Positions 1 through 64,000 of a DNA stretch of 64,000 nucleotides are shown in pieces (the stretch's first letter is position 1; every line of letters begins with the position of its first letter). A program made the translations under genes and the position numbers. The stretch lies in assembly GCF_003688415.1 (NCBI RefSeq), contig NZ_REFJ01000002.1, forward strand, positions 186,001-250,000, written 5' to 3'. The DNA comes from Umboniibacter marinipuniceus (lineage in GTDB: Bacteria; Pseudomonadota; Gammaproteobacteria; Pseudomonadales; DSM-25080). The notes beneath the pieces are model-generated. The model ran no database searches, was not told the origin of the DNA, and saw nothing but the letters and a program-made list of their open reading frames with translations.

Positions 1-1
1 T

Positions 2-988
2 TTACTCCGCGATTTTTCTGCGCCGGTAAAACTTGTGGATACGCTAACTGATGAACAGCTCCGCTTTCTTATAGCTCGGGACACCGATGCATATGTTCGA
101 TGGGACAGCAGCCAGAAATTACTGTTGGCGGAAATTGAGCGCGCTAAATCAGACAGCTATTCATTGTGTCCAAAACTAAGCGAGGCATTAGCAGCCGTGC
201 TAGCGGACGATGCGGCAGACCCAGCCTTGCGTGCCTACAGCTTGTCGTTACCTAGCGAAGCGCTGCTGCAGCAGGGCGAGAGCGTGGATCCCGTGGCGCT
301 ATTTACCGCCAAAGACCGAGTTAAAGCTGCTATTGCCACGGAGCTCCAGGAGCAATTTCGTACGATTGTTGCGCAGCGGGTCAGTTGGGATCAATACCAG
401 CCTTCGGCCGAACAAGTTGGTCAACGTCTACTACAGAATTTGGCGCTTGATTACGTCGTTAAGCTCGGCGAATGCAGTGCGGCCGAGGCTCAGTTCGCGA
501 GTGCTAATAATATGACGGATCAGCTCGCCGCGTTGCGTAGCTTATTCCGTTACGCTGATCGGCATCCAATGGCCGAGTTTATCTCTCAGTGGGCGGAAGA
601 CGGCTTAGTCCTTAACACCGCCTTTGCACTGCAAGCGAGTGCTCGTGATGGCGCAACACTGGCTGATATCCAACGTATTACTGAGCACCAGGCCTTTGAC
701 TTTGATAACCCGAATAAAGTTCGAGCAGTGTTCGGTAGCTTCGGCAGTGACAACACGCCGCTATTCCACGCGAAGGATGGTTCGGGTTATGAGTACTTGG
801 GAGATATGGTGCTTAAAATTGATGAGTCCAATCCTCAAACTGCGTCTCGTTTAGCTGCGCCACTTACACGCTGGCGCAATCTAGCCCCGGCGTACTCTGC
901 GGCAATGAAGGCAGTTTTAGAGCGCTTGGCGGGATGTCCCACGCTATCGAAAGACCTCTATGAGGTTGTTAGTAAGAGTTTGTTGTAA
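2..988 (+). CDS. pepN: Aminopeptidase N, C-terminal part (cut by window edge)
   Basis: The open frame runs in from the left edge and encodes about 328 residues ending in TAA. It begins LLRDFSAPVKL, a stretch typical of the junction before the helical C-terminal domain of M1-family aminopeptidase N, and the rest fits that alpha-helical DUF3458 C-terminal domain. The zinc-binding HEXXH catalytic domain lies outside the window. The enzyme removes N-terminal residues from peptides in the cytosol; the E. coli protein is about 870 residues. The GTG at 35 is internal because the homology continues upstream of it. The stop overlaps the next start by one base (TAATG), so smrA is probably translationally coupled. 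Confidence 0.9.
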   Translation, partial: LLRDFSAPVKLVDTLTDEQLRFLIARDTDAYVRWDSSQKLLLAEIERAKSDSYSLCPKLSEALAAVLADDAADPALRAYSLSLPSEALLQQGESVDPVALFTAKDRVKAAIATELQEQFRTIVAQRVSWDQYQPSAEQVGQRLLQNLALDYVVKLGECSAAEAQFASANNMTDQLAALRSLFRYADRHPMAEFISQWAEDGLVLNTAFALQASARDGATLADIQRITEHQAFDFDNPNKVRAVFGSFGSDNTPLFHAKDGSGYEYLGDMVLKIDESNPQTASRLAAPLTRWRNLAPAYSAAMKAVLERLAGCPTLSKDLYEVVSKSLL

Positions 989-1563
989 TGGCTGATGATA
1001 AATCTTTATTCGAAGCCGAGATGGCGGGTGTAAAGAAGTTGAATATCGCTCCCCGAGTTGAGCGAAAGACGACTAGCTTGAGTGCTGAGCAGAAGAAAAT
1101 TCGACGGACTATCGCTGTGTCGGAAGATTCTGTCGATTCAAACCAATTGATGACGGATCATCTAGAATTCGTTGAACCTCTGTCGTATCTTGAGTTCCAT
1201 CGAACGGGTATTCAGCACGGGGTACTTAAAAGTCTCCGGTTGGGCAAGTACGGCATAGAGGCAAAGCTGGACTTACATCACCGCACAGTGGAGCAAGCTC
1301 GCTCAGACGTTTATGAGTTTGTTCGAGATTGTGTCCGCTACGACGTACGAACAGTTATCATCTCGCACGGCAAAGGCGAACGGAGTGAGCCAAAAGCTCT
1401 ACTGAAGTCGCATGTAAACCGTTGGTTAAGGCACTTGGACGAAGTGATGGCGTTCTATACCGCGTTACCTCGCCACGGCGGCTATGGTGCTGTCTACGTC
1501 ATGCTGCGTAAATCGCCCGAGAAGAAACTGGAGAATAAGGAGCGTCACGAACGCCGTCGTTAG
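988..1563 (+). CDS. smrA: Smr-domain protein SmrA
   Basis: 191 residues. The Smr domain shows LDLH (94-97), HGKG (127-130) and HGGYGA (163-168). Matches outside the domain single out the SmrA/YdaL branch rather than SmrB: DDKSLF at the N-terminus, a GIQHGVLKSLRLGKY block just before the Smr domain, and a basic C-terminal tail. Smr domains are nuclease-type folds; SmrB cleaves mRNA at collided ribosomes, and SmrA is a putative endonuclease of less defined role. The start overlaps the pepN stop by one base. Function beyond the family is inferred. Confidence 0.9.
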   Translation: MADDKSLFEAEMAGVKKLNIAPRVERKTTSLSAEQKKIRRTIAVSEDSVDSNQLMTDHLEFVEPLSYLEFHRTGIQHGVLKSLRLGKYGIEAKLDLHHRTVEQARSDVYEFVRDCVRYDVRTVIISHGKGERSEPKALLKSHVNRWLRHLDEVMAFYTALPRHGGYGAVYVMLRKSPEKKLENKERHERRR

Positions 1564-1650
1564 TGGTGCCTATTTTAATAATAAAGAACGGGTGGCAAAA
1601 CCGCCTACCTCATGACTACACTGTGTTTAACACGGGAAGAGAGCAGTTAA

Positions 1651-4600
1651 ATGGGTAAAAAACAAATGGATCCCAATACACTACTAGCAGAGGCTCAAAA
1701 GGCTAACTGTAGTGAGCAACATTTAGCCTTTATTAGCGCTTGGCTAAGTAATTTTCCATTGGACGAATTCAGTTCGCGTAAGATTGAGAATGTCGCTGGA
1801 TGGCTAGTTGACCTTGCTCATCAGCACGTGGGCCGAAGTGACGACTATATTCGTGTCTATAACCCAACGATCGAGCGAAATCGTTGGCAGGCGGCCAACT
1901 CGGTTGTGGTGATCTCGTTTACTGATCTGCCCTTTGTGATTGACTCTATTCGAATCGCGCTTGGGGTTATCGGTATTGAGGTTCGCCTGCTTCACAGTCA
2001 TGTATTTGTCAGCGAACCCTCTCGCTCGCTTGCCTATATCGAAGTTGGTCGTCGCGAAAAGGCGGATGAACTTGAGGCCATTGCTACCGCGCTGAACAAT
2101 ACATTGAGCTCAGTGAAAAACGTGGTTGATGCCTTTCCCAGCATGCAAGAACAGGTTAAAACCCTGGTGGTCAACTACGAAAAGAAATTGGCAGGTGATC
2201 CAGCCCATGATTTTTTGGATTGGCTTCGCCGAGAGCACTTCATTTTTCTCGGCTACGGTGAGTGGTGTGATGGTAAGATTTCGCGCACGTTAGGGACTAC
2301 CAAAGATAATAATGAAGATGATGATTTACTGTCTGTTCCGATTCTTTTGAAGGATGAGAACATCGCCTTTTCTAAGTCGTCTTCTCGCTCTCAGATTCAT
2401 CGTCACGTTTACTCGGATTATGTAGTGATTCGCGATCCAAAGAAGCCCAAAGTTGAGCACCGTTTTGTGGGTTTGTTTACGTCCAGTGTCTATCATCAAA
2501 ACCCATCATTAATTCCGGTGGTCCGTGACAAAATATCTTATGTATTGGCAAAGGCTAACCTGCCAACTAACAGCCATGATGGCAAGGTGCTTGATCAAAT
2601 TCTAACCAATTACCCAACGGATGAGTTGTTTATCAGCTCGCCAGAGGAACTCTATTCGGGTGTGAACCGAGCGCTGCGTATTCAAGAGCGACCAATTGTC
2701 CGAGTTAGTATTCGCCGAGGCCGATTGGGTCGCTTTGTTAATTGTTTGGTTTACGTGCCACGGGATCGTTATAACACCGAACTACGTAAGAATATTCAGA
2801 AATACCTGAGTGACGAACTCAATGCCGTGGATAGTGAATTTACCACTTACTTTAGTGGCGGTAATCACGCTCGTGTTCATTTCATTCTCCGGACCGCCAG
2901 TAATGAGCGCCGCGATGTTGATCTCGCAAGTTTAGAAGAGACGATTCTTGATATGTGTCGTGAGTGGCCAGATCGACTGCGCGATACGCTTTGCGAGACC
3001 TTGGGTGATGACGTAGGTAGTCGTTTAGCTAGTTTGTATCAAGGGGCATTCCCGGCGGCCTATCGCGACGATTATGATACCCGCTTCGCAGGCCGAGATA
3101 TTGTCACGATTGATGAAATGGCAAATGATCAGTCGATGGCGGTGAGTTTCTATCAACGCGTCGGCGACGCCGATAATGCAGCGCGGTTCCGAGTATTTCG
3201 CTTTGATACGCCTATTGGCCTCTCTGAAGTGTTGCCTAAGTTTGAGAACCTTGGCTGGTACGTCTTGGGTGAACACCCCTATGAAATTGATCGCCGTGAC
3301 GGCGAGCGGGTATGGCTTCACGAATATCGAATCTTGGTTGAAGGGTTGAGTGGCGAAAAGATAGAACGCAACGCCACGCTTTGCCAGGAGGCTTTCGAGG
3401 CTGTATGGCGCGGCGATGCCGAGGATGACCGTTTTAACCGATTAGTCTTGAGAGCAGGACTCAGCTGGCAGCAAGTCGCAATCCTACGCAGTTATGCGCG
3501 CTATATGTTCCAAATCCAGTTTGGTTTTTCTTTAGACTATATTGCCGATACGCTATCGGAACACAGTGACGTTGCCACTCAACTTGTTGATCTCTTCGAG
3601 GCAATCTTCGACCCTGAACGAGCAGCGCTCGAACTCAGTGAAATTGATACGAAACTGCAAGCGTTGAGAGCGGAGATTGATCGGGTAGAGAGTTTGGACC
3701 AAGATCGTATTCTACGTCGCTACTTGGACTTGATAATGGGGACCGAGCGGACTAACTATTATCGTCCAACACTCTCCGGGCAGGAGCGCTCAGTACTGTC
3801 GTTCAAGCTTAATACCCGTCGAATTCCGGACCTTCCAAAGCCAACGCCATATTTTGAGATCTTTGTCTGTTCACCGCGAACAGAGGGTGTCCATTTACGT
3901 GGCGGTCCCGTGGCCAGGGGTGGGTTGCGATGGTCTGACCGTTTCGAGGACTATCGAACTGAAGTGCTAGGTTTGGTTAAGGCGCAGCAGGTCAAGAATT
4001 CAGTGATTGTACCGGTTGGTGCGAAGGGCGGCTTTGTTGCACGAAAGACCGATAGTAATTGGTCTCGGGACCGTTTCCTCGAAGAGGGGATTGCCTGCTA
4101 CAAGGAATTTATCAGCGGCTTACTAGACATTACCGATAACCGTTCTGGTGAAGAGATCGTTTCGCCGCCATCGGTGATTTGTCGAGACGAGCCTGATCCG
4201 TATCTTGTTGTTGCTGCCGATAAGGGAACGGCAACCTTTTCTGATATCGCCAATGGCTTAGCAAATGAATACGGATTCTGGCTCGGCGACGCGTTTGCTT
4301 CGGGTGGCAGCCAGGGGTATGACCATAAGAAAATGGGTATCACCGCCAAGGGCGCGTGGGTCTCGGTACAGCGTCATTTCCGGGAGATGGGTATCGATGT
4401 TCAATCTGATCCGGTCACCGTCTTAGGTATTGGAGATATGTCTGGGGATGTGTTTGGTAACGGCATGTTGCTGTCGTCCTCGTTGAAAGTGGTAGCCGCT
4501 TTCAATCACCGCCACATTTTTATTGATCCCAACCCAAACCCGGCCAAGTCGTTCAAAGAACGACAGCGATTGTTTGAACTGCCGCGCTCTGGCTGGGATG

Positions 4601-6321
4601 ACTACAACAGCAAGTTGATCTCGAAGGGTGGTGGTGTCTTCAGCCGTGGCGCGAAAGTCATTGAAATTTCGAAAGAAATGAAGGCGCTGTTCGCAATTGA
4701 AGAGTCTGAACTGCGTCCCACCGAGTTACTCGAACGCCTCCTAAAGGCGCCGCTCGATCTACTCTGGAACGGTGGTATTGGCACCTATGTAAAAGCGTCT
4801 ACCGAGAATCATAGTGACGTGGGTGATAAAGCGAATGACAGCATCCGAGTAAATGGCGCGGAACTCGGCGCACGAGTTGTCGGGGAGGGCGGTAACCTCG
4901 GCCTAACTCAGCTAGGCCGTGTAGAATACTCGTTAGAAGGCGGACGCTGTAATACGGACTTCATCGATAATGCCGGTGGCGTAGACTGTTCAGACCATGA
5001 AGTTAATATCAAAATTCTACTCAATCAGCTGACACGTGACGGCGCAATGAGTGAGCTTCAGCGCAACGAGTTGCTTGAATCCATGACCGAGCAAGTGTCG
5101 AGTTTGGTGTTGCACAATAACGCGCTTCAAGCTCAGGCCATCAGTCTTGAGTCGCTCAGAAGTACCTATCGCAGCGGTGATCATCGGCGTTTCATTATTG
5201 ACTTGGAGTCAATAAATGTTCTTGATCGTGAGTTGGAGTTCCTCCCCAGTGAGACGAGTCTGCAGACGCGAATCCAAGACCGAGAACAGGCGTTAAGCCG
5301 ACCAGAACTGTCAATTTTGCTGTCCTACGCGAAATCAGAGCTGAAACGACATTTCGCTCGCCGTAATTTAATTACCGGCCCGTATCGCAAGGCGATGGTG
5401 CAGTCCGCTTTCCCTGAAATTCTCAGTAAGCGATTCCCTCAACAGATTGAGGAGCATCAGCTCAACACGGAAATTGTTGCCACACAGATGGCCAATGAAA
5501 TTGTCAATTTCATGGGAATTACTTTCGTTCATCGGCTGAGAAAGTCTACCGGCGCGAGTTATCAAGCCATTGCTCGGGCTTGGATTTTCTGCCGCGAAGT
5601 CTTTAGCCTCAATACACTTTGGGATGACATTGCGGCGTTAGGCGCAAACGTTGATTCAACGGCGCTGTTGGAACAGCTAGATCGTGAACGAAGAATGGTT
5701 CGACGAGCGGCGCGTTGGTACATACACAATCGCCGAAGCTCCACGGATATCGAAGCGGATATCAAAGCTTTCAAGGACGAAGTCAGTCGTTTGATAGGGC
5801 AATTACCCAACTATTTGTCTACGCGTCAGCAGCGTAAATGGACGAATCGTTACAATGCCATGATCGAGGCTAATGTTCCCGAGCTATTGGCATCTCGTTG
5901 TGCGGCCACTGATTATCTTTTCGCGATGCTTAGTATTCGCGATGTCGCGGCGGAAACCGATACCGACAGTGTATTGGTGGGGAGCGCCTACTTTGAGGTC
6001 GCGTCGAAGCTTCGCCTCAATGATATCCATGATCTGTTGACCAGCTACAAGGTGCGGGATCAGTGGGAAGCAATGGCGAGGGAAGTTAACTTAGATGAGT
6101 TAAACCTCCGGCGAAGAGAGCTCACAGCCAGTGTTGTGCGAAGCCTTGAGGCGGGAGATGACAATGTCTGCAGTAGCGTAAGTAATTGGGTGGCGCAGAA
6201 TAATGCTGCGGTAGCGCAATGGCAGGCTACAATGGCGGAGGTCGATGCAACCAATCAACATGGCTTCGCGCTTTTTGCCGTAACACTAAGGGCTTTATCT
6301 CAGTTGAGTTCTGACTGCTAA
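1651..6321 (+). CDS. gdhB: NAD-specific glutamate dehydrogenase, large type
   Basis: 1556 residues, in the size class of the large (about 1,500-1,620 residue) NAD-dependent glutamate dehydrogenases. It oxidatively deaminates glutamate to 2-oxoglutarate and ammonia and usually serves amino acid catabolism. The N-terminal half carries the regulatory region. The catalytic part contains GAKGGF with its lysine at 792, preceded by RGGLRWSDR, and GDMSGDVFGN at 928-937 in the nucleotide-binding part. ATG at 1651 follows a purine-rich GGGAAGAGAG element. It is separated from smrA by about 90 bases and from pyrD by 43 bases holding a short hairpin, so it is probably its own transcript. No frameshift seen. 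Confidence 0.96.
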   Translation: MGKKQMDPNTLLAEAQKANCSEQHLAFISAWLSNFPLDEFSSRKIENVAGWLVDLAHQHVGRSDDYIRVYNPTIERNRWQAANSVVVISFTDLPFVIDSIRIALGVIGIEVRLLHSHVFVSEPSRSLAYIEVGRREKADELEAIATALNNTLSSVKNVVDAFPSMQEQVKTLVVNYEKKLAGDPAHDFLDWLRREHFIFLGYGEWCDGKISRTLGTTKDNNEDDDLLSVPILLKDENIAFSKSSSRSQIHRHVYSDYVVIRDPKKPKVEHRFVGLFTSSVYHQNPSLIPVVRDKISYVLAKANLPTNSHDGKVLDQILTNYPTDELFISSPEELYSGVNRALRIQERPIVRVSIRRGRLGRFVNCLVYVPRDRYNTELRKNIQKYLSDELNAVDSEFTTYFSGGNHARVHFILRTASNERRDVDLASLEETILDMCREWPDRLRDTLCETLGDDVGSRLASLYQGAFPAAYRDDYDTRFAGRDIVTIDEMANDQSMAVSFYQRVGDADNAARFRVFRFDTPIGLSEVLPKFENLGWYVLGEHPYEIDRRDGERVWLHEYRILVEGLSGEKIERNATLCQEAFEAVWRGDAEDDRFNRLVLRAGLSWQQVAILRSYARYMFQIQFGFSLDYIADTLSEHSDVATQLVDLFEAIFDPERAALELSEIDTKLQALRAEIDRVESLDQDRILRRYLDLIMGTERTNYYRPTLSGQERSVLSFKLNTRRIPDLPKPTPYFEIFVCSPRTEGVHLRGGPVARGGLRWSDRFEDYRTEVLGLVKAQQVKNSVIVPVGAKGGFVARKTDSNWSRDRFLEEGIACYKEFISGLLDITDNRSGEEIVSPPSVICRDEPDPYLVVAADKGTATFSDIANGLANEYGFWLGDAFASGGSQGYDHKKMGITAKGAWVSVQRHFREMGIDVQSDPVTVLGIGDMSGDVFGNGMLLSSSLKVVAAFNHRHIFIDPNPNPAKSFKERQRLFELPRSGWDDYNSKLISKGGGVFSRGAKVIEISKEMKALFAIEESELRPTELLERLLKAPLDLLWNGGIGTYVKASTENHSDVGDKANDSIRVNGAELGARVVGEGGNLGLTQLGRVEYSLEGGRCNTDFIDNAGGVDCSDHEVNIKILLNQLTRDGAMSELQRNELLESMTEQVSSLVLHNNALQAQAISLESLRSTYRSGDHRRFIIDLESINVLDRELEFLPSETSLQTRIQDREQALSRPELSILLSYAKSELKRHFARRNLITGPYRKAMVQSAFPEILSKRFPQQIEEHQLNTEIVATQMANEIVNFMGITFVHRLRKSTGASYQAIARAWIFCREVFSLNTLWDDIAALGANVDSTALLEQLDRERRMVRRAARWYIHNRRSSTDIEADIKAFKDEVSRLIGQLPNYLSTRQQRKWTNRYNAMIEANVPELLASRCAATDYLFAMLSIRDVAAETDTDSVLVGSAYFEVASKLRLNDIHDLLTSYKVRDQWEAMAREVNLDELNLRRRELTASVVRSLEAGDDNVCSSVSNWVAQNNAAVAQWQATMAEVDATNQHGFALFAVTLRALSQLSSDC

Positions 6322-6338
6322 GGCGCGATAATCGCGCC
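6322..6338 (+). terminator. Short GC-rich hairpin after gdhB
   Basis: A perfect 7-bp stem GGCGCGA/TCGCGCC with a TAA loop begins right after the gdhB stop codon. It is followed by TCAATTAAT rather than a clear T run, so it may be a weak terminator or an mRNA-stabilising 3' hairpin. It separates gdhB from pyrD. Confidence 0.45.
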
Positions 6339-6364
6339 TCAATTAATCGCAAAGTAGGATCATT

Positions 6365-7387
6365 ATGTTTTCTCTCGTTAAGCCATTGTTGTTTAGTATG
6401 TCAGCGGAAGCTGCGCACGATCTAACGATCGACGGACTTAGCGCGCTCGGGCGCCTAGGATTAGTCAGCTTAGCGGGTAAGCGCAGAGTTGACGATCCTT
6501 ATACTTGTATGGGGTTGAACTTCCCGAACCGAGTTGGGCTTGCTGCGGGTTTGGATAAGAATGGTGTCGCGATTGATGCTTTCGGAGCCATGGGTTTCGG
6601 ATCGGTTGAAGTCGGTACGGTCACGCCGCGTCCTCAGCCAGGTAATCCAAAGCCGCGTTTATTCCGTTTAGAGGAACACGGCGCGATTATTAATCGAATG
6701 GGCTTTAACAATGCAGGGGTAGATGCACTCGTAGAGCGTCTCGCCGCAAGAAAATTTGATGGCGTGGTTGGTGTCAACATTGGTAAGAATTTTGACACGC
6801 CCGTTGAAGAAGCAGCCAGTGATTATCTTCATTGTCTAGATAAGGTCTACGCTTTCTCCGATTATGTCACGGTTAATCTTTCGTCGCCTAATACGCCAGG
6901 ACTTCGTGAGCTGCAGTTTGGCGCAAAGTTAGATGAGCTACTGGGCCAACTGCGCGAGCGTCAACTTCAGCTTCAAAGCCAGCATCAGCGTTACGTGCCC
7001 ATCGCCGTGAAGTTAGCACCAGATATGGAAGATGATGATCTTCGTCAGGTTGCCGATCAAATTGTTGCTTCTGAGTTGGATGCCGTGATCGCTACCAATA
7101 CCACGCTGGATCGTTCTGCTGTTAATGGTCATCCGCTAGCAGGCGAAGCGGGCGGCTTGTCGGGCTCACCACTCACCAAAAAAGCAGCGCATTGCTGTCA
7201 GGTATTGAGCGATCAGTTAGCGGGTAAGATTCCATTGATTGGAGTGGGTGGCATTAACAGTGGTGAAGTGGCGGCAGAGCGAATTGAGGCGGGAGCAGAC
7301 TTGGTACAGATTTATTCGTCATTCATATACCAAGGACCTGAGCTAATTAAAGATGCCGCGAAGGCCATTAAAAAGCTCAGATCTTAA
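6365..7387 (+). CDS. pyrD: Dihydroorotate dehydrogenase (quinone), class 2
   Basis: 340 residues, full length for the class 2 enzyme. It oxidises dihydroorotate to orotate in pyrimidine synthesis and passes electrons to quinone at the inner membrane. Visible family motifs are [10 protein letters not shown] (58-67), [17 protein letters not shown] (82-98, FMN/substrate region), INRMGFNN (109-116), and [10 protein letters not shown] (171-180) with the catalytic serine; IGVGGI near the C-terminus is the phosphate-binding loop. The N-terminal helix pair typical of class 2 is present. The start ATG follows AAAGTAGGATCATT. rmf lies convergent just downstream, an association of pyrD and rmf that also occurs in enterobacteria. 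Confidence 0.97.
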
Positions 7388-7393
7388 CAATCC

Positions 7394-7573
7394 TTAGTGA
7401 CGGTCAGGGTCGACCTCCCATTGGTCTGCTCTGGCCTGTCGCCAACCACCTAGCCATTCGAGCCGATGATCCTCCTGAGAGTGGGGACATTGTTCACGTG
7501 ATTTGCCCTTCATGCCGGCGTTATATCCTTTATCGTAGGCGCGTTGATTCATATCTCGTTTTTGTCGTTTCAC
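7394..7573 (-). CDS. rmf: Ribosome modulation factor RMF (short gene)
   Basis: Read by eye on the minus strand: a GTG start at 7573 to a TAA at 7394-7396 encodes 59 residues. The protein begins with KRQKRD after the start residue and contains YDKGYNAGMKGKSRE, CPH and EWLGGWRQA, which match E. coli RMF (KRQKRD, GYQAGIAGRSKE, CPY, WLGGWREA) at the same spacing. RMF helps dimerise 70S ribosomes into inactive 100S particles in stationary phase. A strong GGAGG ribosome binding site sits 7 bases before the GTG. The C-terminus (about residues 52-59, DQWEVDPDRH region) runs slightly beyond the E. coli protein. It is divergent from rlmKL and convergent with pyrD. Confidence 0.93.
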   Translation of the reverse strand: MKRQKRDMNQRAYDKGYNAGMKGKSREQCPHSQEDHRLEWLGGWRQARADQWEVDPDRH

Positions 7574-7687
7574 TGGCGAACCTCCAAATTGTTATTCAGG
7601 TGTTACAATTCAATTAAAGCAGTGGGCGAGAACGCTTTCCACTCGAAGCGACGAACGGCTGTAATGAGTCCGCTCAATTGCGAAACT

Positions 7688-7704
7688 TGTCACGAAACGT
7701 GACA
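7688..7704. promoter_or_regulatory. Perfect palindrome upstream of rlmKL (possible operator)
   Basis: TGTCACG AAA CGTGACA is a perfect 7-bp inverted repeat with a 3-base centre, ending 16 bases before the rlmKL start and just before its AGGAAC ribosome binding site. It lies in the roughly 150-base divergent region shared with rmf. It could be an operator or a small hairpin in the rlmKL leader. I do not recognise a regulator with this exact site. Confidence 0.5.
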
Positions 7705-7720
7705 CTAATTTAGGAACAAC

Positions 7721-9877
7721 ATGATGTCGGCAAACTACACATTAATCGTAACCTGCGCTGGCGGCCTTGAACGCCACTTAGCGGATGAAATTCAGCAGAT
7801 TCTGCCAACGGCTGAGGTCACGCAAGCACTGGGTCAAGTTAGCCTAGAGGGTGGTATTGAAGAGATATACCGTATCTGTTTGTGGTCACGCGTTGCATCG
7901 CGAGTGCTTCTACAGTTGGCGAGTGCACGCGTTAATGATGTTGAGGAGCTCTACGACGTAGCAGCCAGTATCCCTTGGCTTGCCCATTTAGGTCCAGAAC
8001 ACAGTTTCTCGGTAGATTTTCGCGGTATGAATAAGTGGCTGCGTCATACTAACTTCGGCGGTCTTAAAATCAAAGACGCGATCGTAGATGTGATTCGCAA
8101 CACCACTGGCGAGCGGCCTAACGTGGATACCGAAGATCCCGCTATACGAGTGTATGGTCATCTCCAACGCGATAAGTTCTCTGTGGGTATCGATATGTCC
8201 GGTGGCGGACTCCATCGCCGAGGCTATCGGGCAGGAGGGGGCTTAGCACCGCTGCGCGAGACACTCGCCGCAGCACTACTCTATCAATGTGGATGGCCAG
8301 CGCTTGCTGCGTCAGGTGGTTCCTTCCTCGACCCAATGTGTGGTTCAGGTACGTTCGTGGTGGAAGCGGCAATGATGGCAACGGATATGGCGCCGGGCCT
8401 TAATCGCGAATCCTTCGGTTTTGAACAGTGGTATCGACACAGCGATAGTATTTGGGAAGCCATTTATCGTGAAGCAGTTACCCGTGATCAGCAGGGGCGA
8501 GCTGCTTACGAGGGCCAGGTGATTGGTCTGGATCTTTCACACAAGGCGCTTCAAGCCGCCCAGCGGGCTGTGGCGGGCGCTACCTTAGGTCGCTTCGTTA
8601 AAATCCATAAGCATGATATCAACGATGAGATTGATCCAGCCTGGACAGCGAACTTGGTGCTGACCAACCCTCCGTATGGTGAACGCATAGGTGAAGAGGC
8701 GGAGTTGGCTGGACTCTATCAACAATTGGGGAATCAGGTTGCCGCCTTGCCAAATGTTGAAACATTTGGCGTGTTTAGCTCGCGAGTGGACCTTTGCCAG
8801 CATATGCCATTGCGTTCGCCAAAGCGTAATAAATATCAGAACGGTGATATTGAAGCATTCTTGCTTCGTTTCGATCTGTCTTCTGAATCCAGTAGGGGCT
8901 ATGGTAAACCGTTACCAACGGCCATTTACGAGCGAGAGCGGCTATCCGAAGAGGGGCTCATGCTCTATAACCGCTTGAAGAAGAATCAGAAACAGCTAAA
9001 AGCGTGGATAAAGCGCGAAAACATCAGTTGTTACCGTGTCTATGATGCCGATCTGCCGGAGTTCAGCGTTGCGATTGACGTCTACGGTGATCAGCTTCAT
9101 GTTCAAGAATATGCGGCGCCGTCTACCATCCCTGAAGCGAAGGCTGCGGCACGATTCAAGATCGCCTTAACGGCTATCTCTGCCGCGTTCAATGTTCCGC
9201 TAGCTGAGTTGCATAGTAAAGAGCGCCGCCGTCAGAAGGGTACGGCTCAATACGAAGCAACCCCCGAGTCGAAACGCTTTTTCGTGGACGAATTCGGACA
9301 CTCCATTGAAGTGGAATTGGCTTCGTATTTAGATACTGGCCTCTTCCTTGATCATCGCCCATTGCGAAAACGAATCATGAATGAAGCCAAATCAAAGCGC
9401 TTTTTGAATCTTTTTTGCTACACCGCCGTGGCATCTTTGCATGCTGCGATGGCTGGAGCCAAGACAACCAGTGTTGACATGTCTCGCACCTATTTGAACT
9501 GGGCGAAGGACAGTTTCCGTCGCAATTACGTGACGCTCTCTCAGCATGAATTTGAACAGGCTAACTGTGTGGAATGGCTGGCGACCGCTACCGGTGAGTA
9601 CGATATCATTATGTTGGATCCACCAACCTTCTCTAACTCGAAGCGAATGAGTGATGTCTTCGATGTGCAAAAAGATCATGAGAAGTTGATAGACGATACG
9701 ATGCGACTGCTTGCGAAAGATGGCACGCTTTATTTCTCGAACAACTATCGAAAATTCAAGCTAGCGCCAGAATTAAGTGACCGCTATGTCATTGAGGATA
9801 TCAGTCCGTCCACCATTGATGTTGACTTTAAGCGTAACCCCAAGATTCATCAGTGCTGGATAATTCGCCATGGCTAG
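7721..9877 (+). CDS. rlmL: 23S rRNA methyltransferase RlmKL (G2069 and G2445)
   Basis: 718 residues, full length for the fused bifunctional enzyme. The N-terminal RlmL half has a THUMP domain followed by a methyltransferase domain with DPMCGSGTFVVEAA and NPPYGER (316-322), the catalytic motif for guanine N2 methylation. The C-terminal RlmK half carries FLNLFCYTAVASLHAA (SAM-binding) and DPPTFSNSKRM starting at 633. Together they make m2G2445 and m7G2069 in E. coli numbering. The start is either of two adjacent ATGs (7721 or 7724) behind TAGGAAC. Its last 8 bases overlap the next gene. Confidence 0.97.
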   Translation: MMSANYTLIVTCAGGLERHLADEIQQILPTAEVTQALGQVSLEGGIEEIYRICLWSRVASRVLLQLASARVNDVEELYDVAASIPWLAHLGPEHSFSVDFRGMNKWLRHTNFGGLKIKDAIVDVIRNTTGERPNVDTEDPAIRVYGHLQRDKFSVGIDMSGGGLHRRGYRAGGGLAPLRETLAAALLYQCGWPALAASGGSFLDPMCGSGTFVVEAAMMATDMAPGLNRESFGFEQWYRHSDSIWEAIYREAVTRDQQGRAAYEGQVIGLDLSHKALQAAQRAVAGATLGRFVKIHKHDINDEIDPAWTANLVLTNPPYGERIGEEAELAGLYQQLGNQVAALPNVETFGVFSSRVDLCQHMPLRSPKRNKYQNGDIEAFLLRFDLSSESSRGYGKPLPTAIYERERLSEEGLMLYNRLKKNQKQLKAWIKRENISCYRVYDADLPEFSVAIDVYGDQLHVQEYAAPSTIPEAKAAARFKIALTAISAAFNVPLAELHSKERRRQKGTAQYEATPESKRFFVDEFGHSIEVELASYLDTGLFLDHRPLRKRIMNEAKSKRFLNLFCYTAVASLHAAMAGAKTTSVDMSRTYLNWAKDSFRRNYVTLSQHEFEQANCVEWLATATGEYDIIMLDPPTFSNSKRMSDVFDVQKDHEKLIDDTMRLLAKDGTLYFSNNYRKFKLAPELSDRYVIEDISPSTIDVDFKRNPKIHQCWIIRHG

Positions 9878-10103
9878 TGGTTTGACCTTAATGCATACAG
9901 AGTACTGTCATCTTTGTGAACAGGCCTTGGCGCTTATTCGTTGTTACGCGCCTTCAACACCGCTAACGTTAGTTGATATTGCTACGAATGAAGAGTTGAT
10001 GGCGCGTTATGGCGTGCGAATTCCAGTAGTGGTGCTGGGAACAGAGGAGCTAAACTGGCCGTTTGACGGTGCGCAACTCAGCGCATTTATCGCGGCCAAT
10101 TAA
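9870..10103 (+). CDS. Small glutaredoxin-like protein (DUF836-type)
   Basis: 77 residues with a single thioredoxin-fold domain. The redox motif CHLC (13-16) is preceded by a short beta strand (LTLMHTEY), and VRIPVVVLG includes the cis-proline that marks glutaredoxin folds. Family members are predicted thiol-disulfide proteins of unknown partner. It overlaps the end of rlmKL by 8 bases, so it is likely co-translated with it. Its 3' end overlaps the convergent tatD by 17 bases. Confidence 0.8.
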   Translation: MASGLTLMHTEYCHLCEQALALIRCYAPSTPLTLVDIATNEELMARYGVRIPVVVLGTEELNWPFDGAQLSAFIAAN

Positions 10104-10887
10104 AGAGCGCATTGACGTTCGCTTCGGAAGCGCTGCGAACGGTCTCGAGAGGAACATTTTTTAGTCGCGCCACCGTTGCGGCAATATGAGGGATGTGGCT
10201 TGGCATTGCGCATCCCGACTTCGGTTTCGGGCGAAGATCACGAGCGATTAGGTAAGGGGCATCAGTTTCAAGAATTAAGCGATCCAGCGGTAGGTAGTTA
10301 AGGGCCTCAACAAGCGCCTGATTTCGTCGCTCATCGCAAAGCCAGCCAGTAATGCCAATATAGAGCCCTCTATCTAGGTAGCTCTGCATTTCAGAACGAC
10401 CTTCCGTGAAACAATGTGCTATCCCAGTCGTAATCTCAAATTTTTCCAAACACTGTTCAAAGGTCTTGTGCGCTTCGCGCTGATGAAGATAAACGGGAAG
10501 TTGAAAGCTTTTGGCTAACTCAAGCTGCGCTTCGAAGGCCTTTAGTTGATCTGTTTTGCTTTGTAACATTCTGGCAAAATCCAACCCGGTTTCGCCCACT
10601 GCGCAGATTCGCTGATTGGTGGCCAAGGCTTCGTGAGCACGGCTTATTAGCGCAACGAGTGCTTCCTCTGACGCGTAATGTGGGTGTAGGCCAAACGTGG
10701 TTCGCCAGTTGATCTCGTTGGGTGGAGAAGATTGATTGAACAGATAGTCGGACAGCTCAGTGGCGATACACAGCCAGCGATCTACGCCACTCTGGCGCGC
10801 ACTGTCAATCATCGCTTCACGGCGCTTTTGTAAACGAGGGTTAGACCAATTTACCCCAGCATCCGTGAAGCTCGCTTTTGGCTGCAA
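10087..10887 (-). CDS. tatD: TatD-family 3'-5' DNA exonuclease
   Basis: 266 residues of a TatD TIM-barrel metal hydrolase. DAGVN (9-13) replaces the usual HxH at the first strand, as in E. coli TatD itself (DIGVN), which argues for TatD rather than YcfH/YjjV. Other likely metal and active-site residues are in GLHPH (66-70), GETGLD (E99), H135, H158 and ETDAPY (D209). E. coli TatD digests single-stranded DNA and RNA and takes part in repair of oxidative damage. The start appears to be TTG at 10887, since no in-frame ATG or GTG lies upstream before the usp stop; no strong ribosome binding site is visible. It follows usp by 14 bases and is probably co-transcribed. Confidence 0.88.
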   Translation of the reverse strand: MQPKASFTDAGVNWSNPRLQKRREAMIDSARQSGVDRWLCIATELSDYLFNQSSPPNEINWRTTFGLHPHYASEEALVALISRAHEALATNQRICAVGETGLDFARMLQSKTDQLKAFEAQLELAKSFQLPVYLHQREAHKTFEQCLEKFEITTGIAHCFTEGRSEMQSYLDRGLYIGITGWLCDERRNQALVEALNYLPLDRLILETDAPYLIARDLRPKPKSGCAMPSHIPHIAATVARLKNVPLETVRSASEANVNALFNWPR

Positions 10888-10901
10888 AATAAACCGGCTG
10901 T

Positions 10902-11336
10902 TTAGTCGCTAACGCGAACCGCAAGTACGTCGCAGGAAGCGCCGTTCAGCATACTATTAGCCGTTGAACCGAACAGCATAGAAAGACCAGCACGACTGTG
11001 ACAGCCCACAACGACTAGATCAGCTTCTATTTCATCGGCCAATGCACGAATTTCCGCCTCCGGTTGACCAATAAGAATGCGGCAGTCGTAGTCTGGAATA
11101 TCGAAACGCTTCGCGATGACGGCGATACGTTTGGCACTTTGTTCCTTAATTTGTTCTTGAACGTCGCTCATGTCCAAGGGAATATCTCCACCATAGGCCA
11201 GTGCTAGAGGTTCGACAACATGTGCTAAGGTAATTCGAACGTCATGTTCGTTGCTTAGTGCTTTAGCGCGTTTTACCACCTCTGGTGAGTGTTCAGTGAG
11301 ATCTAGTGCAACTAATACTTTCTGGTATTGGCTCAT
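10902..11336 (-). CDS. Universal stress protein (UspA family)
   Basis: 144 residues, one Usp domain. It starts YQKVLVALDLTEHS and ends with GCHSRAGLSMLFGSTANSM, close to the glycine-rich nucleotide-loop pattern of ATP-binding Usp proteins but not verified to bind ATP, then the final strand CDVLAVRV. Usp proteins accumulate under starvation or stress and have varied molecular roles. A clear GAGGAG site precedes the ATG. It heads a two-gene transcript with tatD and is divergent from the gene at 11420. Confidence 0.9.
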   Translation of the reverse strand: MSQYQKVLVALDLTEHSPEVVKRAKALSNEHDVRITLAHVVEPLALAYGGDIPLDMSDVQEQIKEQSAKRIAVIAKRFDIPDYDCRILIGQPEAEIRALADEIEADLVVVGCHSRAGLSMLFGSTANSMLNGASCDVLAVRVSD

Positions 11337-11419
11337 GGGCGGCTCCTCGGTCGCATTCGCTATCTTTTCATGATATAAGACTCAGCCATGAATAGGCAAC
11401 GATTAAGTTCACGACACCA

Positions 11420-11872
11420 ATGACTATCTATTTGATTATCTTTTTCGCAGCTTGCCTAGTATTGGGCGGCATTGCGATGATCAAGCCTTCGAAGCGCGAA
11501 CAACAGTTATCGCGGCTCCGACAAGTTGCGTTGAGTAAACGTTGGCAGGTGGCCGTGGAGAAGGATTCCCGTACCAATGAGTTCATAACCGTCTACCGGT
11601 ATCAGGATAACGACAAACGGACCTTTAGAATTTGGCGCTGGCGGCATCGTTATCGCGACGATTTTCTTCAGGTGCCGGAGTCAGTGAGTGACTACATTAA
11701 GACTGCGCTTTATGAAGACGAGCGCTTCATCGAGCTATCAACGTATGAACGCGGGATCGTGCTGAAATGGCACGAATTTGGTTCGGATGAAGGCGTTGCA
11801 AAATTATTAGATGACTTGCTAACTTGCCTTAATGCTTCTATTAATGCTAACAATAGAAAAAATGAAGGCTAG
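11420..11872 (+). CDS. Conserved hypothetical membrane-anchored protein
   Basis: 150 residues. Residues 3-21 form a single hydrophobic segment followed by basic KPSKREQQ, suggesting an inner-membrane anchor with the rest in the cytoplasm. The soluble part contains an RIWRWRHRYRDDF stretch rich in Trp and Arg and a charged C-terminal region. I do not recognise the family. It lies 78 bases upstream of topA on the same strand; I recall an uncharacterised gene in a similar place in pseudomonads. No function is assigned. Confidence 0.7.
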   Translation: MTIYLIIFFAACLVLGGIAMIKPSKREQQLSRLRQVALSKRWQVAVEKDSRTNEFITVYRYQDNDKRTFRIWRWRHRYRDDFLQVPESVSDYIKTALYEDERFIELSTYERGIVLKWHEFGSDEGVAKLLDDLLTCLNASINANNRKNEG

Positions 11873-11950
11873 TGTTAAAGAAGACCAAATTAAGCTCTGT
11901 AACGAAGAAATACAGTTAACTACTCAAAAAATTAGGTGACCAATCCACTT

Positions 11951-14593
11951 ATGGGAAAGTCTTTAGTTATTGTCGAGTCGCCAGCTAAGGCGAAAACGAT
12001 CAACAAATATCTAGGTTCTAAGTTTGTCGTAAAGTCGTCCGTTGGTCACATCCGTGACTTGCCGACTAGCGGCAATACTTCAACCACCACGCCGGCTGAA
12101 CGGGCGAAGCAAGCTGCTAAGACCCGAAAAATGAAACCTGCGGAAAAAGCGGCGTACCAAAAAAAGAAGGCGCATGATCAGCTTATTCGCCGAATGGGAA
12201 TTGACCCGAATCATGGCTGGGACGCCCAGTATGAAATCTTGCCACGTAAAGAAAAGGTGGTTGAAGAATTACAAAAGCTCGCTCGCAATGCTGACACCAT
12301 CTATCTCGCGACGGATTTGGATAGAGAAGGGGAGGCCATTGCTTGGCACTTGAGGGAGACCATTGGTGGTGACCCTGAGCGCTACCAGCGGGTGGTGTTT
12401 AACGAAATTACTAAGACCGCAATCCAAGAGGCTTTTGAAGAGCCCGGTAGACTTGATATTGACCGAGTCAACGCACAGCAAGCACGACGTTTTCTGGATC
12501 GTGTTGTGGGGTTTATGGTCTCCCCGCTACTTTGGAAAAAAGTTGCTCGAGGCCTTTCGGCAGGGCGAGTTCAGTCGGTTGCTGTCAAGCTTTTGGTTGA
12601 ACGAGAGCGCGAGATTCGAATCTTTGTGCCGGAGGAATTTTGGGATCTTTCTGCCTTCCTAAAGTTTCAGGGCGACACGTTTAAATTTGCCCTCAACAAA
12701 AAAGACGGCAAGGAGTATAAGCCAACCAGCGGCGCCGAGGCGGCGGAAGTAAAAGCAGCCCTTGAGGCGAGTGACTATACCGTCAGTGCTCGCGAAGATA
12801 GGCCAACGAGTTCGAAACCTTCTGCACCGTTTATCACTTCCACGCTTCAGCAGGCAGCTTCAACGCGACTAAGTTTCTCCGTAAAGAAGACGATGACACT
12901 GGCTCAACGACTTTACGAAGCCGGTTATATCACTTACATGCGAACCGATTCGACCAACCTGAGCAAAGATGCCGTAGAGAGTTGTCGCGCGCTGATTAGC
13001 GATAACTTTGGTGAAGCCTACTTGCCGAAAACGCCGAATAGTTATGGCTCAAAGGAAGGCGCTCAGGAAGCTCACGAAGCGATTCGACCCTCTAGCATTG
13101 ACGTGCTTGAAGAGCACCTGGAAACCATGGAACCGGACGCACGTCGACTTTATGCACTCATTTGGCGTCAATTTGTTGCCTGCCAAATGACCCCAGCTCG
13201 CTATAAGAGTACTCGAATTAAAGTTAATGTTTCAGGATATGAACTCTCTCTGAAAGGGCGAATCGTTGAATTTGATGGTTATACCAAGGTATTACCCGCG
13301 ATGAGCAAAAAGGATGACGATATAGTTCTGCCCGATATGCAAAGCGGTGATGCCCTGGCGTTAGCTGAAGTGGATGCGAAGCAAAATTTCACCAACCCGC
13401 CGGCACGCTACTCCGAGGCGAGCTTGGTTCGTGAACTTGAGAAACGCGGCATCGGTCGTCCATCAACGTATGCTGCTATCATTTCTACCATTCAGGACCG
13501 CGGTTATGCTCGGGTTGAAAATAGGCGCTTCTACGCGGAAAAAATGGGCGATATCGTTACCGAGCGCCTGTCTGAATCATTCGCTGAATTAATGAACTAT
13601 AACTTCACTGCCGATATGGAATCACGACTTGATGATGTCGCGCTTGGAAAGCTTGATTGGAAGCAAGTCCTTGATGAGTTCTACGAACAGTTCCAGGGTG
13701 AGTTGACTCAAGCGGAGAGCGAAGAGGGCGGAATGCGCGCTAATGAGCCAGTGGCCACTAGCATCGAGTGTCCAACCTGTAGTCGTACCATGCAAATTCG
13801 AACCGGCAGTACCGGCGTGTTCTTGGGCTGTTCAGGCTATAACCTGCCACCTAAGGAACGCTGCAAAACTACCATTAACCTGGTCTCGGGTGATGATGTG
13901 GTGTCTTCTGATGGTTCTGAAGAGGCCGAGTCGGCCCTTATTCGCAGTAAGCGGCGTTGTAGTATCGATAACGCCACAATGGATAGCTATCTCATTGATG
14001 AGGGCCGGAAACTGCATGTTTGTGGCAACAATCCAGATTGTGACGGCTATGAGATTGAAACGGGATCTTTCCGTATCAAGGGCTACGATGGCCCCACCAT
14101 TGAATGCGACAAGTGTGGCGCCGAAATGCAGCTTAAAACCGGCCGCTTTGGTAAGTATTTTGGCTGCTCTAGCGAGAGCTGTAAAAACACGCGCAAGCTG
14201 CTTAAGAATGGCGAAGTGGCACCACCGAAAATGGATCCCGTTCCAATGCCTGAGCTTAAGTGCGACAAGGTTGAGGACTTTTACGTTTTGCGTGATGGAG
14301 CGTCCGGCATGTTCCTCGCGGCCAGCGGCTTTCCAAAGAATCGTGAAACTCGTGCGCCGTTACTGAAAGAAATTCTCCCGCATCGTGACGAGATCGATCC
14401 GAAATATAATCATTTTTGGTCGGCACCGGTGGTAGATAGCGACGGCGTGCCGGTTACCATTCGCTTTTCTCGTAAAACGAAATCCCACTACGTCCAAAGC
14501 GAGGTTAACGGCAAACCGAGTGGCTGGCGCGCTGAGTACGATGACGAGGCGTCACGCTGGGTAGTGAGTGACAAGAAGAAAAAGGCGAAGTAG
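11951..14593 (+). CDS. topA: DNA topoisomerase I
   Basis: 880 residues, type IA enzyme that relaxes negative supercoils. The start at ATG 11951 gives [20 protein letters not shown], matching E. coli TopA from its first residue; GTG 11936 would add five residues but has no ribosome binding site, while AGGTG lies 14 bases before the ATG. The TOPRIM acidic motif [15 protein letters not shown] is present and the catalytic tyrosine is Y329 in [10 protein letters not shown]. The C-terminus has three zinc-ribbon modules. The first and third have four cysteines, but in the second the pair reads C670-S-I-D673, so one ligand expected from E. coli CPKC is missing. The next gene starts immediately after the stop. 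Confidence 0.97.
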
Positions 14594-14992
14594 ATGGACT
14601 ATGCCCAGGCGCAGCGTGAGTTACTTACTCTGCGCCATATTCTTGAGCGAGGAATGTCTCAAGGCAACTTAGGTGAACTTGACTATCAGGCGCTTTGGGC
14701 GCGTTTTTTGAATGCGCTCGCCATCCTCTATCAGCTTCCTCGTGCAGCCTTGGACGGGCGTGATAAGATTTCATCCCTGCCATTCGAACTTGGCGCTTTG
14801 GTTGTTTTGCAGTATGAAAATAATTCATGGCTGCAAAAACTGCTGAAGGTTGCCCGTTCAACCATCTCAGCTAGCCAGATCATTGGTTCAGACCGCGAAA
14901 ATCAACCCCTCGATGATTCGGAAATTGAGCGCTCTGTCACGACATTCATCGAGCAGCTTGAACTTCAGATAAATCTCCAATTTGAAGCGTGA
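14594..14992 (+). CDS. Conserved hypothetical protein (DUF6586-like)
   Basis: 132 residues, predicted mostly helical, no signal peptide or membrane segment. It resembles the uncharacterised protein (DUF6586) that I recall directly downstream of topA in pseudomonads. The ATG follows the topA TAG with no gap, so translation is probably coupled to topA. No catalytic motif is visible and no function is assigned. Confidence 0.72.
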   Translation: MDYAQAQRELLTLRHILERGMSQGNLGELDYQALWARFLNALAILYQLPRAALDGRDKISSLPFELGALVVLQYENNSWLQKLLKVARSTISASQIIGSDRENQPLDDSEIERSVTTFIEQLELQINLQFEA

Positions 14993-15067
14993 AATTGATT
15001 TCTTAATGATGTTATAGTGGTTTCTACTACTGCAGTGGCTCGATAAATATAACAGTTAGGGGGTCGT

Positions 15068-15322
15068 ATGGACGACGAAGTATTTGAGTTGGTTGAGTTA
15101 AGTTCGGGTACCATCGCCCTTAAGCGTCACGGTGATGATTCAGAGAATGCCGAATGTCTAATCAAGATTGAAATTGGCCCTGAGATCGAAAAGAACTTGA
15201 GTGTAGAGCGAATGGAGTTTGTACGAATCATGCTAGAGGCGGGCTTTTCCGAAGCAGCTGATCGTCATCAGAGTCATTATGAAGAGGAATTACCACTTCA
15301 GCACTCACAGTTACTGCACTGA
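15068..15322 (+). CDS. Small conserved hypothetical protein between topA and lexA
   Basis: 84 residues, acidic, with no membrane segment. It begins MDDEVFELVELSSGTIALKR, two likely beta strands, followed by a helix containing VRIMLEAGF. A good TAGGGGG ribosome binding site precedes the ATG. A small gene of similar start sits near topA and lexA in pseudomonads as I remember it. It is followed by a bidirectional terminator shared with lexA. No known function. Confidence 0.72.
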   Translation: MDDEVFELVELSSGTIALKRHGDDSENAECLIKIEIGPEIEKNLSVERMEFVRIMLEAGFSEAADRHQSHYEEELPLQHSQLLH

Positions 15323-15344
15323 ACTTCTCATGCCCCGTAAATGA

Positions 15345-15375
15345 AAAAAGCCCGTTCTAAGAAGACGGGCTTTTT
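15345..15375. terminator. Bidirectional terminator between the topA group and lexA
   Basis: A stem GCCCGT/ACGGGC (15350-15355 with 15365-15370) with a 9-base loop is flanked by an A run on the left and a T run on the right. It can therefore terminate both the plus-strand small gene and minus-strand lexA. Confidence 0.8.
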
Positions 15376-15412
15376 AATGTAAGTGCGCTTAAACTGCTTG
15401 AGAATGACTTCC

Positions 15413-16048
15413 CTAGTGTCGTCTGATTACACCTACGCTAATTCCTTCAATATCAAAATCCTGACAACTCAAGTCTACCTCTATGGGCGAATACTCTTCA
15501 TTCTCGGCATGGAGGAGTATCTTTGCGGCGCTCAGCTTTTCGTAGCGCTTGACCGTCACTTCATCATCGATTCGCGCAACCACAATATCGCCATTGCGGA
15601 TATTTTTAGTTTGATGGACGGCGAGGAGGTCACCGTCATGAATGCCGATATCGATCATTGAATCACCCTGAACGTTTAACATGTAGTTGGCTCGTGGGTG
15701 GAAAAAGTCCGGTGATACCGGGCAGTGAGATTCTACGTGTTCTATGGCGAGTACTGGGGAGCCTGCTGCGACTTTACCAACGATGGGGAGTTGGTTGTCG
15801 TTAGCGGCAGGAACACTGAGCTCGGCGGCCTCAGGATTAACAAGTATGCGTAAACCACGGGAGGTTCCAGCAATCTTTTCAATCGCGCCCTTACGCGCTA
15901 GCGCTTTGAGGTGCTCTTCGGCCGCGTTGGCAGATTTAAAGCCCAGCTCAGCCGCAATCTCCGCGCGAGTAGGGGGTAAGCCAGTATCAGCGATATGCTT
16001 GGCTAGCACATCAAGTACATCCTGTTGGCGCTTGGTAAGTTTAACCAT
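15413..16048 (-). CDS. lexA: SOS repressor LexA
   Basis: 211 residues. The N-terminal winged helix (1-65, [30 protein letters not shown]) binds SOS boxes. The autocleavage bond is A95-G96 within VAAGSP, and the catalytic pair is S130 ([14 protein letters not shown]) and K167 (EVTVKRYE). RecA filaments on single-stranded DNA trigger cleavage and derepress the SOS regulon. Its own promoter carries one good and one weak SOS box, implying autoregulation. It is divergent from psrA. No sulA-like reading frame is present beside it. Confidence 0.98.
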
Positions 16049-16058
16049 GGTTTTATGC

Positions 16059-16092
16059 CTGTTTGTTTATACAGTAATGTAACTATATACAG
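16059..16092. promoter_or_regulatory. SOS boxes upstream of lexA
   Basis: 16059-16074 reads CTGTTTGTTTATACAG, which fits the CTG-N10-CAG LexA consensus. A second site at 16077-16092, ATGTAACTATATACAG, keeps the TATATACAG half but has A in place of the first C. Two tandem boxes at lexA also occur in E. coli. Both lie at or just downstream of the predicted lexA -10 element. Confidence 0.82.
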
Positions 16093-16110
16093 GTTTTGCT
16101 GACGCTGCAA
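16082..16110 (-). promoter_or_regulatory. Predicted lexA promoter
   Basis: On the minus strand TTGCAG (16105-16110) is separated by 17 bases from TATAGT (16082-16087), a good sigma-70 arrangement. The -10 lies inside the second SOS box, so LexA binding would block RNA polymerase. Confidence 0.65.
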
Positions 16111-16147
16111 CCTTAACAAAAACTTGTTGTTTTACGGGCTGATGAAC

Positions 16148-16182
16148 TTGACGTACTAATAATTCAAACGTATGTTTGAATT
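16148..16182 (+). promoter_or_regulatory. psrA promoter with PsrA-type operator
   Basis: TTGACG (16148-16153) and TATGTT (16171-16176) are 17 bases apart. Across the spacer and -10 lies a perfect inverted repeat, AATTCAAAC and GTTTGAATT separated by GTAT (16161-16182). The core CAAAC-N4-GTTTG matches the PsrA operator consensus I recall from pseudomonads. The placement predicts autorepression relieved by long-chain fatty acids. Confidence 0.72.
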
Positions 16183-16199
16183 ATTATTCAGGGAGTATT

Positions 16200-16832
16200 A
16201 TGAGTACCACATCACTTCGTATTTTGGACCAGGCGGAACGGCTTTTTGCCGAGCAGGGTTTCAATGAAACATCGCTTAGAGCCATTACCTCCGCAGCTGA
16301 AGTAAATATCGCTTCGGTCAATTACCACTTTGGCTCCAAGAAGAATCTGATTCAGGCGGTGTTTAATCGCTATTTGGAAGATTTTTACAGCGGCTACAAT
16401 GAGCAAATATCGGCACTGGCAGTTGATAGTCAAGCGGTAACACAACGACAAGCCATCGAGGCGGCCATTATTGCCATGTTGGGCAGGGATTTGAACGTTG
16501 CCAGGGCCCGACGCTTCATGATGTTGTTACGGCATGCCTATGCACAACAGCAGGGGCACTTACGACGATTCATTCAGGATCACTACAATGATGATTATCG
16601 TCGAATGATTCAGCACTTGGCAGGCAAAAAGCTGCAAGATGGAGCGAAGTTAAAGTTCTACTGGCGGCTTCAGTTCTTAATGGGTGCAGCCATGTTTTCC
16701 CTCGCTGAGTTCGATACATTGGATGCCATTGCCGATGCTCAGTATCACGAACGAATCTCTACCCATGAGCTTCTCGACTTGTTTATCCCAACTGCTTTAG
16801 CTATTTTAAATCCTCAATCAGAGGAGTGCTAA
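16200..16832 (+). CDS. psrA: TetR-family fatty-acid-responsive regulator PsrA
   Basis: 210 residues. The start ATG 16200 follows GGGAG; an earlier in-frame TTG lies inside the operator and is rejected. The N-terminal helix-turn-helix reads ILDQAERLFAEQGFNETSLR and VNYHFGSKKNLIQAVFNRYL, very like Pseudomonas PsrA, as is the QGHLRRFIQDHY region of the ligand domain. PsrA represses beta-oxidation genes and itself, and in pseudomonads activates rpoS. Position beside lexA also matches pseudomonads. It is followed after 4 bases by hpt, so the two are probably one transcript. Confidence 0.85.
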   Translation: MSTTSLRILDQAERLFAEQGFNETSLRAITSAAEVNIASVNYHFGSKKNLIQAVFNRYLEDFYSGYNEQISALAVDSQAVTQRQAIEAAIIAMLGRDLNVARARRFMMLLRHAYAQQQGHLRRFIQDHYNDDYRRMIQHLAGKKLQDGAKLKFYWRLQFLMGAAMFSLAEFDTLDAIADAQYHERISTHELLDLFIPTALAILNPQSEEC

Positions 16833-16836
16833 AGCA

Positions 16837-17382
16837 ATGACGGCCATCAATACACCTGGATTCATGGATCAGGCTGAGTGTCTCTACGATCATCAGACGG
16901 TTTGCGCCTCAATTGAAGTGCTTGCAGCGAGCTTGAATCACGACTTTGCCGATAAACAACCGGTGGTGCTTGTAGTGATGACGGGTGGCGCAATTGTAGC
17001 GGGCCATTTGTTGCCGCAACTGAGCTTTCCGCTTGAGCTTGATTATATTCATGCTACCCGTTACCAGGGAAAGATGACCGGTGAAAAGGTGCGCTGGTTG
17101 GTGCAGCCTCAGATTTCGCTGATAGGTCGTGATGTGCTAATTATCGACGATATCCACGATGTGGGGCTAACCCTCGGCGAGATCAATTCCTACTGTATGG
17201 AGCGGGGGGCTACCAGTGTGACCTCTGCAGTACTACTCCTTAAGAATCACCCCCGTAAGGCATCGGTACCCTGCGATTATCACGCGCTTGAAGTCGATGA
17301 TCGCTTTGTGTTCGGTTTTGGTATGGACTACAAAGGTCTATGGCGAAATGCCCCCGGGATTTTTGCGCTGCCTAAAGCCTAG
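16837..17382 (+). CDS. hpt: Hypoxanthine-guanine phosphoribosyltransferase
   Basis: 181 residues, type I phosphoribosyltransferase fold. The PRPP loop is VLIIDDIHDVGLTL (100-113), and VVMTGGAIVAG (47-56 region) is the pyrophosphate loop. It salvages hypoxanthine and guanine to IMP and GMP. An exact substrate preference cannot be read from sequence alone; the symbol is by family. It starts 4 bases after psrA and may share its promoter. Confidence 0.85.
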   Translation: MTAINTPGFMDQAECLYDHQTVCASIEVLAASLNHDFADKQPVVLVVMTGGAIVAGHLLPQLSFPLELDYIHATRYQGKMTGEKVRWLVQPQISLIGRDVLIIDDIHDVGLTLGEINSYCMERGATSVTSAVLLLKNHPRKASVPCDYHALEVDDRFVFGFGMDYKGLWRNAPGIFALPKA

Positions 17383-17426
17383 CTATTGTACCTCGTTGCA
17401 TATTCCCGTCAGCGGTTGAATAGGAC

Positions 17427-17461
17427 TTGACAAGTTTGCCCTCGCAATAAACTATTATACA
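17427..17461 (+). promoter_or_regulatory. Possible promoter of the cold-shock gene
   Basis: A consensus TTGACA at 17427-17432 is followed by an AT-rich stretch with several imperfect -10 candidates (ACTATT 18 bases on, TATTAT 20 bases on). It leaves a leader of roughly 55-60 bases before the cold-shock gene. The exact -10 is uncertain. Confidence 0.4.
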
Positions 17462-17521
17462 TAGCGCACTTCGGTGGCTAATAATAACTCGAAATAAAAA
17501 TAATAAGATGAGGCTGTTAAA

Positions 17522-17731
17522 ATGGATGCTCGTGAAATCGGCACTGTAAAGTGGTTCAATAATGCTCGTGGTTTTGGCTTTATTCAGCGTGCTGACGGGG
17601 AGGACGTATTCGTTCACTACCGTTCTATTCAAGGCGAAGGCTATAAAACCCTAGACGAAGGTCAACAGGTTGAGTATGACATGGTAACGGGAGATAAGGG
17701 CTTGCAAGCTGAGCAGGTTGTACCTGTTTAG
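17522..17731 (+). CDS. Cold-shock domain protein, CspD-like
   Basis: 69 residues forming one cold-shock domain. RNP1 is RGFGFIQ (16-22) and RNP2 is DVFVHY (28-33). GTVKWFNNA and [17 protein letters not shown] resemble CspD more than CspA-type proteins, though it lacks the CspD C-terminal tail. Such proteins bind single-stranded RNA or DNA; CspD inhibits replication in slow-growing E. coli. It stands alone between its own promoter and a strong terminator. Confidence 0.9.
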
Positions 17732-17769
17732 ACAATTAACTACCCGTTTCGGTGTTTGCTTGAAGAACG

Positions 17770-17807
17770 AAAAAAACCGTACTCACTATCATGAGTACGG
17801 TTTTTTT
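17770..17807. terminator. Strong bidirectional terminator
   Basis: A perfect 9-bp stem CCGTACTCA/TGAGTACGG (17777-17785 with 17792-17800, 6-base loop) is flanked by an A run on the left and seven T on the right. It serves the convergent cold-shock gene and csiV. Confidence 0.92.
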
Positions 17808-17833
17808 ATAGCAGTGGGATTTGATTGATGGGG

Positions 17834-19090
17834 CTATTCGCTCTCGGCGACATCATCGGCCAGCGCGGGAAGCAAACTATCCATCAAGGCCTCCCGTTCT
17901 TCGTATCGGGTTAATTTCACCACTACACCAAATGCCGGGTGATCAACGTAATATTGAACGCCTGATCGCATTCGTTGGGTTGTGTTTAAACTAAAATGCC
18001 GAGTGGACACCCAAGTTTCTGACCCAGCTGGATTGTCGTCAAGGGAGGGTATCATTAGTCCTGACGTGATAGGCGAGTTAGTGTTAAAGCTAAATGGGTC
18101 AGTCTCTGCCGTATCCGTAGTAGGCAGTTCAACCTCATTGACGCGGATAGTTCGGGGCGGGATTGATGGCAAGTGCTCAGTGAGTTCATCGTCGCTAAGT
18201 GCCAATTTAAAGGTGCTCATCCAGAGATCTATGCCGGCATGAACATAGCGCTGCTGACGATCGAGTTGAATGGTACCCTCTAGCTCGAAGTGCTCGCCGA
18301 GTTGTCTTCCACCCAGAACTACTATTGGCTCACCGTTTGAGGCCGGGGGAATATACTGGTGCCACGCAGAGTGATGGAGCACTCTATAACGATTGGCTGT
18401 CAGTCGTGAATCAGAAAGCTCGTAGAGATCTTCGTCAAGGGGGACATACTCGGCGAAGTGTTGAACCAGTTGAGTAATTTCGTTGAGGTCAATTTGCCAC
18501 TGCGGTAGGGAGGCTTCCGGTTCCCATAGTTCATTCATGCTTTGGCGATCATCGCTTGCTGAATTGGTTGCCGCGGTGTTCAAGTTAGCTTCAGTGCTTA
18601 AGATGTTATTCTGTTGCCATAGTTCGTGTAGTTGATTTACCCAGTCACGAAGCGGTGGCGCTACGGCTAACAGGTCGCTCGGTGACGGTTCAGCTGAGCT
18701 CACATCGGACAGTATCAACTGGTCTGGCGCGAGCGGGTTCGTGTCAGAACTGTCATTGACCGCTAGGTCGATCTCAGTCCCCGTGCCTGTTGGTGTCGTT
18801 GCCAACGGTGAGCTATTGACTGCTAGCTCGTTGTTGGGCTTGATTGCGTATGCGCTCTCTAGCTCATCAGCCAGTAATTGTTGAGTGACGGCGGCTGCGG
18901 GTTGAAGATGTATTGCGTTAAGGGGGTAACTTAACGGCGGTGTTTCTGGCCAGCGTTCACTGTTTATGTCTGCCTGATTTCCTTGGGTGAAGACGAGCAA
19001 TTCCACCCGATACCAGTTCTCTGATCCATGACTAGGTAGACTCAGGATTGCAGTGCTTAAGAGCGCTAGGCAACGAAGTTTTACTCGCAT
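17834..19090 (-). CDS. csiV: CsiV-family periplasmic peptidoglycan-binding protein
   Basis: 418 residues. Residues 1-22 look like a cleavable signal peptide, followed by ENWYRVELLVFTQ, the hallmark start of CsiV proteins. The C-terminal half (about 220-400) carries the conserved block including RVLHHSAWHQYIP and VLGGRQLGEHFELEGTIQL. The region between (about 60-190) is low-complexity, rich in Ser, Asn, Thr and Ala, and makes the protein much longer than the roughly 250-residue Vibrio protein I recall. CsiV is linked to D-amino-acid sensitivity and wall-synthesis regulation in Vibrio. It directly follows mfd (2-base gap), a common pairing. Confidence 0.83.
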   Translation of the reverse strand: MRVKLRCLALLSTAILSLPSHGSENWYRVELLVFTQGNQADINSERWPETPPLSYPLNAIHLQPAAAVTQQLLADELESAYAIKPNNELAVNSSPLATTPTGTGTEIDLAVNDSSDTNPLAPDQLILSDVSSAEPSPSDLLAVAPPLRDWVNQLHELWQQNNILSTEANLNTAATNSASDDRQSMNELWEPEASLPQWQIDLNEITQLVQHFAEYVPLDEDLYELSDSRLTANRYRVLHHSAWHQYIPPASNGEPIVVLGGRQLGEHFELEGTIQLDRQQRYVHAGIDLWMSTFKLALSDDELTEHLPSIPPRTIRVNEVELPTTDTAETDPFSFNTNSPITSGLMIPSLDDNPAGSETWVSTRHFSLNTTQRMRSGVQYYVDHPAFGVVVKLTRYEEREALMDSLLPALADDVAESE

Positions 19091-19092
19091 AT

Positions 19093-22000
19093 TTATGAGG
19101 CCTGTGTTGTTTTACTTAGATGGTCGATGAGATCGTTTACCCACACCAAACGTTGTTCTCGATCCTCCAATGGTAACCCGAAGCGGAGCTCGTTGGCACC
19201 TTGTAGACTGAAAATTCGTGACTGCTGTTGGACTAACTGAACAATTTGCAGTGGTTGTATCGTAGTAGCGTCGGCAAAGACAATTTTACCACCCGTTGCG
19301 GAGCATACGAGCTTCTTAATCCCAATAGTTTGACAGCGCTGACGTACTTCGTTGACGTCGAAGAGGCGCTTAGTGGGTTGTGGTAAAAGTCCAAAACGGT
19401 CAATGAGCTCAATCTGCAAGGCACGGAGCTCGGCGGGGGTCTTGGTGTTACTGATTCGTTTATACAGTACTAAACGCTCGTTGACATCGCCTACATAATC
19501 ATCGGGGATGAGTGCTGGTATCTGCAGGTCGACCTCGCCAGTAGTTTGGAGCCCTTCAAAGCCAGAGGGGCTTCGTCCAGCTTTGATGTCGGCGACGGCT
19601 TGTTCCAGCATATCAATATAAAGGCTGAAGCCAACCGAGTGTATCTGGCCGCTCTGTTGATCGCCTAGTAGTTCACCCGCGCCGCGAATCTCTAAGTCGT
19701 GGGTCGCTAGCGTAAATCCTGCCCCGAGTTCACCGGTATTCGCAATGGCATCAAGGCGCTTTTTAGCGTCTTTCTTCAGGCCTTTATAGGGCGGTGTTAG
19801 CAAGTAGGCATAGGCCTGGTGATGTGAACGGCCAACTCGCCCTCGCAGCTGATGGAGTTGAGCGATACCAAACTTATCGGCTCGGTGAATAATGATTGTG
19901 TTGGCATTGGGGATATCGATGCCCGTTTCAATGATCGTAGTACACACGAAGACGTTAGTACGACGGTGATAGAAATCGGACATTACGCGTTCTAGCTCGC
20001 GTTCACGCATTTGACCATGGCCAATACCTATTCGCGCCTCAGGAACCAATGCTTTGATTTCTTCGGCGGTGCGCTCGATGGTGGTGACTTCATTGTGCAG
20101 GAAGTAAACCTGACCACCGCGAAGAATCTCCCTTAAGATAGCTTCCTTGATCAGATTGTCATCATTTTCTCGGACGAAGGTATTGATCTTCAAGCGCTTG
20201 GCTGGGGGCGTGGCGATAATCGATAAATCGCGCATACCGTTCATGGCAAGATTCAAGGTTCGGGGAATGGGCGTGGCGGTCATTGTTAAGATATCGACCT
20301 CCGCGCGCAGCGACTTAATGCGCTCCTTTTGACGGACGCCGAAGCGATGTTCTTCGTCAATAATCAACAGGCCCAAATCGTCAAACTTTAGCGATGATTG
20401 CAACAGTTTATGGGTGCCAATCAAGATATCGATCTTACCTTCGGCGAGGGACTCGCTGATTTCCTTAATAGCCTTGTCACTCTTAAAGCGAGAGATAACC
20501 TCAATACGAACTGGCCAATCTTTGAAACGATCAATGAAGTTATCGTAATGTTGTTGGGCGAGCAGGGTTGTTGGAACTAAAATCGACACCTGTTTGCCAG
20601 CGTGAACGGCGACGAAGGCGGCTCGCATAGCGACTTCTGTCTTTCCGAAGCCTACGTCACCGCAGACTAATCGGTCCATGGCACGGGGGGCCATCATGTC
20701 GGCCACTACGGCGTTGATCGTTTTTTCTTGGTCAGGTGTTTCCTCGAACGGGAACGACGCGGCAAACTGTCCCAGTGCAGGGCCAGGATCTGGAAACGCA
20801 AAGCCTTTCTTTGCTTCTCGGCGGGCGTAGATATCCAGCAATTCAGCCGCCGCATCACGCGCCTTTTCAGCGGCTTTTTGCTTGGCATTATTCCACGTTT
20901 CACTCCCCAGGCGATGCAGGGGTGCTGAATCAGGGTCTGAGCCAGAATATCGGCTGAGTACATGGAGGCTGGCGACCGAAAAGTAGAGCGTGGCATCGCC
21001 GGCATATTCCAGCGCAACCAATTCAATAACTTCGCCATCGATGGTCAGGTTCTCTAGGCCGCGATAGCGGCCAATTCCGTGCTCGATATGTACTACTGGA
21101 TCGCCAACTTCAAGCTGACTAAGGTCGCGGATAATTAGGCTGTCATCGCTTACCGCTTCGTTACGACGCCGAGTTTGGCGAACCTGAAGGCCATAGAGCT
21201 CGGCATCCGTAAAAACTTGAACTCCGGCCGGGGTGATTGTGCCCTCATAAAAGGGTGAAGCGAGGAGGTAGCAGCTTGCGGTGCTCTGATCGGCAATGTC
21301 GTCCCAGTGTTCCACTAACTCAACCGCTATGGCAGCTTTACGAAGTTGCTCGTCCAGCAGTTCTCGGCGACCTAAGGAATCAACACTTATTACCACAGGC
21401 TTGCGCTGCTTGCTCAAGTGTTGTTTGAGGATCTCAAGCGGTTGCTCACGGCGTCCGTCAATGGATACGCCTAGATCGCGAATAGGGTTCCGTTCATCGA
21501 TGGCCAATTGATATCGTGCAAAGGCCTTAATTCTGGCCATGCTCTGGTCCACGGGATGAAAGGCCAAATGGGGCGCGAGAATAGGACGCTGTGTATCGCC
21601 GCGGAACTGCTCGTAACGACTGCTTATATCCCGCCAATGACGATCCAAGGCGCTGCTAATGTCGCCAACTAAGCAGAGGTGACTATCGGTAGGGCAGTAG
21701 TCCAGAATAGAAGTGGTTTCATCGAAGAATAGGCTTAGAAAATATTCAATGCCCGGTGTTGTTAAGCCATTGATAATGTCTTGATACATAGGCACGGCGT
21801 TAAAATCCACGTCGAACTGCTCATGCCAGGCTTCCTCGAAGGCAAGCCGATGATTACGATCTGTAGGCACTTCTTGTGCCGGGAGTAATTCTATGAACTC
21901 CACCGCGCGAGTAGTGCGCTGACTGTCGACATCAAAAAACTTGAGTGTTTCTATTTCGTCGTCGAACAAGTCAATACGAACCGGTTCGCTTGTACCCATT

Positions 22001-22518
22001 GGAAAAATATCTATAAGGCTGCCGCGTACGGCATACTGGCCGTGATCTCTCACAATCTCAACGTTCTGATAGCCACTTCGTCCTAGTTTGGTGCGGAGTT
22101 GTGCTACATCGAGCAGCTGCCCCTTTTCCAGTTTGAGAGCACGAAGCTCAACGTAGTCGCAGGGCGGAAGGCGATTGCTCAGCGTGGCAGCGGGAATGAT
22201 CAGTACGCCCCGTTGCAAGCGCGGGAGCTCATTCATTGCCTTCAAGCGGTCAGAAATAATGTCCTGGTGTGGCGAAAACTGATCGTAAGGAAGTGTTTCC
22301 CACTCTGGAAAGTTAATGACCGAGTATTGGTCTCTGGCTAAATAGCTCAGTTCATCGCTCAGTTGCAGAGCCATTGACGCGTTGGCGCAAATGACGACTA
22401 ATAATTTCTGCTGTGTGCACTGCCATTCATGCAAGGAAAGGGCGATGCCAACACCGTGTAAATCAGGCCATTTGGATATTCGCGCTGGAGAGTTAGCGAA
22501 CGGCAAACTAGGGGGCAT
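19093..22518 (-). CDS. mfd: Transcription-repair coupling factor Mfd
   Basis: 1141 residues from ATG 22518, which follows AGGAAA; an in-frame GTG at 22569 would add 17 residues with no family match or ribosome binding site. The order is typical: UvrB-like N-terminal part (WETLPYDQFSPHQDIISDRL), RNA-polymerase-interacting domain (VGDPVVHIEHGIGRYRGL), RecG-like motor with Walker A GDVGFGKT (K626) and DEEH, then the C-terminal UvrA-binding-site mimic domain. It removes stalled RNA polymerase from lesions and recruits UvrA. No SOS box seen upstream. Confidence 0.97.
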   Translation of the reverse strand: MPPSLPFANSPARISKWPDLHGVGIALSLHEWQCTQQKLLVVICANASMALQLSDELSYLARDQYSVINFPEWETLPYDQFSPHQDIISDRLKAMNELPRLQRGVLIIPAATLSNRLPPCDYVELRALKLEKGQLLDVAQLRTKLGRSGYQNVEIVRDHGQYAVRGSLIDIFPMGTSEPVRIDLFDDEIETLKFFDVDSQRTTRAVEFIELLPAQEVPTDRNHRLAFEEAWHEQFDVDFNAVPMYQDIINGLTTPGIEYFLSLFFDETTSILDYCPTDSHLCLVGDISSALDRHWRDISSRYEQFRGDTQRPILAPHLAFHPVDQSMARIKAFARYQLAIDERNPIRDLGVSIDGRREQPLEILKQHLSKQRKPVVISVDSLGRRELLDEQLRKAAIAVELVEHWDDIADQSTASCYLLASPFYEGTITPAGVQVFTDAELYGLQVRQTRRRNEAVSDDSLIIRDLSQLEVGDPVVHIEHGIGRYRGLENLTIDGEVIELVALEYAGDATLYFSVASLHVLSRYSGSDPDSAPLHRLGSETWNNAKQKAAEKARDAAAELLDIYARREAKKGFAFPDPGPALGQFAASFPFEETPDQEKTINAVVADMMAPRAMDRLVCGDVGFGKTEVAMRAAFVAVHAGKQVSILVPTTLLAQQHYDNFIDRFKDWPVRIEVISRFKSDKAIKEISESLAEGKIDILIGTHKLLQSSLKFDDLGLLIIDEEHRFGVRQKERIKSLRAEVDILTMTATPIPRTLNLAMNGMRDLSIIATPPAKRLKINTFVRENDDNLIKEAILREILRGGQVYFLHNEVTTIERTAEEIKALVPEARIGIGHGQMRERELERVMSDFYHRRTNVFVCTTIIETGIDIPNANTIIIHRADKFGIAQLHQLRGRVGRSHHQAYAYLLTPPYKGLKKDAKKRLDAIANTGELGAGFTLATHDLEIRGAGELLGDQQSGQIHSVGFSLYIDMLEQAVADIKAGRSPSGFEGLQTTGEVDLQIPALIPDDYVGDVNERLVLYKRISNTKTPAELRALQIELIDRFGLLPQPTKRLFDVNEVRQRCQTIGIKKLVCSATGGKIVFADATTIQPLQIVQLVQQQSRIFSLQGANELRFGLPLEDREQRLVWVNDLIDHLSKTTQAS

Positions 22519-22685
22519 AGTAGAGTTTCCTGACAATTTGGTAGTAACAGACCATAGCGAGTTTATCACTTTTACAAACTAAGCATAAGTCAAATAAATG
22601 GCTATATTGTTGAATGAAACTGGCGTGCAAGCGCATAATTAGCGGCAGATTACTCCACACACTAATTAACCAAAAAGGTGTCCCC

Positions 22686-24143
22686 ATGACGCAGAATCGT
22701 CCTGTACCAAGTGATTACTTTCAAGATTGGAAAGCGCGCGAAGCGCTAGCCGAGGGCATGATCCCTCTCGTTGGTAAAATGTATCGCGAAAACAATGTCT
22801 CTTGTTACATTTACGGCCGAGCGCTAGTGAATAAGTCAGTGATTGATATCATGAAGGCGCATCGCTTTGTTCGCCAGATTGAGCATAACGAGCTGTCTGA
22901 GTTCGACACCTTTCCAATTATCAGTATGTTGGCGAAGCTTGATCTAAGCTATTCACACATTGATGTAGGTCGTCTAGCTGTTGGTTTCATGAATGATGAG
23001 TCAGGTGCCACGCTTGAAGAATACGTTCAGTCACACCTTGATGACAGCCTGAACTCCACCAAGAAGCCCATTGATGATTCGCGCGATGTTGTCCTTTATG
23101 GTTTCGGTCGTATTGGTCGCCTTATGGCTCGTTTGCTCATCGAAAAGACTGGCGGCGGCGATGTACTTCGTCTTAAAGCGGTTGTTGTTCGACCAGGTGG
23201 CGAAGGTGATTTGATTAAACGCGCTTCACTATTGCGCCGCGATTCTGTTCACGGTGGCTTTAAAGGTACGATACGCGTTGACGAAGAAAATAATCGCCTG
23301 ATTTGTAACGGCAACCCCATTCAGTTCATTTACGCGAATGCACCCGATGATATCGACTACAACTCCTACGGTATCGATAACGCGATTCTTGTTGATAACA
23401 CCGGCAAGTGGCGTGATGAGGCGGGTCTGGGATTACACCTTAAGAGTAAGGGTATCTCTCAGGTGCTATTGACTGCGCCGGGTAAGGGTGACATCAAGAA
23501 TATCGTTTATGGCATCAATCACGAGGCAATTCAGCCTTCGGATAAAATCGTTTCCGCGGCTTCCTGTACCACCAACGCCATTACTCCGGTTCTGAGTGTC
23601 ATGATGGATGAGTACGGTGTTGAGAATGGTCATGTTGAGACGGTTCATGCATTCACTAACGATCAGAACTTGATCGATAACTTCCACAGTGCTGAACGTC
23701 GTGGTCGCGCAGCGCCATTGAATATGGTTCTGACTGAAACAGGTGCGGCAAAGGCGGTTGCTAAAGCTCTACCTTCACTGGCTGGCAAGTTGACCGGTAA
23801 TGCAATTCGCGTACCCACGCCAAACGTTTCCATGGCTATTCTTAATCTAACGTTGGAAAAAGAAACCACCAAGGAAGAGTTGAACGAATTCATGCGTCGT
23901 ATCTCGCTCCATTCGTCGCTACGCAAACAGATCGATTTTACCGATTCGCCAGATGTTGTTTCTTCAGACTTCGTTGGCTCGCGCACCGCGTGTATTTTTG
24001 ATGCCAAGGCTACTATCGTCAATGGTCGTCATGCTGTTTTGTACTGCTGGTATGACAACGAATTCGGCTATTCTTGTCAGGTTCAACGCATCGTTGAGCG
24101 TCTTGCTGGGGTGAAGTACGACATTATTCCACGTCAAGACTAA
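22686..24143 (+). CDS. gap: Glyceraldehyde-3-phosphate dehydrogenase with N-terminal extension
   Basis: 485 residues from ATG 22686, which follows AAAAAGGTG. About 135 helical residues precede the nucleotide-binding motif GFGRIGR (139-145), an extension absent from standard 330-residue GapA. The catalytic cysteine is C294 in SAASCTTNAITP, and NEFGYSCQV near the end is typical of the family. It interconverts glyceraldehyde-3-phosphate and 1,3-bisphosphoglycerate. The same long form lies near mfd and nqr in pseudomonads as I recall. Whether it works in glycolysis or gluconeogenesis, and the role of the extension, cannot be read here. Confidence 0.9.
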   Translation: MTQNRPVPSDYFQDWKAREALAEGMIPLVGKMYRENNVSCYIYGRALVNKSVIDIMKAHRFVRQIEHNELSEFDTFPIISMLAKLDLSYSHIDVGRLAVGFMNDESGATLEEYVQSHLDDSLNSTKKPIDDSRDVVLYGFGRIGRLMARLLIEKTGGGDVLRLKAVVVRPGGEGDLIKRASLLRRDSVHGGFKGTIRVDEENNRLICNGNPIQFIYANAPDDIDYNSYGIDNAILVDNTGKWRDEAGLGLHLKSKGISQVLLTAPGKGDIKNIVYGINHEAIQPSDKIVSAASCTTNAITPVLSVMMDEYGVENGHVETVHAFTNDQNLIDNFHSAERRGRAAPLNMVLTETGAAKAVAKALPSLAGKLTGNAIRVPTPNVSMAILNLTLEKETTKEELNEFMRRISLHSSLRKQIDFTDSPDVVSSDFVGSRTACIFDAKATIVNGRHAVLYCWYDNEFGYSCQVQRIVERLAGVKYDIIPRQD

Positions 24144-24229
24144 TTTTGTAGGCAATACTGTCTTCGTGAATATGGGGATTTTCACTGGATAAATCTCCTC
24201 AGTGCTTTTACAATGCCGCTGAAATTTTA

Positions 24230-24296
24230 CAAAGTCGAGGTAGCATTCCGCTAGTCTCGGCTTTGCTTTGTAAGGTATTAGCTGTTTTTTCAGCTA
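24230..24296 (+). promoter_or_regulatory. Hairpins in the leader before nqrA
   Basis: The 199-base gap between gap and nqrA holds no gene. CAAAGTCGAG (24230-24239) pairs with CTCGGCTTTG (24256-24265) with one G-U pair, enclosing TAGC/GCTA. A second perfect hairpin TAGCTG-T6-CAGCTA (24279-24296) is followed by GTATTTTGG. Either could end gap transcription or act in the nqr leader; neither has a convincing T tract. Confidence 0.4.
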
Positions 24297-24342
24297 GTAT
24301 TTTGGTTGTCACAATGAACTTTCATTATTTGGGCAGAGACGT

Positions 24343-25671
24343 ATGATAAAAATCCGCCGGGGCCTCGATCTTCCGATCTCAGGTTCGCCAGAGCAAGCAA
24401 TTGGTGAAGTGAATCCTATTCACACCGTTGCTGTAGTCGGATTTGATTACAACGGCATGAAGCCTACTATGGCAGTGCGTGAAGGCGAAATCGTCAAGCG
24501 CGGTCAAGTAGTATTCTCAGACAAGAAGAATGAAGGGGTAGTATTCACTGCACCTGCTTCTGGTACAGTTACCGCGATTAATCGCGGTGCTCGTCGTGTA
24601 TTCGAATCTTTAGTTATTGAAGTAGAGGGCGACGAAGCTGTCGACTTCGGTGTCGTTGATGTAGCAGCCGCTACACGTGAGACACTGGAAGAGAAGTTAG
24701 TTGCTTCGGGTCTTTGGACTGCGTTTAGAACGCGTCCATACTCAAAAGTCCCTGCGCTAGGTTCGCAGGCAAATTCAATTTTTGTTACGGCCATTGACAC
24801 CAATCCGCTTGCTGCGGATCCTCGTGTAGTGATTGCCGAGCAAAAGGCTGATTTTGCTTTGGGTTTGAGCGTACTTGAGAAGTTAACTAAAGGTCGGGTT
24901 TACGTGTGTCAGAATGATGGCGAGAACCTGGCGAAGGAAACCGCTCAGATTGAAATTGCACGCTTCGACGGTAAGCATCCGGCGGGCTTGGCAGGCACTC
25001 ACATTCATTACCTTGATCCGGTCGGCACGAATAAGACTGTTTGGTCTATTGGTTACCAAGACGTTATTGCCTTTGGTAAGCTCTTTGCTACGGGTAAGCT
25101 TGATGCAAGTCGTGTGGTAGCGTTAGCTGGCCCACAGGTTGAAAAGCCTCGTCTAGTGCGCACTCTCCTTGGTGCTAGCTTGGATCAGCTCACGGCAGGT
25201 GAGCTAAAAGAAGGTAAAAATCGAATCGTTACTGGTTCGGTACTAGGTGGAAGAACTGCTGAAGGCACAACGTCTTTCTTGGGTCGTTACCATAGCCAAG
25301 TTACCGTATTGCTTGAGGGTTACGAACGTCCAATGCTGCATTATGCAGGGCTTGGAGCAAACCGTTTCTCTACCACTCCCGTATACCTATCAAGTCTGTT
25401 TAATAAATTGTACGACATGACCACCAGTTGTAACGGTTCGGAACGTGCCATTGTTCCAATTGGCAACTACGAGCGCGTCATGCCTCTCGATATTCTACCA
25501 ACTCAGTTGATTCGTTCTTTGGTGGTGAAAGACACTGAAGCGGCCCAACAGCTTGGTTGCCTTGAGCTTGATGAAGAAGACGTAGCGCTGCTAACTTTTG
25601 TTTGCCCTGGTAAGCACGAGATTGGTCCAATGCTCCGCGACAATCTGACAACGATTGAGAAGGAGGGTTAA
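24343..25671 (+). CDS. nqrA: Na+-translocating NADH:quinone reductase subunit A
   Basis: 442 residues, full length. NqrA is the peripheral cytoplasmic subunit of the six-subunit Na+-NQR complex, implicated in ubiquinone binding, with no membrane segments visible. It begins [12 protein letters not shown], a characteristic NqrA start. First gene of nqrABCDEF-apbE-nqrM, with gaps of 13 bases or overlaps throughout the nqr genes. The ATG follows GGGCAGAGACGT. Confidence 0.97.
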
Positions 25672-25674
25672 GCT

Positions 25675-26862
25675 ATGCGTAAGATTCTCGATAATTTAGA
25701 ACCACATTTCCACACCGGCGGTAAGTGGGAGAAATGGTACGCGCTTTACGAAGCGGTTGATACCTTCCTATACCAGCCAAATGATCGAACTAAAACAACC
25801 GCGCACGTGCGTGATGGTATCGATTTGAAGCGCATCATGATTATGGTGTGGTTCGCAGCGCTACCTTGTATGTTCTGGGCGATGTACAACACCGGCTTCC
25901 AGGCTAACACTGCACTTGAAGCAATGGGTGCAACGGGCATTGAAGGCTGGCGTGGTGCTTTACTTGGCGAGTCGATGATCAATTCGGCCAGCTTCTGGGC
26001 CAACCTCTATCACGGTGCGCTCTACTTCTTGCCAGTTTACCTCACCGTATTCATCGTGGGTGGTTTCTGGGAAGTGATGTTCGCAATGGTTCGCGGCCAT
26101 GAAGTGAATGAAGGTTTCTTCGTTACTTCAATCCTATTTGCTTTAACGCTACCGGCAACTATCCCATTATGGATGGTGGCATTGGGTATTTCCTTCGGTG
26201 TTGTAGTTGGTAAAGAAGTATTTGGTGGCACGGGTAAGAACTTCTTGAACCCTGCGCTTACCGGTCGTGCCTTCCTATTCTTTGCCTACCCAGCAGCAAT
26301 GTCTGGTGATGCAGTATGGGTTGTAGACGGTTACACGGGTGCAACTGCGTTATCACTAGCGGCAGCTCAAGGCATGGAAGTCATGCAAAACAGCGTGACC
26401 TGGATGGACGCTTTCCTTGGAAATATCCAAGGTTCAATGGGCGAAACATCAACACTAGCTATTCTGATTGGCGCTTGCGTCTTGCTGACTACGCGTATCG
26501 CTTCATGGCGCATTATGTTGGGTGTTTTGTTGGGCATGGCGGCAACCGCTACCTTGTTCAATATGATTGGTTCTGAGACCAACCCAATGTTCGCAATGAC
26601 GCCTGCGTGGCACTTAGTTATTGGTGGCTTTGCATTCGGTATGGTCTTCATGGCTACCGATCCCGTGTCAGCGGCAATGACCAATCGCGGTCGTTTCTTC
26701 TATGGCGCACTCATCGGCTTCATGGTGGTCTTGATTCGTGTAGTGAATCCGGCTTTCCCTGAAGGAATGATGTTGGCGATTCTTTTTGCCAACCTGTTTG
26801 CACCTATCTTCGACCACTTCGTGGTTCAAGCGAATATCAAGCGGAGGTTAGCACGTGGCTAA
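25675..26862 (+). CDS. nqrB: Na+-NQR subunit B
   Basis: 395 residues, multi-spanning inner-membrane subunit. The flavin-attachment motif is TGAT (221-224) in [10 protein letters not shown], with T224 expected to carry covalent FMN via a phosphoester bond added by ApbE. It also binds riboflavin in the complex and forms part of the Na+ path. It starts 3 bases after nqrA, with GGAGGG about 12 bases before the ATG, and overlaps nqrC by 8 bases. Confidence 0.97.
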
Positions 26863-27610
26863 TAAAGAGAGCACAGCGCGCACGTTTATCGTCGCCATCC
26901 TGTTGTGTTTAGTCTGTGGTATTTTCGTTGCAGCGGCGGCTGTTGTGTTAAAGCCACTGCAAGAGACGAATGCACAGGAAAACCTTCAGCGTAACGTACT
27001 TCTCGCTGCGGATGCTTACGATGACTCAAAGAGCGTTGCCGAGCAGTGGGGTTCTGTTGAAGAACGCTTCGTTGATATCAACGCGGGAACCTTCACGGAA
27101 GCACCTGTTGGCTATGACCTTAATAAGGTCCTTAAAGACGATGCTCAATCAGTAGTGATTGAGCGCTCGGAAGACCCTGCGGGAATCGGTCGTCGTGAAA
27201 ATCTGACGCGTGTCTACATTTTCTCTGATGAAAATGGCGACATCAGCCGTATCGTATTACCGGTTCGCGGAAAAGGGCTTTGGTCAACAATGTGGGGCTT
27301 CTTGGCTCTTGAGAATGATTTCAACACCGTTGCAGGTTTCACCTTTTATGAGCATGGCGAAACGCCAGGGCTAGGTGGTGAAGTTGACAATCCTCGTTGG
27401 AAGGCTCAGTGGCCGGGTAAAACACTTTACAACAGCAATAACGAATTGCAGTTAAGTGTTACCAAGGCTGGCCAGGCTGGAGAAGGTCAAATTGATGGTC
27501 TTTCAGGCGCAACACTTACTACCAACGGTATCGATGGCACTATCGAATACTGGCTGGGTGAGAACGGCTACTTCGCGTTCTTACAAAACCTTAAGGCGGG
27601 AGATGCTTAA
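26855..27610 (+). CDS. nqrC: Na+-NQR subunit C
   Basis: 251 residues with one N-terminal membrane helix (about 9-33) and a periplasmic flavin domain. SGAT (217-220) in [12 protein letters not shown] marks T220 as the second covalent FMN site. The start is GTG 26855 behind [19 protein letters not shown] and TPGLGGEV are typical NqrC blocks. Confidence 0.97.
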
Positions 27611-27612
27611 TT

Positions 27613-28275
27613 ATGAGTGATTCAGTCAAAGATGTATTGACTAAGCCTATTGCCGATAACAACCCTATCGCGTTGCAGATTCTTGGCGTTTGTTCGGCAC
27701 TAGCCGTAACAAGTAGCCTTCAGGTCGCAATGGTGATGACTATCGCGGTGGTAGTGGTATGTGGCTTATCAAACTTGATTATCAGTTTGTTACGCAATCA
27801 GATCCCTAACAGTATTCGTTTGATTGTTCAGATGACGATTATTGCCTCTCTGGTTATTGTTGTTGATCAGGTTCTCAAGGCCTATGCCTATGAGATTTCT
27901 AAACAGCTCTCGGTATTCGTTGGTTTGATTATTACTAACTGTATCGTCTTGGGCCGAGCTGAAGCCTATGCTATGAAGAATGGTCCAAAGGCATCGTTCT
28001 GGGATGGTATAGGTAATGGTTTGGGCTATGGCTTAGTGCTTTTCGTTGTTGGTTTCTTCCGCGAGTTGTTGGGCGCTGGTAAGTTGTTTGGTTACACCAT
28101 TCTTCAGCCTATCTCTGAAGGCGGCTGGTACGAGCCTAACGGCCTAATGTTGTTGCCACCTAGCTCATTCTTCATCATTGGTCTTTTCATCTGGGCACTG
28201 CGTAGTTACAAGCGTGAGCAGATTGAGACGCCTGATTTCGTCATTGCTCCGAATTCGCGCACGGCAGAGGGTTAA
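27613..28275 (+). CDS. nqrD: Na+-NQR subunit D
   Basis: 220 residues, six predicted membrane helices, homologous to NqrE and RnfE. Cysteines in GVCSALAVT and [11 protein letters not shown] correspond to the residues that, with those of NqrE, bind an intramembrane 2Fe-2S cluster. Located between nqrC and nqrE with 2- and 3-base gaps. Confidence 0.97.
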
Positions 28276-28278
28276 TCG

Positions 28279-28896
28279 ATGGAACAGTTTCTAAGTATTT
28301 TTATTAAGTCTATCTTCATTGAGAACATGGCTTTGGCTGCATTCCTTGGAATGTGTACCTTCCTGGCTGTATCGAAGAAGATTGAAGCCGCAATTGGTCT
28401 AGGTATCGCAGTTGTTGTGGTACTTGTGGTTACCGTCCCAGTCAATAACTTGATCTATACAAACCTTCTTGCTCCGGGTGCGCTAACTTGGACCGGAATT
28501 GAAGGTATGGAAGAAGTCGATCTAGCATTCCTTGGACTATTGAGCTACATCGGCGTAATTGCTGCACTCGTTCAGATCATGGAGATGTTCTTAGACAAGT
28601 ACGTCCCGTCGCTCTATAACGCGTTGGGTGTCTTCCTTCCGTTGATCACCGTGAACTGCGCCATTTTAGGTGCAACATTGCTAATGGTTGAACGTAGCTA
28701 CTCATTCAGTGAGTCAATTGTCTACGGTGCCGGCGCTGGTGTTGGTTGGGCGATTGCGATCGTTGTTTTGGCTGGTATTCGTGAAAAGCTCAAGTACAGT
28801 GATGTACCAGATGGTTTACGCGGTTTGGGTATCACATTTATTACCGTAGGCTTGATGTCGCTTGGCTTCATGTCGTTCGGTGGTATCCAGCTTTAA
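28279..28896 (+). CDS. nqrE: Na+-NQR subunit E
   Basis: 205 residues, six predicted membrane helices in inverted topology to NqrD. Cysteines in [11 protein letters not shown] and [10 protein letters not shown] are the partner ligands of the shared 2Fe-2S cluster. Starts 3 bases after nqrD. Confidence 0.97.
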
Positions 28897-28909
28897 GGGG
28901 TAGGATGTA

Positions 28910-30142
28910 ATGAGTATTTCTAGTATGACTATCGTCCTTGGTGTTGCAATGTTCCTCGTCATCGTTTTGGCGTTAGTGGTTGTAATTCTAAGTGCGCGTT
29001 CAAAGTTAGTGAATTCGGGTGACGTGACGATCAACGTCAACGACGAACGCGATATCGTTGTCCCTGCCGGTGGCAAGTTGTTGCAAACTCTTGCTGCGAA
29101 TAACGTATTTCTTTCTTCTGCCTGTGGTGGCGGTGGTAGTTGTGCGCAGTGTACCTGTAAGATTTTCAGTGGTGGCGGTGATTTGCTACCTACTGAGGAG
29201 CCACACTTTACTCGTCGAGAGGCGAAGGAAGGCTGGCGCTTGAGCTGTCAGGTAAACGTTAAGCAGGACATGAAGATCGAAGTACCTGAAGAAGTCTTCG
29301 GTGTTAAGAAGTGGGAATGTACCGTTGAGTCAAACCCGAACGTAGCAACCTTTATTAAGGAGCTTACGCTTAAGCTGCCTGAAGGTGAAAACGTAGATTT
29401 CCGTGCTGGCGGTTATGTTCAGCTTGAGTGTCCTCCTCATACTGTTAAGTACAGTGATTTTGACATTCAAGAAGAATATCGCGGTGACTGGGAGCGTTTT
29501 GGTTTCTTCGATGTGGTTTCAGATGTTAAAGAAACCACTATCCGTGCATACTCGATGGCTAACTACCCAGAAGAGAAGGGTGTCGTGAAGTTCAACATCC
29601 GTTGTGCTACGCCGCCGCCGAATAATCTATCGCTTACGCCAGGAATTATGTCGTCTTGGGTGTTCAACCTGAAACCAGGTGACAAAGTTACCGTATACGG
29701 CCCATTCGGTGAATTCTTCGCGAAAGATACTGACGCTGAAATGGTATTCGTAGGTGGTGGTGCAGGTATGGCGCCAATGCGTTCGCACATTTTTGACCAG
29801 CTCAAGCGTCTGCAATCTAAGCGTAAGATTTCTTTCTGGTACGGCGCGCGTTCACTTCGTGAAGCCTTCTACACGGAAGAGTTTGATAAGCTAGCTGAAG
29901 AGAATGAAAACTTCAGTTGGACGCTTGCGATGTCTGATCCCCAGCCGGAAGACAACTGGGAAGGCGCAACTGGATTCATCCATAACGTCCTTCTGGAGAA
30001 CTATCTGAAGGAGCATGAAGCACCCGAAGACTGTGAGTTCTACATGTGTGGTCCACCAATGATGAACGCAGCGGTGATTACCATGCTGAAGAATCTAGGT
30101 GTTGAAGACGAAAACATCATGTTGGATGACTTCGGTGGTTAA
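28910..30142 (+). CDS. nqrF: Na+-NQR subunit F (NADH dehydrogenase subunit)
   Basis: 410 residues. One N-terminal membrane helix is followed by a ferredoxin domain with cluster ligands C72, C78, C81 and C113 ([15 protein letters not shown] and LSCQV), then an FAD domain ([11 protein letters not shown]) and a NADH-binding domain ([15 protein letters not shown]). It accepts electrons from NADH on the cytoplasmic side. Its stop lies within the start region of apbE. Confidence 0.97.
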
Positions 30143-31145
30143 GCTTAATCGCTTATTAAAAACAGGGCTTTTGGCCCTGTTTTTGGTTGTGTACGGCTGC
30201 GATACGGGCGGCACGTCCACCCTCATCGAAGGTCCCACTATGGGTACTCGCTACCATATCGTGGTGGTGAGTGAAGACACGGTTGATGGCGAAGCGTTGA
30301 AGCAAGAGGTTGATCGAATTCTTAGGTCGATTAACAATTCAATGTCCACCTATCAATCCGACTCCGAGCTATCGTTGATTAATGTCAGCGAGCAAACTGA
30401 CTTTCGCCTATCTACAGCGCTTGCCGAGGTGCTGTCTGCGGCCCTAGCAATCTGCGAAGCGGCGCCAACACACTACGACGTAAGTATCGGGCCACTGGTT
30501 AACCTCTGGGGTTTTGGTCCTTCCAATCGGGGTGATGAAGCGCCCAGTGAGCAGGATGTGCAGCGGGCACTTTCTCAGGTTGGTTGTGAGCGAATATCCT
30601 TAGTAGATCAGCAGCTGAGCCGCCCGCAGGGCATGTACATTGATCTGTCTTCCATAGCCAAGGGTTATGGCGCCGATGCGGTAGCCCGGCGGCTTGAGAT
30701 GCTAGGGTATTCCCACTACATGGTGGAAATTGGCGGTGAAGTGGTAGCTAAAGGCCGTAACGAACGTGGTACAATATGGCAGATTGGAGTTGAACGTCCC
30801 AGTTTGGAGGGTGGTAATCCCATCTTAGCGGTAGCGCTTGATTCACTGGGCGTGGCGACTTCTGGCGACTATCGCAACTTCTTTGTTGAGGGCGAAAAAC
30901 GCTATGGTCACACCATCAATCCAATAACGGGGTACCCAATTCAGCACAACACGCTGTCGGTGACAGTTGTAGCTGAAAATGCTATGCAGGCAGACGGTTG
31001 GGCTACCGCGTTAAATTCCGCGGGTGTTGAAGCGGGTTATGAGATTGCTACCAGCTTAGATCTAGCGGCTTTTTTTATCTATGCGGAAGACGGTGAGCTA
31101 AAGACATTAGCTTCGCCCGCATTTACAGAATTAACGGAGCAGTAA
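30126..31145 (+). CDS. apbE: FAD:protein FMN transferase, lipoprotein
   Basis: 339 residues from ATG 30126; GTG 30135 is equally possible because GGATG lies before it. Either start overlaps the end of nqrF. A lipoprotein signal ends at the lipobox cysteine in VVYGC, so the protein is likely anchored facing the periplasm. ApbE/TIM-barrel motifs include [35 protein letters not shown] and [12 protein letters not shown]. It attaches FMN to the threonines of NqrB and NqrC, matching its place in the operon. Confidence 0.95.
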
Positions 31146-31147
31146 TC

Positions 31148-31411
31148 ATGCTAACTATCATATTGAGTGTTGTTATTTTTGCAGTGTTAGTCGGGGCGAT
31201 GGCCGTTGGCGTTATTATGGGCAACAAGCCCATTGCCGGTTCATGCGGTGGCCTTAATACCATTGGCATGAAGGAAGATTGCGACATTTGTGGTGGTAAT
31301 GACACACTGTGTGATGAAGAGAAGCAGCGCAAGAAAAAAGCTGCAAAGCAAGATGTTTTAGCAGTCGGCGGAACTTTACAGCCACTGTTCAACGACGCAA
31401 CAAAAAAATAA
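31148..31411 (+). CDS. nqrM: Na+-NQR maturation protein NqrM
   Basis: 87 residues with one membrane helix (about 3-24) and four cysteines, C33, C45, C48 and C55, in the pattern GSCGGL, DCDICGG and LC. NqrM is required for Na+-NQR assembly, probably delivering iron for the NqrD/NqrE centre. It follows apbE by 2 bases and ends in a Lys-rich region. Confidence 0.93.
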   Translation: MLTIILSVVIFAVLVGAMAVGVIMGNKPIAGSCGGLNTIGMKEDCDICGGNDTLCDEEKQRKKKAAKQDVLAVGGTLQPLFNDATKK

Positions 31412-31425
31412 AAACGGAGTAATTT

Positions 31426-32832
31426 ATGCCGTCGTACGATTACGATCTACTTATTATTGGTTCTGGCCCCGCTGGTGAAGGGGCAGCACTGCACGCCGCA
31501 AAGCTGGATCAGCGTGTATGTATGATCGAGGAACAACACTTCGTGGGTGGTAATTGCACTCACAAAGGCACCATACCTTCAAAAGCGCTAAGACAAGCTG
31601 TTCGTCGCATTATTCAGTTCAATACCTTGCCGATGTTTCGTGACGTTGATGCGCCACAGATTTTTGGCTATCCCAAGGTGCTTAAGCAAGCTGAGCGAGT
31701 TATTCGTAAGCAAGTCAAGCTACGCACTGAGATGCTAGCGCGTAATGGCGTTAAGGTTGTTACGGGTGTTGCCTCGTTTGTTGACGCGAATACCGTTGAT
31801 GTAGCCGGGGAGTCGGGTATTGAAGAGAAAATTAGCGCCAAGAACGTGCTGATTGCCACTGGTTCACGCCCTTATCACCCTGCTCATATGGACTTTAATC
31901 ATCCGCGCGTGTTTTGTTCGGACTCAATCTTACATCTTAATAACACCCCCAAGACGCTGATTGTCTATGGTGCGGGTGTCATTGGTTGTGAGTACGCGAG
32001 TATTTTTGCGGGTTTAGGTGTTCATGTAGACCTTATTAATACTCGTTCAAGTTTACTTGAGTTCCTTGATGATGAAATTTCTGATGCTTTAGGCTACCAC
32101 CTGCGTGATATGGGCGTTAACGTTCGTCACAACGAAGAGGAAGAGCGTCTAGAAGTAGACGACGACGGCGTGACACTGTTCTTAGCCTCCGGTAAACGTC
32201 TTCGCGGTGATGCCATCTTGTTCTGTAACGGTAGAACGGGTAACACCAGCGATTTGAATCTCGAGGCTATCGGTCTTAAGGCGAATCACCGTGGCCAGAT
32301 TTCAGTTGATGAGAGCTATCGTACCGAGGTAGAGAATATTTATGGTGCGGGGGATGTCATTGGTTGGCCAGCGCTAGCGTCAGCGGCTTACGATCAGGGT
32401 CGTTCAGCGGCGGCAGCCATGCTTGGTGGTGAACAGGTCAGATTTGTTAATGATGTACCTACCGGTATTTATACTCTGCCGGAGATTAGCTCAATCGGTA
32501 AGACGGAAAGCGAATTGACCGCTGCGCGTATCCCATACGAAGTAGGTCGAGCGTTCTTTAAGAATATTGCTCGTGCACAAATTACCGGTGATGAAGTAGG
32601 TATGCTGAAGCTCTTGTTCCATGTGGACACACTGGAGATACTTGGAGTTCATAGTTTTGGTGCCGAATCATCGGAGATTATTCATATTGGTCAAGCGGTG
32701 ATGAATCAGCCTGCTGGTAATAACAGTATTGAGTACTTTGTGAACTCAACGTTTAATTACCCAACCATGGCCGAGGCTTATCGTGTCGCGGCATTGGAAG
32801 GGCTAGAGCGGGTTGGTCGTCTTAACGATTAA
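31426..32832 (+). CDS. sthA: Soluble pyridine nucleotide transhydrogenase
   Basis: 468 residues, flavoprotein of the disulfide reductase family. [10 protein letters not shown] binds FAD. In [16 protein letters not shown] the second redox cysteine is replaced by T49, as in E. coli SthA, which separates it from lipoamide and glutathione reductases. [13 protein letters not shown] is the NAD(P) site. It converts NADPH plus NAD to NADP plus NADH. An ACGGAG site precedes the ATG. Its last 11 bases overlap the convergent phosphodiesterase gene. Confidence 0.96.
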
Positions 32833-33487
32833 GCTGCGGACAAAACGCCCAGGGGCGGTCAGTGATTATCTGATCGACCCCTAATTTCCGCAAAGATTTC
32901 GCTCTCTTCAAACTATTTACCGTCCACACACTTACGGCTAGTCCGTGCGATTTTGCCTTCTTAATCAGACTTAAGCTTACACTGTTGTTGCGTACGGCAA
33001 TGAGTTCGCAGCCCAAGCCCCACGCTAACCCAACCGGGTTACAGTCCAATTTGTCAACGAGCAGCCCGCGTCGGAGTTCATGGTGATCTCTGTTAATCAT
33101 TGCTAGTAATCGTCTATCAAACGAGGTTAGAACAACGTTCGGGTTTTCTTTGGCAAACGCTGCAACGAGCGCGAACTGCTGTTGCCAAATGCTAAGCGGT
33201 GCCGGTTTGAGTTCGAGTTGAATCATGCCGGGGTAGGGCGGTAGCTGAGCAAGTTGATCGTCAAAGAGGATGCGAGAGTCGGTAGCAATAATTTCACTGC
33301 TAGTGCTTTCATGAATGGCTTTAGCGCCGAGTTTGTTGTCGTGATAGAGCGCTAAGCGACCGTCTGCAGTGGGACGTACGTCGAGTTCTATGCCGTCACA
33401 GTGGTATTCGTAGGCCGCCCAAAACGCTTCCATGGTGTTATCGTGGAAGCGTTTCCTGCATCCGCGATGACCAAGTATTTCACTCAC
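32822..33487 (-). CDS. Glycerophosphodiester phosphodiesterase family protein
   Basis: 221 residues from GTG 33487, with AAGG 6-7 bases upstream; a TTG at 33493 directly abuts that site and is less likely. GDPD motifs are ILGHRG at the start, [20 protein letters not shown] with metal-binding Glu, Asp and His, and QLELKP. Members hydrolyse glycerophosphodiesters to glycerol-3-phosphate and an alcohol. No signal peptide, so probably cytoplasmic. It follows the small exported protein gene directly and ends inside the 3' end of sthA. Confidence 0.88.
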
Positions 33488-33764
33488 TTTCAACCTTTCT
33501 TACTGCGCTCAAAACACGGTCTTCCTCGAAAACAACAATAAAGTGCTCATAGTGCCACTTGCTGATGGCTGGATCACCAATTGGCATTGACTCGCTAGCT
33601 GGTTCACCGAACGCCGTGAGTACTTCCAATTGCGTTTGCCCATTGGCGGGTAGCGTGAGTTCATTATTACCCTGTTGACCCACAGGAATCACGATTTCTT
33701 CGGATAGAACATCAGCCGATACAAGTGTGAGGCTAAGCAATAAACAAACAACAGCAAGTTTCAT
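33480..33764 (-). CDS. Small exported hypothetical protein
   Basis: 94 residues from ATG 33764 (GGAAA five bases upstream); ATG 33776 would add four residues. MKLAVVCLLLSLTLVSADVLSE is a likely signal peptide, shown here by its residues 1-20. The mature part contains LTAFGEPASESMPIGDPAISKW and YEHFIVVFEEDRV, reminiscent of BamE-like small beta folds, though this is only an impression. It overlaps the phosphodiesterase start. Function unknown. Confidence 0.68.
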   Translation of the reverse strand: MKLAVVCLLLSLTLVSADVLSEEIVIPVGQQGNNELTLPANGQTQLEVLTAFGEPASESMPIGDPAISKWHYEHFIVVFEEDRVLSAVRKVESE

Positions 33765-33849
33765 AACATTTTCCATAGTGTGAATTCATTGTAGCAGTGT
33801 ATCATGGAGAAAATTAACACTCAGTTACTGCTATTGGATATTGTGAAAC

Positions 33850-35064
33850 ATGACGCAGAGATTTCTGCTTTCAGTTGCCTGGCGATTCCTGCGCGCTAAA
33901 CATGCCGGCTGGTTTGCCTCATTTATCACCCTCACTTCGGTCCTTGGAATCGCCCTAGGTGTGTGCAGTCTAATCACGGTTATGTCGGTGTTAAATGGCT
34001 TCTCCGATGAAATCCGCGCTCGCGTGGTCGCGGCGGAACCCCACCTTCTATTGAACCCTTCTCACGATTATTCAGCTAGCCTATCAGACCCAGATATCCT
34101 GGCTGTTGCGCCGGTGCTGCGCTTTACCGCAATTGGGCAGTCTGCCTCGCAACTTCAGGGCGTGGAGGTCAATGCGGTTGACTTCGACAGCTATCCTCTT
34201 GTGGTGCCAATGAATGGATACCTCGTGGACGGACGTTGGCTAGAGCGTGATGATCGCTTTCATATCGTTATTAGTCAGCTTCAGGCTCGACGGTGGCGGT
34301 TGCAGGTGGGAGATTCACTTACGTTACTGCTCCCTAGCTTTAGTTCGACCCCAGCCGGTCTTTTTCCTCGAAGCAAAACGTTAAAAATTATCGGTCTCTA
34401 TAGTACTAATTCGGACACTGACACGTCGCAGGTATATATCCCACTGAAGGTTGGCGAATTATTGACGCGAGCGGGTGACTACCAAACAGAGTTGGCGGTG
34501 CGCACCAATAGAGCGTTTGATTTAGCACCACTTATTCAGCGTCTTGAAGTTCAACGCGGGATCACTCACGTGAGCTCCTGGCAGGATAAGCATCAGGCGC
34601 TCTTCGCCGCAATCGCGATGGAGAAACGCATCACCTCTTTCGTCCTGCTAGCGATTGTGGCGGTGGCGGCCTTTAATGTTATCGCCGCGCTCTCCATGCA
34701 GGTACTCAATAAACGTAAGAGCATTGCGGTACTAAGAACACAGGGGCTCTCTCGTCATGCCGCAGGGCGCATATTTGCGTTTCAGGGGTTGATAATTGGC
34801 GGCTCTGGAATTCTACTCGGCTCAAGCATTGGCGTGCTGTTGAGCCTCTACTTCAGAGAATTTAGTAATTGGGTTCAGGATACGCTTGGCGTGTATCTCT
34901 TTGATCCTAGTGTGTACTACGTTAACTATCTGCCAACCTCTCTTGATTGGTGGGACGTTGCGCTCGTTAACATCGCCACGGCGGTGATTGCAACTTTCGC
35001 TATTTGGCATCCCGTGAAGAAGGCTTTAACCATTGAACCAGCGGAAGCGTTAAACTATGAATAG
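33850..35064 (+). CDS. lolC: Lipoprotein-releasing ABC transporter permease LolC
   Basis: 404 residues: an N-terminal membrane helix (about 22-50), a periplasmic domain of about 200 residues, and three C-terminal helices. FITLTSVLGIALGVCSLITVMSVLNGF and VAAFNVIAALSMQVLNKRKSIAVLRTQG are family hallmarks (partial quotes). With LolD and LolE it extracts outer-membrane lipoproteins for LolA. Named LolC by position first in lolCDE; the two permeases are paralogues. Its end overlaps lolD by 8 bases. Confidence 0.9.
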   Translation: MTQRFLLSVAWRFLRAKHAGWFASFITLTSVLGIALGVCSLITVMSVLNGFSDEIRARVVAAEPHLLLNPSHDYSASLSDPDILAVAPVLRFTAIGQSASQLQGVEVNAVDFDSYPLVVPMNGYLVDGRWLERDDRFHIVISQLQARRWRLQVGDSLTLLLPSFSSTPAGLFPRSKTLKIIGLYSTNSDTDTSQVYIPLKVGELLTRAGDYQTELAVRTNRAFDLAPLIQRLEVQRGITHVSSWQDKHQALFAAIAMEKRITSFVLLAIVAVAAFNVIAALSMQVLNKRKSIAVLRTQGLSRHAAGRIFAFQGLIIGGSGILLGSSIGVLLSLYFREFSNWVQDTLGVYLFDPSVYYVNYLPTSLDWWDVALVNIATAVIATFAIWHPVKKALTIEPAEALNYE

Positions 35065-35737
35065 AGTTATGTTGTCAGCCCAAGGCATCAGTAAATCCTA
35101 TCTTCAAGGTCAGAATGAATTACCCATTCTCCGTGATTTGGCAATGACGGTTCATGAAGGTGAGATGGTGGCGATTGTTGGCAAATCCGGAAGTGGTAAA
35201 TCAACCTTGCTGAATTTGCTAGCAGGCCTCGATCACCCAGACTCAGGTGAAGTCACGTTGGCGGACTGTTGTTGGCAGAAGACAGGCGAGCGAGAGCGTG
35301 ATCGTGTGCGTAACCATTCACTTGGTTTCGTCTATCAATTTCACCACCTTCTGCCCGAGTTTAGTGCGCTGGAAAATGTGGCTATGCCACTTCGTATCGC
35401 TGGCATGAGCAGCGCGAAGGCGCGTGTTGTCGCGCTAGATTTGCTGGCTAAAGTCGGCCTTTCGGACCGCGCAAAGCATCGCCCGAACCAGCTTTCTGGA
35501 GGTGAAAGACAGCGTGTTGCCATTGCGCGGGGGCTAGCCAATAGCCCCGCAGTGGTACTGATGGACGAACCAACCGGTAACTTGGATGTGGAAACAGCAT
35601 CTGAAGTTCGCGATCTGATCAAGACGCTGAGTCGTTCAGCTTCTACAGCGTTTGTGATCGTCACCCACGATCCCAGCTTTGCCGAGTACGCCGATAGGGT
35701 ACTTACGCTTACCAACGGCAAACTAGAGGACCACTAA
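35057..35737 (+). CDS. lolD: Lipoprotein-releasing ABC transporter ATPase LolD
   Basis: 226 residues. Walker A GKSGSGKST, the ABC signature LSGGERQRVAIARGLA, Walker B VVLMDEPTGNLD and the switch histidine in VTHD are all present. LQGQNELPILRDL and FVYQFHHLLPEFSALEN resemble LolD rather than other MacB-type ATPases. Overlaps lolC by 8 bases and shares its final base with lolE. Confidence 0.95.
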   Translation: MNRVMLSAQGISKSYLQGQNELPILRDLAMTVHEGEMVAIVGKSGSGKSTLLNLLAGLDHPDSGEVTLADCCWQKTGERERDRVRNHSLGFVYQFHHLLPEFSALENVAMPLRIAGMSSAKARVVALDLLAKVGLSDRAKHRPNQLSGGERQRVAIARGLANSPAVVLMDEPTGNLDVETASEVRDLIKTLSRSASTAFVIVTHDPSFAEYADRVLTLTNGKLEDH

Positions 35738-36960
35738 TGCGGTTTAGTTTTGATGTGGGTCAGCGTTACTCAAAAGTTAGCCAACAGGGCTCTCTAATTG
35801 GATTTATTTCCAGCCTCGCAGGCAAGGGGCTCGCGCTGTCGGTAGCTATTTTAGTGGTGGTGATTGCCGTCATTGATGGTTTTGAACGCGAACTAGAAGA
35901 GCGTATCTTAAACTTAGTACCCCATGTCGAATTAAGTCGTTACGGCGGTATTGAGGAGTGGCAGCAAACTATTGAGGTATTGGAGGCGCTTCCCGAGGTT
36001 ACTTCGGCTGCACCGTATATTAATCAATCGGTATTGTTTAAGAGTGGCACGACGGTTGCGCCGGGTATGCTCTCCGCGGTTGATCTTGAGTTGGAGGCGC
36101 AGTTTAGCCCTTTGGCTAATTTTGTGGAAGCCGGCGATCTTTCAGCGTTGAGTGATGGCGAATCAATTGTATTGGGAGCAGGAATTGCCGAGAAACTTGA
36201 TCTCTCGGTAGGGCAGTTATTTACGCTAATGATTCCGGGCGATTCCGCCACTACTCAGCCCACTATCCGACGGCTTAAGGTGGTTGCGATTATTGCGTCA
36301 GGCACAGAGCTCGATCAGGTGCTGGCAATAACTACGATTGATTCCGCTCAAGCTTGGCTGAAGCGAAGTCGTGTTGACGGTATTAAGCTTAAGCTGACCG
36401 ATCTTTATCGCGCTGATATAACCGGGCTACTGATTTCAGAAAGCCTTGGGGGCGGTTATACATCGAAAAGCTGGCAGCGCCAATTCCGCCAGCTTTCGTT
36501 CGCCATCCAGACCTCAAAACAGATGATTAACTTACTGCTGTTACTGATTATTCTGGCGGCCGTTTTTAATGTTGTGACAACCTTGACGATGGTGGTAATT
36601 GAGAAAAAATCTGATATTGCCATCCTCAGGTCAATGGGCGCTTCTCGCTTTGCGATCATGCGAATCTTTGTGAGTCAGGGCTTTATGGTTGGCGTTTACG
36701 CCGCGTTAAAGGGAATTTTGGCAGGTATTCTGGTGTGCCTAGTGCTACCTTGGTTAGGTGAGCTAATTGAGCTGTTTAGCGGCGTAACACTGCTAAGCTC
36801 CGACGTTTACCCCGTTGATTTCATCCCAGTATTCTTAAAAGTCGAGACCATTGCCTTGGTGGCGGGGGTGGCTATTTGTGCGAGCTCGTTGGTGTCCGTT
36901 TTTCCCGCTTGGCGTGCGTCACGGGTAGATCCGGCGAAGGTTTTGCAGTTAGAGATCTAA
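35737..36960 (+). CDS. lolE: Lipoprotein-releasing ABC transporter permease LolE
   Basis: 407 residues with the same topology as LolC. DGFERELEERILNLVPHVEL and SAAPYINQSVLF resemble E. coli LolE. The stop TAA at 36958-36960 is followed ten bases later by a 21-bp tandem array that stays open in the lolE frame for 85 codons, so stop readthrough would add seven copies of a hydrophobic L-V/A-V-T-I-T-P heptad. I keep the annotated end at the TAA. Confidence 0.93.
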   Translation: MRFSFDVGQRYSKVSQQGSLIGFISSLAGKGLALSVAILVVVIAVIDGFERELEERILNLVPHVELSRYGGIEEWQQTIEVLEALPEVTSAAPYINQSVLFKSGTTVAPGMLSAVDLELEAQFSPLANFVEAGDLSALSDGESIVLGAGIAEKLDLSVGQLFTLMIPGDSATTQPTIRRLKVVAIIASGTELDQVLAITTIDSAQAWLKRSRVDGIKLKLTDLYRADITGLLISESLGGGYTSKSWQRQFRQLSFAIQTSKQMINLLLLLIILAAVFNVVTTLTMVVIEKKSDIAILRSMGASRFAIMRIFVSQGFMVGVYAALKGILAGILVCLVLPWLGELIELFSGVTLLSSDVYPVDFIPVFLKVETIALVAGVAICASSLVSVFPAWRASRVDPAKVLQLEI

Positions 36961-36970
36961 TTGCTTGCTT

Positions 36971-37117
36971 CGCTAGTTGTTACGATTACGCCGCTAGTTG
37001 TTACGATTACGCCGCTAGTTGTTACGATTACGCCGCTAGTTGTTACGATTACGCCGCTAGCTGTTACGATTACGCCGCTAGCTGTTACGATTACGCCGCT
37101 AGTTGTTACGATTACGT
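36971..37117. repeat. Seven-copy 21-bp tandem repeat (minisatellite)
   Basis: Seven direct head-to-tail units start at 36971, 36992, 37013, 37034, 37055, 37076 and 37097. The shared core is CTAGTTGTTACGATTACG. Units 5 and 6 carry CTAGC instead of CTAGT and unit 7 ends in T instead of C; otherwise they are identical. The array fills the convergent gap between lolE and the DUF2062 gene, and unit 7 encodes that gene's last residues (RNRNN-stop). Near-identity suggests recent expansion. The unit is two helical turns and a multiple of three. Confidence 0.97.
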
Positions 37118-37614
37118 CGCTTCTGCCAGGCGTTGACTACGTGAAATCGCCAAAATCCTCGTGCCACAAACCAGCCAATACCACCAAAGAAGAGTCCACA
37201 ACTGACGCAGCCAACTAAGAATGGAAGCCACGAAGTGGCAAGCTGATCGCCAAGCCAAACAAGAGTCAGTTCTTCGGGCATTGGGATAGGTGGTTGTCCA
37301 AGTAGTAGAAGTCCAACGCGATAGGCCCCATAGAAGAGGATGGGCATTGTAAGGGGGTTGCTAATCCACACCAATACCACAGACAGTGCAATATTGGCAC
37401 GAAATAACACGGCGAGTGCCGCCGCGGCAAGCATCTGAAATGGTATGGGGAGGAAGCTACAGAATATGCCAATAAAGACAGCTCGTGCCACGCAACGACG
37501 ATTTAAGTGCCATAGGCTGCCGTCGGCCAACCAATGTTGAATCCAAGCCAGCCCTTTATGCTCACGAATATACTGAGGGTCAGGCATGATCTTTTTAAAG
37601 AAGTTTTTGGCCAT
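37099..37614 (-). CDS. DUF2062 membrane protein
   Basis: 171 residues with about three to four hydrophobic segments (51-72, 75-92, 95-110, 135-155). HLNRRCVARAVFIGIFCSFLPIPFQM and SNPLTMPILFYGAYRVGLLLLG blocks are typical of DUF2062 (partial quotes). Function is unknown; a gene of this type sits near lolCDE in pseudomonads. The C-terminal five residues and stop come from the last unit of the 21-bp repeat array. Confidence 0.85.
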   Translation of the reverse strand: MAKNFFKKIMPDPQYIREHKGLAWIQHWLADGSLWHLNRRCVARAVFIGIFCSFLPIPFQMLAAAALAVLFRANIALSVVLVWISNPLTMPILFYGAYRVGLLLLGQPPIPMPEELTLVWLGDQLATSWLPFLVGCVSCGLFFGGIGWFVARGFWRFHVVNAWQKRRNRNN

Positions 37615-37723
37615 TTAAGTCTTTGGTTTCAAATTAGTTGTTTAATTATGTGCCCGTTGGGTCGAAAAATCTATTAAAACGCGGGGAAAGCGATTTAATA
37701 ATGAGCTACTAACTAAAAACCGT

Positions 37724-38179
37724 TCAAATAATACCCAATTCTAGGGCGGCAGCCATTGATTCGCCTAATTCTCTAGCCGAAATTAGGTGGCTATCTTGCG
37801 GTTCTCCTTTAACGAGGAGCGTGTCACCAATTTGCCGATAGCGGTAGCCGGTGAGAATACGTTGGAGCGCCTTCTCGGCGCCGGTTCCATCGTTACCAGC
37901 GCTAATAATTAACTGAAACGGTAGTGCAAGCTGAAGCGCTTCCACTTCATAATAAGTCTGATCAAAGAAGTGTTTTATTGCGCCTGACATTGTGCCGAAG
38001 TTCTCAGGCGTCGCAATGACCAGTGCCGAGGCGTTCATTAAGTCTTCTGGTCCCCCTTGAAGCGCTTCAACTACCCGAACTTTAACGCCCGATACGCGTT
38101 CGGCACCTTCAATGAAGGCATCGCATAATTGTTGCGTATTGCCAGTCTTACTGTGCTTAACAAGTAGGAGGGTCTTCAT
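37724..38179 (-). CDS. Flavodoxin-like FMN-binding protein
   Basis: 151 residues from ATG 38179; two or three upstream ATGs (to 38206) are possible and none has a clear ribosome binding site. VKHSKTGNTQQL near the start is the FMN phosphate loop of flavodoxin folds, and TPENFGTMSGAIKHFFDQTYY is the typical flavin-ring loop. Members are NAD(P)H-dependent FMN reductases or WrbA-like proteins; the substrate is unknown. Its start codon overlaps the start codon of divergent comEC. Confidence 0.8.
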   Translation of the reverse strand: MKTLLLVKHSKTGNTQQLCDAFIEGAERVSGVKVRVVEALQGGPEDLMNASALVIATPENFGTMSGAIKHFFDQTYYEVEALQLALPFQLIISAGNDGTGAEKALQRILTGYRYRQIGDTLLVKGEPQDSHLISARELGESMAAALELGII

Positions 38180-40193
38180 GTTTGTTGTCATTATGCTCAT
38201 TCTCATACTGCTTGTTTGGATGATAGCAAATTATGTCGCGCTCGCGGGGTGGTGGTATGGCTTGCTGATTTTAAGTTTGCTGTTGCTTTGGCGTCGTCAT
38301 CCTTATCTGGTAGTGCTCTTAGCTGTGATCTTTAGCGCTCAGCACTATTCACGGCTGACAGATCTACCCAGAAGTATCGAGGCTCGCGTAGCTGAGGTCA
38401 ATCAAAGCCTATTTTCACAGCAGCTGAGTTTTGTCGGCAGTGAGCTTCGTGTGCGCATAGCGAAGGGGATAACGGTTGAGCCCAACTGTAAGTTCAGCGG
38501 TGCCTTGAGCTGGCGCTATCGACCGGCTCCAGAAGACTATGGCAACCGACTTCAGCGTCAGCAGCAATTGCAGCCATATAGCTATTCGGACAGTTTTGTG
38601 AGCACTTGTCCTCAGCAGCTAACTGAGCCGGAATACGTTGCGCACCCAAGGTTACGAGCTTTGGTTCTCGGACATTTCAACTTACTGGAGGAATCAGAGG
38701 TAGAGCAGCTGCAACGCTCGGGTACATTACATCTCTTCGTGGTGAGCGGTCTTCATATCGGTATTATCTATTTAACTATAGGCTGGCTGTCGAGACGCTT
38801 CTTTGGCCTCTATACCGCGCGCTGTTTGAGTTTAGCGGCCATTGGCGGTTATTTACTATGCGTTGTATGGGGTGTTGCAGTAGGGAGAGTGTGGCTAATG
38901 ATTCTCTTGGCGGCTGTTACTTGGTGGTTAGCCAGAGCTATGAATCGCTATGCAATCCTTGCAGCCGTAGCGCTTGTTCTTGTGCTTTGGTCTCCGGGGC
39001 TACTCTGGCGTCCGGGCTTTTGGTATTCCTTTAGCGCGGTGCTATGTATTTTGCTCATTTATGTAGGTGCTAGAGGTGGCCAAATCGCTAAGGTTAGTAC
39101 GGCACAATTCTTTATGAGCCTGCTGGCCGGAGGGGTTAGTCAACTTCCCACCAATCCTTTTCAGTCATTCGCCGCTAACTTGATTGTTGTGCCGTTGTGG
39201 GGGCTAGTTGTGCCGGCGGCGCTCACTGCACTGATCGTTCCGCTAACGGCCCCCGCCAATAGTGTGGAGCAACTGTTGCAGCATATCATCAATTGGCTAC
39301 CCACGGCGTATCCTGGTTGGCTCACAGTGAGTGCGGACTGGTACCTCGGGCTGTTTATTGGCTGTTTGTATCTAGCGGTGATTAGTCCGTACTCGCTAAG
39401 ATTACTTGCCTGCTTTATTTTGCTAACAGGTTGGACGGCTAACGCAAAACTAAGTCAGATAAGGGTCCATGACGTGGGGCAGGGCAGCGCGCTAAGTGTG
39501 TTCTCCCAGGGTACATTTAGTCTGTATGATACCGGTTATGGTAGCGAGGAGTTCGGTGCGGTGATCGAACGGACAATTTGGCCGTTAATGGCCACGTTGA
39601 AGCCAATCTCAGCCAACTACTTTCTTAGTCATGGTGATGCGGATCACGCCGGTGGGCTAAAAGCGTTTAGGGCATTGCTCCCAGCTCATCGCTTTGACGG
39701 GGAGCAGCTATGCATCGCAGGACAGCGCTGGCAAGTGGGTGAAGCAAGAAGCTTGGTGCTCTGGCCTCGTTATGCCAAGCGCCACGAAAGAAATAACGGT
39801 CATAGCTGCGCATGGCTAATTGAACTGGGAAATAAGCGCCTTTTGCTCCTTGGCGACATGAGCATAAAGGATGAATTGGCGATGCTGCGAATGTGGCCTT
39901 CACTTAGCGCTGATGTGGTGGTTCTTGCTCACCACGGAAGTGCTTCCTCAACATCCTACGCCTTACTTAGCCAGTTAAATCCAAATATCGCGATCATCTC
40001 AGCAGGTCAAGACAATCGATTTGGCCACCCTTCAGCGACAGTAATTCATAAATTATCACAATTTGGCGTTAAAACACTTGTCACAGCTAAGGTAGGCGCT
40101 ATAACCTTTTCGGAGGTGGATGACGTTGAGTTGATCCGATTAAGTTGTTTAGAACTCATTTCCACTAAAGACTGCGAGGTCTCGGTGAATTAA
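38178..40193 (+). CDS. comEC: ComEC/Rec2-family DNA uptake channel protein
   Basis: 671 residues from ATG 38178, chosen for the perfect AGGAGG six bases upstream. N-terminal membrane helices, an extracytoplasmic OB-like part, the Competence domain (LFVVSGLHIGIIYLTIGWL as 19 residues), and a C-terminal metallo-beta-lactamase domain with SHGDADHAGG, LLLGDMS and LAHHGSASSTS. ComEC moves single-stranded DNA across the inner membrane in natural transformation; competence itself is inferred only. Its promoter must lie inside the divergent FMN-protein gene. Confidence 0.92.
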   Translation: MFVVIMLILILLVWMIANYVALAGWWYGLLILSLLLLWRRHPYLVVLLAVIFSAQHYSRLTDLPRSIEARVAEVNQSLFSQQLSFVGSELRVRIAKGITVEPNCKFSGALSWRYRPAPEDYGNRLQRQQQLQPYSYSDSFVSTCPQQLTEPEYVAHPRLRALVLGHFNLLEESEVEQLQRSGTLHLFVVSGLHIGIIYLTIGWLSRRFFGLYTARCLSLAAIGGYLLCVVWGVAVGRVWLMILLAAVTWWLARAMNRYAILAAVALVLVLWSPGLLWRPGFWYSFSAVLCILLIYVGARGGQIAKVSTAQFFMSLLAGGVSQLPTNPFQSFAANLIVVPLWGLVVPAALTALIVPLTAPANSVEQLLQHIINWLPTAYPGWLTVSADWYLGLFIGCLYLAVISPYSLRLLACFILLTGWTANAKLSQIRVHDVGQGSALSVFSQGTFSLYDTGYGSEEFGAVIERTIWPLMATLKPISANYFLSHGDADHAGGLKAFRALLPAHRFDGEQLCIAGQRWQVGEARSLVLWPRYAKRHERNNGHSCAWLIELGNKRLLLLGDMSIKDELAMLRMWPSLSADVVVLAHHGSASSTSYALLSQLNPNIAIISAGQDNRFGHPSATVIHKLSQFGVKTLVTAKVGAITFSEVDDVELIRLSCLELISTKDCEVSVN

Positions 40194-40203
40194 GGGGTAG
40201 TTT

Positions 40204-40959
40204 GTGTACGATATTTTAATGGCAGGTGGCTGGCTAATGCTGCCGCTCGTATTATGTTCTATAGCAGTGGTAGCTATTGCGTTGGAGCGCTATTGGGCGT
40301 TGCTTCCAACTAACATCTTGCCAAAGAATTTAACCGCAGAGGTCTGGCATCAGTACAAAGATCAAGGGCAGCTCAGTAACGACAAGCTTCGAAGCCTCCG
40401 TAACAGTTCTCCTTTGGGGCACATTCTTGCCGCGGGTATTGCTAACGCTTCGCATGGTCGAGATACCGTTAAGGAGAGTATGGAGGCGGCAGCGAGTCAA
40501 GTGCTTCATGATCTTGAACGTTTTCTTACCGCATTGGGTGTGATCGCCACCATTGCCCCGCTAATTGGGTTGCTGGGCACCGTTACCGGCATGATTGATG
40601 TTTTTGCCGCCATTGTTACCGAGGGTACTAGTGACGCAAGTTTACTAGCAGGAGGGATTAGTAAAGCGCTAATCACTACCGCAGCGGGACTGAGTGTCGC
40701 GATTCCAGCCACAATGCTTGATCGCTATTTTGGCCGTCGAATTGAGTCTATTGCGGTTAGCCTTGAAAAAGAGTGCGTGAAATTCGTTGATGCGATGTTC
40801 GCCCAACCGTCGATAAAATCCCCAGCGAAAAATAGCGCCGCAAAGCGAGTGCCAGCAAAAGCATCGGCAACTGAGCAAAAAGCACCTGTTAAGAAGGCTG
40901 TCGCCCAGAAAACCGCAACGAAGAAAAACACTTCGAAGAAGGGTGAAGAAAGCTCATGA
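40204..40959 (+). CDS. exbB: ExbB/TolQ-type proton channel with basic C-terminal tail
   Basis: 251 residues. GTG start behind AAGGGG. Three membrane helices (about 7-27, 110-132, 148-172); GVIATIAPLIGLLGTVTGMI is the family core. With ExbD it forms a proton-motive-force motor. From about residue 203 the protein continues as a Lys/Ala/Pro-rich, disordered-looking tail (AKNSAAKRVPAKASA, KKAVAQKTATKKNTSKK) not usual in ExbB. Overlaps exbD by 4 bases (ATGA). No tonB is adjacent, so the partner is unknown. Confidence 0.88.
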   Translation: MYDILMAGGWLMLPLVLCSIAVVAIALERYWALLPTNILPKNLTAEVWHQYKDQGQLSNDKLRSLRNSSPLGHILAAGIANASHGRDTVKESMEAAASQVLHDLERFLTALGVIATIAPLIGLLGTVTGMIDVFAAIVTEGTSDASLLAGGISKALITTAAGLSVAIPATMLDRYFGRRIESIAVSLEKECVKFVDAMFAQPSIKSPAKNSAAKRVPAKASATEQKAPVKKAVAQKTATKKNTSKKGEESS

Positions 40960-41369
40960 AGTTCGCTCGTCGCAGCAAAACCAGAGAAGGGGTCAACTTA
41001 ACTCCGCTGATTGATGTGGTCTTTCTGCTGTTAATTTTCTTTATGGTCACCACAACGTTCAAAACCGAAAGTGAGCTTTCCGTTGACTTACCGCAAGCGA
41101 GCAACGAAGCCGAGCGAGCAGAAGCTGATATCCGCATCGCGGTTCAAGCTACCGGTTTGATTACGGTCAACGGTATTGCGCTACCAAATTCCGACGCTGA
41201 AACCATTGTGAGCGCGCTACAAGAAACCGGGCTTAGCGGTACGGATATAACCGTGGCTATCGAGGCTGATAAAACCGCAACACATCAGATGGTGGTAACA
41301 GTACTCGATGCCGTGGGGAAATCAGGCTATAGTAAAGTTCATCTAGCCACTAGCCAACAAAGCGAATGA
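40956..41369 (+). CDS. exbD: ExbD/TolR-type motor protein
   Basis: 137 residues with one membrane helix (about 18-38) and a periplasmic domain. NLTPLIDVVFLLLIFFMV carries the conserved proton-path aspartate D20. Works with the adjacent ExbB. Starts on the exbB stop and ends on the lpxK start, both ATGA overlaps, so the three genes are translationally coupled. Confidence 0.93.
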   Translation: MKFARRSKTREGVNLTPLIDVVFLLLIFFMVTTTFKTESELSVDLPQASNEAERAEADIRIAVQATGLITVNGIALPNSDAETIVSALQETGLSGTDITVAIEADKTATHQMVVTVLDAVGKSGYSKVHLATSQQSE

Positions 41370-42364
41370 GCGTAAAGCAATTTTTTCTCAATCACTGGTA
41401 CCAAAGTTCTCCAGGCATACTTCGTTTACTGGCTCCCCTGTCGTGGCTAGTGGGCTATTTTGCGGCTAAACGCTTTAGTTCGAGGCAGTTAGGGCTAGTA
41501 GGTGGTGTCCCCGTAATTGTCATAGGCAATATCACGGTGGGTGGTACCGGCAAGACACCGTTAATTGCCTCGCTTATTGGTCATTTTCAAGCCAAGGGCC
41601 TCCGCGTTGGTGTAATTAGCCGTGGCTACGGCGGTTCGCTGTCCGGCGAGGAAGTTGTCAAAGTTCATCGTGGCCACAGCGCGGCTGAAGTTGGTGATGA
41701 GCCACTCATTCATTTTAGTCGCGGCGCCGCGGTGTTCTTGTGCGCACAGCGTGCCAAAGCGGCAGAGCTAGCTGCGCGGGAATGTGATGTGATCTTGGCC
41801 GATGATGGTTTGCAGCATTACCCGCTGATCCGCACCGTTGAAGTTTGCGTCCTTGATGGTGAACGCAAGATCGGTAATGGTGCACTCCTTCCAATGGGTC
41901 CCCTACGAGAGCCCGAGAGTAGACTAGCAAACTGTGATCTCGTGGTGGTTAATCATGGCGATAGTATCCAGGTGAATTGTAGTATTGGTCATGAAGCGGA
42001 ATTCACCATGACGGTTGCCCCGGGAGAGTGGCGAGCTGTCAATGATCAGAGTCTGCAATCTAAGCCAAACACCAACGTTACCCTCATCAGTGGTATCGGC
42101 AATCCGGATCGCTTTGAAGCAACTGTTAAGTCGCAGAATATTGCTTGGGACCGGCATATTCGCTTTGGTGATCACCATGCCTATCGACAAACTGACTTCA
42201 TTGATGCCACTTCACGCATAGTGATGACTGAAAAAGATGCGGTGAAAGCGATTTCCATTGCACCACAATCTAGTCTGTATATCACCATTAAGGCAGAGCT
42301 CGGGGATGAATTCTATTCCCAGTTAGATGCTCTACTTAGTCAAAAACAACAAGAGTTTAGCTAA
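41366..42364 (+). CDS. lpxK: Tetraacyldisaccharide 4'-kinase
   Basis: 332 residues. Phosphorylates the lipid A disaccharide precursor at the inner membrane. Walker A GNITVGGTGKTP (54-65), VISRGYGG and ADDGLQHYPLIR are diagnostic. Overlaps exbD by 4 bases and shares one base with kdsB (TAATG). Confidence 0.97.
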   Translation: MSVKQFFLNHWYQSSPGILRLLAPLSWLVGYFAAKRFSSRQLGLVGGVPVIVIGNITVGGTGKTPLIASLIGHFQAKGLRVGVISRGYGGSLSGEEVVKVHRGHSAAEVGDEPLIHFSRGAAVFLCAQRAKAAELAARECDVILADDGLQHYPLIRTVEVCVLDGERKIGNGALLPMGPLREPESRLANCDLVVVNHGDSIQVNCSIGHEAEFTMTVAPGEWRAVNDQSLQSKPNTNVTLISGIGNPDRFEATVKSQNIAWDRHIRFGDHHAYRQTDFIDATSRIVMTEKDAVKAISIAPQSSLYITIKAELGDEFYSQLDALLSQKQQEFS

Positions 42365-43116
42365 TGAATTTTCACATTGTAATCCCAGCTCGCTACGCTT
42401 CCTCAAGATTACCGGGAAAACCGCTTGTCGATATTTGTGGTCTACCCATGATTCAACGTGTTTGGCAGCAGGCCTGTCAGGTAGGAGCAATTGACGTAGT
42501 GATTGCCACAGATGATCCACGTATCCAATCGGTGTGCGAGCGTTTTGGCGCAACGGTGGTAATGACTCGCGATGATCATGAATCAGGGACGGATCGCTTA
42601 CAGGAAGTGGCGGCTAAGATGCAGTGGTCGGACAACGAGGTGATCGTCAATGTGCAGGGGGATGAGCCATTGATTCCTCCGGCGGTAATTCAGCAGGTGG
42701 CAAAAAACTGCGCCGATAACAGTGATGTGAGTGTTAGTACGCTGAGTGAACCCATTGAACGCTATGGTGATTTCGTAAATCCAAACGTGGTGAAGGTGGT
42801 GGCAGATCAGCAGCAGAGAGCACTTTATTTCTCCCGAGCCCCCATGCCTTGGCCCCGTGACGATGCGCAGCAACTGCCGCAGTGCGGTGCGTTTCGACAT
42901 ATCGGAATTTACGCCTATCGAGTGCATGTTCTCCATCAATTTGTGAGTTGGGCTCCAGCGCCATTAGAGTTGACCGAAAAACTCGAGCAATTAAGGTTCA
43001 TGGATCACAGCCATCGAATTCACGTTGAGCCGGCCTGCGCGTTGGTTCCGGGCGGGGTGGATACCCCTGAGGATCTGGCCTCAGTGCGGGCATGGTTCGA
43101 GGATCATCCGCAGTGA
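42364..43116 (+). CDS. kdsB: CMP-KDO synthetase
   Basis: 250 residues. Activates KDO with CTP for lipopolysaccharide inner core synthesis. IPARYASSRLPGKPL, ATDDPRI, NVQGDEPLIPP and FSRAPMPWPRD are clear family motifs. Its stop overlaps the phosphatase GTG start. Confidence 0.97.
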   Translation: MNFHIVIPARYASSRLPGKPLVDICGLPMIQRVWQQACQVGAIDVVIATDDPRIQSVCERFGATVVMTRDDHESGTDRLQEVAAKMQWSDNEVIVNVQGDEPLIPPAVIQQVAKNCADNSDVSVSTLSEPIERYGDFVNPNVVKVVADQQQRALYFSRAPMPWPRDDAQQLPQCGAFRHIGIYAYRVHVLHQFVSWAPAPLELTEKLEQLRFMDHSHRIHVEPACALVPGGVDTPEDLASVRAWFEDHPQ

Positions 43117-43559
43117 AATTACTGTTTGTGTGTCTAGGGAATATCTGTCGCTCGCCGTCAGCCGAAGCAATCTACCGGTCGGCGTTTCAATCTGAGGGGG
43201 TGACCCTTGATTCGGCGGGAACGGGATCGTGGCATATCGGCAAAGCGCCAGACTCAAGAATGTTGGCAACGTTAGCAAGTCATGGGGTAGACGCTTCAGA
43301 TTTAAGAGCGCGCCAATTTACCGCCGCGGACTTCGTTCAGCATGATCTCATCATTGTAATGGATGAGCAAAATCGTCGGGACGTCGAGCGGCTTCGCCCT
43401 GCTGGTGACCATACGCCAGTTCGGCTGCTGCTAAGCTATAGTAATGAGTATAGTGGGGATGTGATTGATCCCTATTATGAAGCTCAAGACGGCTTTGAGT
43501 TATGCTTCGCTCAGATTCAGTCCGGCTGTAGCGGGCTATGGGAACAAATAAAGCAATGA
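43113..43559 (+). CDS. Low-molecular-weight protein tyrosine phosphatase
   Basis: 148 residues from GTG 43113, behind GAGGA nine bases upstream. The phosphatase loop is CLGNICRS (7-14) and the general acid lies in VIDPYYEA. Bacterial members dephosphorylate tyrosine kinases of polysaccharide export; the target here is unknown. Overlaps kdsB and murB by 4 bases each. ATG 43092 would extend it 7 residues with no family support. Confidence 0.9.
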   Translation: MKLLFVCLGNICRSPSAEAIYRSAFQSEGVTLDSAGTGSWHIGKAPDSRMLATLASHGVDASDLRARQFTAADFVQHDLIIVMDEQNRRDVERLRPAGDHTPVRLLLSYSNEYSGDVIDPYYEAQDGFELCFAQIQSGCSGLWEQIKQ

Positions 43560-44578
43560 TTGATATCAAGCCGGATTTCAACCTCAAGCAACTTAACACC
43601 ATGGCATTAGGGAGCAATGCGGCGTATTACTGTGCGGTGAAGTCCGTTGCTGAACTTCAGGAAGCCGTTAGCTTTAGTGAGCAACAGGCCATAGCGCTTC
43701 ATGTATTGGGTGAGGGCAGCAATACATTGCCCGTGAGCCATGTGGCAGGCTTATGCTGCCATGTCGCACTCAGCGGTATTCACCAAGTGAGTGAGGACGA
43801 AGCGTCAATACAACTGCGGGTTGCGGCGGGGGAGAATTGGCATCATTTGGTGGAGTATACGGTTGGTCAAGGGTGGTGGGGAATCGAGAATTTGGCGTTG
43901 ATTCCAGGAACCGTAGGTGCTGCTCCCGTGCAGAATATTGGGGCCTACGGTGTTGAGCTGGCCGACGTCCTCTTAGCGGTTGAGGTCTTTGACCTGAACA
44001 CCAAAACTTGTCTAACTTTGAGCGCAAACGACTGTGCGCTCAGCTACCGTGAATCAATTTTTAAGGGAAGTGCTCGTGGACGCTATGTAATTCTTCAGGT
44101 GCTGCTATCTCTGTCTAAAGTGCCTAAGCCAGTTCTGTCCTACGCAGGACTCTCCAATTTGACGAGTCAAGCCGATCTGAAAGCGTTGACGCCTAAGCGT
44201 GTGGCTGATGAGGTTATTGCGTTGCGTTCAAGCAAATTACCTGACCCAAGTGTGCTACCCAATAGCGGTAGTTACTTCAAAAATCCCATTCTCGAGCGTA
44301 GCCAAGCGGATGAGCTGCTTGAACGTTTTCCTCAAGCTCCACACTGGCGTTTGGGTGATCAGGTCAAATTTGCTGCAGCATGGTTAATTGATCAGTGTGG
44401 TTTGCGCGGCAGCGAGCTCGCTGGCGGTTTTCAGCCGTATCATTTGCAAGCATTAGTGATGACTAACCCAAAGGCAGGAAGCTACGGCGATCTCGTTCGA
44501 GCAGAAACTGAAGTTATTCGAACAGTAGCAGCCCGGTTCGGCGTTAAACTGGAGCGAGAGCCCCAATTGCTTGGCTGA
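43556..44578 (+). CDS. murB: UDP-N-acetylenolpyruvoylglucosamine reductase
   Basis: 340 residues from ATG 43556 (ATGA overlap); an earlier ATG at 43538 would add six residues. MurB reduces UDP-GlcNAc-enolpyruvate to UDP-MurNAc. LGEGSNTL, IPGTVGAAPVQNIGAYG, SYRES, PNSGSYFKNP and the C-terminal REPQ glutamate region fit the type I FAD enzyme. End of the exbB-to-murB run. Confidence 0.96.
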   Translation: MIDIKPDFNLKQLNTMALGSNAAYYCAVKSVAELQEAVSFSEQQAIALHVLGEGSNTLPVSHVAGLCCHVALSGIHQVSEDEASIQLRVAAGENWHHLVEYTVGQGWWGIENLALIPGTVGAAPVQNIGAYGVELADVLLAVEVFDLNTKTCLTLSANDCALSYRESIFKGSARGRYVILQVLLSLSKVPKPVLSYAGLSNLTSQADLKALTPKRVADEVIALRSSKLPDPSVLPNSGSYFKNPILERSQADELLERFPQAPHWRLGDQVKFAAAWLIDQCGLRGSELAGGFQPYHLQALVMTNPKAGSYGDLVRAETEVIRTVAARFGVKLEREPQLLG

Positions 44579-44650
44579 TGCCGATTAAGTAGTTGAGCTA
44601 GACAGTTGAAATTATTACACTGATTCTATCTCTTGAATGGCCTGTAAAGA

Positions 44651-45295
44651 ATGAAAATACTTATTGCTGATGATCACGAACTTGTCCGAACGGGAATGGC
44701 TTATATGCTTCGTTCCTTCGATTTCGGCGGTGTGGTGTTGGCGGCATCTAGCGGTGTTGAAGCGCTGGCGCAGGTGCAACAACATCAGCCCGATGTGGTG
44801 CTGATGGACGTTAATATGCCGGGGCTGGGGGGGATTGAAGCTACGCGTCGTATTAAACGCATGGCACCGGCTACGCACGTTATCATGCTCTCAGGGTCGG
44901 TGGACGTACTGTGTATCGATGCGGCACTCGCAGCAGGTGCGTCAGGCTATATTAGTAAGTCAATTGGTGGTGAGAAACTCGAAGAGGCAATTCGATCGGT
45001 GATGCAGGGTGGTTCCTTCCTCTGTGATGAATCTCAGTTGCTTAAGGATAGGTATAAGTCTTCTAAGGCTAACTATTTTGAACACTTGTCGGCACGAGAA
45101 ACGCAGATCTGCCTACTTATTGCCGAGGGTATTAAGGTGCCAGATATTGCCGAGCAGCTGGCGCTTAGCCCCAAAACAATCAACACTTACCGCTATCGAA
45201 TTTTTGAGAAGTTTTGTGTCAACAGTGACGTCGAACTGGCTCTAGCTATTCACCGCCAAAGAAGCCGAGAAGCGAGCGCTGTCGCGGATGTTTGA
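44651..45295 (+). CDS. uvrY: Response regulator UvrY/GacA
   Basis: 214 residues. Receiver domain with acidic pocket ADDHE, phospho-acceptor D53 in LMDVNMPGLGG and a lysine in GYISKS, followed by a LuxR-type helix-turn-helix (about 148-195, LSARETQICLLIAEG, LSPKTINTYRYRIFEKF). It is the output partner of the BarA/GacS kinase that drives CsrA/RsmA-antagonising small RNAs. Adjacent uvrC, overlapping by 8 bases, is the classic arrangement and supports the name. Confidence 0.93.
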   Translation: MKILIADDHELVRTGMAYMLRSFDFGGVVLAASSGVEALAQVQQHQPDVVLMDVNMPGLGGIEATRRIKRMAPATHVIMLSGSVDVLCIDAALAAGASGYISKSIGGEKLEEAIRSVMQGGSFLCDESQLLKDRYKSSKANYFEHLSARETQICLLIAEGIKVPDIAEQLALSPKTINTYRYRIFEKFCVNSDVELALAIHRQRSREASAVADV

Positions 45296-47099
45296 TGCGG
45301 AGCGATTTCTTGCTGGTTTAACCAATCAGCCAGGCGTTTACATGATGTACGATAGTTCGCAAAAACTGCTCTACATTGGCAAGGCGAAGAATCTACGAAA
45401 GCGCGTATCAAGCTACTTTAACGCCAGCCCCAAACCGCTCAAGACCATGGCGCTAGTGCGAAGAATTGCCGATATTCAGGTGAGCGTTGTCAGTTCAGAG
45501 ACGGAATCGCTCCTGCTTGAACAAAGTCTAATTAAGACGCATCGTCCTCCTTACAACATCTTACTGCGCGACGATAAGTCGTTTCCCTTTATCTATCTCT
45601 CGTCACACAAAACGTTTCCACGATTGCAGATGTTGCGAGGTAAGCGGCCCAAGCTCGGTAAGCTATTCGGACCTTATACTAGTGGGCTAGCCGTAAGAGA
45701 TAGTCTGAACTATTTGCAAAAGGCGCTTCAGCTTCGTCAGTGTGACGACACGTTTTTTAGCAATCGCTCACGGCCGTGCCTTCAGTACCAAATCAAACGT
45801 TGTAAGGCTCCCTGTGTGGGCTTTATTAGCGAAGCCGAGTACAAGCAGGATGTTGACGCAACGGTGGCAGTGCTGGAGGGGAGAAGCGAGCGCTTAACCT
45901 CGGCCTTGGCCAAGGAAATGGAAGAGCACGCTGCGAACTTTCAGTACGAAGAAGCCGCGGTTTGCCGTGATCGTATTAGCGCAATTCGTCATATTCAAGA
46001 GCGCCAAGGTGTGTTTAATCGCGACGGTAGTGTTGATGTGCTCGCGGTACTGTACCGCGCGGGGTTGGCCATTATTCAACAGCTCGAAGTACGCGGCGGT
46101 CGCATTGTGGCGAATCAAAGCTGGTTTCCAAAGCTGGGCTTAGAGGAAACGCCAGAATCACTGCTGGAGCAATTTATTGCACACTATTATCTCAATGATC
46201 GCCCAGACCGACCGGCGGAGTTAATCGTTAATACCGAGCCAACGAATACCGCCACACTCAGCGCCGCAATCGCTGAGTCCATGTCGCGTAGGTTCAGCAT
46301 AACTACCAAGGTCCGTGGTGATAGAGCTAAGTGGTTGGAGTTAGCTGGTAGGTCGGCTGAAGAGAATATTGGCCAAAGATTGGCTAGCAAGCGGGTATTC
46401 TACGGCAAATTGATGGCGCTAAGAGAGGCGATCGCTCAGCCTAGTATCGATCATATTGAATGTTTCGATATCTCTCATTCATCCGGCGAAGCAACGGTAG
46501 CTTCATGTGTTGTTTTTGATGAGAATGGTGCTGATAAGAAGTCTTATCGCGCCTATAACGTAAAAGACATTACTGCTGGCGATGATTACGCCGCCATGCG
46601 GCAGGCGTTAACACGCCGATATCAGAGCGCCATCGAGAAACAGCGCGCGCTCCCAGATCTGCTGATTATAGACGGTGGCAAAGGCCAGATGAAGCAGGCT
46701 ATTGAAGTGTTGGATGAGCTGGCCATCTCGGGTGTTTGCATTCTTGGCGTGGCAAAAGGACCAACTCGGAAGGCGGGTTTAGAAACGTTATATCTGGGTC
46801 GCGATTTTGCTGAAATTAACCTAATGCCGCATGACCCCGCTTTACATTTGATTCAGCAGGTTCGTGATGAAGCGCATAATCACGCCATCAAGAATCATCG
46901 TAAACGGCGTGATAAAAAGCGCGTCGTCTCAGTTCTAGATAGTATTGAGGGGATTGGACCGGCAAAGAAGCAAGCGCTATTGCGGCATTTTGGCGGGGTA
47001 GCACAGATTGAGCGCGCTTCGCAGCAAGATTTAACCAGGGTTGGTGGTGTCTCACAAAAATTAGCGGATAAGATTTATAAGCACTTTCATCCCGAATGA
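45288..47099 (+). CDS. uvrC: Excinuclease ABC subunit C
   Basis: 603 residues. GIY-YIG nuclease domain at the start (GVYMMYDSSQKLLYIGKAKN), cysteine-containing CLQYQIKRCKAPC, UVR motif near 200, RNase-H-like C-terminal nuclease (ECFDISHSSGEATVAS, LLIIDGGKGQM) and helix-hairpin-helix repeats (SIEGIGPAKKQALL). It makes both incisions in nucleotide excision repair. No SOS box seen in front of the operon. Confidence 0.97.
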   Translation: MFDAERFLAGLTNQPGVYMMYDSSQKLLYIGKAKNLRKRVSSYFNASPKPLKTMALVRRIADIQVSVVSSETESLLLEQSLIKTHRPPYNILLRDDKSFPFIYLSSHKTFPRLQMLRGKRPKLGKLFGPYTSGLAVRDSLNYLQKALQLRQCDDTFFSNRSRPCLQYQIKRCKAPCVGFISEAEYKQDVDATVAVLEGRSERLTSALAKEMEEHAANFQYEEAAVCRDRISAIRHIQERQGVFNRDGSVDVLAVLYRAGLAIIQQLEVRGGRIVANQSWFPKLGLEETPESLLEQFIAHYYLNDRPDRPAELIVNTEPTNTATLSAAIAESMSRRFSITTKVRGDRAKWLELAGRSAEENIGQRLASKRVFYGKLMALREAIAQPSIDHIECFDISHSSGEATVASCVVFDENGADKKSYRAYNVKDITAGDDYAAMRQALTRRYQSAIEKQRALPDLLIIDGGKGQMKQAIEVLDELAISGVCILGVAKGPTRKAGLETLYLGRDFAEINLMPHDPALHLIQQVRDEAHNHAIKNHRKRRDKKRVVSVLDSIEGIGPAKKQALLRHFGGVAQIERASQQDLTRVGGVSQKLADKIYKHFHPE

Positions 47100-47141
47100 T
47101 GCTCAGGTAGGATTAGCTCACTTCCATTAGAATTACTAAAA

Positions 47142-47699
47142 ATGACCATACCCAACATACTTACCACAATTCGCGTACTCCTAATCCCCGTTATCATTGT
47201 CGTTTTCTACCTCGATTGGATTTGGGCAGGCTTCTGGGCAAGTATTCTCTTTGGCGTTGCCTCGTTTACGGATTGGCTTGATGGTTATCTGGCGCGTAGG
47301 CTTGATCAAGGATCCGCGTTTGGGGCATTCTTGGATCCGGTAGCCGATAAGCTAACCGTCAGTGTGGCGCTTATTCTGATTACGACTCACTATCCGGCTA
47401 TTTCGGTAACCATCGCCACAATCATCATTATTGGCCGAGAAATCATCATTTCGGCACTGCGCGAGTGGATGGCGAAGGCTGGCCAAAGCCATTTAGTTGC
47501 TGTGGACGCCGTGGGTAAGTGGAAAACCGCCGCACAAATGTTAGCGATTGGCTTTTTGATGGGATCTACATCTGAACCAACTGCATGGGGGTTTTGGCCT
47601 GGTTATGTACTGCTAGTGTTGGCTACTTTGCTCACTATTTGGTCGATGGTAGGGTACTTACGTTCGGCGATGCCCGTAATCTTGCAATCTGGTCGATAA
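47142..47699 (+). CDS. pgsA: CDP-diacylglycerol-glycerol-3-phosphate phosphatidyltransferase
   Basis: 185 residues, several membrane helices. The CDP-alcohol phosphotransferase motif is complete: D44, D47-G48, A51-R52, G61, D65 and D69 within DWLDGYLARRLDQGSAFGAF. First committed step of phosphatidylglycerol synthesis. IPNILTTIRVLLIP is a typical start. Confidence 0.97.
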   Translation: MTIPNILTTIRVLLIPVIIVVFYLDWIWAGFWASILFGVASFTDWLDGYLARRLDQGSAFGAFLDPVADKLTVSVALILITTHYPAISVTIATIIIIGREIIISALREWMAKAGQSHLVAVDAVGKWKTAAQMLAIGFLMGSTSEPTAWGFWPGYVLLVLATLLTIWSMVGYLRSAMPVILQSGR

Positions 47700-47725
47700 G
47701 TTAGCTAAGTTATTGAAATTAAAGG

Positions 47726-47753
47726 TTGACACAAATTTCTGAGTCCATAAAAT
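47726..47753 (+). promoter_or_regulatory. Predicted promoter of the tRNA cluster
   Basis: TTGACA (47726-47731), 16-base spacer, TAAAAT (47748-47753), then a GC-rich ACGCCTCG discriminator such as is seen at stringently controlled stable-RNA promoters. It lies 36 bases before tRNA-Gly. Confidence 0.75.
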
Positions 47754-47789
47754 ACGCCTCGTTCTCAGGCACAAAGTAATTGAGAATTT

Positions 47790-47865
<76 letters not shown>

Positions 47866-47922
47866 ATTTATTATTTATATGGAAGCTTCTTCCGTATAAG
47901 CAATAAAGAGAAAATCTGTAAA

Positions 47923-47996
47923 GGCGCGATAGCAAAGCGGTTATGCACTGGATTGCAAATCCACGTAGGCCGGTTCGACTCCGGCTCGCGCCTCCA
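47923..47996 (+). tRNA. cysT: tRNA-Cys (GCA)
   Basis: 74 bases including encoded CCA. Acceptor GGCGCGA/TCGCGCC, anticodon loop TTGCAAA with GCA, T-loop GTTCGACTC. Second of the cluster. Confidence 0.97.
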
Positions 47997-48018
47997 CTTT
48001 TAATAAGTGGGCCATCCT

Positions 48019-48105
48019 GCCCGGGTGGTGAAATTGGTAGACACAGGAGACTTAAAATCTCCCGACCGCAAGGTCGTGCCGGTTCAAGTCCGGCCCCGGG
48101 CACCA
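48019..48105 (+). tRNA. leuZ: tRNA-Leu (TAA)
   Basis: 87 bases including encoded CCA. Acceptor GCCCGGG/CCCGGGC, anticodon stem GGAGA/TCTCC with loop CTTAAAA (anticodon TAA), long variable arm CGACCGCAAGGTCG, T-loop GTTCAAGTC. Last of the cluster; no integrase or attachment-site duplication follows. Confidence 0.97.
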
Positions 48106-48204
48106 TTCTTTTCTGTACACCTTCGTTACATTAATTTCTTAGTATTAGTGCTTTATCTATCGGCTTTCAGTTATCTAACTGCTGCGCCTCGCTTAGCGCT
48201 GTCT

Positions 48205-48244
48205 GCTAGTTTAAACTAGCGTTTAGACGGCATACTTTGCCGTC
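48205..48244. promoter_or_regulatory. Palindrome plus hairpin upstream of the MAPEG gene
   Basis: GCTAGTTTAAACTAGC (48205-48220) is a perfect 16-bp palindrome. Six bases later GACGGCA-TACTT-TGCCGTC (48226-48244) forms a perfect 7-bp stem. Both lie 30-70 bases before the MAPEG start. They could be an operator and leader hairpin, or a terminator for the tRNA transcript, though no T run follows. Confidence 0.5.
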
Positions 48245-48272
48245 ATTACACCATAATAATAGGGAACAATTT

Positions 48273-48659
48273 ATGACACATATTACTGCTCTGTATGCCG
48301 GTATTCTTGCTTTGATTTGGATGGGGTTGGCCTTCCGTGTGGTGAAAGGCCGCTGGAAACACAAAGTCAATATTGGCGATGGTGCCAATGAGGACATGGA
48401 GCGTCGTATTCGTGTTCATGCTAACGCTACTGAATACTTGCCACTCGCTCTGATTTTGTTGGCGATGCTTGAGCTAGGTGGGGTAGGTCACCTATGGCTT
48501 CATGGTCTAGGGGTTGTTCTAGTGGTAGCAAGATTGCTCCATGCGGTGGGCTTCTCCAAGACATCTGGCGCGTCATTTGGCCGCTATTGGGGAACATTAT
48601 TAACCTGGGTTGTTGTCACCGTGATGGCACTCGCTAACGTCATCCACTTCTTTATCTGA
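48273..48659 (+). CDS. MAPEG-family membrane protein
   Basis: 128 residues from ATG 48273 behind AGGGAAC; four predicted membrane helices. RRIRVHANATEYLPLALILL is the MAPEG core (Arg, Asn and Glu in helix 2), and RLLHAVGFSKTS matches helix 3. Eukaryotic relatives are glutathione-dependent membrane enzymes; bacterial members are largely uncharacterised. Confidence 0.88.
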   Translation: MTHITALYAGILALIWMGLAFRVVKGRWKHKVNIGDGANEDMERRIRVHANATEYLPLALILLAMLELGGVGHLWLHGLGVVLVVARLLHAVGFSKTSGASFGRYWGTLLTWVVVTVMALANVIHFFI

Positions 48660-48882
48660 TAGGCCAAAGCTTAATTGGATGAGAGCAACGCAGCCTGTGG
48701 ACTGGGTGGCTTGAGCATTTGTTAAGTGGTTTGTTTGGCCCAAAAAGATGCCCGATTCATAGAACCGGGCCAAGACCATTAGGAGTGTTTTTTGGGAGTG
48801 TTAATCTCTCAAAATACTGGCCCCGTGAGATAAGGGGGAAATGACGAGGCCTGTACTTCAACTATCGTAGATATTTCTAAAT
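48660..48882. other. Non-coding gap between MAPEG gene and hrpB
   Basis: 223 bases without a convincing gene. GCCCGATTC-ATA-GAACCGGGC folds into an 8-bp stem with one mismatch, nested inside the wider inverted repeat TTGGCCC/GGGCCAA (about 48736-48775). GTGTTTTTTGGGAGTG follows. It might be a terminator or a small RNA; nothing specific is recognised. Confidence 0.35.
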
Positions 48883-51255
48883 ATGCAAGAAATTGGGTTA
48901 AAAAATGCGGTCGCTTCGGTAAATAGGCAGCTTAACAATCAAGGCTATGCAAGTCTCTGTGCTGAGCCGGGCGCCGGTAAGACAATCCTTGCACCTTGGT
49001 TGTTATCCCAGGCGGGCTATCGGCGCGTGATCGTGACTCAACCGCGGGCGCTCACGGCAATCAGTGCCGCTCGTTTTGCCGCGGATTTTCATGGTGCTGC
49101 ACTGGGTGACGAGATTGGCTTCGTGACGGGTGACACTCAGAATTCGAGTTCGAACGCTAGGGTAGAATATGTCACAGATGGCGTACTAGCTCGGCGTTTG
49201 GCGAGCGCTCCGGATGAGTTTGATGGCGATTTACTGATTATTGACGAGTGCCATGAGCGAAGCCTCATGACGGATGCCTGTTTTGCGATGTTCACCGCAT
49301 CAAACTCTCTCTATGCAGATAGTTTTAATGCGAAGCTATTACTCATGTCGGCCACCATGAACGGCTTAGCGCTACCTAGCGAGTTAAGTAGCGTTGCCCC
49401 GGTGACCGTGGCAGGAAGAAGCTTTCCTATTACTACCCAATATCTTCCCTGTGATCTCAATGATTATCAGCAGGTCACTCAAGCAATCATCACGGTTGCC
49501 GAAGCCGAGGAGGGCGCCACGCTGGTTTTCGTATCTGGGCAGCGTGATGTGCGCGGAATAAGCGCCTATTTGGCGCAGTGTACTGATATTCCCGTGCACG
49601 TCCTACACGGTGGCCTAAGCTCGAAGGAGCAGTATGCGGTAGCTCAAGCTGCTAGCTCAGCACGAATTATTCTCTCAACTAACCTAGCCGAAGCTTCAAT
49701 TACTATTGAAGACGTAGGGAGTGTCGTGGATATGGGGTTAGTGCAAAATGCCTATTTCGATCCCGTTACGGGCAACAGTGAGTTGCGTCGGGAAGCCATT
49801 TCCAAAGCTTCGGCCAGTCAGCGCGCAGGTCGCGCAGGGCGTGTCAGAGCGGGGCGCTGTGTGCGCCTATGGTCAAAGCAGCGTCACGCCACACTCTATG
49901 AGCAATCTATTGCGCCCATTGAGCGCGAATCGATCGATGAGCTACTGCTATTGTTGGGGCATTGGGGGTCAATGGATGCTGATGATTATCAATGGCTGGC
50001 ACCGCCTAACCAGAGTCGCTGGGCTCGTACGCTAACGCGACTGGAGCAGTTTGAATTTGCCCGCGGCAATTCCCTGACTGAACTCGGCGAGCTCGCCGCC
50101 AAGCTTCCCTTAACCGCTTCACTTGCCCGTGCTGTTCTCTTAGCGAAAGACACTGAGTTGGTCACCAGTCAGGTGTTAGGGCTGGAGAGTAAGCTTAGTG
50201 GGGGCAGCGAGTTGATTCGGCTTTCCGAACCCGTGGTGCTCAACAAGGTTCAAACACGCCGTCGTCAACAAATAGTCCGCATCATTGCTAGGCGTAAACG
50301 GGTTGGTAGAGACTTAAATGCCACCTCGGCGTTGGTGTCATCGGCACCACGGATGTTGGCAAAACGAGAGCATGGGAACTACTACCGCACCGCAGATAAC
50401 CAGATAATAAGCGTGTCGAAGCCTGCCTCTTCCTCAAGTCCAGATACGGTTTGGCTGGCGGGAGCTTGGGGTAGCCAACAACAAACAGCCGCCAGGGTCT
50501 TGGCGATTTCTAAGCCAGAGTTTGAACTTCTGTGTAAGCGTTTTGCTAGGTTAGAGTCCACCATCATCTTTGACAACGATCAACTATGGCAGCTAGCGGT
50601 TGAGCGCCATGGGCGATTTGAAGTTGAACAACAGCGAAGCGTTCTCAAGGGTGATGCTTTGGGGGAATATCTAAGTGCTTTAGAAGTTACCAAAGTATGG
50701 GGGCTACTGAGCAGCAGCCAGCGAAATGACTTCGAACACGAAGCTATTCGACTAGCGTTGGGTCTAGGGCTAGACAAAGAGGCGTGTCAGTCACGTTTGT
50801 GTACAGGGCTTGTGGCTCGAATTGGTACGAATGATAGTCTACAAACGTTAAGGAAGTTGTCCGTCAAAACCATACTGAGGGAGAGTTTGGACTATGCCTC
50901 CCAACAGCAGTTGAATGCTAGCGCGCCTGAGCAGTGGGCAGGGCCACTGGGCTCGGCGCCAATCGTTTATGCTAGCTACGATAACGAAGTGGTTGCGAAG
51001 GTTTCCCTACGTTTACAATGGGTTTTCGGCTTAAGTGAAGTTGTTCTGTTAGGGGTAAGCCCAAACCAAGTAGAGCTAACTTTCGAGCTACTCAGTCCGG
51101 CACAAAGACCAATCCAGACTACACGTGACTTGGGTCGCTTCTGGATTGGGAGTTATCAGGCGGTTCGTAAAGAGATGAGGGCGCGTTATCCTAAGCATCA
51201 CTGGCCGGAGGATCCTGCTAACGAAACGCCCATGAGGATGACAAGACGGCGTTAG
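48883..51255 (+). CDS. hrpB: HrpB-type DEAH-box helicase
   Basis: 790 residues. Walker A GAGKT (30-34), motif II DECH (121-124) in place of the usual DEFH/DEAH, and a helicase C region with QRAGRAGRVRAGRCVRLW. The C-terminus (SPAQRPIQTTRDLGRFW, VRKEMRARYPKHHWPEDP) is the HrpB signature. The helicase core is divergent from E. coli HrpB (for example TQPRALTAISAARF). The bacterial role is poorly known. Confidence 0.88.
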   Translation: MQEIGLKNAVASVNRQLNNQGYASLCAEPGAGKTILAPWLLSQAGYRRVIVTQPRALTAISAARFAADFHGAALGDEIGFVTGDTQNSSSNARVEYVTDGVLARRLASAPDEFDGDLLIIDECHERSLMTDACFAMFTASNSLYADSFNAKLLLMSATMNGLALPSELSSVAPVTVAGRSFPITTQYLPCDLNDYQQVTQAIITVAEAEEGATLVFVSGQRDVRGISAYLAQCTDIPVHVLHGGLSSKEQYAVAQAASSARIILSTNLAEASITIEDVGSVVDMGLVQNAYFDPVTGNSELRREAISKASASQRAGRAGRVRAGRCVRLWSKQRHATLYEQSIAPIERESIDELLLLLGHWGSMDADDYQWLAPPNQSRWARTLTRLEQFEFARGNSLTELGELAAKLPLTASLARAVLLAKDTELVTSQVLGLESKLSGGSELIRLSEPVVLNKVQTRRRQQIVRIIARRKRVGRDLNATSALVSSAPRMLAKREHGNYYRTADNQIISVSKPASSSSPDTVWLAGAWGSQQQTAARVLAISKPEFELLCKRFARLESTIIFDNDQLWQLAVERHGRFEVEQQRSVLKGDALGEYLSALEVTKVWGLLSSSQRNDFEHEAIRLALGLGLDKEACQSRLCTGLVARIGTNDSLQTLRKLSVKTILRESLDYASQQQLNASAPEQWAGPLGSAPIVYASYDNEVVAKVSLRLQWVFGLSEVVLLGVSPNQVELTFELLSPAQRPIQTTRDLGRFWIGSYQAVRKEMRARYPKHHWPEDPANETPMRMTRRR

Positions 51256-51326
51256 CAGGCAGGCATCCTAAGCGTTGCTGTGGTCACCGAAGTTAACCAA
51301 AGCTCAACTTAGCAAGCCTAAAAGGA

Positions 51327-52187
51327 TTATCGACTTTTCTTTCTGACCAAGCCTTCTTGCGCGGTTGATGCCACGAGCTTGCCTGTGCGGTCATAGAATG
51401 CACCGCGAGTGAATGCTCGTGCTGAGCCCGCGATGGGCGAATCGGTGGTGTAAAGTAGCCAGTCATTCAAGTTCACGTCATGATGGAACCACATAGAGTG
51501 ATCCAGGCTCGCCGCCATAATAGAAGGATCTAGGAAGCTCACGCCATGGGGGCGCGCGGCGGTGCCAAGCAGGCCCATATCTGAGACGTAGGCAAGAATA
51601 CCTCGCTGAATAATTTGGTCCTCCGGTAGTATTCCGTCAGCTTTGATCCATGCCATAGACGTTGCAGGGGCCGTCTCGGGATTAATAAAGCCCAGAAAGT
51701 CAACGGGGCGAATATCCAGGGGAATGGGGATCTTCGCGAAATGAGCGAGTTGCGGGATCTTCTCAGCAAGCTCGTTCCGATGCTGTGCCATTGACTTAAA
51801 GTTCTCTGGTCCTTCGGGGAAAACCGGGGTTTCGAGTTGGTGCTCAACACCGGGCTCTTGAACATGATAAGAGCATGACATATTGAAAATTGCCTCACCA
51901 TGTTGGCGCGCTACAATTCGTCGAGTGGCAAAGCTTCGCCCATCACGAATTCGATCCACTTCATAGCCAATGGGTTCGTTGGGATCGCCAATCTTTAAAA
52001 AGTAGGCGTGCAGTGAGTGAGGAAGTAGGCCATCAATGGTATCTGTTGCCGCTAGCAGTGATTGGGCAATAACTTGCCCACCAAACACGCGAGGTAGCCC
52101 CATTGAAGTACTATTTCCATAATAAATGCCATCTTTATTGGCTTGGACGTTCAAAATCTTGATTAATTGCTCTAAAATTTGCGTCAT
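51327..52187 (-). CDS. tesB: Acyl-CoA thioesterase II
   Basis: 286 residues, double hot-dog fold. FGGQVIAQSL in the first half, and LDHSMWFH and STAQEGLVR in the second, carry the Asp, Thr and Gln catalytic positions of E. coli TesB. Hydrolyses medium and long acyl-CoAs. Divergent from the TetR gene with 60 bases between, so shared regulation is possible. Confidence 0.95.
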   Translation of the reverse strand: MTQILEQLIKILNVQANKDGIYYGNSTSMGLPRVFGGQVIAQSLLAATDTIDGLLPHSLHAYFLKIGDPNEPIGYEVDRIRDGRSFATRRIVARQHGEAIFNMSCSYHVQEPGVEHQLETPVFPEGPENFKSMAQHRNELAEKIPQLAHFAKIPIPLDIRPVDFLGFINPETAPATSMAWIKADGILPEDQIIQRGILAYVSDMGLLGTAARPHGVSFLDPSIMAASLDHSMWFHHDVNLNDWLLYTTDSPIAGSARAFTRGAFYDRTGKLVASTAQEGLVRKKSR

Positions 52188-52247
52188 AGGTCATTCTCGG
52201 TGATTATTAGGTTTCAATCGCCCACAGTTATTTAAGGAATAGGATTG

Positions 52248-52913
52248 ATGGTACCTCAGGCTTCAACCAGTATCGAGCGCGCGCACAAAAAAGTTCAGCT
52301 TTTTCGAGCCCGAGAGCAAGCCATTCTTGACGCAGCGTTAGAGCTGTTACTCAAGTACGGTGAAGATCGCGTAACTGTTGAGAGTATTGCCGAGCATATT
52401 AACATTGGTAAGGGCACTATCTATAAACATTTCCGATCGAAGAGTGAGATCTATATTCAGTTGCTTCTTGATTATGAACGCCAGCTAACTGAGAGCCTCC
52501 AAGAAGCGCTTAAGGAGTCATCGGCGGCAGCCGCTCGGATTTATTTTGATGTTCGCCTAAGTAATCCTGAACGAGATCGCCTGTTTCAGCGCCTCGAAGA
52601 GCGTTTGCTGGCAGATGGCGGCGTAGAGGAACAAATTGGTCAGCTTCACTCGTTGCGTTCATCCAATCGCGACGGCTTGAACGCTATGATTGGGGAGCGG
52701 ATTCGCATTGGCGCGCTGGAAGACGTTGATCCTGCTTACCATTTCTGCATCTGCTGGGCGCTTGCTCAGGGAGCTGTGGAGCTTTGGCACTCTCCGTTCT
52801 TCTCAGAGATCCTCAAGGATAAAGATGACTTTATGGAGTTTGTGAAGGATATTGGCATCAACATGGGCCGAGCTGGTGTGTTGCACCACACTCCTAATTC
52901 GAAGAGCGAATAA
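52248..52913 (+). CDS. TetR-family transcriptional regulator
   Basis: 221 residues from ATG 52248 (AGGA upstream). The helix-turn-helix covers REQAILDAALELLLKYG and VESIAEHINIGKGTIYKHFRSKSEIYIQL (partial). The C-terminal ligand domain is not recognisable. Its position opposite tesB suggests a link to acyl-CoA or lipid metabolism, but this is inference; it is distinct from PsrA. Confidence 0.88.
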   Translation: MVPQASTSIERAHKKVQLFRAREQAILDAALELLLKYGEDRVTVESIAEHINIGKGTIYKHFRSKSEIYIQLLLDYERQLTESLQEALKESSAAAARIYFDVRLSNPERDRLFQRLEERLLADGGVEEQIGQLHSLRSSNRDGLNAMIGERIRIGALEDVDPAYHFCICWALAQGAVELWHSPFFSEILKDKDDFMEFVKDIGINMGRAGVLHHTPNSKSE

Positions 52914-52969
52914 TACGAAACGAATTATTTATTCTTTTAGCCTGATATTTCGAACAATATTATCCCCTT

Positions 52970-52991
52970 AGCGGCTTGCATTCAGGCCGCT
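52970..52991 (+). terminator. Hairpin after the TetR gene
   Basis: AGCGGCTTG and CAGGCCGCT pair over 9 bases (one G-U) around a CATT loop. No T run follows, so it is a weak terminator or a leader element of the decarboxylase gene about 105 bases on. Confidence 0.4.
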
Positions 52992-53096
52992 GCTGAGTAA
53001 CGATATTTGCCATCTCCGAATTGGCTTTTGCATCCGTTGCTGACAGCTAATTTCGCTACCATAACAACAATAAAAGGCCTTGAGCCTGGGTACCCG

Positions 53097-55016
53097 ATGA
53101 TAGCTAATTTCGTTATTTATTCGCACGAAGATCAATCCATTGTCAAAGAATGGGAAAGTACGCTAAGCGTTCAGGCCGAGAAGCGAGCCGGCAGTTTTCC
53201 CGTCAAATCCTCATACGTTGTCGGCCAGGCAGCGCTCGAATCGCGCCTCAGCGATGATATTAACCTTCAAGCATTAGTGCTGGTTACCCCTCTTTGCGAG
53301 ACAACACTAAGCACGATTAAGGCACTTAGACCGTCGCTTGACCTGTTGGTGGCAATGTCAGAGTCAGGGCAAAGTCAGGCAGATAGAGCGCTTCGCGAGC
53401 AATTTGGCATTAAACAATTAATTGGCATGCATGACCAACCAGCACAACAGGTGGTTAACGCTATCGCGCAGTGCATTGAAAGTAGGGCGGCAACGCCTTT
53501 TGCGGATGCACTTACTCATTACGTGAAAGCGAATCGTGATTCGTGGCACACACCTGGTCATTTCGGTGGCAGTAGCTTAAGTCACAGCGAGTGGGCTAAT
53601 CATTTTTACGACTTAGTGGGTCCTAACGTCTTCGCGCTTGATCTCAGTGTCTCGGTAGCCGAGCTGGACTCGCTTCATGAACCGCATTCAGTGATCGCTC
53701 AAGCTAAAGAGCTTGCGGCGGAGGCCTTTGGTGCCAAGCACACGTACTTCGCGACTAATGGCTCATCAACGGCCAACAAAGTGATTTTACAGGCCTTGGC
53801 TCACCCGCGAGATGTTCTCCTTGTTGATCGCGGTTCTCATAAATCAGTTCACCACGGAATTATTATGTCCGGTGCGCAACCGGTGTGGCTTGAGCCTTCA
53901 TGTAATCATGAATTGGGCTTGATGGGGCCCGTGCCGCAACAGGCAATTTTTGATGCCATCGACGCAAATCCCAATGCCAAGCTGATCTTTCTCACTAGCT
54001 GCACCTACGATGGATTGCGCTATGACATGGCGCCAATTGTAGAGAAGGCTCACGCTCATGGTATTAAAGTTGTGGTGGATGAGGCGTGGTACGCCCATGG
54101 GTACTTTCACCCCAAGCTGCGACCAACCGCCTTGGAGTCGGGCGCCGACTACGTGACGCAAAGTACTCACAAGGTGTTGTCTGCGTTCTCGCAAGCATCC
54201 ATGATTCATGTTAATGACCCAGACTTTGATGCGCATCGCTTTCAAGAGTTCTTCAATATGCATGCCTCAACTAGCCCGCAATACTCTATGATTGCCAGCC
54301 TTGATGTTGCGCGAATGCAGGCAAGTATGGAAGGGTACGGTCGCCTCTCGCAGGCGCTGCGGTTAGCCCAGCAGCTTCGTGATGCAATCAATGACATGAA
54401 TGGTCTACGCGTGCTTGAGTGCCATGAAATTATTGCCAACACTCTGGTTAATGACGGCATCAGTTTCGACCCTACGAAGATCACCATTGATCTAAGAGCA
54501 TGTTCGCTCTCGGGTGCGCAGCTGCAGAATCGTCTTCTGGATAATCACGCCATACAGGTGGAGAAGTACACCGAACATACACTGTCACTGCTTGTTACTA
54601 TTGGTACCACAGCTAGTAAGGTGGAGCGATTGATTGATGCGCTCCAACAGGAATCACGCACTGCCTCGCTGGTTGAATCAATACAGCCAGCCTATCGCTT
54701 GCCGCCATTACCAATCCCCACCTCGCGCTTTGTTCGCCCTCGCGATGCGCTAAAGCTTCTTGCAGAGGATGTGCCATTGAAGGACGACAGCGGTCACGTT
54801 AATAGTGCATTGGTTGGCAGAGTGGTGCAGGATCTGATTGCACCGTACCCGCCGGGCGTCCCGCTGCTTACTCCAGGTGAAGAAATTAACGCTGAAGTCT
54901 TAGAGTGGTTGGAGCGTTGGTTGGAGAGTGATGATGATGCTGAAATTCATGGGTTGAACTGGATTAACAAGCGAGCCTATTTCCGTTGCTGCCTAATGGA
55001 CGACGATGCGCGCTAA
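53097..55016 (+). CDS. PLP-dependent Orn/Lys/Arg decarboxylase
   Basis: 639 residues from ATG 53097; an in-frame TTG at 53007 would add 30 residues that do not look like the family. N-terminal wing domain (to about 125), then the fold-type I PLP domain with WHTPGHFGGSS, FATNGSSTANK, DRGSHKS, VDEAWYAHGYFHP and the Schiff-base lysine K359 in STHKVLSAFSQ. C-terminal domain contains PPGVPLLTPGE. It removes CO2 from a basic amino acid to give putrescine, cadaverine or agmatine; the substrate cannot be fixed by eye. Shorter than E. coli inducible decarboxylases (710-755). Confidence 0.87.
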   Translation: MIANFVIYSHEDQSIVKEWESTLSVQAEKRAGSFPVKSSYVVGQAALESRLSDDINLQALVLVTPLCETTLSTIKALRPSLDLLVAMSESGQSQADRALREQFGIKQLIGMHDQPAQQVVNAIAQCIESRAATPFADALTHYVKANRDSWHTPGHFGGSSLSHSEWANHFYDLVGPNVFALDLSVSVAELDSLHEPHSVIAQAKELAAEAFGAKHTYFATNGSSTANKVILQALAHPRDVLLVDRGSHKSVHHGIIMSGAQPVWLEPSCNHELGLMGPVPQQAIFDAIDANPNAKLIFLTSCTYDGLRYDMAPIVEKAHAHGIKVVVDEAWYAHGYFHPKLRPTALESGADYVTQSTHKVLSAFSQASMIHVNDPDFDAHRFQEFFNMHASTSPQYSMIASLDVARMQASMEGYGRLSQALRLAQQLRDAINDMNGLRVLECHEIIANTLVNDGISFDPTKITIDLRACSLSGAQLQNRLLDNHAIQVEKYTEHTLSLLVTIGTTASKVERLIDALQQESRTASLVESIQPAYRLPPLPIPTSRFVRPRDALKLLAEDVPLKDDSGHVNSALVGRVVQDLIAPYPPGVPLLTPGEEINAEVLEWLERWLESDDDAEIHGLNWINKRAYFRCCLMDDDAR

Positions 55017-55024
55017 CAGCGCGC
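55008..55024 (+). terminator. Hairpin over the decarboxylase stop codon
   Basis: GCGCGCT-AAC-AGCGCGC is a perfect 7-bp stem spanning the TAA stop, followed by GTTAACCCTTTT. Plausible terminator for the decarboxylase gene. Confidence 0.5.
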
Positions 55025-55087
55025 GTTAACCCTTTTATTCGTTATGCCAATGGCTGTTACTGGCTTGGCGTGGTGTTAGCTTGCTAA

Positions 55088-55504
55088 TTAATCGTCAAGC
55101 AAAACGTATTCAAGCTTTGCTGTAGCCCCTAGAATGCCTGTGCTAGCATTATAAACATTTGCGGTGACCTTGAACCGTCTGCGCTGTCTATGTTGAGACG
55201 CCTCGGTAATATAGGCGTTGAAGAGGGCGTCGTTGCTAATAAGGCGAACAAATTCTACCTGTTGAGATCGAATAACTAACGGCGGTAGTGTTGCATGCTG
55301 GCCTTGCTGCGCAATATGGAACCATCCCAGCGTGGTGGTTAATAGGCTTATGGAGCCACCAAATACAGTGAGCTTGTGATTCCGATGTAACGCGATTGGC
55401 GCCAGGAGAAAACTCGCCCCCGCTACCGAAGGTAGCTGATAGGGTGAAGTATCCAGGGCTTGAAGAAGCGGTATTTCTTGTATCAGCTGCTGCCAGGTGT
55501 TCAC
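55088..55504 (-). CDS. Hot-dog thioesterase, YiiD C-terminal type
   Basis: 138 residues. PIALHRNHKLTVFGGSISLL followed by an alternating-strand region fits the thioesterase domain at the C-terminus of E. coli YiiD. Substrate unknown. It overlaps the DUF2520 gene by 4 bases and is the last gene of the minus-strand run from yciB. Confidence 0.8.
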   Translation of the reverse strand: MNTWQQLIQEIPLLQALDTSPYQLPSVAGASFLLAPIALHRNHKLTVFGGSISLLTTTLGWFHIAQQGQHATLPPLVIRSQQVEFVRLISNDALFNAYITEASQHRQRRRFKVTANVYNASTGILGATAKLEYVLLDD

Positions 55505-56340
55505 TTTGCTAAGAGCTCACGTAATTGCTGGGCGGTGGCGTTGTTATCATGCGCGAGTTCGCTGATGAGAGTACTTAAGCTTGTGTAAACATTGCGCACT
55601 TCGGGCTTGGCCTCTAACGCTGCTAAATGTTTCTCTATTGTGGCGATATCTCCACGTTTAATAGGGCCTGTTAACGCCTCTTTTGCGGAGCTGCTCTGAA
55701 TATTCTGAAGGGTGTTTAACATTAAGGAATTAACTAGCCCTGCAGCGTGTTCCGCTGTCATACCTGATTCCATCGCCAAATCCTGCGCTGCATGAGAAAG
55801 CCCCACCAATAGATTTGAAGCCATTACCGAAGCCGCGTGATACTGCGCACGTGAAATATGTTCGCTAAAGATTAGCTTCGCGGCGAAGGGTGAGAATAGC
55901 GCTTCAAGGAATGGCTGATGGCCACGGAGACTTTCTACACAAACCGTTGCGCCAGCGAAATCGGTGCGTTTTACTGGAGCCCCGGTGAAACTGAAAGCAG
56001 GATGAACTGCCGCTAGCGCGCAATCTTGTGATGCCAGCGGAGATAGGGCGTCAACGCCGAGATTACCCGAGCAGTGAATGACCAGCTTTGCGTTCAGTGT
56101 ATGCTCGGCGAGTTGCCTTGCCACACTAGCAATCTCCGAGTCATTCACGGCCAGAATTAGCAGGTCTACATCCATATCACGCATAGGAGTATTGGTGGAC
56201 CAATATTTCAGCGGCTTATTGATATCAGAGCGCGACCAAACTTGGATCTCTGCGTTGGGGTAGCTCTCATGGAATAGTGCAGACAATCCCCGAGCTAGTT
56301 TCCCCTGACCAATGAAGCCAATACGCTTGAGATTACGCAT
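55501..56340 (-). CDS. Rossmann/DUF2520 reductase-like protein
   Basis: 279 residues from ATG 56340; the longer frame adds five residues inside pdxJ. RIGFIGQGKLARGLSALF is a dinucleotide-binding motif, LLILAVND and VIHCSGNLG continue the Rossmann domain, AVHPAFSF precedes the helical DUF2520 domain (about 125-250). Fold relatives are ketopantoate and pyrroline-5-carboxylate reductases. Reaction unknown. Overlaps pdxJ by 8 bases. Confidence 0.82.
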   Translation of the reverse strand: MRNLKRIGFIGQGKLARGLSALFHESYPNAEIQVWSRSDINKPLKYWSTNTPMRDMDVDLLILAVNDSEIASVARQLAEHTLNAKLVIHCSGNLGVDALSPLASQDCALAAVHPAFSFTGAPVKRTDFAGATVCVESLRGHQPFLEALFSPFAAKLIFSEHISRAQYHAASVMASNLLVGLSHAAQDLAMESGMTAEHAAGLVNSLMLNTLQNIQSSSAKEALTGPIKRGDIATIEKHLAALEAKPEVRNVYTSLSTLISELAHDNNATAQQLRELLAK

Positions 56341-57091
56341 CGGCCAACAACGCACGATATCGCTGTAGCGTTGTTGCCAGTCCTTGCTCTAAGGATTCAA
56401 TAGTAAGAGCGTGACCAATACTGACTTCGCTGAGTTCAGGTAAGGACTTAAATAGGCGCATGTTTTCAAGATTCAGATCATGACCAGCGTTGATACCTAA
56501 GCCTAGCGAATGGGCGAATTCAGCACAGTGGGCATAGAGTGCGAAGCTGTCTTTGCCTGCTTGCTCTGATTCATTCCACGCATCGGCGAAGGGACCGGTG
56601 TAGAACTCAACTCTGTCAGCGCCGGTGCTTGGAACGCGCTGAAGCTGTTCGATGTCTGCATCCATGAAAAGTGAAACTCGGCACCCAAGCGCCTTGCAGA
56701 AGGCGATTTGTTGTTCGAGTGCAGTGTTATCCCCACTTAAATCGAATCCGTGGTCCGAGGTGAGCTGATCATCACTGTCTGGGACCAATGTGACTTGATG
56801 CGGCTTCGCGATGCGAACTAACTCGAGAAAGCCAGGGTAGCTACCCAGCGATTCTGCGTTGGGATTACCTTCGATATTGAATTCGATATTCGGGAATTCT
56901 GAGCAAAGCTGTGCCAGCGGAACGATGTCATCAGCGCGAATATGACGCTGATCAGGTCGGGGGTGAACCGTAATCCCTTGAGCGCCTAACTCAATACAGT
57001 TGCGGGCATAGCTGACTAAATCTGGATTGTTGCCTTCGCGCGAATTACGAATCAATGCTATTTTGTTGATGTTTACACTGAGTATAACCAT
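56333..57091 (-). CDS. pdxJ: Pyridoxine 5'-phosphate synthase, Bacteroidota-like type
   Basis: 252 residues. LSVNINKIALIRNSR, GITVHPRPDQRHIRADD, FNIEGNP and GINAGHDLNLENMRLF mark PdxJ, which condenses amino-acetone phosphate with deoxyxylulose phosphate. The SVNINKIA, FNIEGNP and NAGHDLN forms resemble the PdxJ I associate with Bacteroidota rather than E. coli (GVNIDHIA, LEMAVT, NAGHGLT). It is also not next to recO or acpS. Its start overlaps the end of the cyclophilin gene by 47 bases. Confidence 0.92.
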   Translation of the reverse strand: MVILSVNINKIALIRNSREGNNPDLVSYARNCIELGAQGITVHPRPDQRHIRADDIVPLAQLCSEFPNIEFNIEGNPNAESLGSYPGFLELVRIAKPHQVTLVPDSDDQLTSDHGFDLSGDNTALEQQIAFCKALGCRVSLFMDADIEQLQRVPSTGADRVEFYTGPFADAWNESEQAGKDSFALYAHCAEFAHSLGLGINAGHDLNLENMRLFKSLPELSEVSIGHALTIESLEQGLATTLQRYRALLADA

Positions 57092-57644
57092 GATTATCGC
57101 TCTCGATTTCCTTAATCCAAATTAGCCGAACAGGGTTGGCTGGTAAATGTTGATACGCTTCAAATTGGCGTACAGGTTCTTTTGCAATGGCATCAACTAC
57201 CGCCATTCCGCAGTCAACCTTAGCAAAGACAGTGTAGCCTAGGCTCTCCTCAGTAGGGTCTAGGTGAGGATTTGCTTTGAGGTTGATATAGAACTGAGAG
57301 TCGGCTGAGTCAGGATCGCTCCAGCGCGCCATCGCCAAGGTGCCACGGACGTTCTTAAGTCCATTACGACTCTCGTTCTCAATGGGGTCTCGCGTCTCAG
57401 GCTCTTCTAGCACGGTGTTGACGCCGCCCGTTTGAATCATAAAGTCATCAATGACGCGGTGAAAAATGAGGTGCTTGTAGAAGTCGTCGGCTACGTAGGT
57501 AGCGAAGTTTTCAGTTGTAAGCGGGGCTTGCTGATCATAGGTCTCAATGTAGATCGTACCGAGATCAGTAAACATCTCGTAATGTTTTGCATGCAGGGTG
57601 CTAGCGTGTAGCAGTGCCAACACGAGGAGAGCAGAGCGTAACAT
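57045..57644 (-). CDS. Exported cyclophilin-type peptidyl-prolyl isomerase
   Basis: 199 residues. [19 protein letters not shown] is a signal peptide, so the enzyme is periplasmic. FHRVIDDFMIQTGG, ARWSDPDSADSQFYINL and LGYTVFAKVDCGMAVVDAI are cyclophilin motifs. Catalyses proline isomerisation during folding. It starts one base into the yciI stop region, and its C-terminal tail overlaps pdxJ. Confidence 0.93.
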   Translation of the reverse strand: MLRSALLVLALLHASTLHAKHYEMFTDLGTIYIETYDQQAPLTTENFATYVADDFYKHLIFHRVIDDFMIQTGGVNTVLEEPETRDPIENESRNGLKNVRGTLAMARWSDPDSADSQFYINLKANPHLDPTEESLGYTVFAKVDCGMAVVDAIAKEPVRQFEAYQHLPANPVRLIWIKEIESDNHGYTQCKHQQNSIDS

Positions 57645-57943
57645 TACGGCAGCACTACCTTGTAAGGTTTAACGATGACGCGCTCGTAGACCCCTGCGCT
57701 AACGTATGGATCTGCATCGGCCCACGCTTGTGCGGCGACTAGACTTTCAAATTCAGCCACCACAAGTGATCCGCTAAATCCCGCTTCGCCTGGGTCGTCA
57801 CTGTCAATGGCAGGGTGGGGGCCAGCGACAAGCAGTTTACCTTGGTCTTTAAGCGCTAGCAGTCGTTCGATATGCGCCGGGCGTGCGTCCTGGCGAAGCT
57901 CCAGGCTGTTAGGCACGTCCTGTGAAATAATGGCGTAATACAT
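57644..57943 (-). CDS. yciI: YciI-family protein
   Basis: 99 residues with a ferredoxin-like fold. [20 protein letters not shown] and [20 protein letters not shown] match YciI, including the conserved His-Asp pair. Biochemical function unsettled. Sits directly after yciB, as in enterobacteria. Confidence 0.9.
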
Positions 57944-57949
57944 GATTGG

Positions 57950-58534
57950 TTAATCCTTAGAATTCTCTTCTTTTAAAGCTGGAAGCAAAATAGCAGCGGT
58001 GATGGCCATAATAACAACACTAAAGCCAATTGAACTATAGAACTTAAAGCTTACCCACGTGGCTTCGCTGAAATTGTAAGCGACGATTAGATTTAGGGCG
58101 CCAACGAAGCCCAAATAAATGATCCACGTCCATTCCAGCTTGGACCATACAATATTGGGTAATGATAATTGCGTTTGCATAGCCAGCTTGAGCCAAGAGC
58201 GACGCCCCATAAATTTTGGCACCAAGATTCCCAGCGCTAGCGCCCAATTTACTAAGGTTGGCTTCCACTGAATAAATTCAGCGCTGCGTAATAACAGAGT
58301 AACGGAGCCAAGAATCAGAATGGCCGCGGTGGTCCAGAAGGTACGTTTGTCTACTTTGCGGGTAGTTAGCAAATCAACCAGCAAGAAGGCCACTGAACTG
58401 ATCATGAGCGCCCACGTGGCTGAATAGATGCCATCAAAGGTATAGCTGACGTTGAATAGACTGATGGTCTGGCCATCCGCCTGATAAACGAGAAAAAAAA
58501 GAACTAGCGGGATAAATTCAAAAAGTTGTTTCAT
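57950..58534 (-). CDS. yciB: Inner membrane protein YciB
   Basis: 194 residues from ATG 58534, five to six membrane helices. MKQLFEFIPLVLFFLVYQ, WKPTLVNWALALGILVPKF and LEWTWIIYLGFVGALNLIVA (partial) are characteristic. YciB (also called septation protein A) affects envelope synthesis and cell length in E. coli. First gene of the minus-strand operon ending at 55088. Confidence 0.95.
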   Translation of the reverse strand: MKQLFEFIPLVLFFLVYQADGQTISLFNVSYTFDGIYSATWALMISSVAFLLVDLLTTRKVDKRTFWTTAAILILGSVTLLLRSAEFIQWKPTLVNWALALGILVPKFMGRRSWLKLAMQTQLSLPNIVWSKLEWTWIIYLGFVGALNLIVAYNFSEATWVSFKFYSSIGFSVVIMAITAAILLPALKEENSKD

Positions 58535-58598
58535 TGCACACACATCGACAATTTAGGATTGTGCCATCATAATGAAGAGAAATGATTAAGTCACCTAC

Positions 58599-59459
58599 AT
58601 GAAACACGCAATCAATACTTGGGATTTCCACTTCCATTCGAATTTGTCGGATGGCGCGCACTCGCCTGAAGAATTAGCTGATTTCTGCGTTGCCGCGGGC
58701 CTCACTGCAGCGGCCCTCACGGATCATGATACCACTGCCGGAATTTCACGCTTTCGTGCGGCCGCCGCGGATCGATTCCGAGTTATTAGCGGGATCGAGT
58801 TTTCATCGCGATGGCAGCGACAGAATATTCATGTTGTTGGTCTGGGATTCGATGTCAATCACGCCGCAATCATTGAAATGATCGAACTCCAAACGCAACT
58901 TCGCAATGAGCGTAATAGTAAGATTGCTAAACGATTAGCGAAGCTCGTAGCGGGTGAACCCGATATTCTCGCGCTCGCTCAGGCGCACTCGGGTGAAGGG
59001 CAACTGTGTCGGCCTCATTTTGCGCAAGTGATGGTTGATCTTGGTTTAGCCAATGACACTGGCCGAGTATTCGACCGTTGGTTAGGGAATGGTAAACCTG
59101 CCGCGGCTAGTATCGAATGGCCGGATATTAGCGCAGTGGTTGCAGCAATTGCCTCGGCAGGCGGATTGGCAGTGATAGCACACCCCATGCATTACAAGAT
59201 GACGCGGAGTAAGCTTGAGTCATTAATGGCTGATTTTGCCGAATATGGCGGGCACGCCGTCGAAGTTGCCACCCCTGATCTACAATTAAACGGTGTTCAG
59301 TCGCTGATTGATCGGGCGGCGAAGTACGGGCTGATCGCCTCTGGCGGCAGTGACTTTCACAATAGTTCTTGGGGTGGCCGCGGCGTAGGAAAATTTCCGC
59401 AGTTACCAGAAAATACGGCAAGTGTTGTATCTGCCCTTGTAGCAGGAGAAGCATTATGA
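58599..59459 (+). CDS. rnm: PHP-domain exonuclease RNase AM (YciV/TrpH)
   Basis: 286 residues. PHP metal ligands in DFHFHSNLSDG, LTDHDT, ISGIEFSS, AHPMHYK and GSDFHN. E. coli RNase AM matures the 5' ends of 5S and 23S rRNA and degrades 3',5'-pAp. Its stop overlaps the yciO start (ATGA), a typical pairing. Confidence 0.9.
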   Translation: MKHAINTWDFHFHSNLSDGAHSPEELADFCVAAGLTAAALTDHDTTAGISRFRAAAADRFRVISGIEFSSRWQRQNIHVVGLGFDVNHAAIIEMIELQTQLRNERNSKIAKRLAKLVAGEPDILALAQAHSGEGQLCRPHFAQVMVDLGLANDTGRVFDRWLGNGKPAAASIEWPDISAVVAAIASAGGLAVIAHPMHYKMTRSKLESLMADFAEYGGHAVEVATPDLQLNGVQSLIDRAAKYGLIASGGSDFHNSSWGGRGVGKFPQLPENTASVVSALVAGEAL

Positions 59460-60091
59460 GTCAGTTTTTCCAGATTCACCCCGAAAACCCTCAGCTACGG
59501 CTAATTCGCCAAGCTGTAACCATCATGCGTGACGGAGGTGTCATTGCCTACCCAACGGATTCGGGCTACGCGCTAGGCTGTATGTTGGGACGAAAGCGAG
59601 CGATTGAGCGAATTCGCCGAATTCGTCGTTTGGATAGCAAGCATCCGTTGAGTTTGGTTTGTGGCGATTTATCATCCGTTGGCGTGTATGCCAAAGTTGA
59701 TAACACCGATTACCGGATGCTGAAAGCGGCAATGCCGGGTGCCTTTACCTTTATTCTTAACGCAACCACAGAAGTCCCACGGCAGATGATGCACCCAAAA
59801 CGACGCACCATTGGTATTAGAGTGCCTAACAACGCGATCACTCAAGCGCTATTACTGGAGTTGGGTGAGCCTATTATTAGCACTACCATGATTCCACCGA
59901 ATGAGCATGACGCGCTGTTCGATCCGATTGAAATTCGCGAGCGCTGGGAACACGAACTGGACTTGATCGTTGACGGCGGGTCTGTTCCTCCAGAGGAGAC
60001 CACGGTGATCGATCTGACTTCCCACGTACCTGAACTGGTTCGTAAAGGGGCCGGCGACTGGACGCCATTTTTCGCTGACGAACCCGCGTAA
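59456..60091 (+). CDS. yciO: Sua5/YciO/YrdC family protein YciO
   Basis: 211 residues from ATG 59456. GGVIAYPTDSGYALGC, KHPLSLVC, PGAFTFILNAT and RRTIGIRVPNN fit YciO more than TsaC. Family members make threonylcarbamoyl-AMP for tRNA t6A; YciO has weak activity and an uncertain role. One base separates it from the longer scpA frame. Confidence 0.9.
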   Translation: MSQFFQIHPENPQLRLIRQAVTIMRDGGVIAYPTDSGYALGCMLGRKRAIERIRRIRRLDSKHPLSLVCGDLSSVGVYAKVDNTDYRMLKAAMPGAFTFILNATTEVPRQMMHPKRRTIGIRVPNNAITQALLLELGEPIISTTMIPPNEHDALFDPIEIRERWEHELDLIVDGGSVPPEETTVIDLTSHVPELVRKGAGDWTPFFADEPA

Positions 60092-60131
60092 AATGGGTAC
60101 ACTGGTGAATAACTCAACGGAGGGGGCGGGC

Positions 60132-60935
60132 ATGGACAACGAAACTGATGACGGTGTGATCGTCGCAGGCGCGGCCGTGACTGAGCTGCCAAAGGACCTA
60201 TTTATCCCCCCCGATGCACTGAAGGTCATTCTGGAGTCGTTTCAGGGACCGCTGGATCTGCTGCTTTACCTAATTCGTAAGCAAAATATCGACATCCTCG
60301 ATATCAACGTTGCTGAGATTACTCGCCAATACATGGCTTACATCGACATGATGCACAGTCTGGAGCTTGAACTAGCGTCGGAGTACTTAGTCATGGCTGC
60401 AACGCTTGCAGAGATCAAGTCTCGCATGCTGCTGCCGCGCAGTGCCGAATACGACGAGGACGAAGAAGATCCTCGTGCAGCGTTGATCAGACGCCTTCAG
60501 GAGTATGAGCGTTTCAAGGCGGCGGCACTGCGGATTGATAACCTACCCAGAGTTGGTCGTGATATTTATCTCGCCGAGCCAGCAAGCTATGAACCTATTG
60601 TTGAACGCTCACATCCTGATGTTTACCTCGGCGAATTAAGCCTGGCATTTGCCGAGGCGCTAAAGCGAGCGAGTATGTTTGAATCTCACCAGGTTGCGAG
60701 AGAGCAACTGAGCACCCGGGAACGTATGTCTCAGATTCTTGACCGGCTTGCGGGTAGAACAGAATTATCGAGATTTAGTGAGTTGTTCGATGCACGAGAG
60801 GGTCGGCAAGGTGTAGTCGTCACCTTCTTAGCAATTATGGAGCTAATCAAAGAATCGCTACTGGACATTGTGCAGTCTGAACAATTTGGAGAAATTCGCG
60901 TTAAGCGTCGTGAGGAGGTGGCTTTTAATGGATAA
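60132..60935 (+). CDS. scpA: Segregation and condensation protein A
   Basis: 267 residues from ATG 60132, chosen for GGAGGGGG upstream; ATG 60093 would add 13 residues. ESFQGPLDLLLYLIRKQNIDILDINVAEITRQY (partial) is the kleisin N-terminal domain, and YLVMAATLAEIKSRMLLP follows. The C-terminal winged helix binds the SMC head. Bridges SMC and ScpB in chromosome condensation. Overlaps scpB by 8 bases. Confidence 0.93.
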   Translation: MDNETDDGVIVAGAAVTELPKDLFIPPDALKVILESFQGPLDLLLYLIRKQNIDILDINVAEITRQYMAYIDMMHSLELELASEYLVMAATLAEIKSRMLLPRSAEYDEDEEDPRAALIRRLQEYERFKAAALRIDNLPRVGRDIYLAEPASYEPIVERSHPDVYLGELSLAFAEALKRASMFESHQVAREQLSTRERMSQILDRLAGRTELSRFSELFDAREGRQGVVVTFLAIMELIKESLLDIVQSEQFGEIRVKRREEVAFNG

Positions 60936-61548
60936 AATAACCCGTGCTAATATCGTTGAAGCGCTGATCTTTACTTCAGATGAGCCGGTAAGCAAAGAGC
61001 GAATGAAGCGCATTTTCGCCGATGCGCCACCTACTTCGGCAGAGCTCGATGAATGTTTAGCCATGATTGCTGAAAGGCAGTGCGGTGGAGTGCAGCTTCA
61101 ACGGGTAGCAAGTGGTTGGCGATTCGCCGCTATAGAGCAGGCCATCCCCTATCTTTCAACTCAGCATGAAGACCGGCCACAAAAATATTCACGAGCAATG
61201 CTGGAAACTCTGGCGCTAATAGCGTATAAGCAGCCCCTCACACGGGGTGAGATTGAAGATGTTCGCGGTGTAGCAGTAAGTTCGCACATCATGCGAACGC
61301 TGAGCGAACGTGGGTGGGTGAAAGTAGTAGGTCATAAAGAAGTACCTGGAAGGCCTTCACTTTATGCCACAACGCCTGCTTTTTTGGATTATTTCAACCT
61401 GAGATCATTAAGTGAGCTACCTTCATTAGATGAGCTGCGTGATTTAGAGGAAATCGGCCGCGATGTATTTAGCAGCGCCGAGAGTACGGATGATTATACT
61501 AGCGTAACGCACGAGAGTGATGATTACGCCCTAAACGAGGAAAACTAA
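60928..61548 (+). CDS. scpB: Segregation and condensation protein B
   Basis: 206 residues from ATG 60928 behind GAGGAGG. Two winged helices: NIVEALIFTSDEPVSKERM and SRAMLETLALIAYKQPLTRG, with GRPSLYATTPAFLDYF at the end. Dimer that binds ScpA. An acidic tail of about 30 residues ends the protein. Confidence 0.93.
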   Translation: MDKITRANIVEALIFTSDEPVSKERMKRIFADAPPTSAELDECLAMIAERQCGGVQLQRVASGWRFAAIEQAIPYLSTQHEDRPQKYSRAMLETLALIAYKQPLTRGEIEDVRGVAVSSHIMRTLSERGWVKVVGHKEVPGRPSLYATTPAFLDYFNLRSLSELPSLDELRDLEEIGRDVFSSAESTDDYTSVTHESDDYALNEEN

Positions 61549-61553
61549 GCCAG

Positions 61554-62396
61554 ATGAGTAATGGCGAGAAGATTCAAAAGGCACTTGCTGCAAGCGGTGT
61601 CGCGTCACGACGTGAGGTCGAACGCATGATTGCTGACGGTAAGATTACTGTCGATGGCGAACAGGCTCACGTAGGAATGCGCATTAGTGGTACCGAGCGT
61701 ATCGAAGTTGAAGGAAAACGAGTTCGTCTAGCAACGTTGGATCGACGCAGAGTTATTCTCTATCACAAACGTGAAGGCGAGGTGTGTACACGTAAAGACC
61801 CTGAGGGTCGTCCAACCGTATTTGCCAATCTCCCGTCTATTAATGGCGAGCGCTGGATTAGCGTGGGGCGCTTGGACATTAATACAAGCGGACTATTGTT
61901 ATTTACGAATGATGGGGAGCTTGCCAACCGGTTGATGCACCCACGATATAACATGGATCGTGAGTACGCTGTTCGTGTTCACGGCGATGTGACCGATGAA
62001 ATGCTCGGCCGTTTGAAGGAGGGTGTTTGGCTTGAAGATGGGATGGCCAAGTTCACTGATATCCGCAAAGGTAATAACGAGACCGAGGGGCGCAACAGTT
62101 GGTTCTACTGCGCACTGCTAGAGGGGCGAAATCGCGAGGTTCGTCGTCTTTGGGAGTCTCAGGAAGTTGAAGTAAGTAGATTGAAGAGGGTGCGCTACGG
62201 GCCCGTGTTCATTCCTTCTCACCTCACACAAGGCTCTTGGTTGGAGCTACCGCCACAGGATGTTTCCGTGTTGCTTCGCGAAGTGGAATTGCACGGTGAG
62301 AAACACAAGTTGACCCCCGATCAGCTGGCGCAATTCAAACGTCAGAATACACGCTTGCGTCGTAAGGCCGAGCGCAGTAAAAAGCCGAAGCGCTAA
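61554..62396 (+). CDS. rluB: 23S rRNA pseudouridine(2605) synthase RluB
   Basis: 280 residues. S4 domain at the start (KIQKALAASGVASRREVERM), then the pseudouridine synthase domain with GRLDINTSGLL (105-115, catalytic D108), HPRYNMDREYAVRV and EGRNREVRRLW. Basic C-terminal tail. The scpA-scpB-rluB order is common. Confidence 0.95.
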   Translation: MSNGEKIQKALAASGVASRREVERMIADGKITVDGEQAHVGMRISGTERIEVEGKRVRLATLDRRRVILYHKREGEVCTRKDPEGRPTVFANLPSINGERWISVGRLDINTSGLLLFTNDGELANRLMHPRYNMDREYAVRVHGDVTDEMLGRLKEGVWLEDGMAKFTDIRKGNNETEGRNSWFYCALLEGRNREVRRLWESQEVEVSRLKRVRYGPVFIPSHLTQGSWLELPPQDVSVLLREVELHGEKHKLTPDQLAQFKRQNTRLRRKAERSKKPKR

Positions 62397-62460
62397 AGCA
62401 CAGCAAATTGGCTAATCGCTAGGGTTCAAGCTAAGTGTTGAATATCTAACGGTTGATATA

Positions 62461-62491
62461 AAAAAAGCGAGCTAGTTAGCTCGCTTTTTTT
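62461..62491. terminator. Bidirectional terminator between rluB and yciK
   Basis: GCGAGCTA-GT-TAGCTCGC (62467-62484) is an inverted repeat, with A residues before it and seven T residues after it. It serves the convergent rluB and yciK transcripts. Confidence 0.9.
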
Positions 62492-62512
62492 ATGGCTGAA
62501 CACTAAGTGTAC

Positions 62513-63262
62513 TCAGTAGCTTAGCTGTTCACCTGACACGCCAATGCTGTCGTCACTTAGCAAGTAGAGGTACCACGGCATTAATTCCTCGGCACTTTTC
62601 ACTGCAGCAGGGTTTTCAGCGGGGTAGGCGCCGGCACGCATCGCGGTGCGCGTTGCGCCGGGATTGAAGGTGTTGCAGCGAACGTTGGAGATGCCATCAA
62701 GCTCGTCAGCAAGGGTTAAGGCTAGGCCCTCGGTAGCAAATTTCGAAACGCCGTAAGCACCCCAGTGTGCGCGGGCGGTTCTGCCAACACTTGAAGAGGT
62801 GAATACCATTGAGCTATGAGCCGGAATTTCAAGTAGCGGCAACATGGCCTTGCTGAGTAAAAATGCGGCATTGACGTTGACCTGCATAACACGTTGCCAG
62901 GTGTCGGCAGGGTAGCTAGCAATAGGTGAGCGCCTACCCAGTAGTGAGGCGTTATGAACAAGGCCGTCCAGGCGGCCGTATTCAGTTTCTATGGCTGCTG
63001 CTAGGGTGTTGTAGTCGTCTTCGCTAGCGCCGCTTAAATCGAACGCTAGGATGGCAGGCTCTGGAGCGCCCAGTGCGCAAATTTCGTCATAGGTGTTCGC
63101 GAGCTTTGCGGTGGTTCTGCCAAGTAGCAGCACGGTTGCACCATGTTTTGCGGCGGTAATGCTTAAGGTTTTACCAATACCATCGCCCGCACCCGTGATT
63201 AGGATAACGCGATCTTTAAGGCAGTCTTTTGATGCTTGATAGTTTGGGATAGGTGTTGTCAT
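62513..63262 (-). CDS. yciK: SDR-family oxidoreductase YciK
   Basis: 249 residues. TGAGDGIGKT binds the nucleotide, HNASLLG follows strand 4, and the active-site set is SSSVGR with YGVSK. WQRVMQVNVNAAFLLSKAMLP and NPGATRTAMRA match YciK. Substrate not established. Its ATG overlaps the ubiG stop by one base, so it is probably co-translated with ubiG. Confidence 0.92.
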   Translation of the reverse strand: MTTPIPNYQASKDCLKDRVILITGAGDGIGKTLSITAAKHGATVLLLGRTTAKLANTYDEICALGAPEPAILAFDLSGASEDDYNTLAAAIETEYGRLDGLVHNASLLGRRSPIASYPADTWQRVMQVNVNAAFLLSKAMLPLLEIPAHSSMVFTSSSVGRTARAHWGAYGVSKFATEGLALTLADELDGISNVRCNTFNPGATRTAMRAGAYPAENPAAVKSAEELMPWYLYLLSDDSIGVSGEQLSY

Positions 63263-63978
63263 TAGGATTCAGGTCGCTTCGTGTGGAACATATAGTTTAC
63301 ATCAAGATCATTCGCATTCAGTTTGTACTGCTTGGTGAATGGGTTATAAGTGAGCCCAGTGCTGTCCACCAGTTGTAGGCCGGCATCGCGAATAGCGCTC
63401 GCAAGTTCGGAAGGTTTGATGAACTTGCTGTACTCGTGGGTACCTTTAGGAAGCATTTGCAGTAAGTACTCGGCGCCGAGGATGGCAAAGGCATAGGATT
63501 TTGGATTGCGATTGAGTGTGGAGAAAAACACTTGGCCGCCCGGCTTTACGAGCTTAGCGCAGGCGCGAACAATAGAGGCTGGATCCGGAACGTGCTCAAG
63601 CATTTCCATGCACGTGACCACGTCGAAGCTAGCTGGCGCTTCGTCGGCGAGTTCTTCAACGGGTACTTGGCGATACTCAATCGTCAGTCCAGACTCAAGG
63701 GCGTGTAACTTAGCAACGCTGAGTGGCGCCTCACCCATGTCAATCCCGGTGCTGACACTACCGCGTTGGACGCAGGCCTCGGTAAGTAAGCCACCGCCGC
63801 AGCCCACATCTAGATGGCGCTTGCCGGGGAGATTGGAACGCTCATCAATATAGTTAGCGCGCAGCGGGTTGATCTGATGTAACGGTTTAAATTCGCTATT
63901 TGGATCCCACCATTTATGGGCGAGCTGCTCAAATTTCGCAATTTCACTAGGGTCGACATTCGGCGGTGTTTTTTCCAC
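63262..63978 (-). CDS. ubiG: Ubiquinone biosynthesis O-methyltransferase
   Basis: 238 residues from GTG 63978 behind [21 protein letters not shown] is the SAM site; [19 protein letters not shown] at the start and [14 protein letters not shown] are UbiG hallmarks. It performs both O-methylations of ubiquinone synthesis. The start is complete, 22 bases from the window end. Confidence 0.96.
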
Positions 63979-64000
63979 GCGTCTTTCCTCTTTTCAAAGT

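Follow-up and report, generated by a model that had tools for sequence, protein, structure and literature searches.

Within the analysed stretch of DNA (the window, 64,000 nucleotides of the genome G000), two genes converge on a short tandem array. The plus-strand gene was named lolE in the original prediction, and the name fits the FtsX and MacB_PCD domains found in its product. The features of the locus are:

35737..36960, plus strand: lolE (FtsX / MacB_PCD permease), an open reading frame with PF02687 and PF12704 and a TAA stop 10 bp before the array
36970..36974, plus strand: outer left TCGCT, half of a putative seeding direct repeat, from the sequence
36971..37117, no strand given: tandem array of seven 21-bp units, CGCTAGTTGTTACGATTACGC as read on the plus strand (TRF, unit listing, and 7 genome matches that all lie here)
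37055..37096, no strand given: two adjacent units with a common T-to-C variant, from the unit listing
37097..37117, minus strand: presumed ancestral unit, holding the last codons (RNRNN) and the TAG stop (37099-37101) of the DUF2062 gene (open reading frame, translation, stop position in G002)
37099..37614, minus strand: DUF2062 gene, converging on lolE, an open reading frame with PF09835 (E=1.2e-43)
37117..37121, plus strand: second TCGCT, at the outer right edge, the partner of 36970..36974 in the putative seeding direct repeat, from the sequence

TRF places the array at 36971-37121 with a period of 21, 7.2 copies, 97% matches and a score of 281; the other three TRF rows in the 64,000-nt window score 43-46 with about two copies each. 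Together with the unit listing this confirms seven nearly identical head-to-tail units, as originally predicted. The start had been set at 36961, which is 10 bases too early, as 36961-36970, between the lolE stop and the first unit, is not repeat. Four units are identical, two neighbours carry one T-to-C change and were probably copied together, and the last one (37097-37117) ends in a C-to-T change and is followed by a partial copy, CGCT, at 37118-37121. An assembly error, in the copy number or in the array as a whole, was considered. At 147-151 bp the array may come close to a short read in length, and the longest four of the sampled non-coding arrays in the genome measure 151, 155, 157 and 169 bp, so that assembly might have collapsed or dropped longer ones. 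Against this, the variant units follow an ordered pattern and arrays with other units stand at many loci inside large contigs, and we find this explanation very unlikely as a whole; while the existence of the array is unlikely to be an artefact, its copy number is less certain.

A search of the 2.69-Mb genome for the unit, allowing up to 3 mismatches, gave 7 matches, which lie without exception in the array and run in one direction. A dispersed repeat family of the REP/BIME or MIRU type was rejected since the matches are confined to the array. The MIRU-VNTR loci of mycobacteria are likewise tandem repeats at gene borders, but MIRUs form one dispersed family, whereas the present unit occurs at one locus only. 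A search of one-genome-per-species contigs, a set which may omit records of the window's own genome, gave 9 matches to a 17-base core of the unit, one per organism. These organisms are unrelated and include Maribacter, two Pseudoalteromonas and metagenome-assembled genomes of Saprospiraceae, Clostridiales and Lachnospiraceae; with a single match in each, we took them as chance matches and not as relatives of the array. Bacterial minisatellites are recognized by a unit of about 10-60 bp, at least 4 head-to-tail copies, high identity, and absence or a single copy at the site in relatives. Here a 21-bp unit is repeated 7.2 times at 97% matches, and 2 of 2 other genomes of the genus have no array.

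The last unit does encode the final residues and the stop of the minus-strand DUF2062 gene, as the original prediction held, and each added unit brings its own TAG in that frame. The copy number alters neither protein, since lolE ends ahead of the array and the DUF2062 frame ends before it reaches any added unit. On the plus strand, the predicted open frame past the lolE TAA is present for 85 codons (36961-37218), but the last of its seven predicted L-V/A-V-T-I-T-P heptads reads LVVTITS and has no terminal P. This frame is open because the 7-codon unit has no stop in it; three of the six frames of the unit are open, and with a 21-bp unit any frame that is open in one copy stays open through the whole array. 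The proposal that read-through or mutation of the lolE stop appends a repeat peptide to LolE draws on these 85 codons. It is unsupported, as the 85-aa frame has no Pfam match at E up to 0.001 and G002 has a further in-frame stop one codon after the lolE stop, and we consider such an extension extremely improbable.

The only other genomes of the family that we compared, G001 and G002, belong to the same genus. In both of them lolE and the DUF2062 gene converge and the array is absent. The DUF2062 protein of G002 is 85% identical to that of the window over residues 1-168, and its stop is equally far from the last Trp (WQKRRNRNN* at the first TAG in the window, WKNRHKNRK* in G002); the tail in G001 is two residues longer, so the stop position is the same only in G002. 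Most simply, this match with G002 means that the array started from the unit at the DUF2062 end, with six more added past the stop. Further, TCGCT stands at both outer edges, 147 bp apart, while CCGCT stands at 6 of 6 inner junctions, which is the pattern expected if slippage between 5-bp repeats began the array. An ancestor with one copy would then have carried a 5-bp direct repeat 21 bp apart. The growth from the DUF2062 3' end that had been suggested is thus supported both by the stop position in the array-free G002 and by the 5-bp direct repeat that brackets the array.

Such a start has precedents. In the model of Haber and Louis (1998), as given in the review PMC6947457, flanking repeats of 5-10 bp start minisatellites via slippage or unequal crossing-over, and PMC2884548 attributes to replication slippage those variable segments in three bacterial species that have repeats of 5 bp or more on their flanks. 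Counting against slippage, the agreement of the two TCGCT sequences is one 5-bp coincidence, taken from one array among 36. By eye, no TCGCT pair was found at the corresponding place in G002. The lolE-DUF2062 gap of G002 has a small duplication of its own, of 13 bp of the lolE tail (TRF 13 bp x 2.6). A survey of DUF2062 3' ends at 30 loci (L017-L046, the best 30 of 93 genomes with a match) gave a clear two-copy duplication in 3 of the 29 other loci (L018, L022 and L040; only at L040 does lolE not directly adjoin the DUF2062 gene), which indicates at most a mild tendency of these gene ends to duplicate.

Collectively, our preferred reading, to which we give a probability of about 85%, is that the array is a locally born minisatellite without selected function. 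We infer that the 21-bp DUF2062 tail (the last codons and TAG) would once have stood between two copies of TCGCT and been duplicated by replication strand slippage, and that further rounds, by slippage or by unequal exchange among the lengthened repeats, would have raised the number to seven. Its place in a tail-to-tail gap, where it changes neither protein, would explain why the array survives. Variation in copy number within the species is plausible. The array is one of many unrelated arrays in the species.

These other arrays were counted in 1.262 Mb of G000 (the window, 400 kb more of the same contig and the whole contig C1 of 798 kb) at a TRF score of at least 50, at least 3 copies and a period of up to 60; genes were called as open frames scored by codon use, and the gene contexts are approximate. 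The 43 arrays, including the one between lolE and DUF2062, comprise 7 inside predicted genes and 36 that are non-coding. Convergent gaps hold 17 of the latter, codirectional gaps 16 and divergent gaps 3, and the respective shares of intergenic bases are 0.20, 0.54 and 0.26. By one-sided binomial tests on the 36 arrays, the surplus in convergent gaps has p=2e-4 and the shortage in divergent ones p=0.008. Because the convergent pattern was first noticed in the earlier sample, contig C1 provides a fairer test, and there 10 of 21 non-coding arrays are convergent at a share of 0.21 (p=0.007). All three divergent arrays lie in the second half of C1 and none in the first 864 kb sampled. Half of the 24 arrays of C1, coding ones included, cluster at 587-608 kb and 658-675 kb (L176, L177, L179, L180).

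The units of the 36 arrays are unrelated to each other. The commonest 5-mer occurs in 5 of them and the shuffled maximum averages 4.7, so a shared motif was rejected as nothing exceeds the shuffles. This bears on the possibility that the units are protein-binding sites on one helical face, serving as a roadblock or anchor. The 21-bp period is about two helical turns, from which it had been argued that any bound protein would line up on one face; we found no evidence for this, and the two turns are arithmetic only. At up to 3 mismatches the genome has no copy of the unit outside the array, and periods vary widely among the other non-coding arrays (5 to 30 bp), which have no common 5-mer beyond shuffles. 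A role in protein binding is therefore highly improbable.

The convergent bias might instead mean that something at gene ends is selected. Selection could keep the array for a role in the 3' untranslated RNA of lolE, DUF2062 or both, where it would terminate transcription from either side, buffer colliding transcripts or stabilise the mRNA; its tail-to-tail location, shared with the other convergent arrays, would fit this. It would also fit that no intrinsic terminator (a G+C-rich hairpin followed by a T run) was found in the lolE-DUF2062 gap, the two overlapping terminator-like sites that we detected being both inside the DUF2062 gene, and that long unit-to-unit hairpins are possible in plus-strand RNA. 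Compared with dinucleotide shuffles, the array folds slightly better on the plus strand (z -1.39, 20 of 200 as good), which counts against the absence of function; the minus strand has z +2.17. However, the folding does not stand out from that of seven-copy arrays of a shuffled unit, which were at least as stable in 67 of 300 cases on the plus strand and 292 of 300 on the minus strand, and Rfam gave no match up to E=1 in 36600-37800. Function through RNA structure was rejected as the folding, the shuffled-unit control and Rfam were all null. Nor are terminator-like sites from our own scan scarcer in the array-bearing convergent gaps of up to 1000 bp (5 of 16, vs 16 of 148 without arrays), although this is a weak test since the lengths differ, with a median of 250 bp with arrays (142 bp minus the array) and 78.5 bp without. 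Both sister genomes also manage without the array. The folding, Rfam and terminator results may be compatible with an influence on the decay of mRNA or on colliding transcripts, but we judge selection in the 3' untranslated RNA to be unlikely.

The sampled half of the genome holds an excess of arrays compared with related genomes. Twelve genomes of the same order, picked for long contigs and sampled at 100 kb each, gave 6 non-coding arrays in 1.2 Mb with none convergent, and G002 gave 5 in 400 kb with one convergent. Non-coding arrays with a TRF score of at least 50 thus number 28.5 per Mb in G000, 5.0 in the order sample and 12.5 in G002; with a score of at least 80, the array densities are 23.0, 0.8 and 5.0 per Mb. 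Against the order sample the excess reaches p=3e-6 (score 50) and p=6e-8 (score 80), and against G002 it is weaker, with p=0.048 and p=0.011, in tests that assume independent arrays while some cluster. Nine of the 36 arrays (8 loci) have both flanks in the part of G002 that was compared, the remaining 27 being unplaceable, and in none of the 9 cases does G002 have an array of that unit. Therefore, these 9 arrays either arose after the split from G002 or have been lost there.

To see whether loss of a repair gene could account for the excess, we searched the three genomes of the genus and the twelve of the order for mutS, polA, recJ, exonuclease I and SbcD. All 15 genomes have mutS and polA over the cut-off. 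RecJ is over it in 12, including G000 and G002, with G038 and G074 just under and a partial match in G001; the C-terminal domain of exonuclease I is over it in 14, G000 and G002 included, with G067 lacking it and a match in G001 that is only partial. SbcD reaches the cut-off in 7 of 15 genomes and in none of the three of the genus. Its absence alone was rejected as the cause of the excess, because the five SbcD-negative comparison genomes have few arrays (0, 0, 0, 0 and 1 non-coding arrays per 100 kb in G069, G067, G047, G016 and G011, respectively). The convergent bias may reflect tolerance only, there being no promoter to damage, or slippage where transcripts meet. It is conceivable, but rather doubtful, that the species is array-prone, with a recent genome-wide burst of unrelated 5-30-bp arrays that is concentrated at converging 3' ends, is rarer in the sister and stems from a defect in slippage suppression or from instability at the meeting points of convergent transcripts. 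If so, the lolE-DUF2062 array would be one readout of that state.

Prokaryote satellites have been surveyed (PMC6749651), and the array resembles the bacterial minisatellites or VNTR of that survey in its unit of at least 10 bp, its at least 4 head-to-tail copies and its intergenic location. The long-repeat satellites of Clostridium difficile also have units that are unique and unrelated between arrays, as in G000, whereas the lean towards convergent gaps is not reported for bacteria in the accessible part of that survey. The chloroplast of Heterosigma akashiwo offers a likeness in placement, according to PMC2410131, with tandem repeats that have a period of about 18-20 bp and 1.9-7.5 copies and with many of its repeats in spacers between two 3' ends. 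It differs in being a plastid and in that its repeats are mixed with inverted repeats. Its repeats are also common to two strains at seventeen sites, while G000 shares 0 of 9 with its sister species, a wider comparison than between strains. The same paper also refers to inverted repeats that lie between convergent 3' ends in bacteria. Among the titles and openings of abstracts listed by a limited search of papers under open licences, none dealt with bacterial tandem arrays that prefer convergent gaps.

Taken by itself, the array is an ordinary minisatellite and a possible typing marker, little else, and its interest is mainly as one of a species-level excess. Together, the arrays suggest a species where short tandem arrays arise often and are densest where two gene ends meet. 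Such a species would offer a natural setting in which to ask whether repeats gather in convergent gaps by tolerance or by transcription-driven slippage. Hence it is the number and placing of the arrays that deserve a second look.

Other repeats were observed in the same genome. A 10-bp unit is repeated 4.7 times at L055:19384-19430 (G000:C2:179384-179430), inside a histidine-kinase frame on the minus strand (L055:19211-19981; HATPase_c, E=1.5e-17). As a change of one 10-bp unit would shift this frame, the gene may be a candidate phase-variable kinase. At L055:3004-3181, L056:12902-13078 and L061:9316-9720, units of 94-211 bp that look like tRNA genes by eye stand in tandem in about two near-identical copies. 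Two coding repeats have units that are multiples of three, one of 18/54 bp in an RNase E/G-like gene (L053:7532-7926) and one of 12 bp in a DUF4194 gene (L054:17710-17923).
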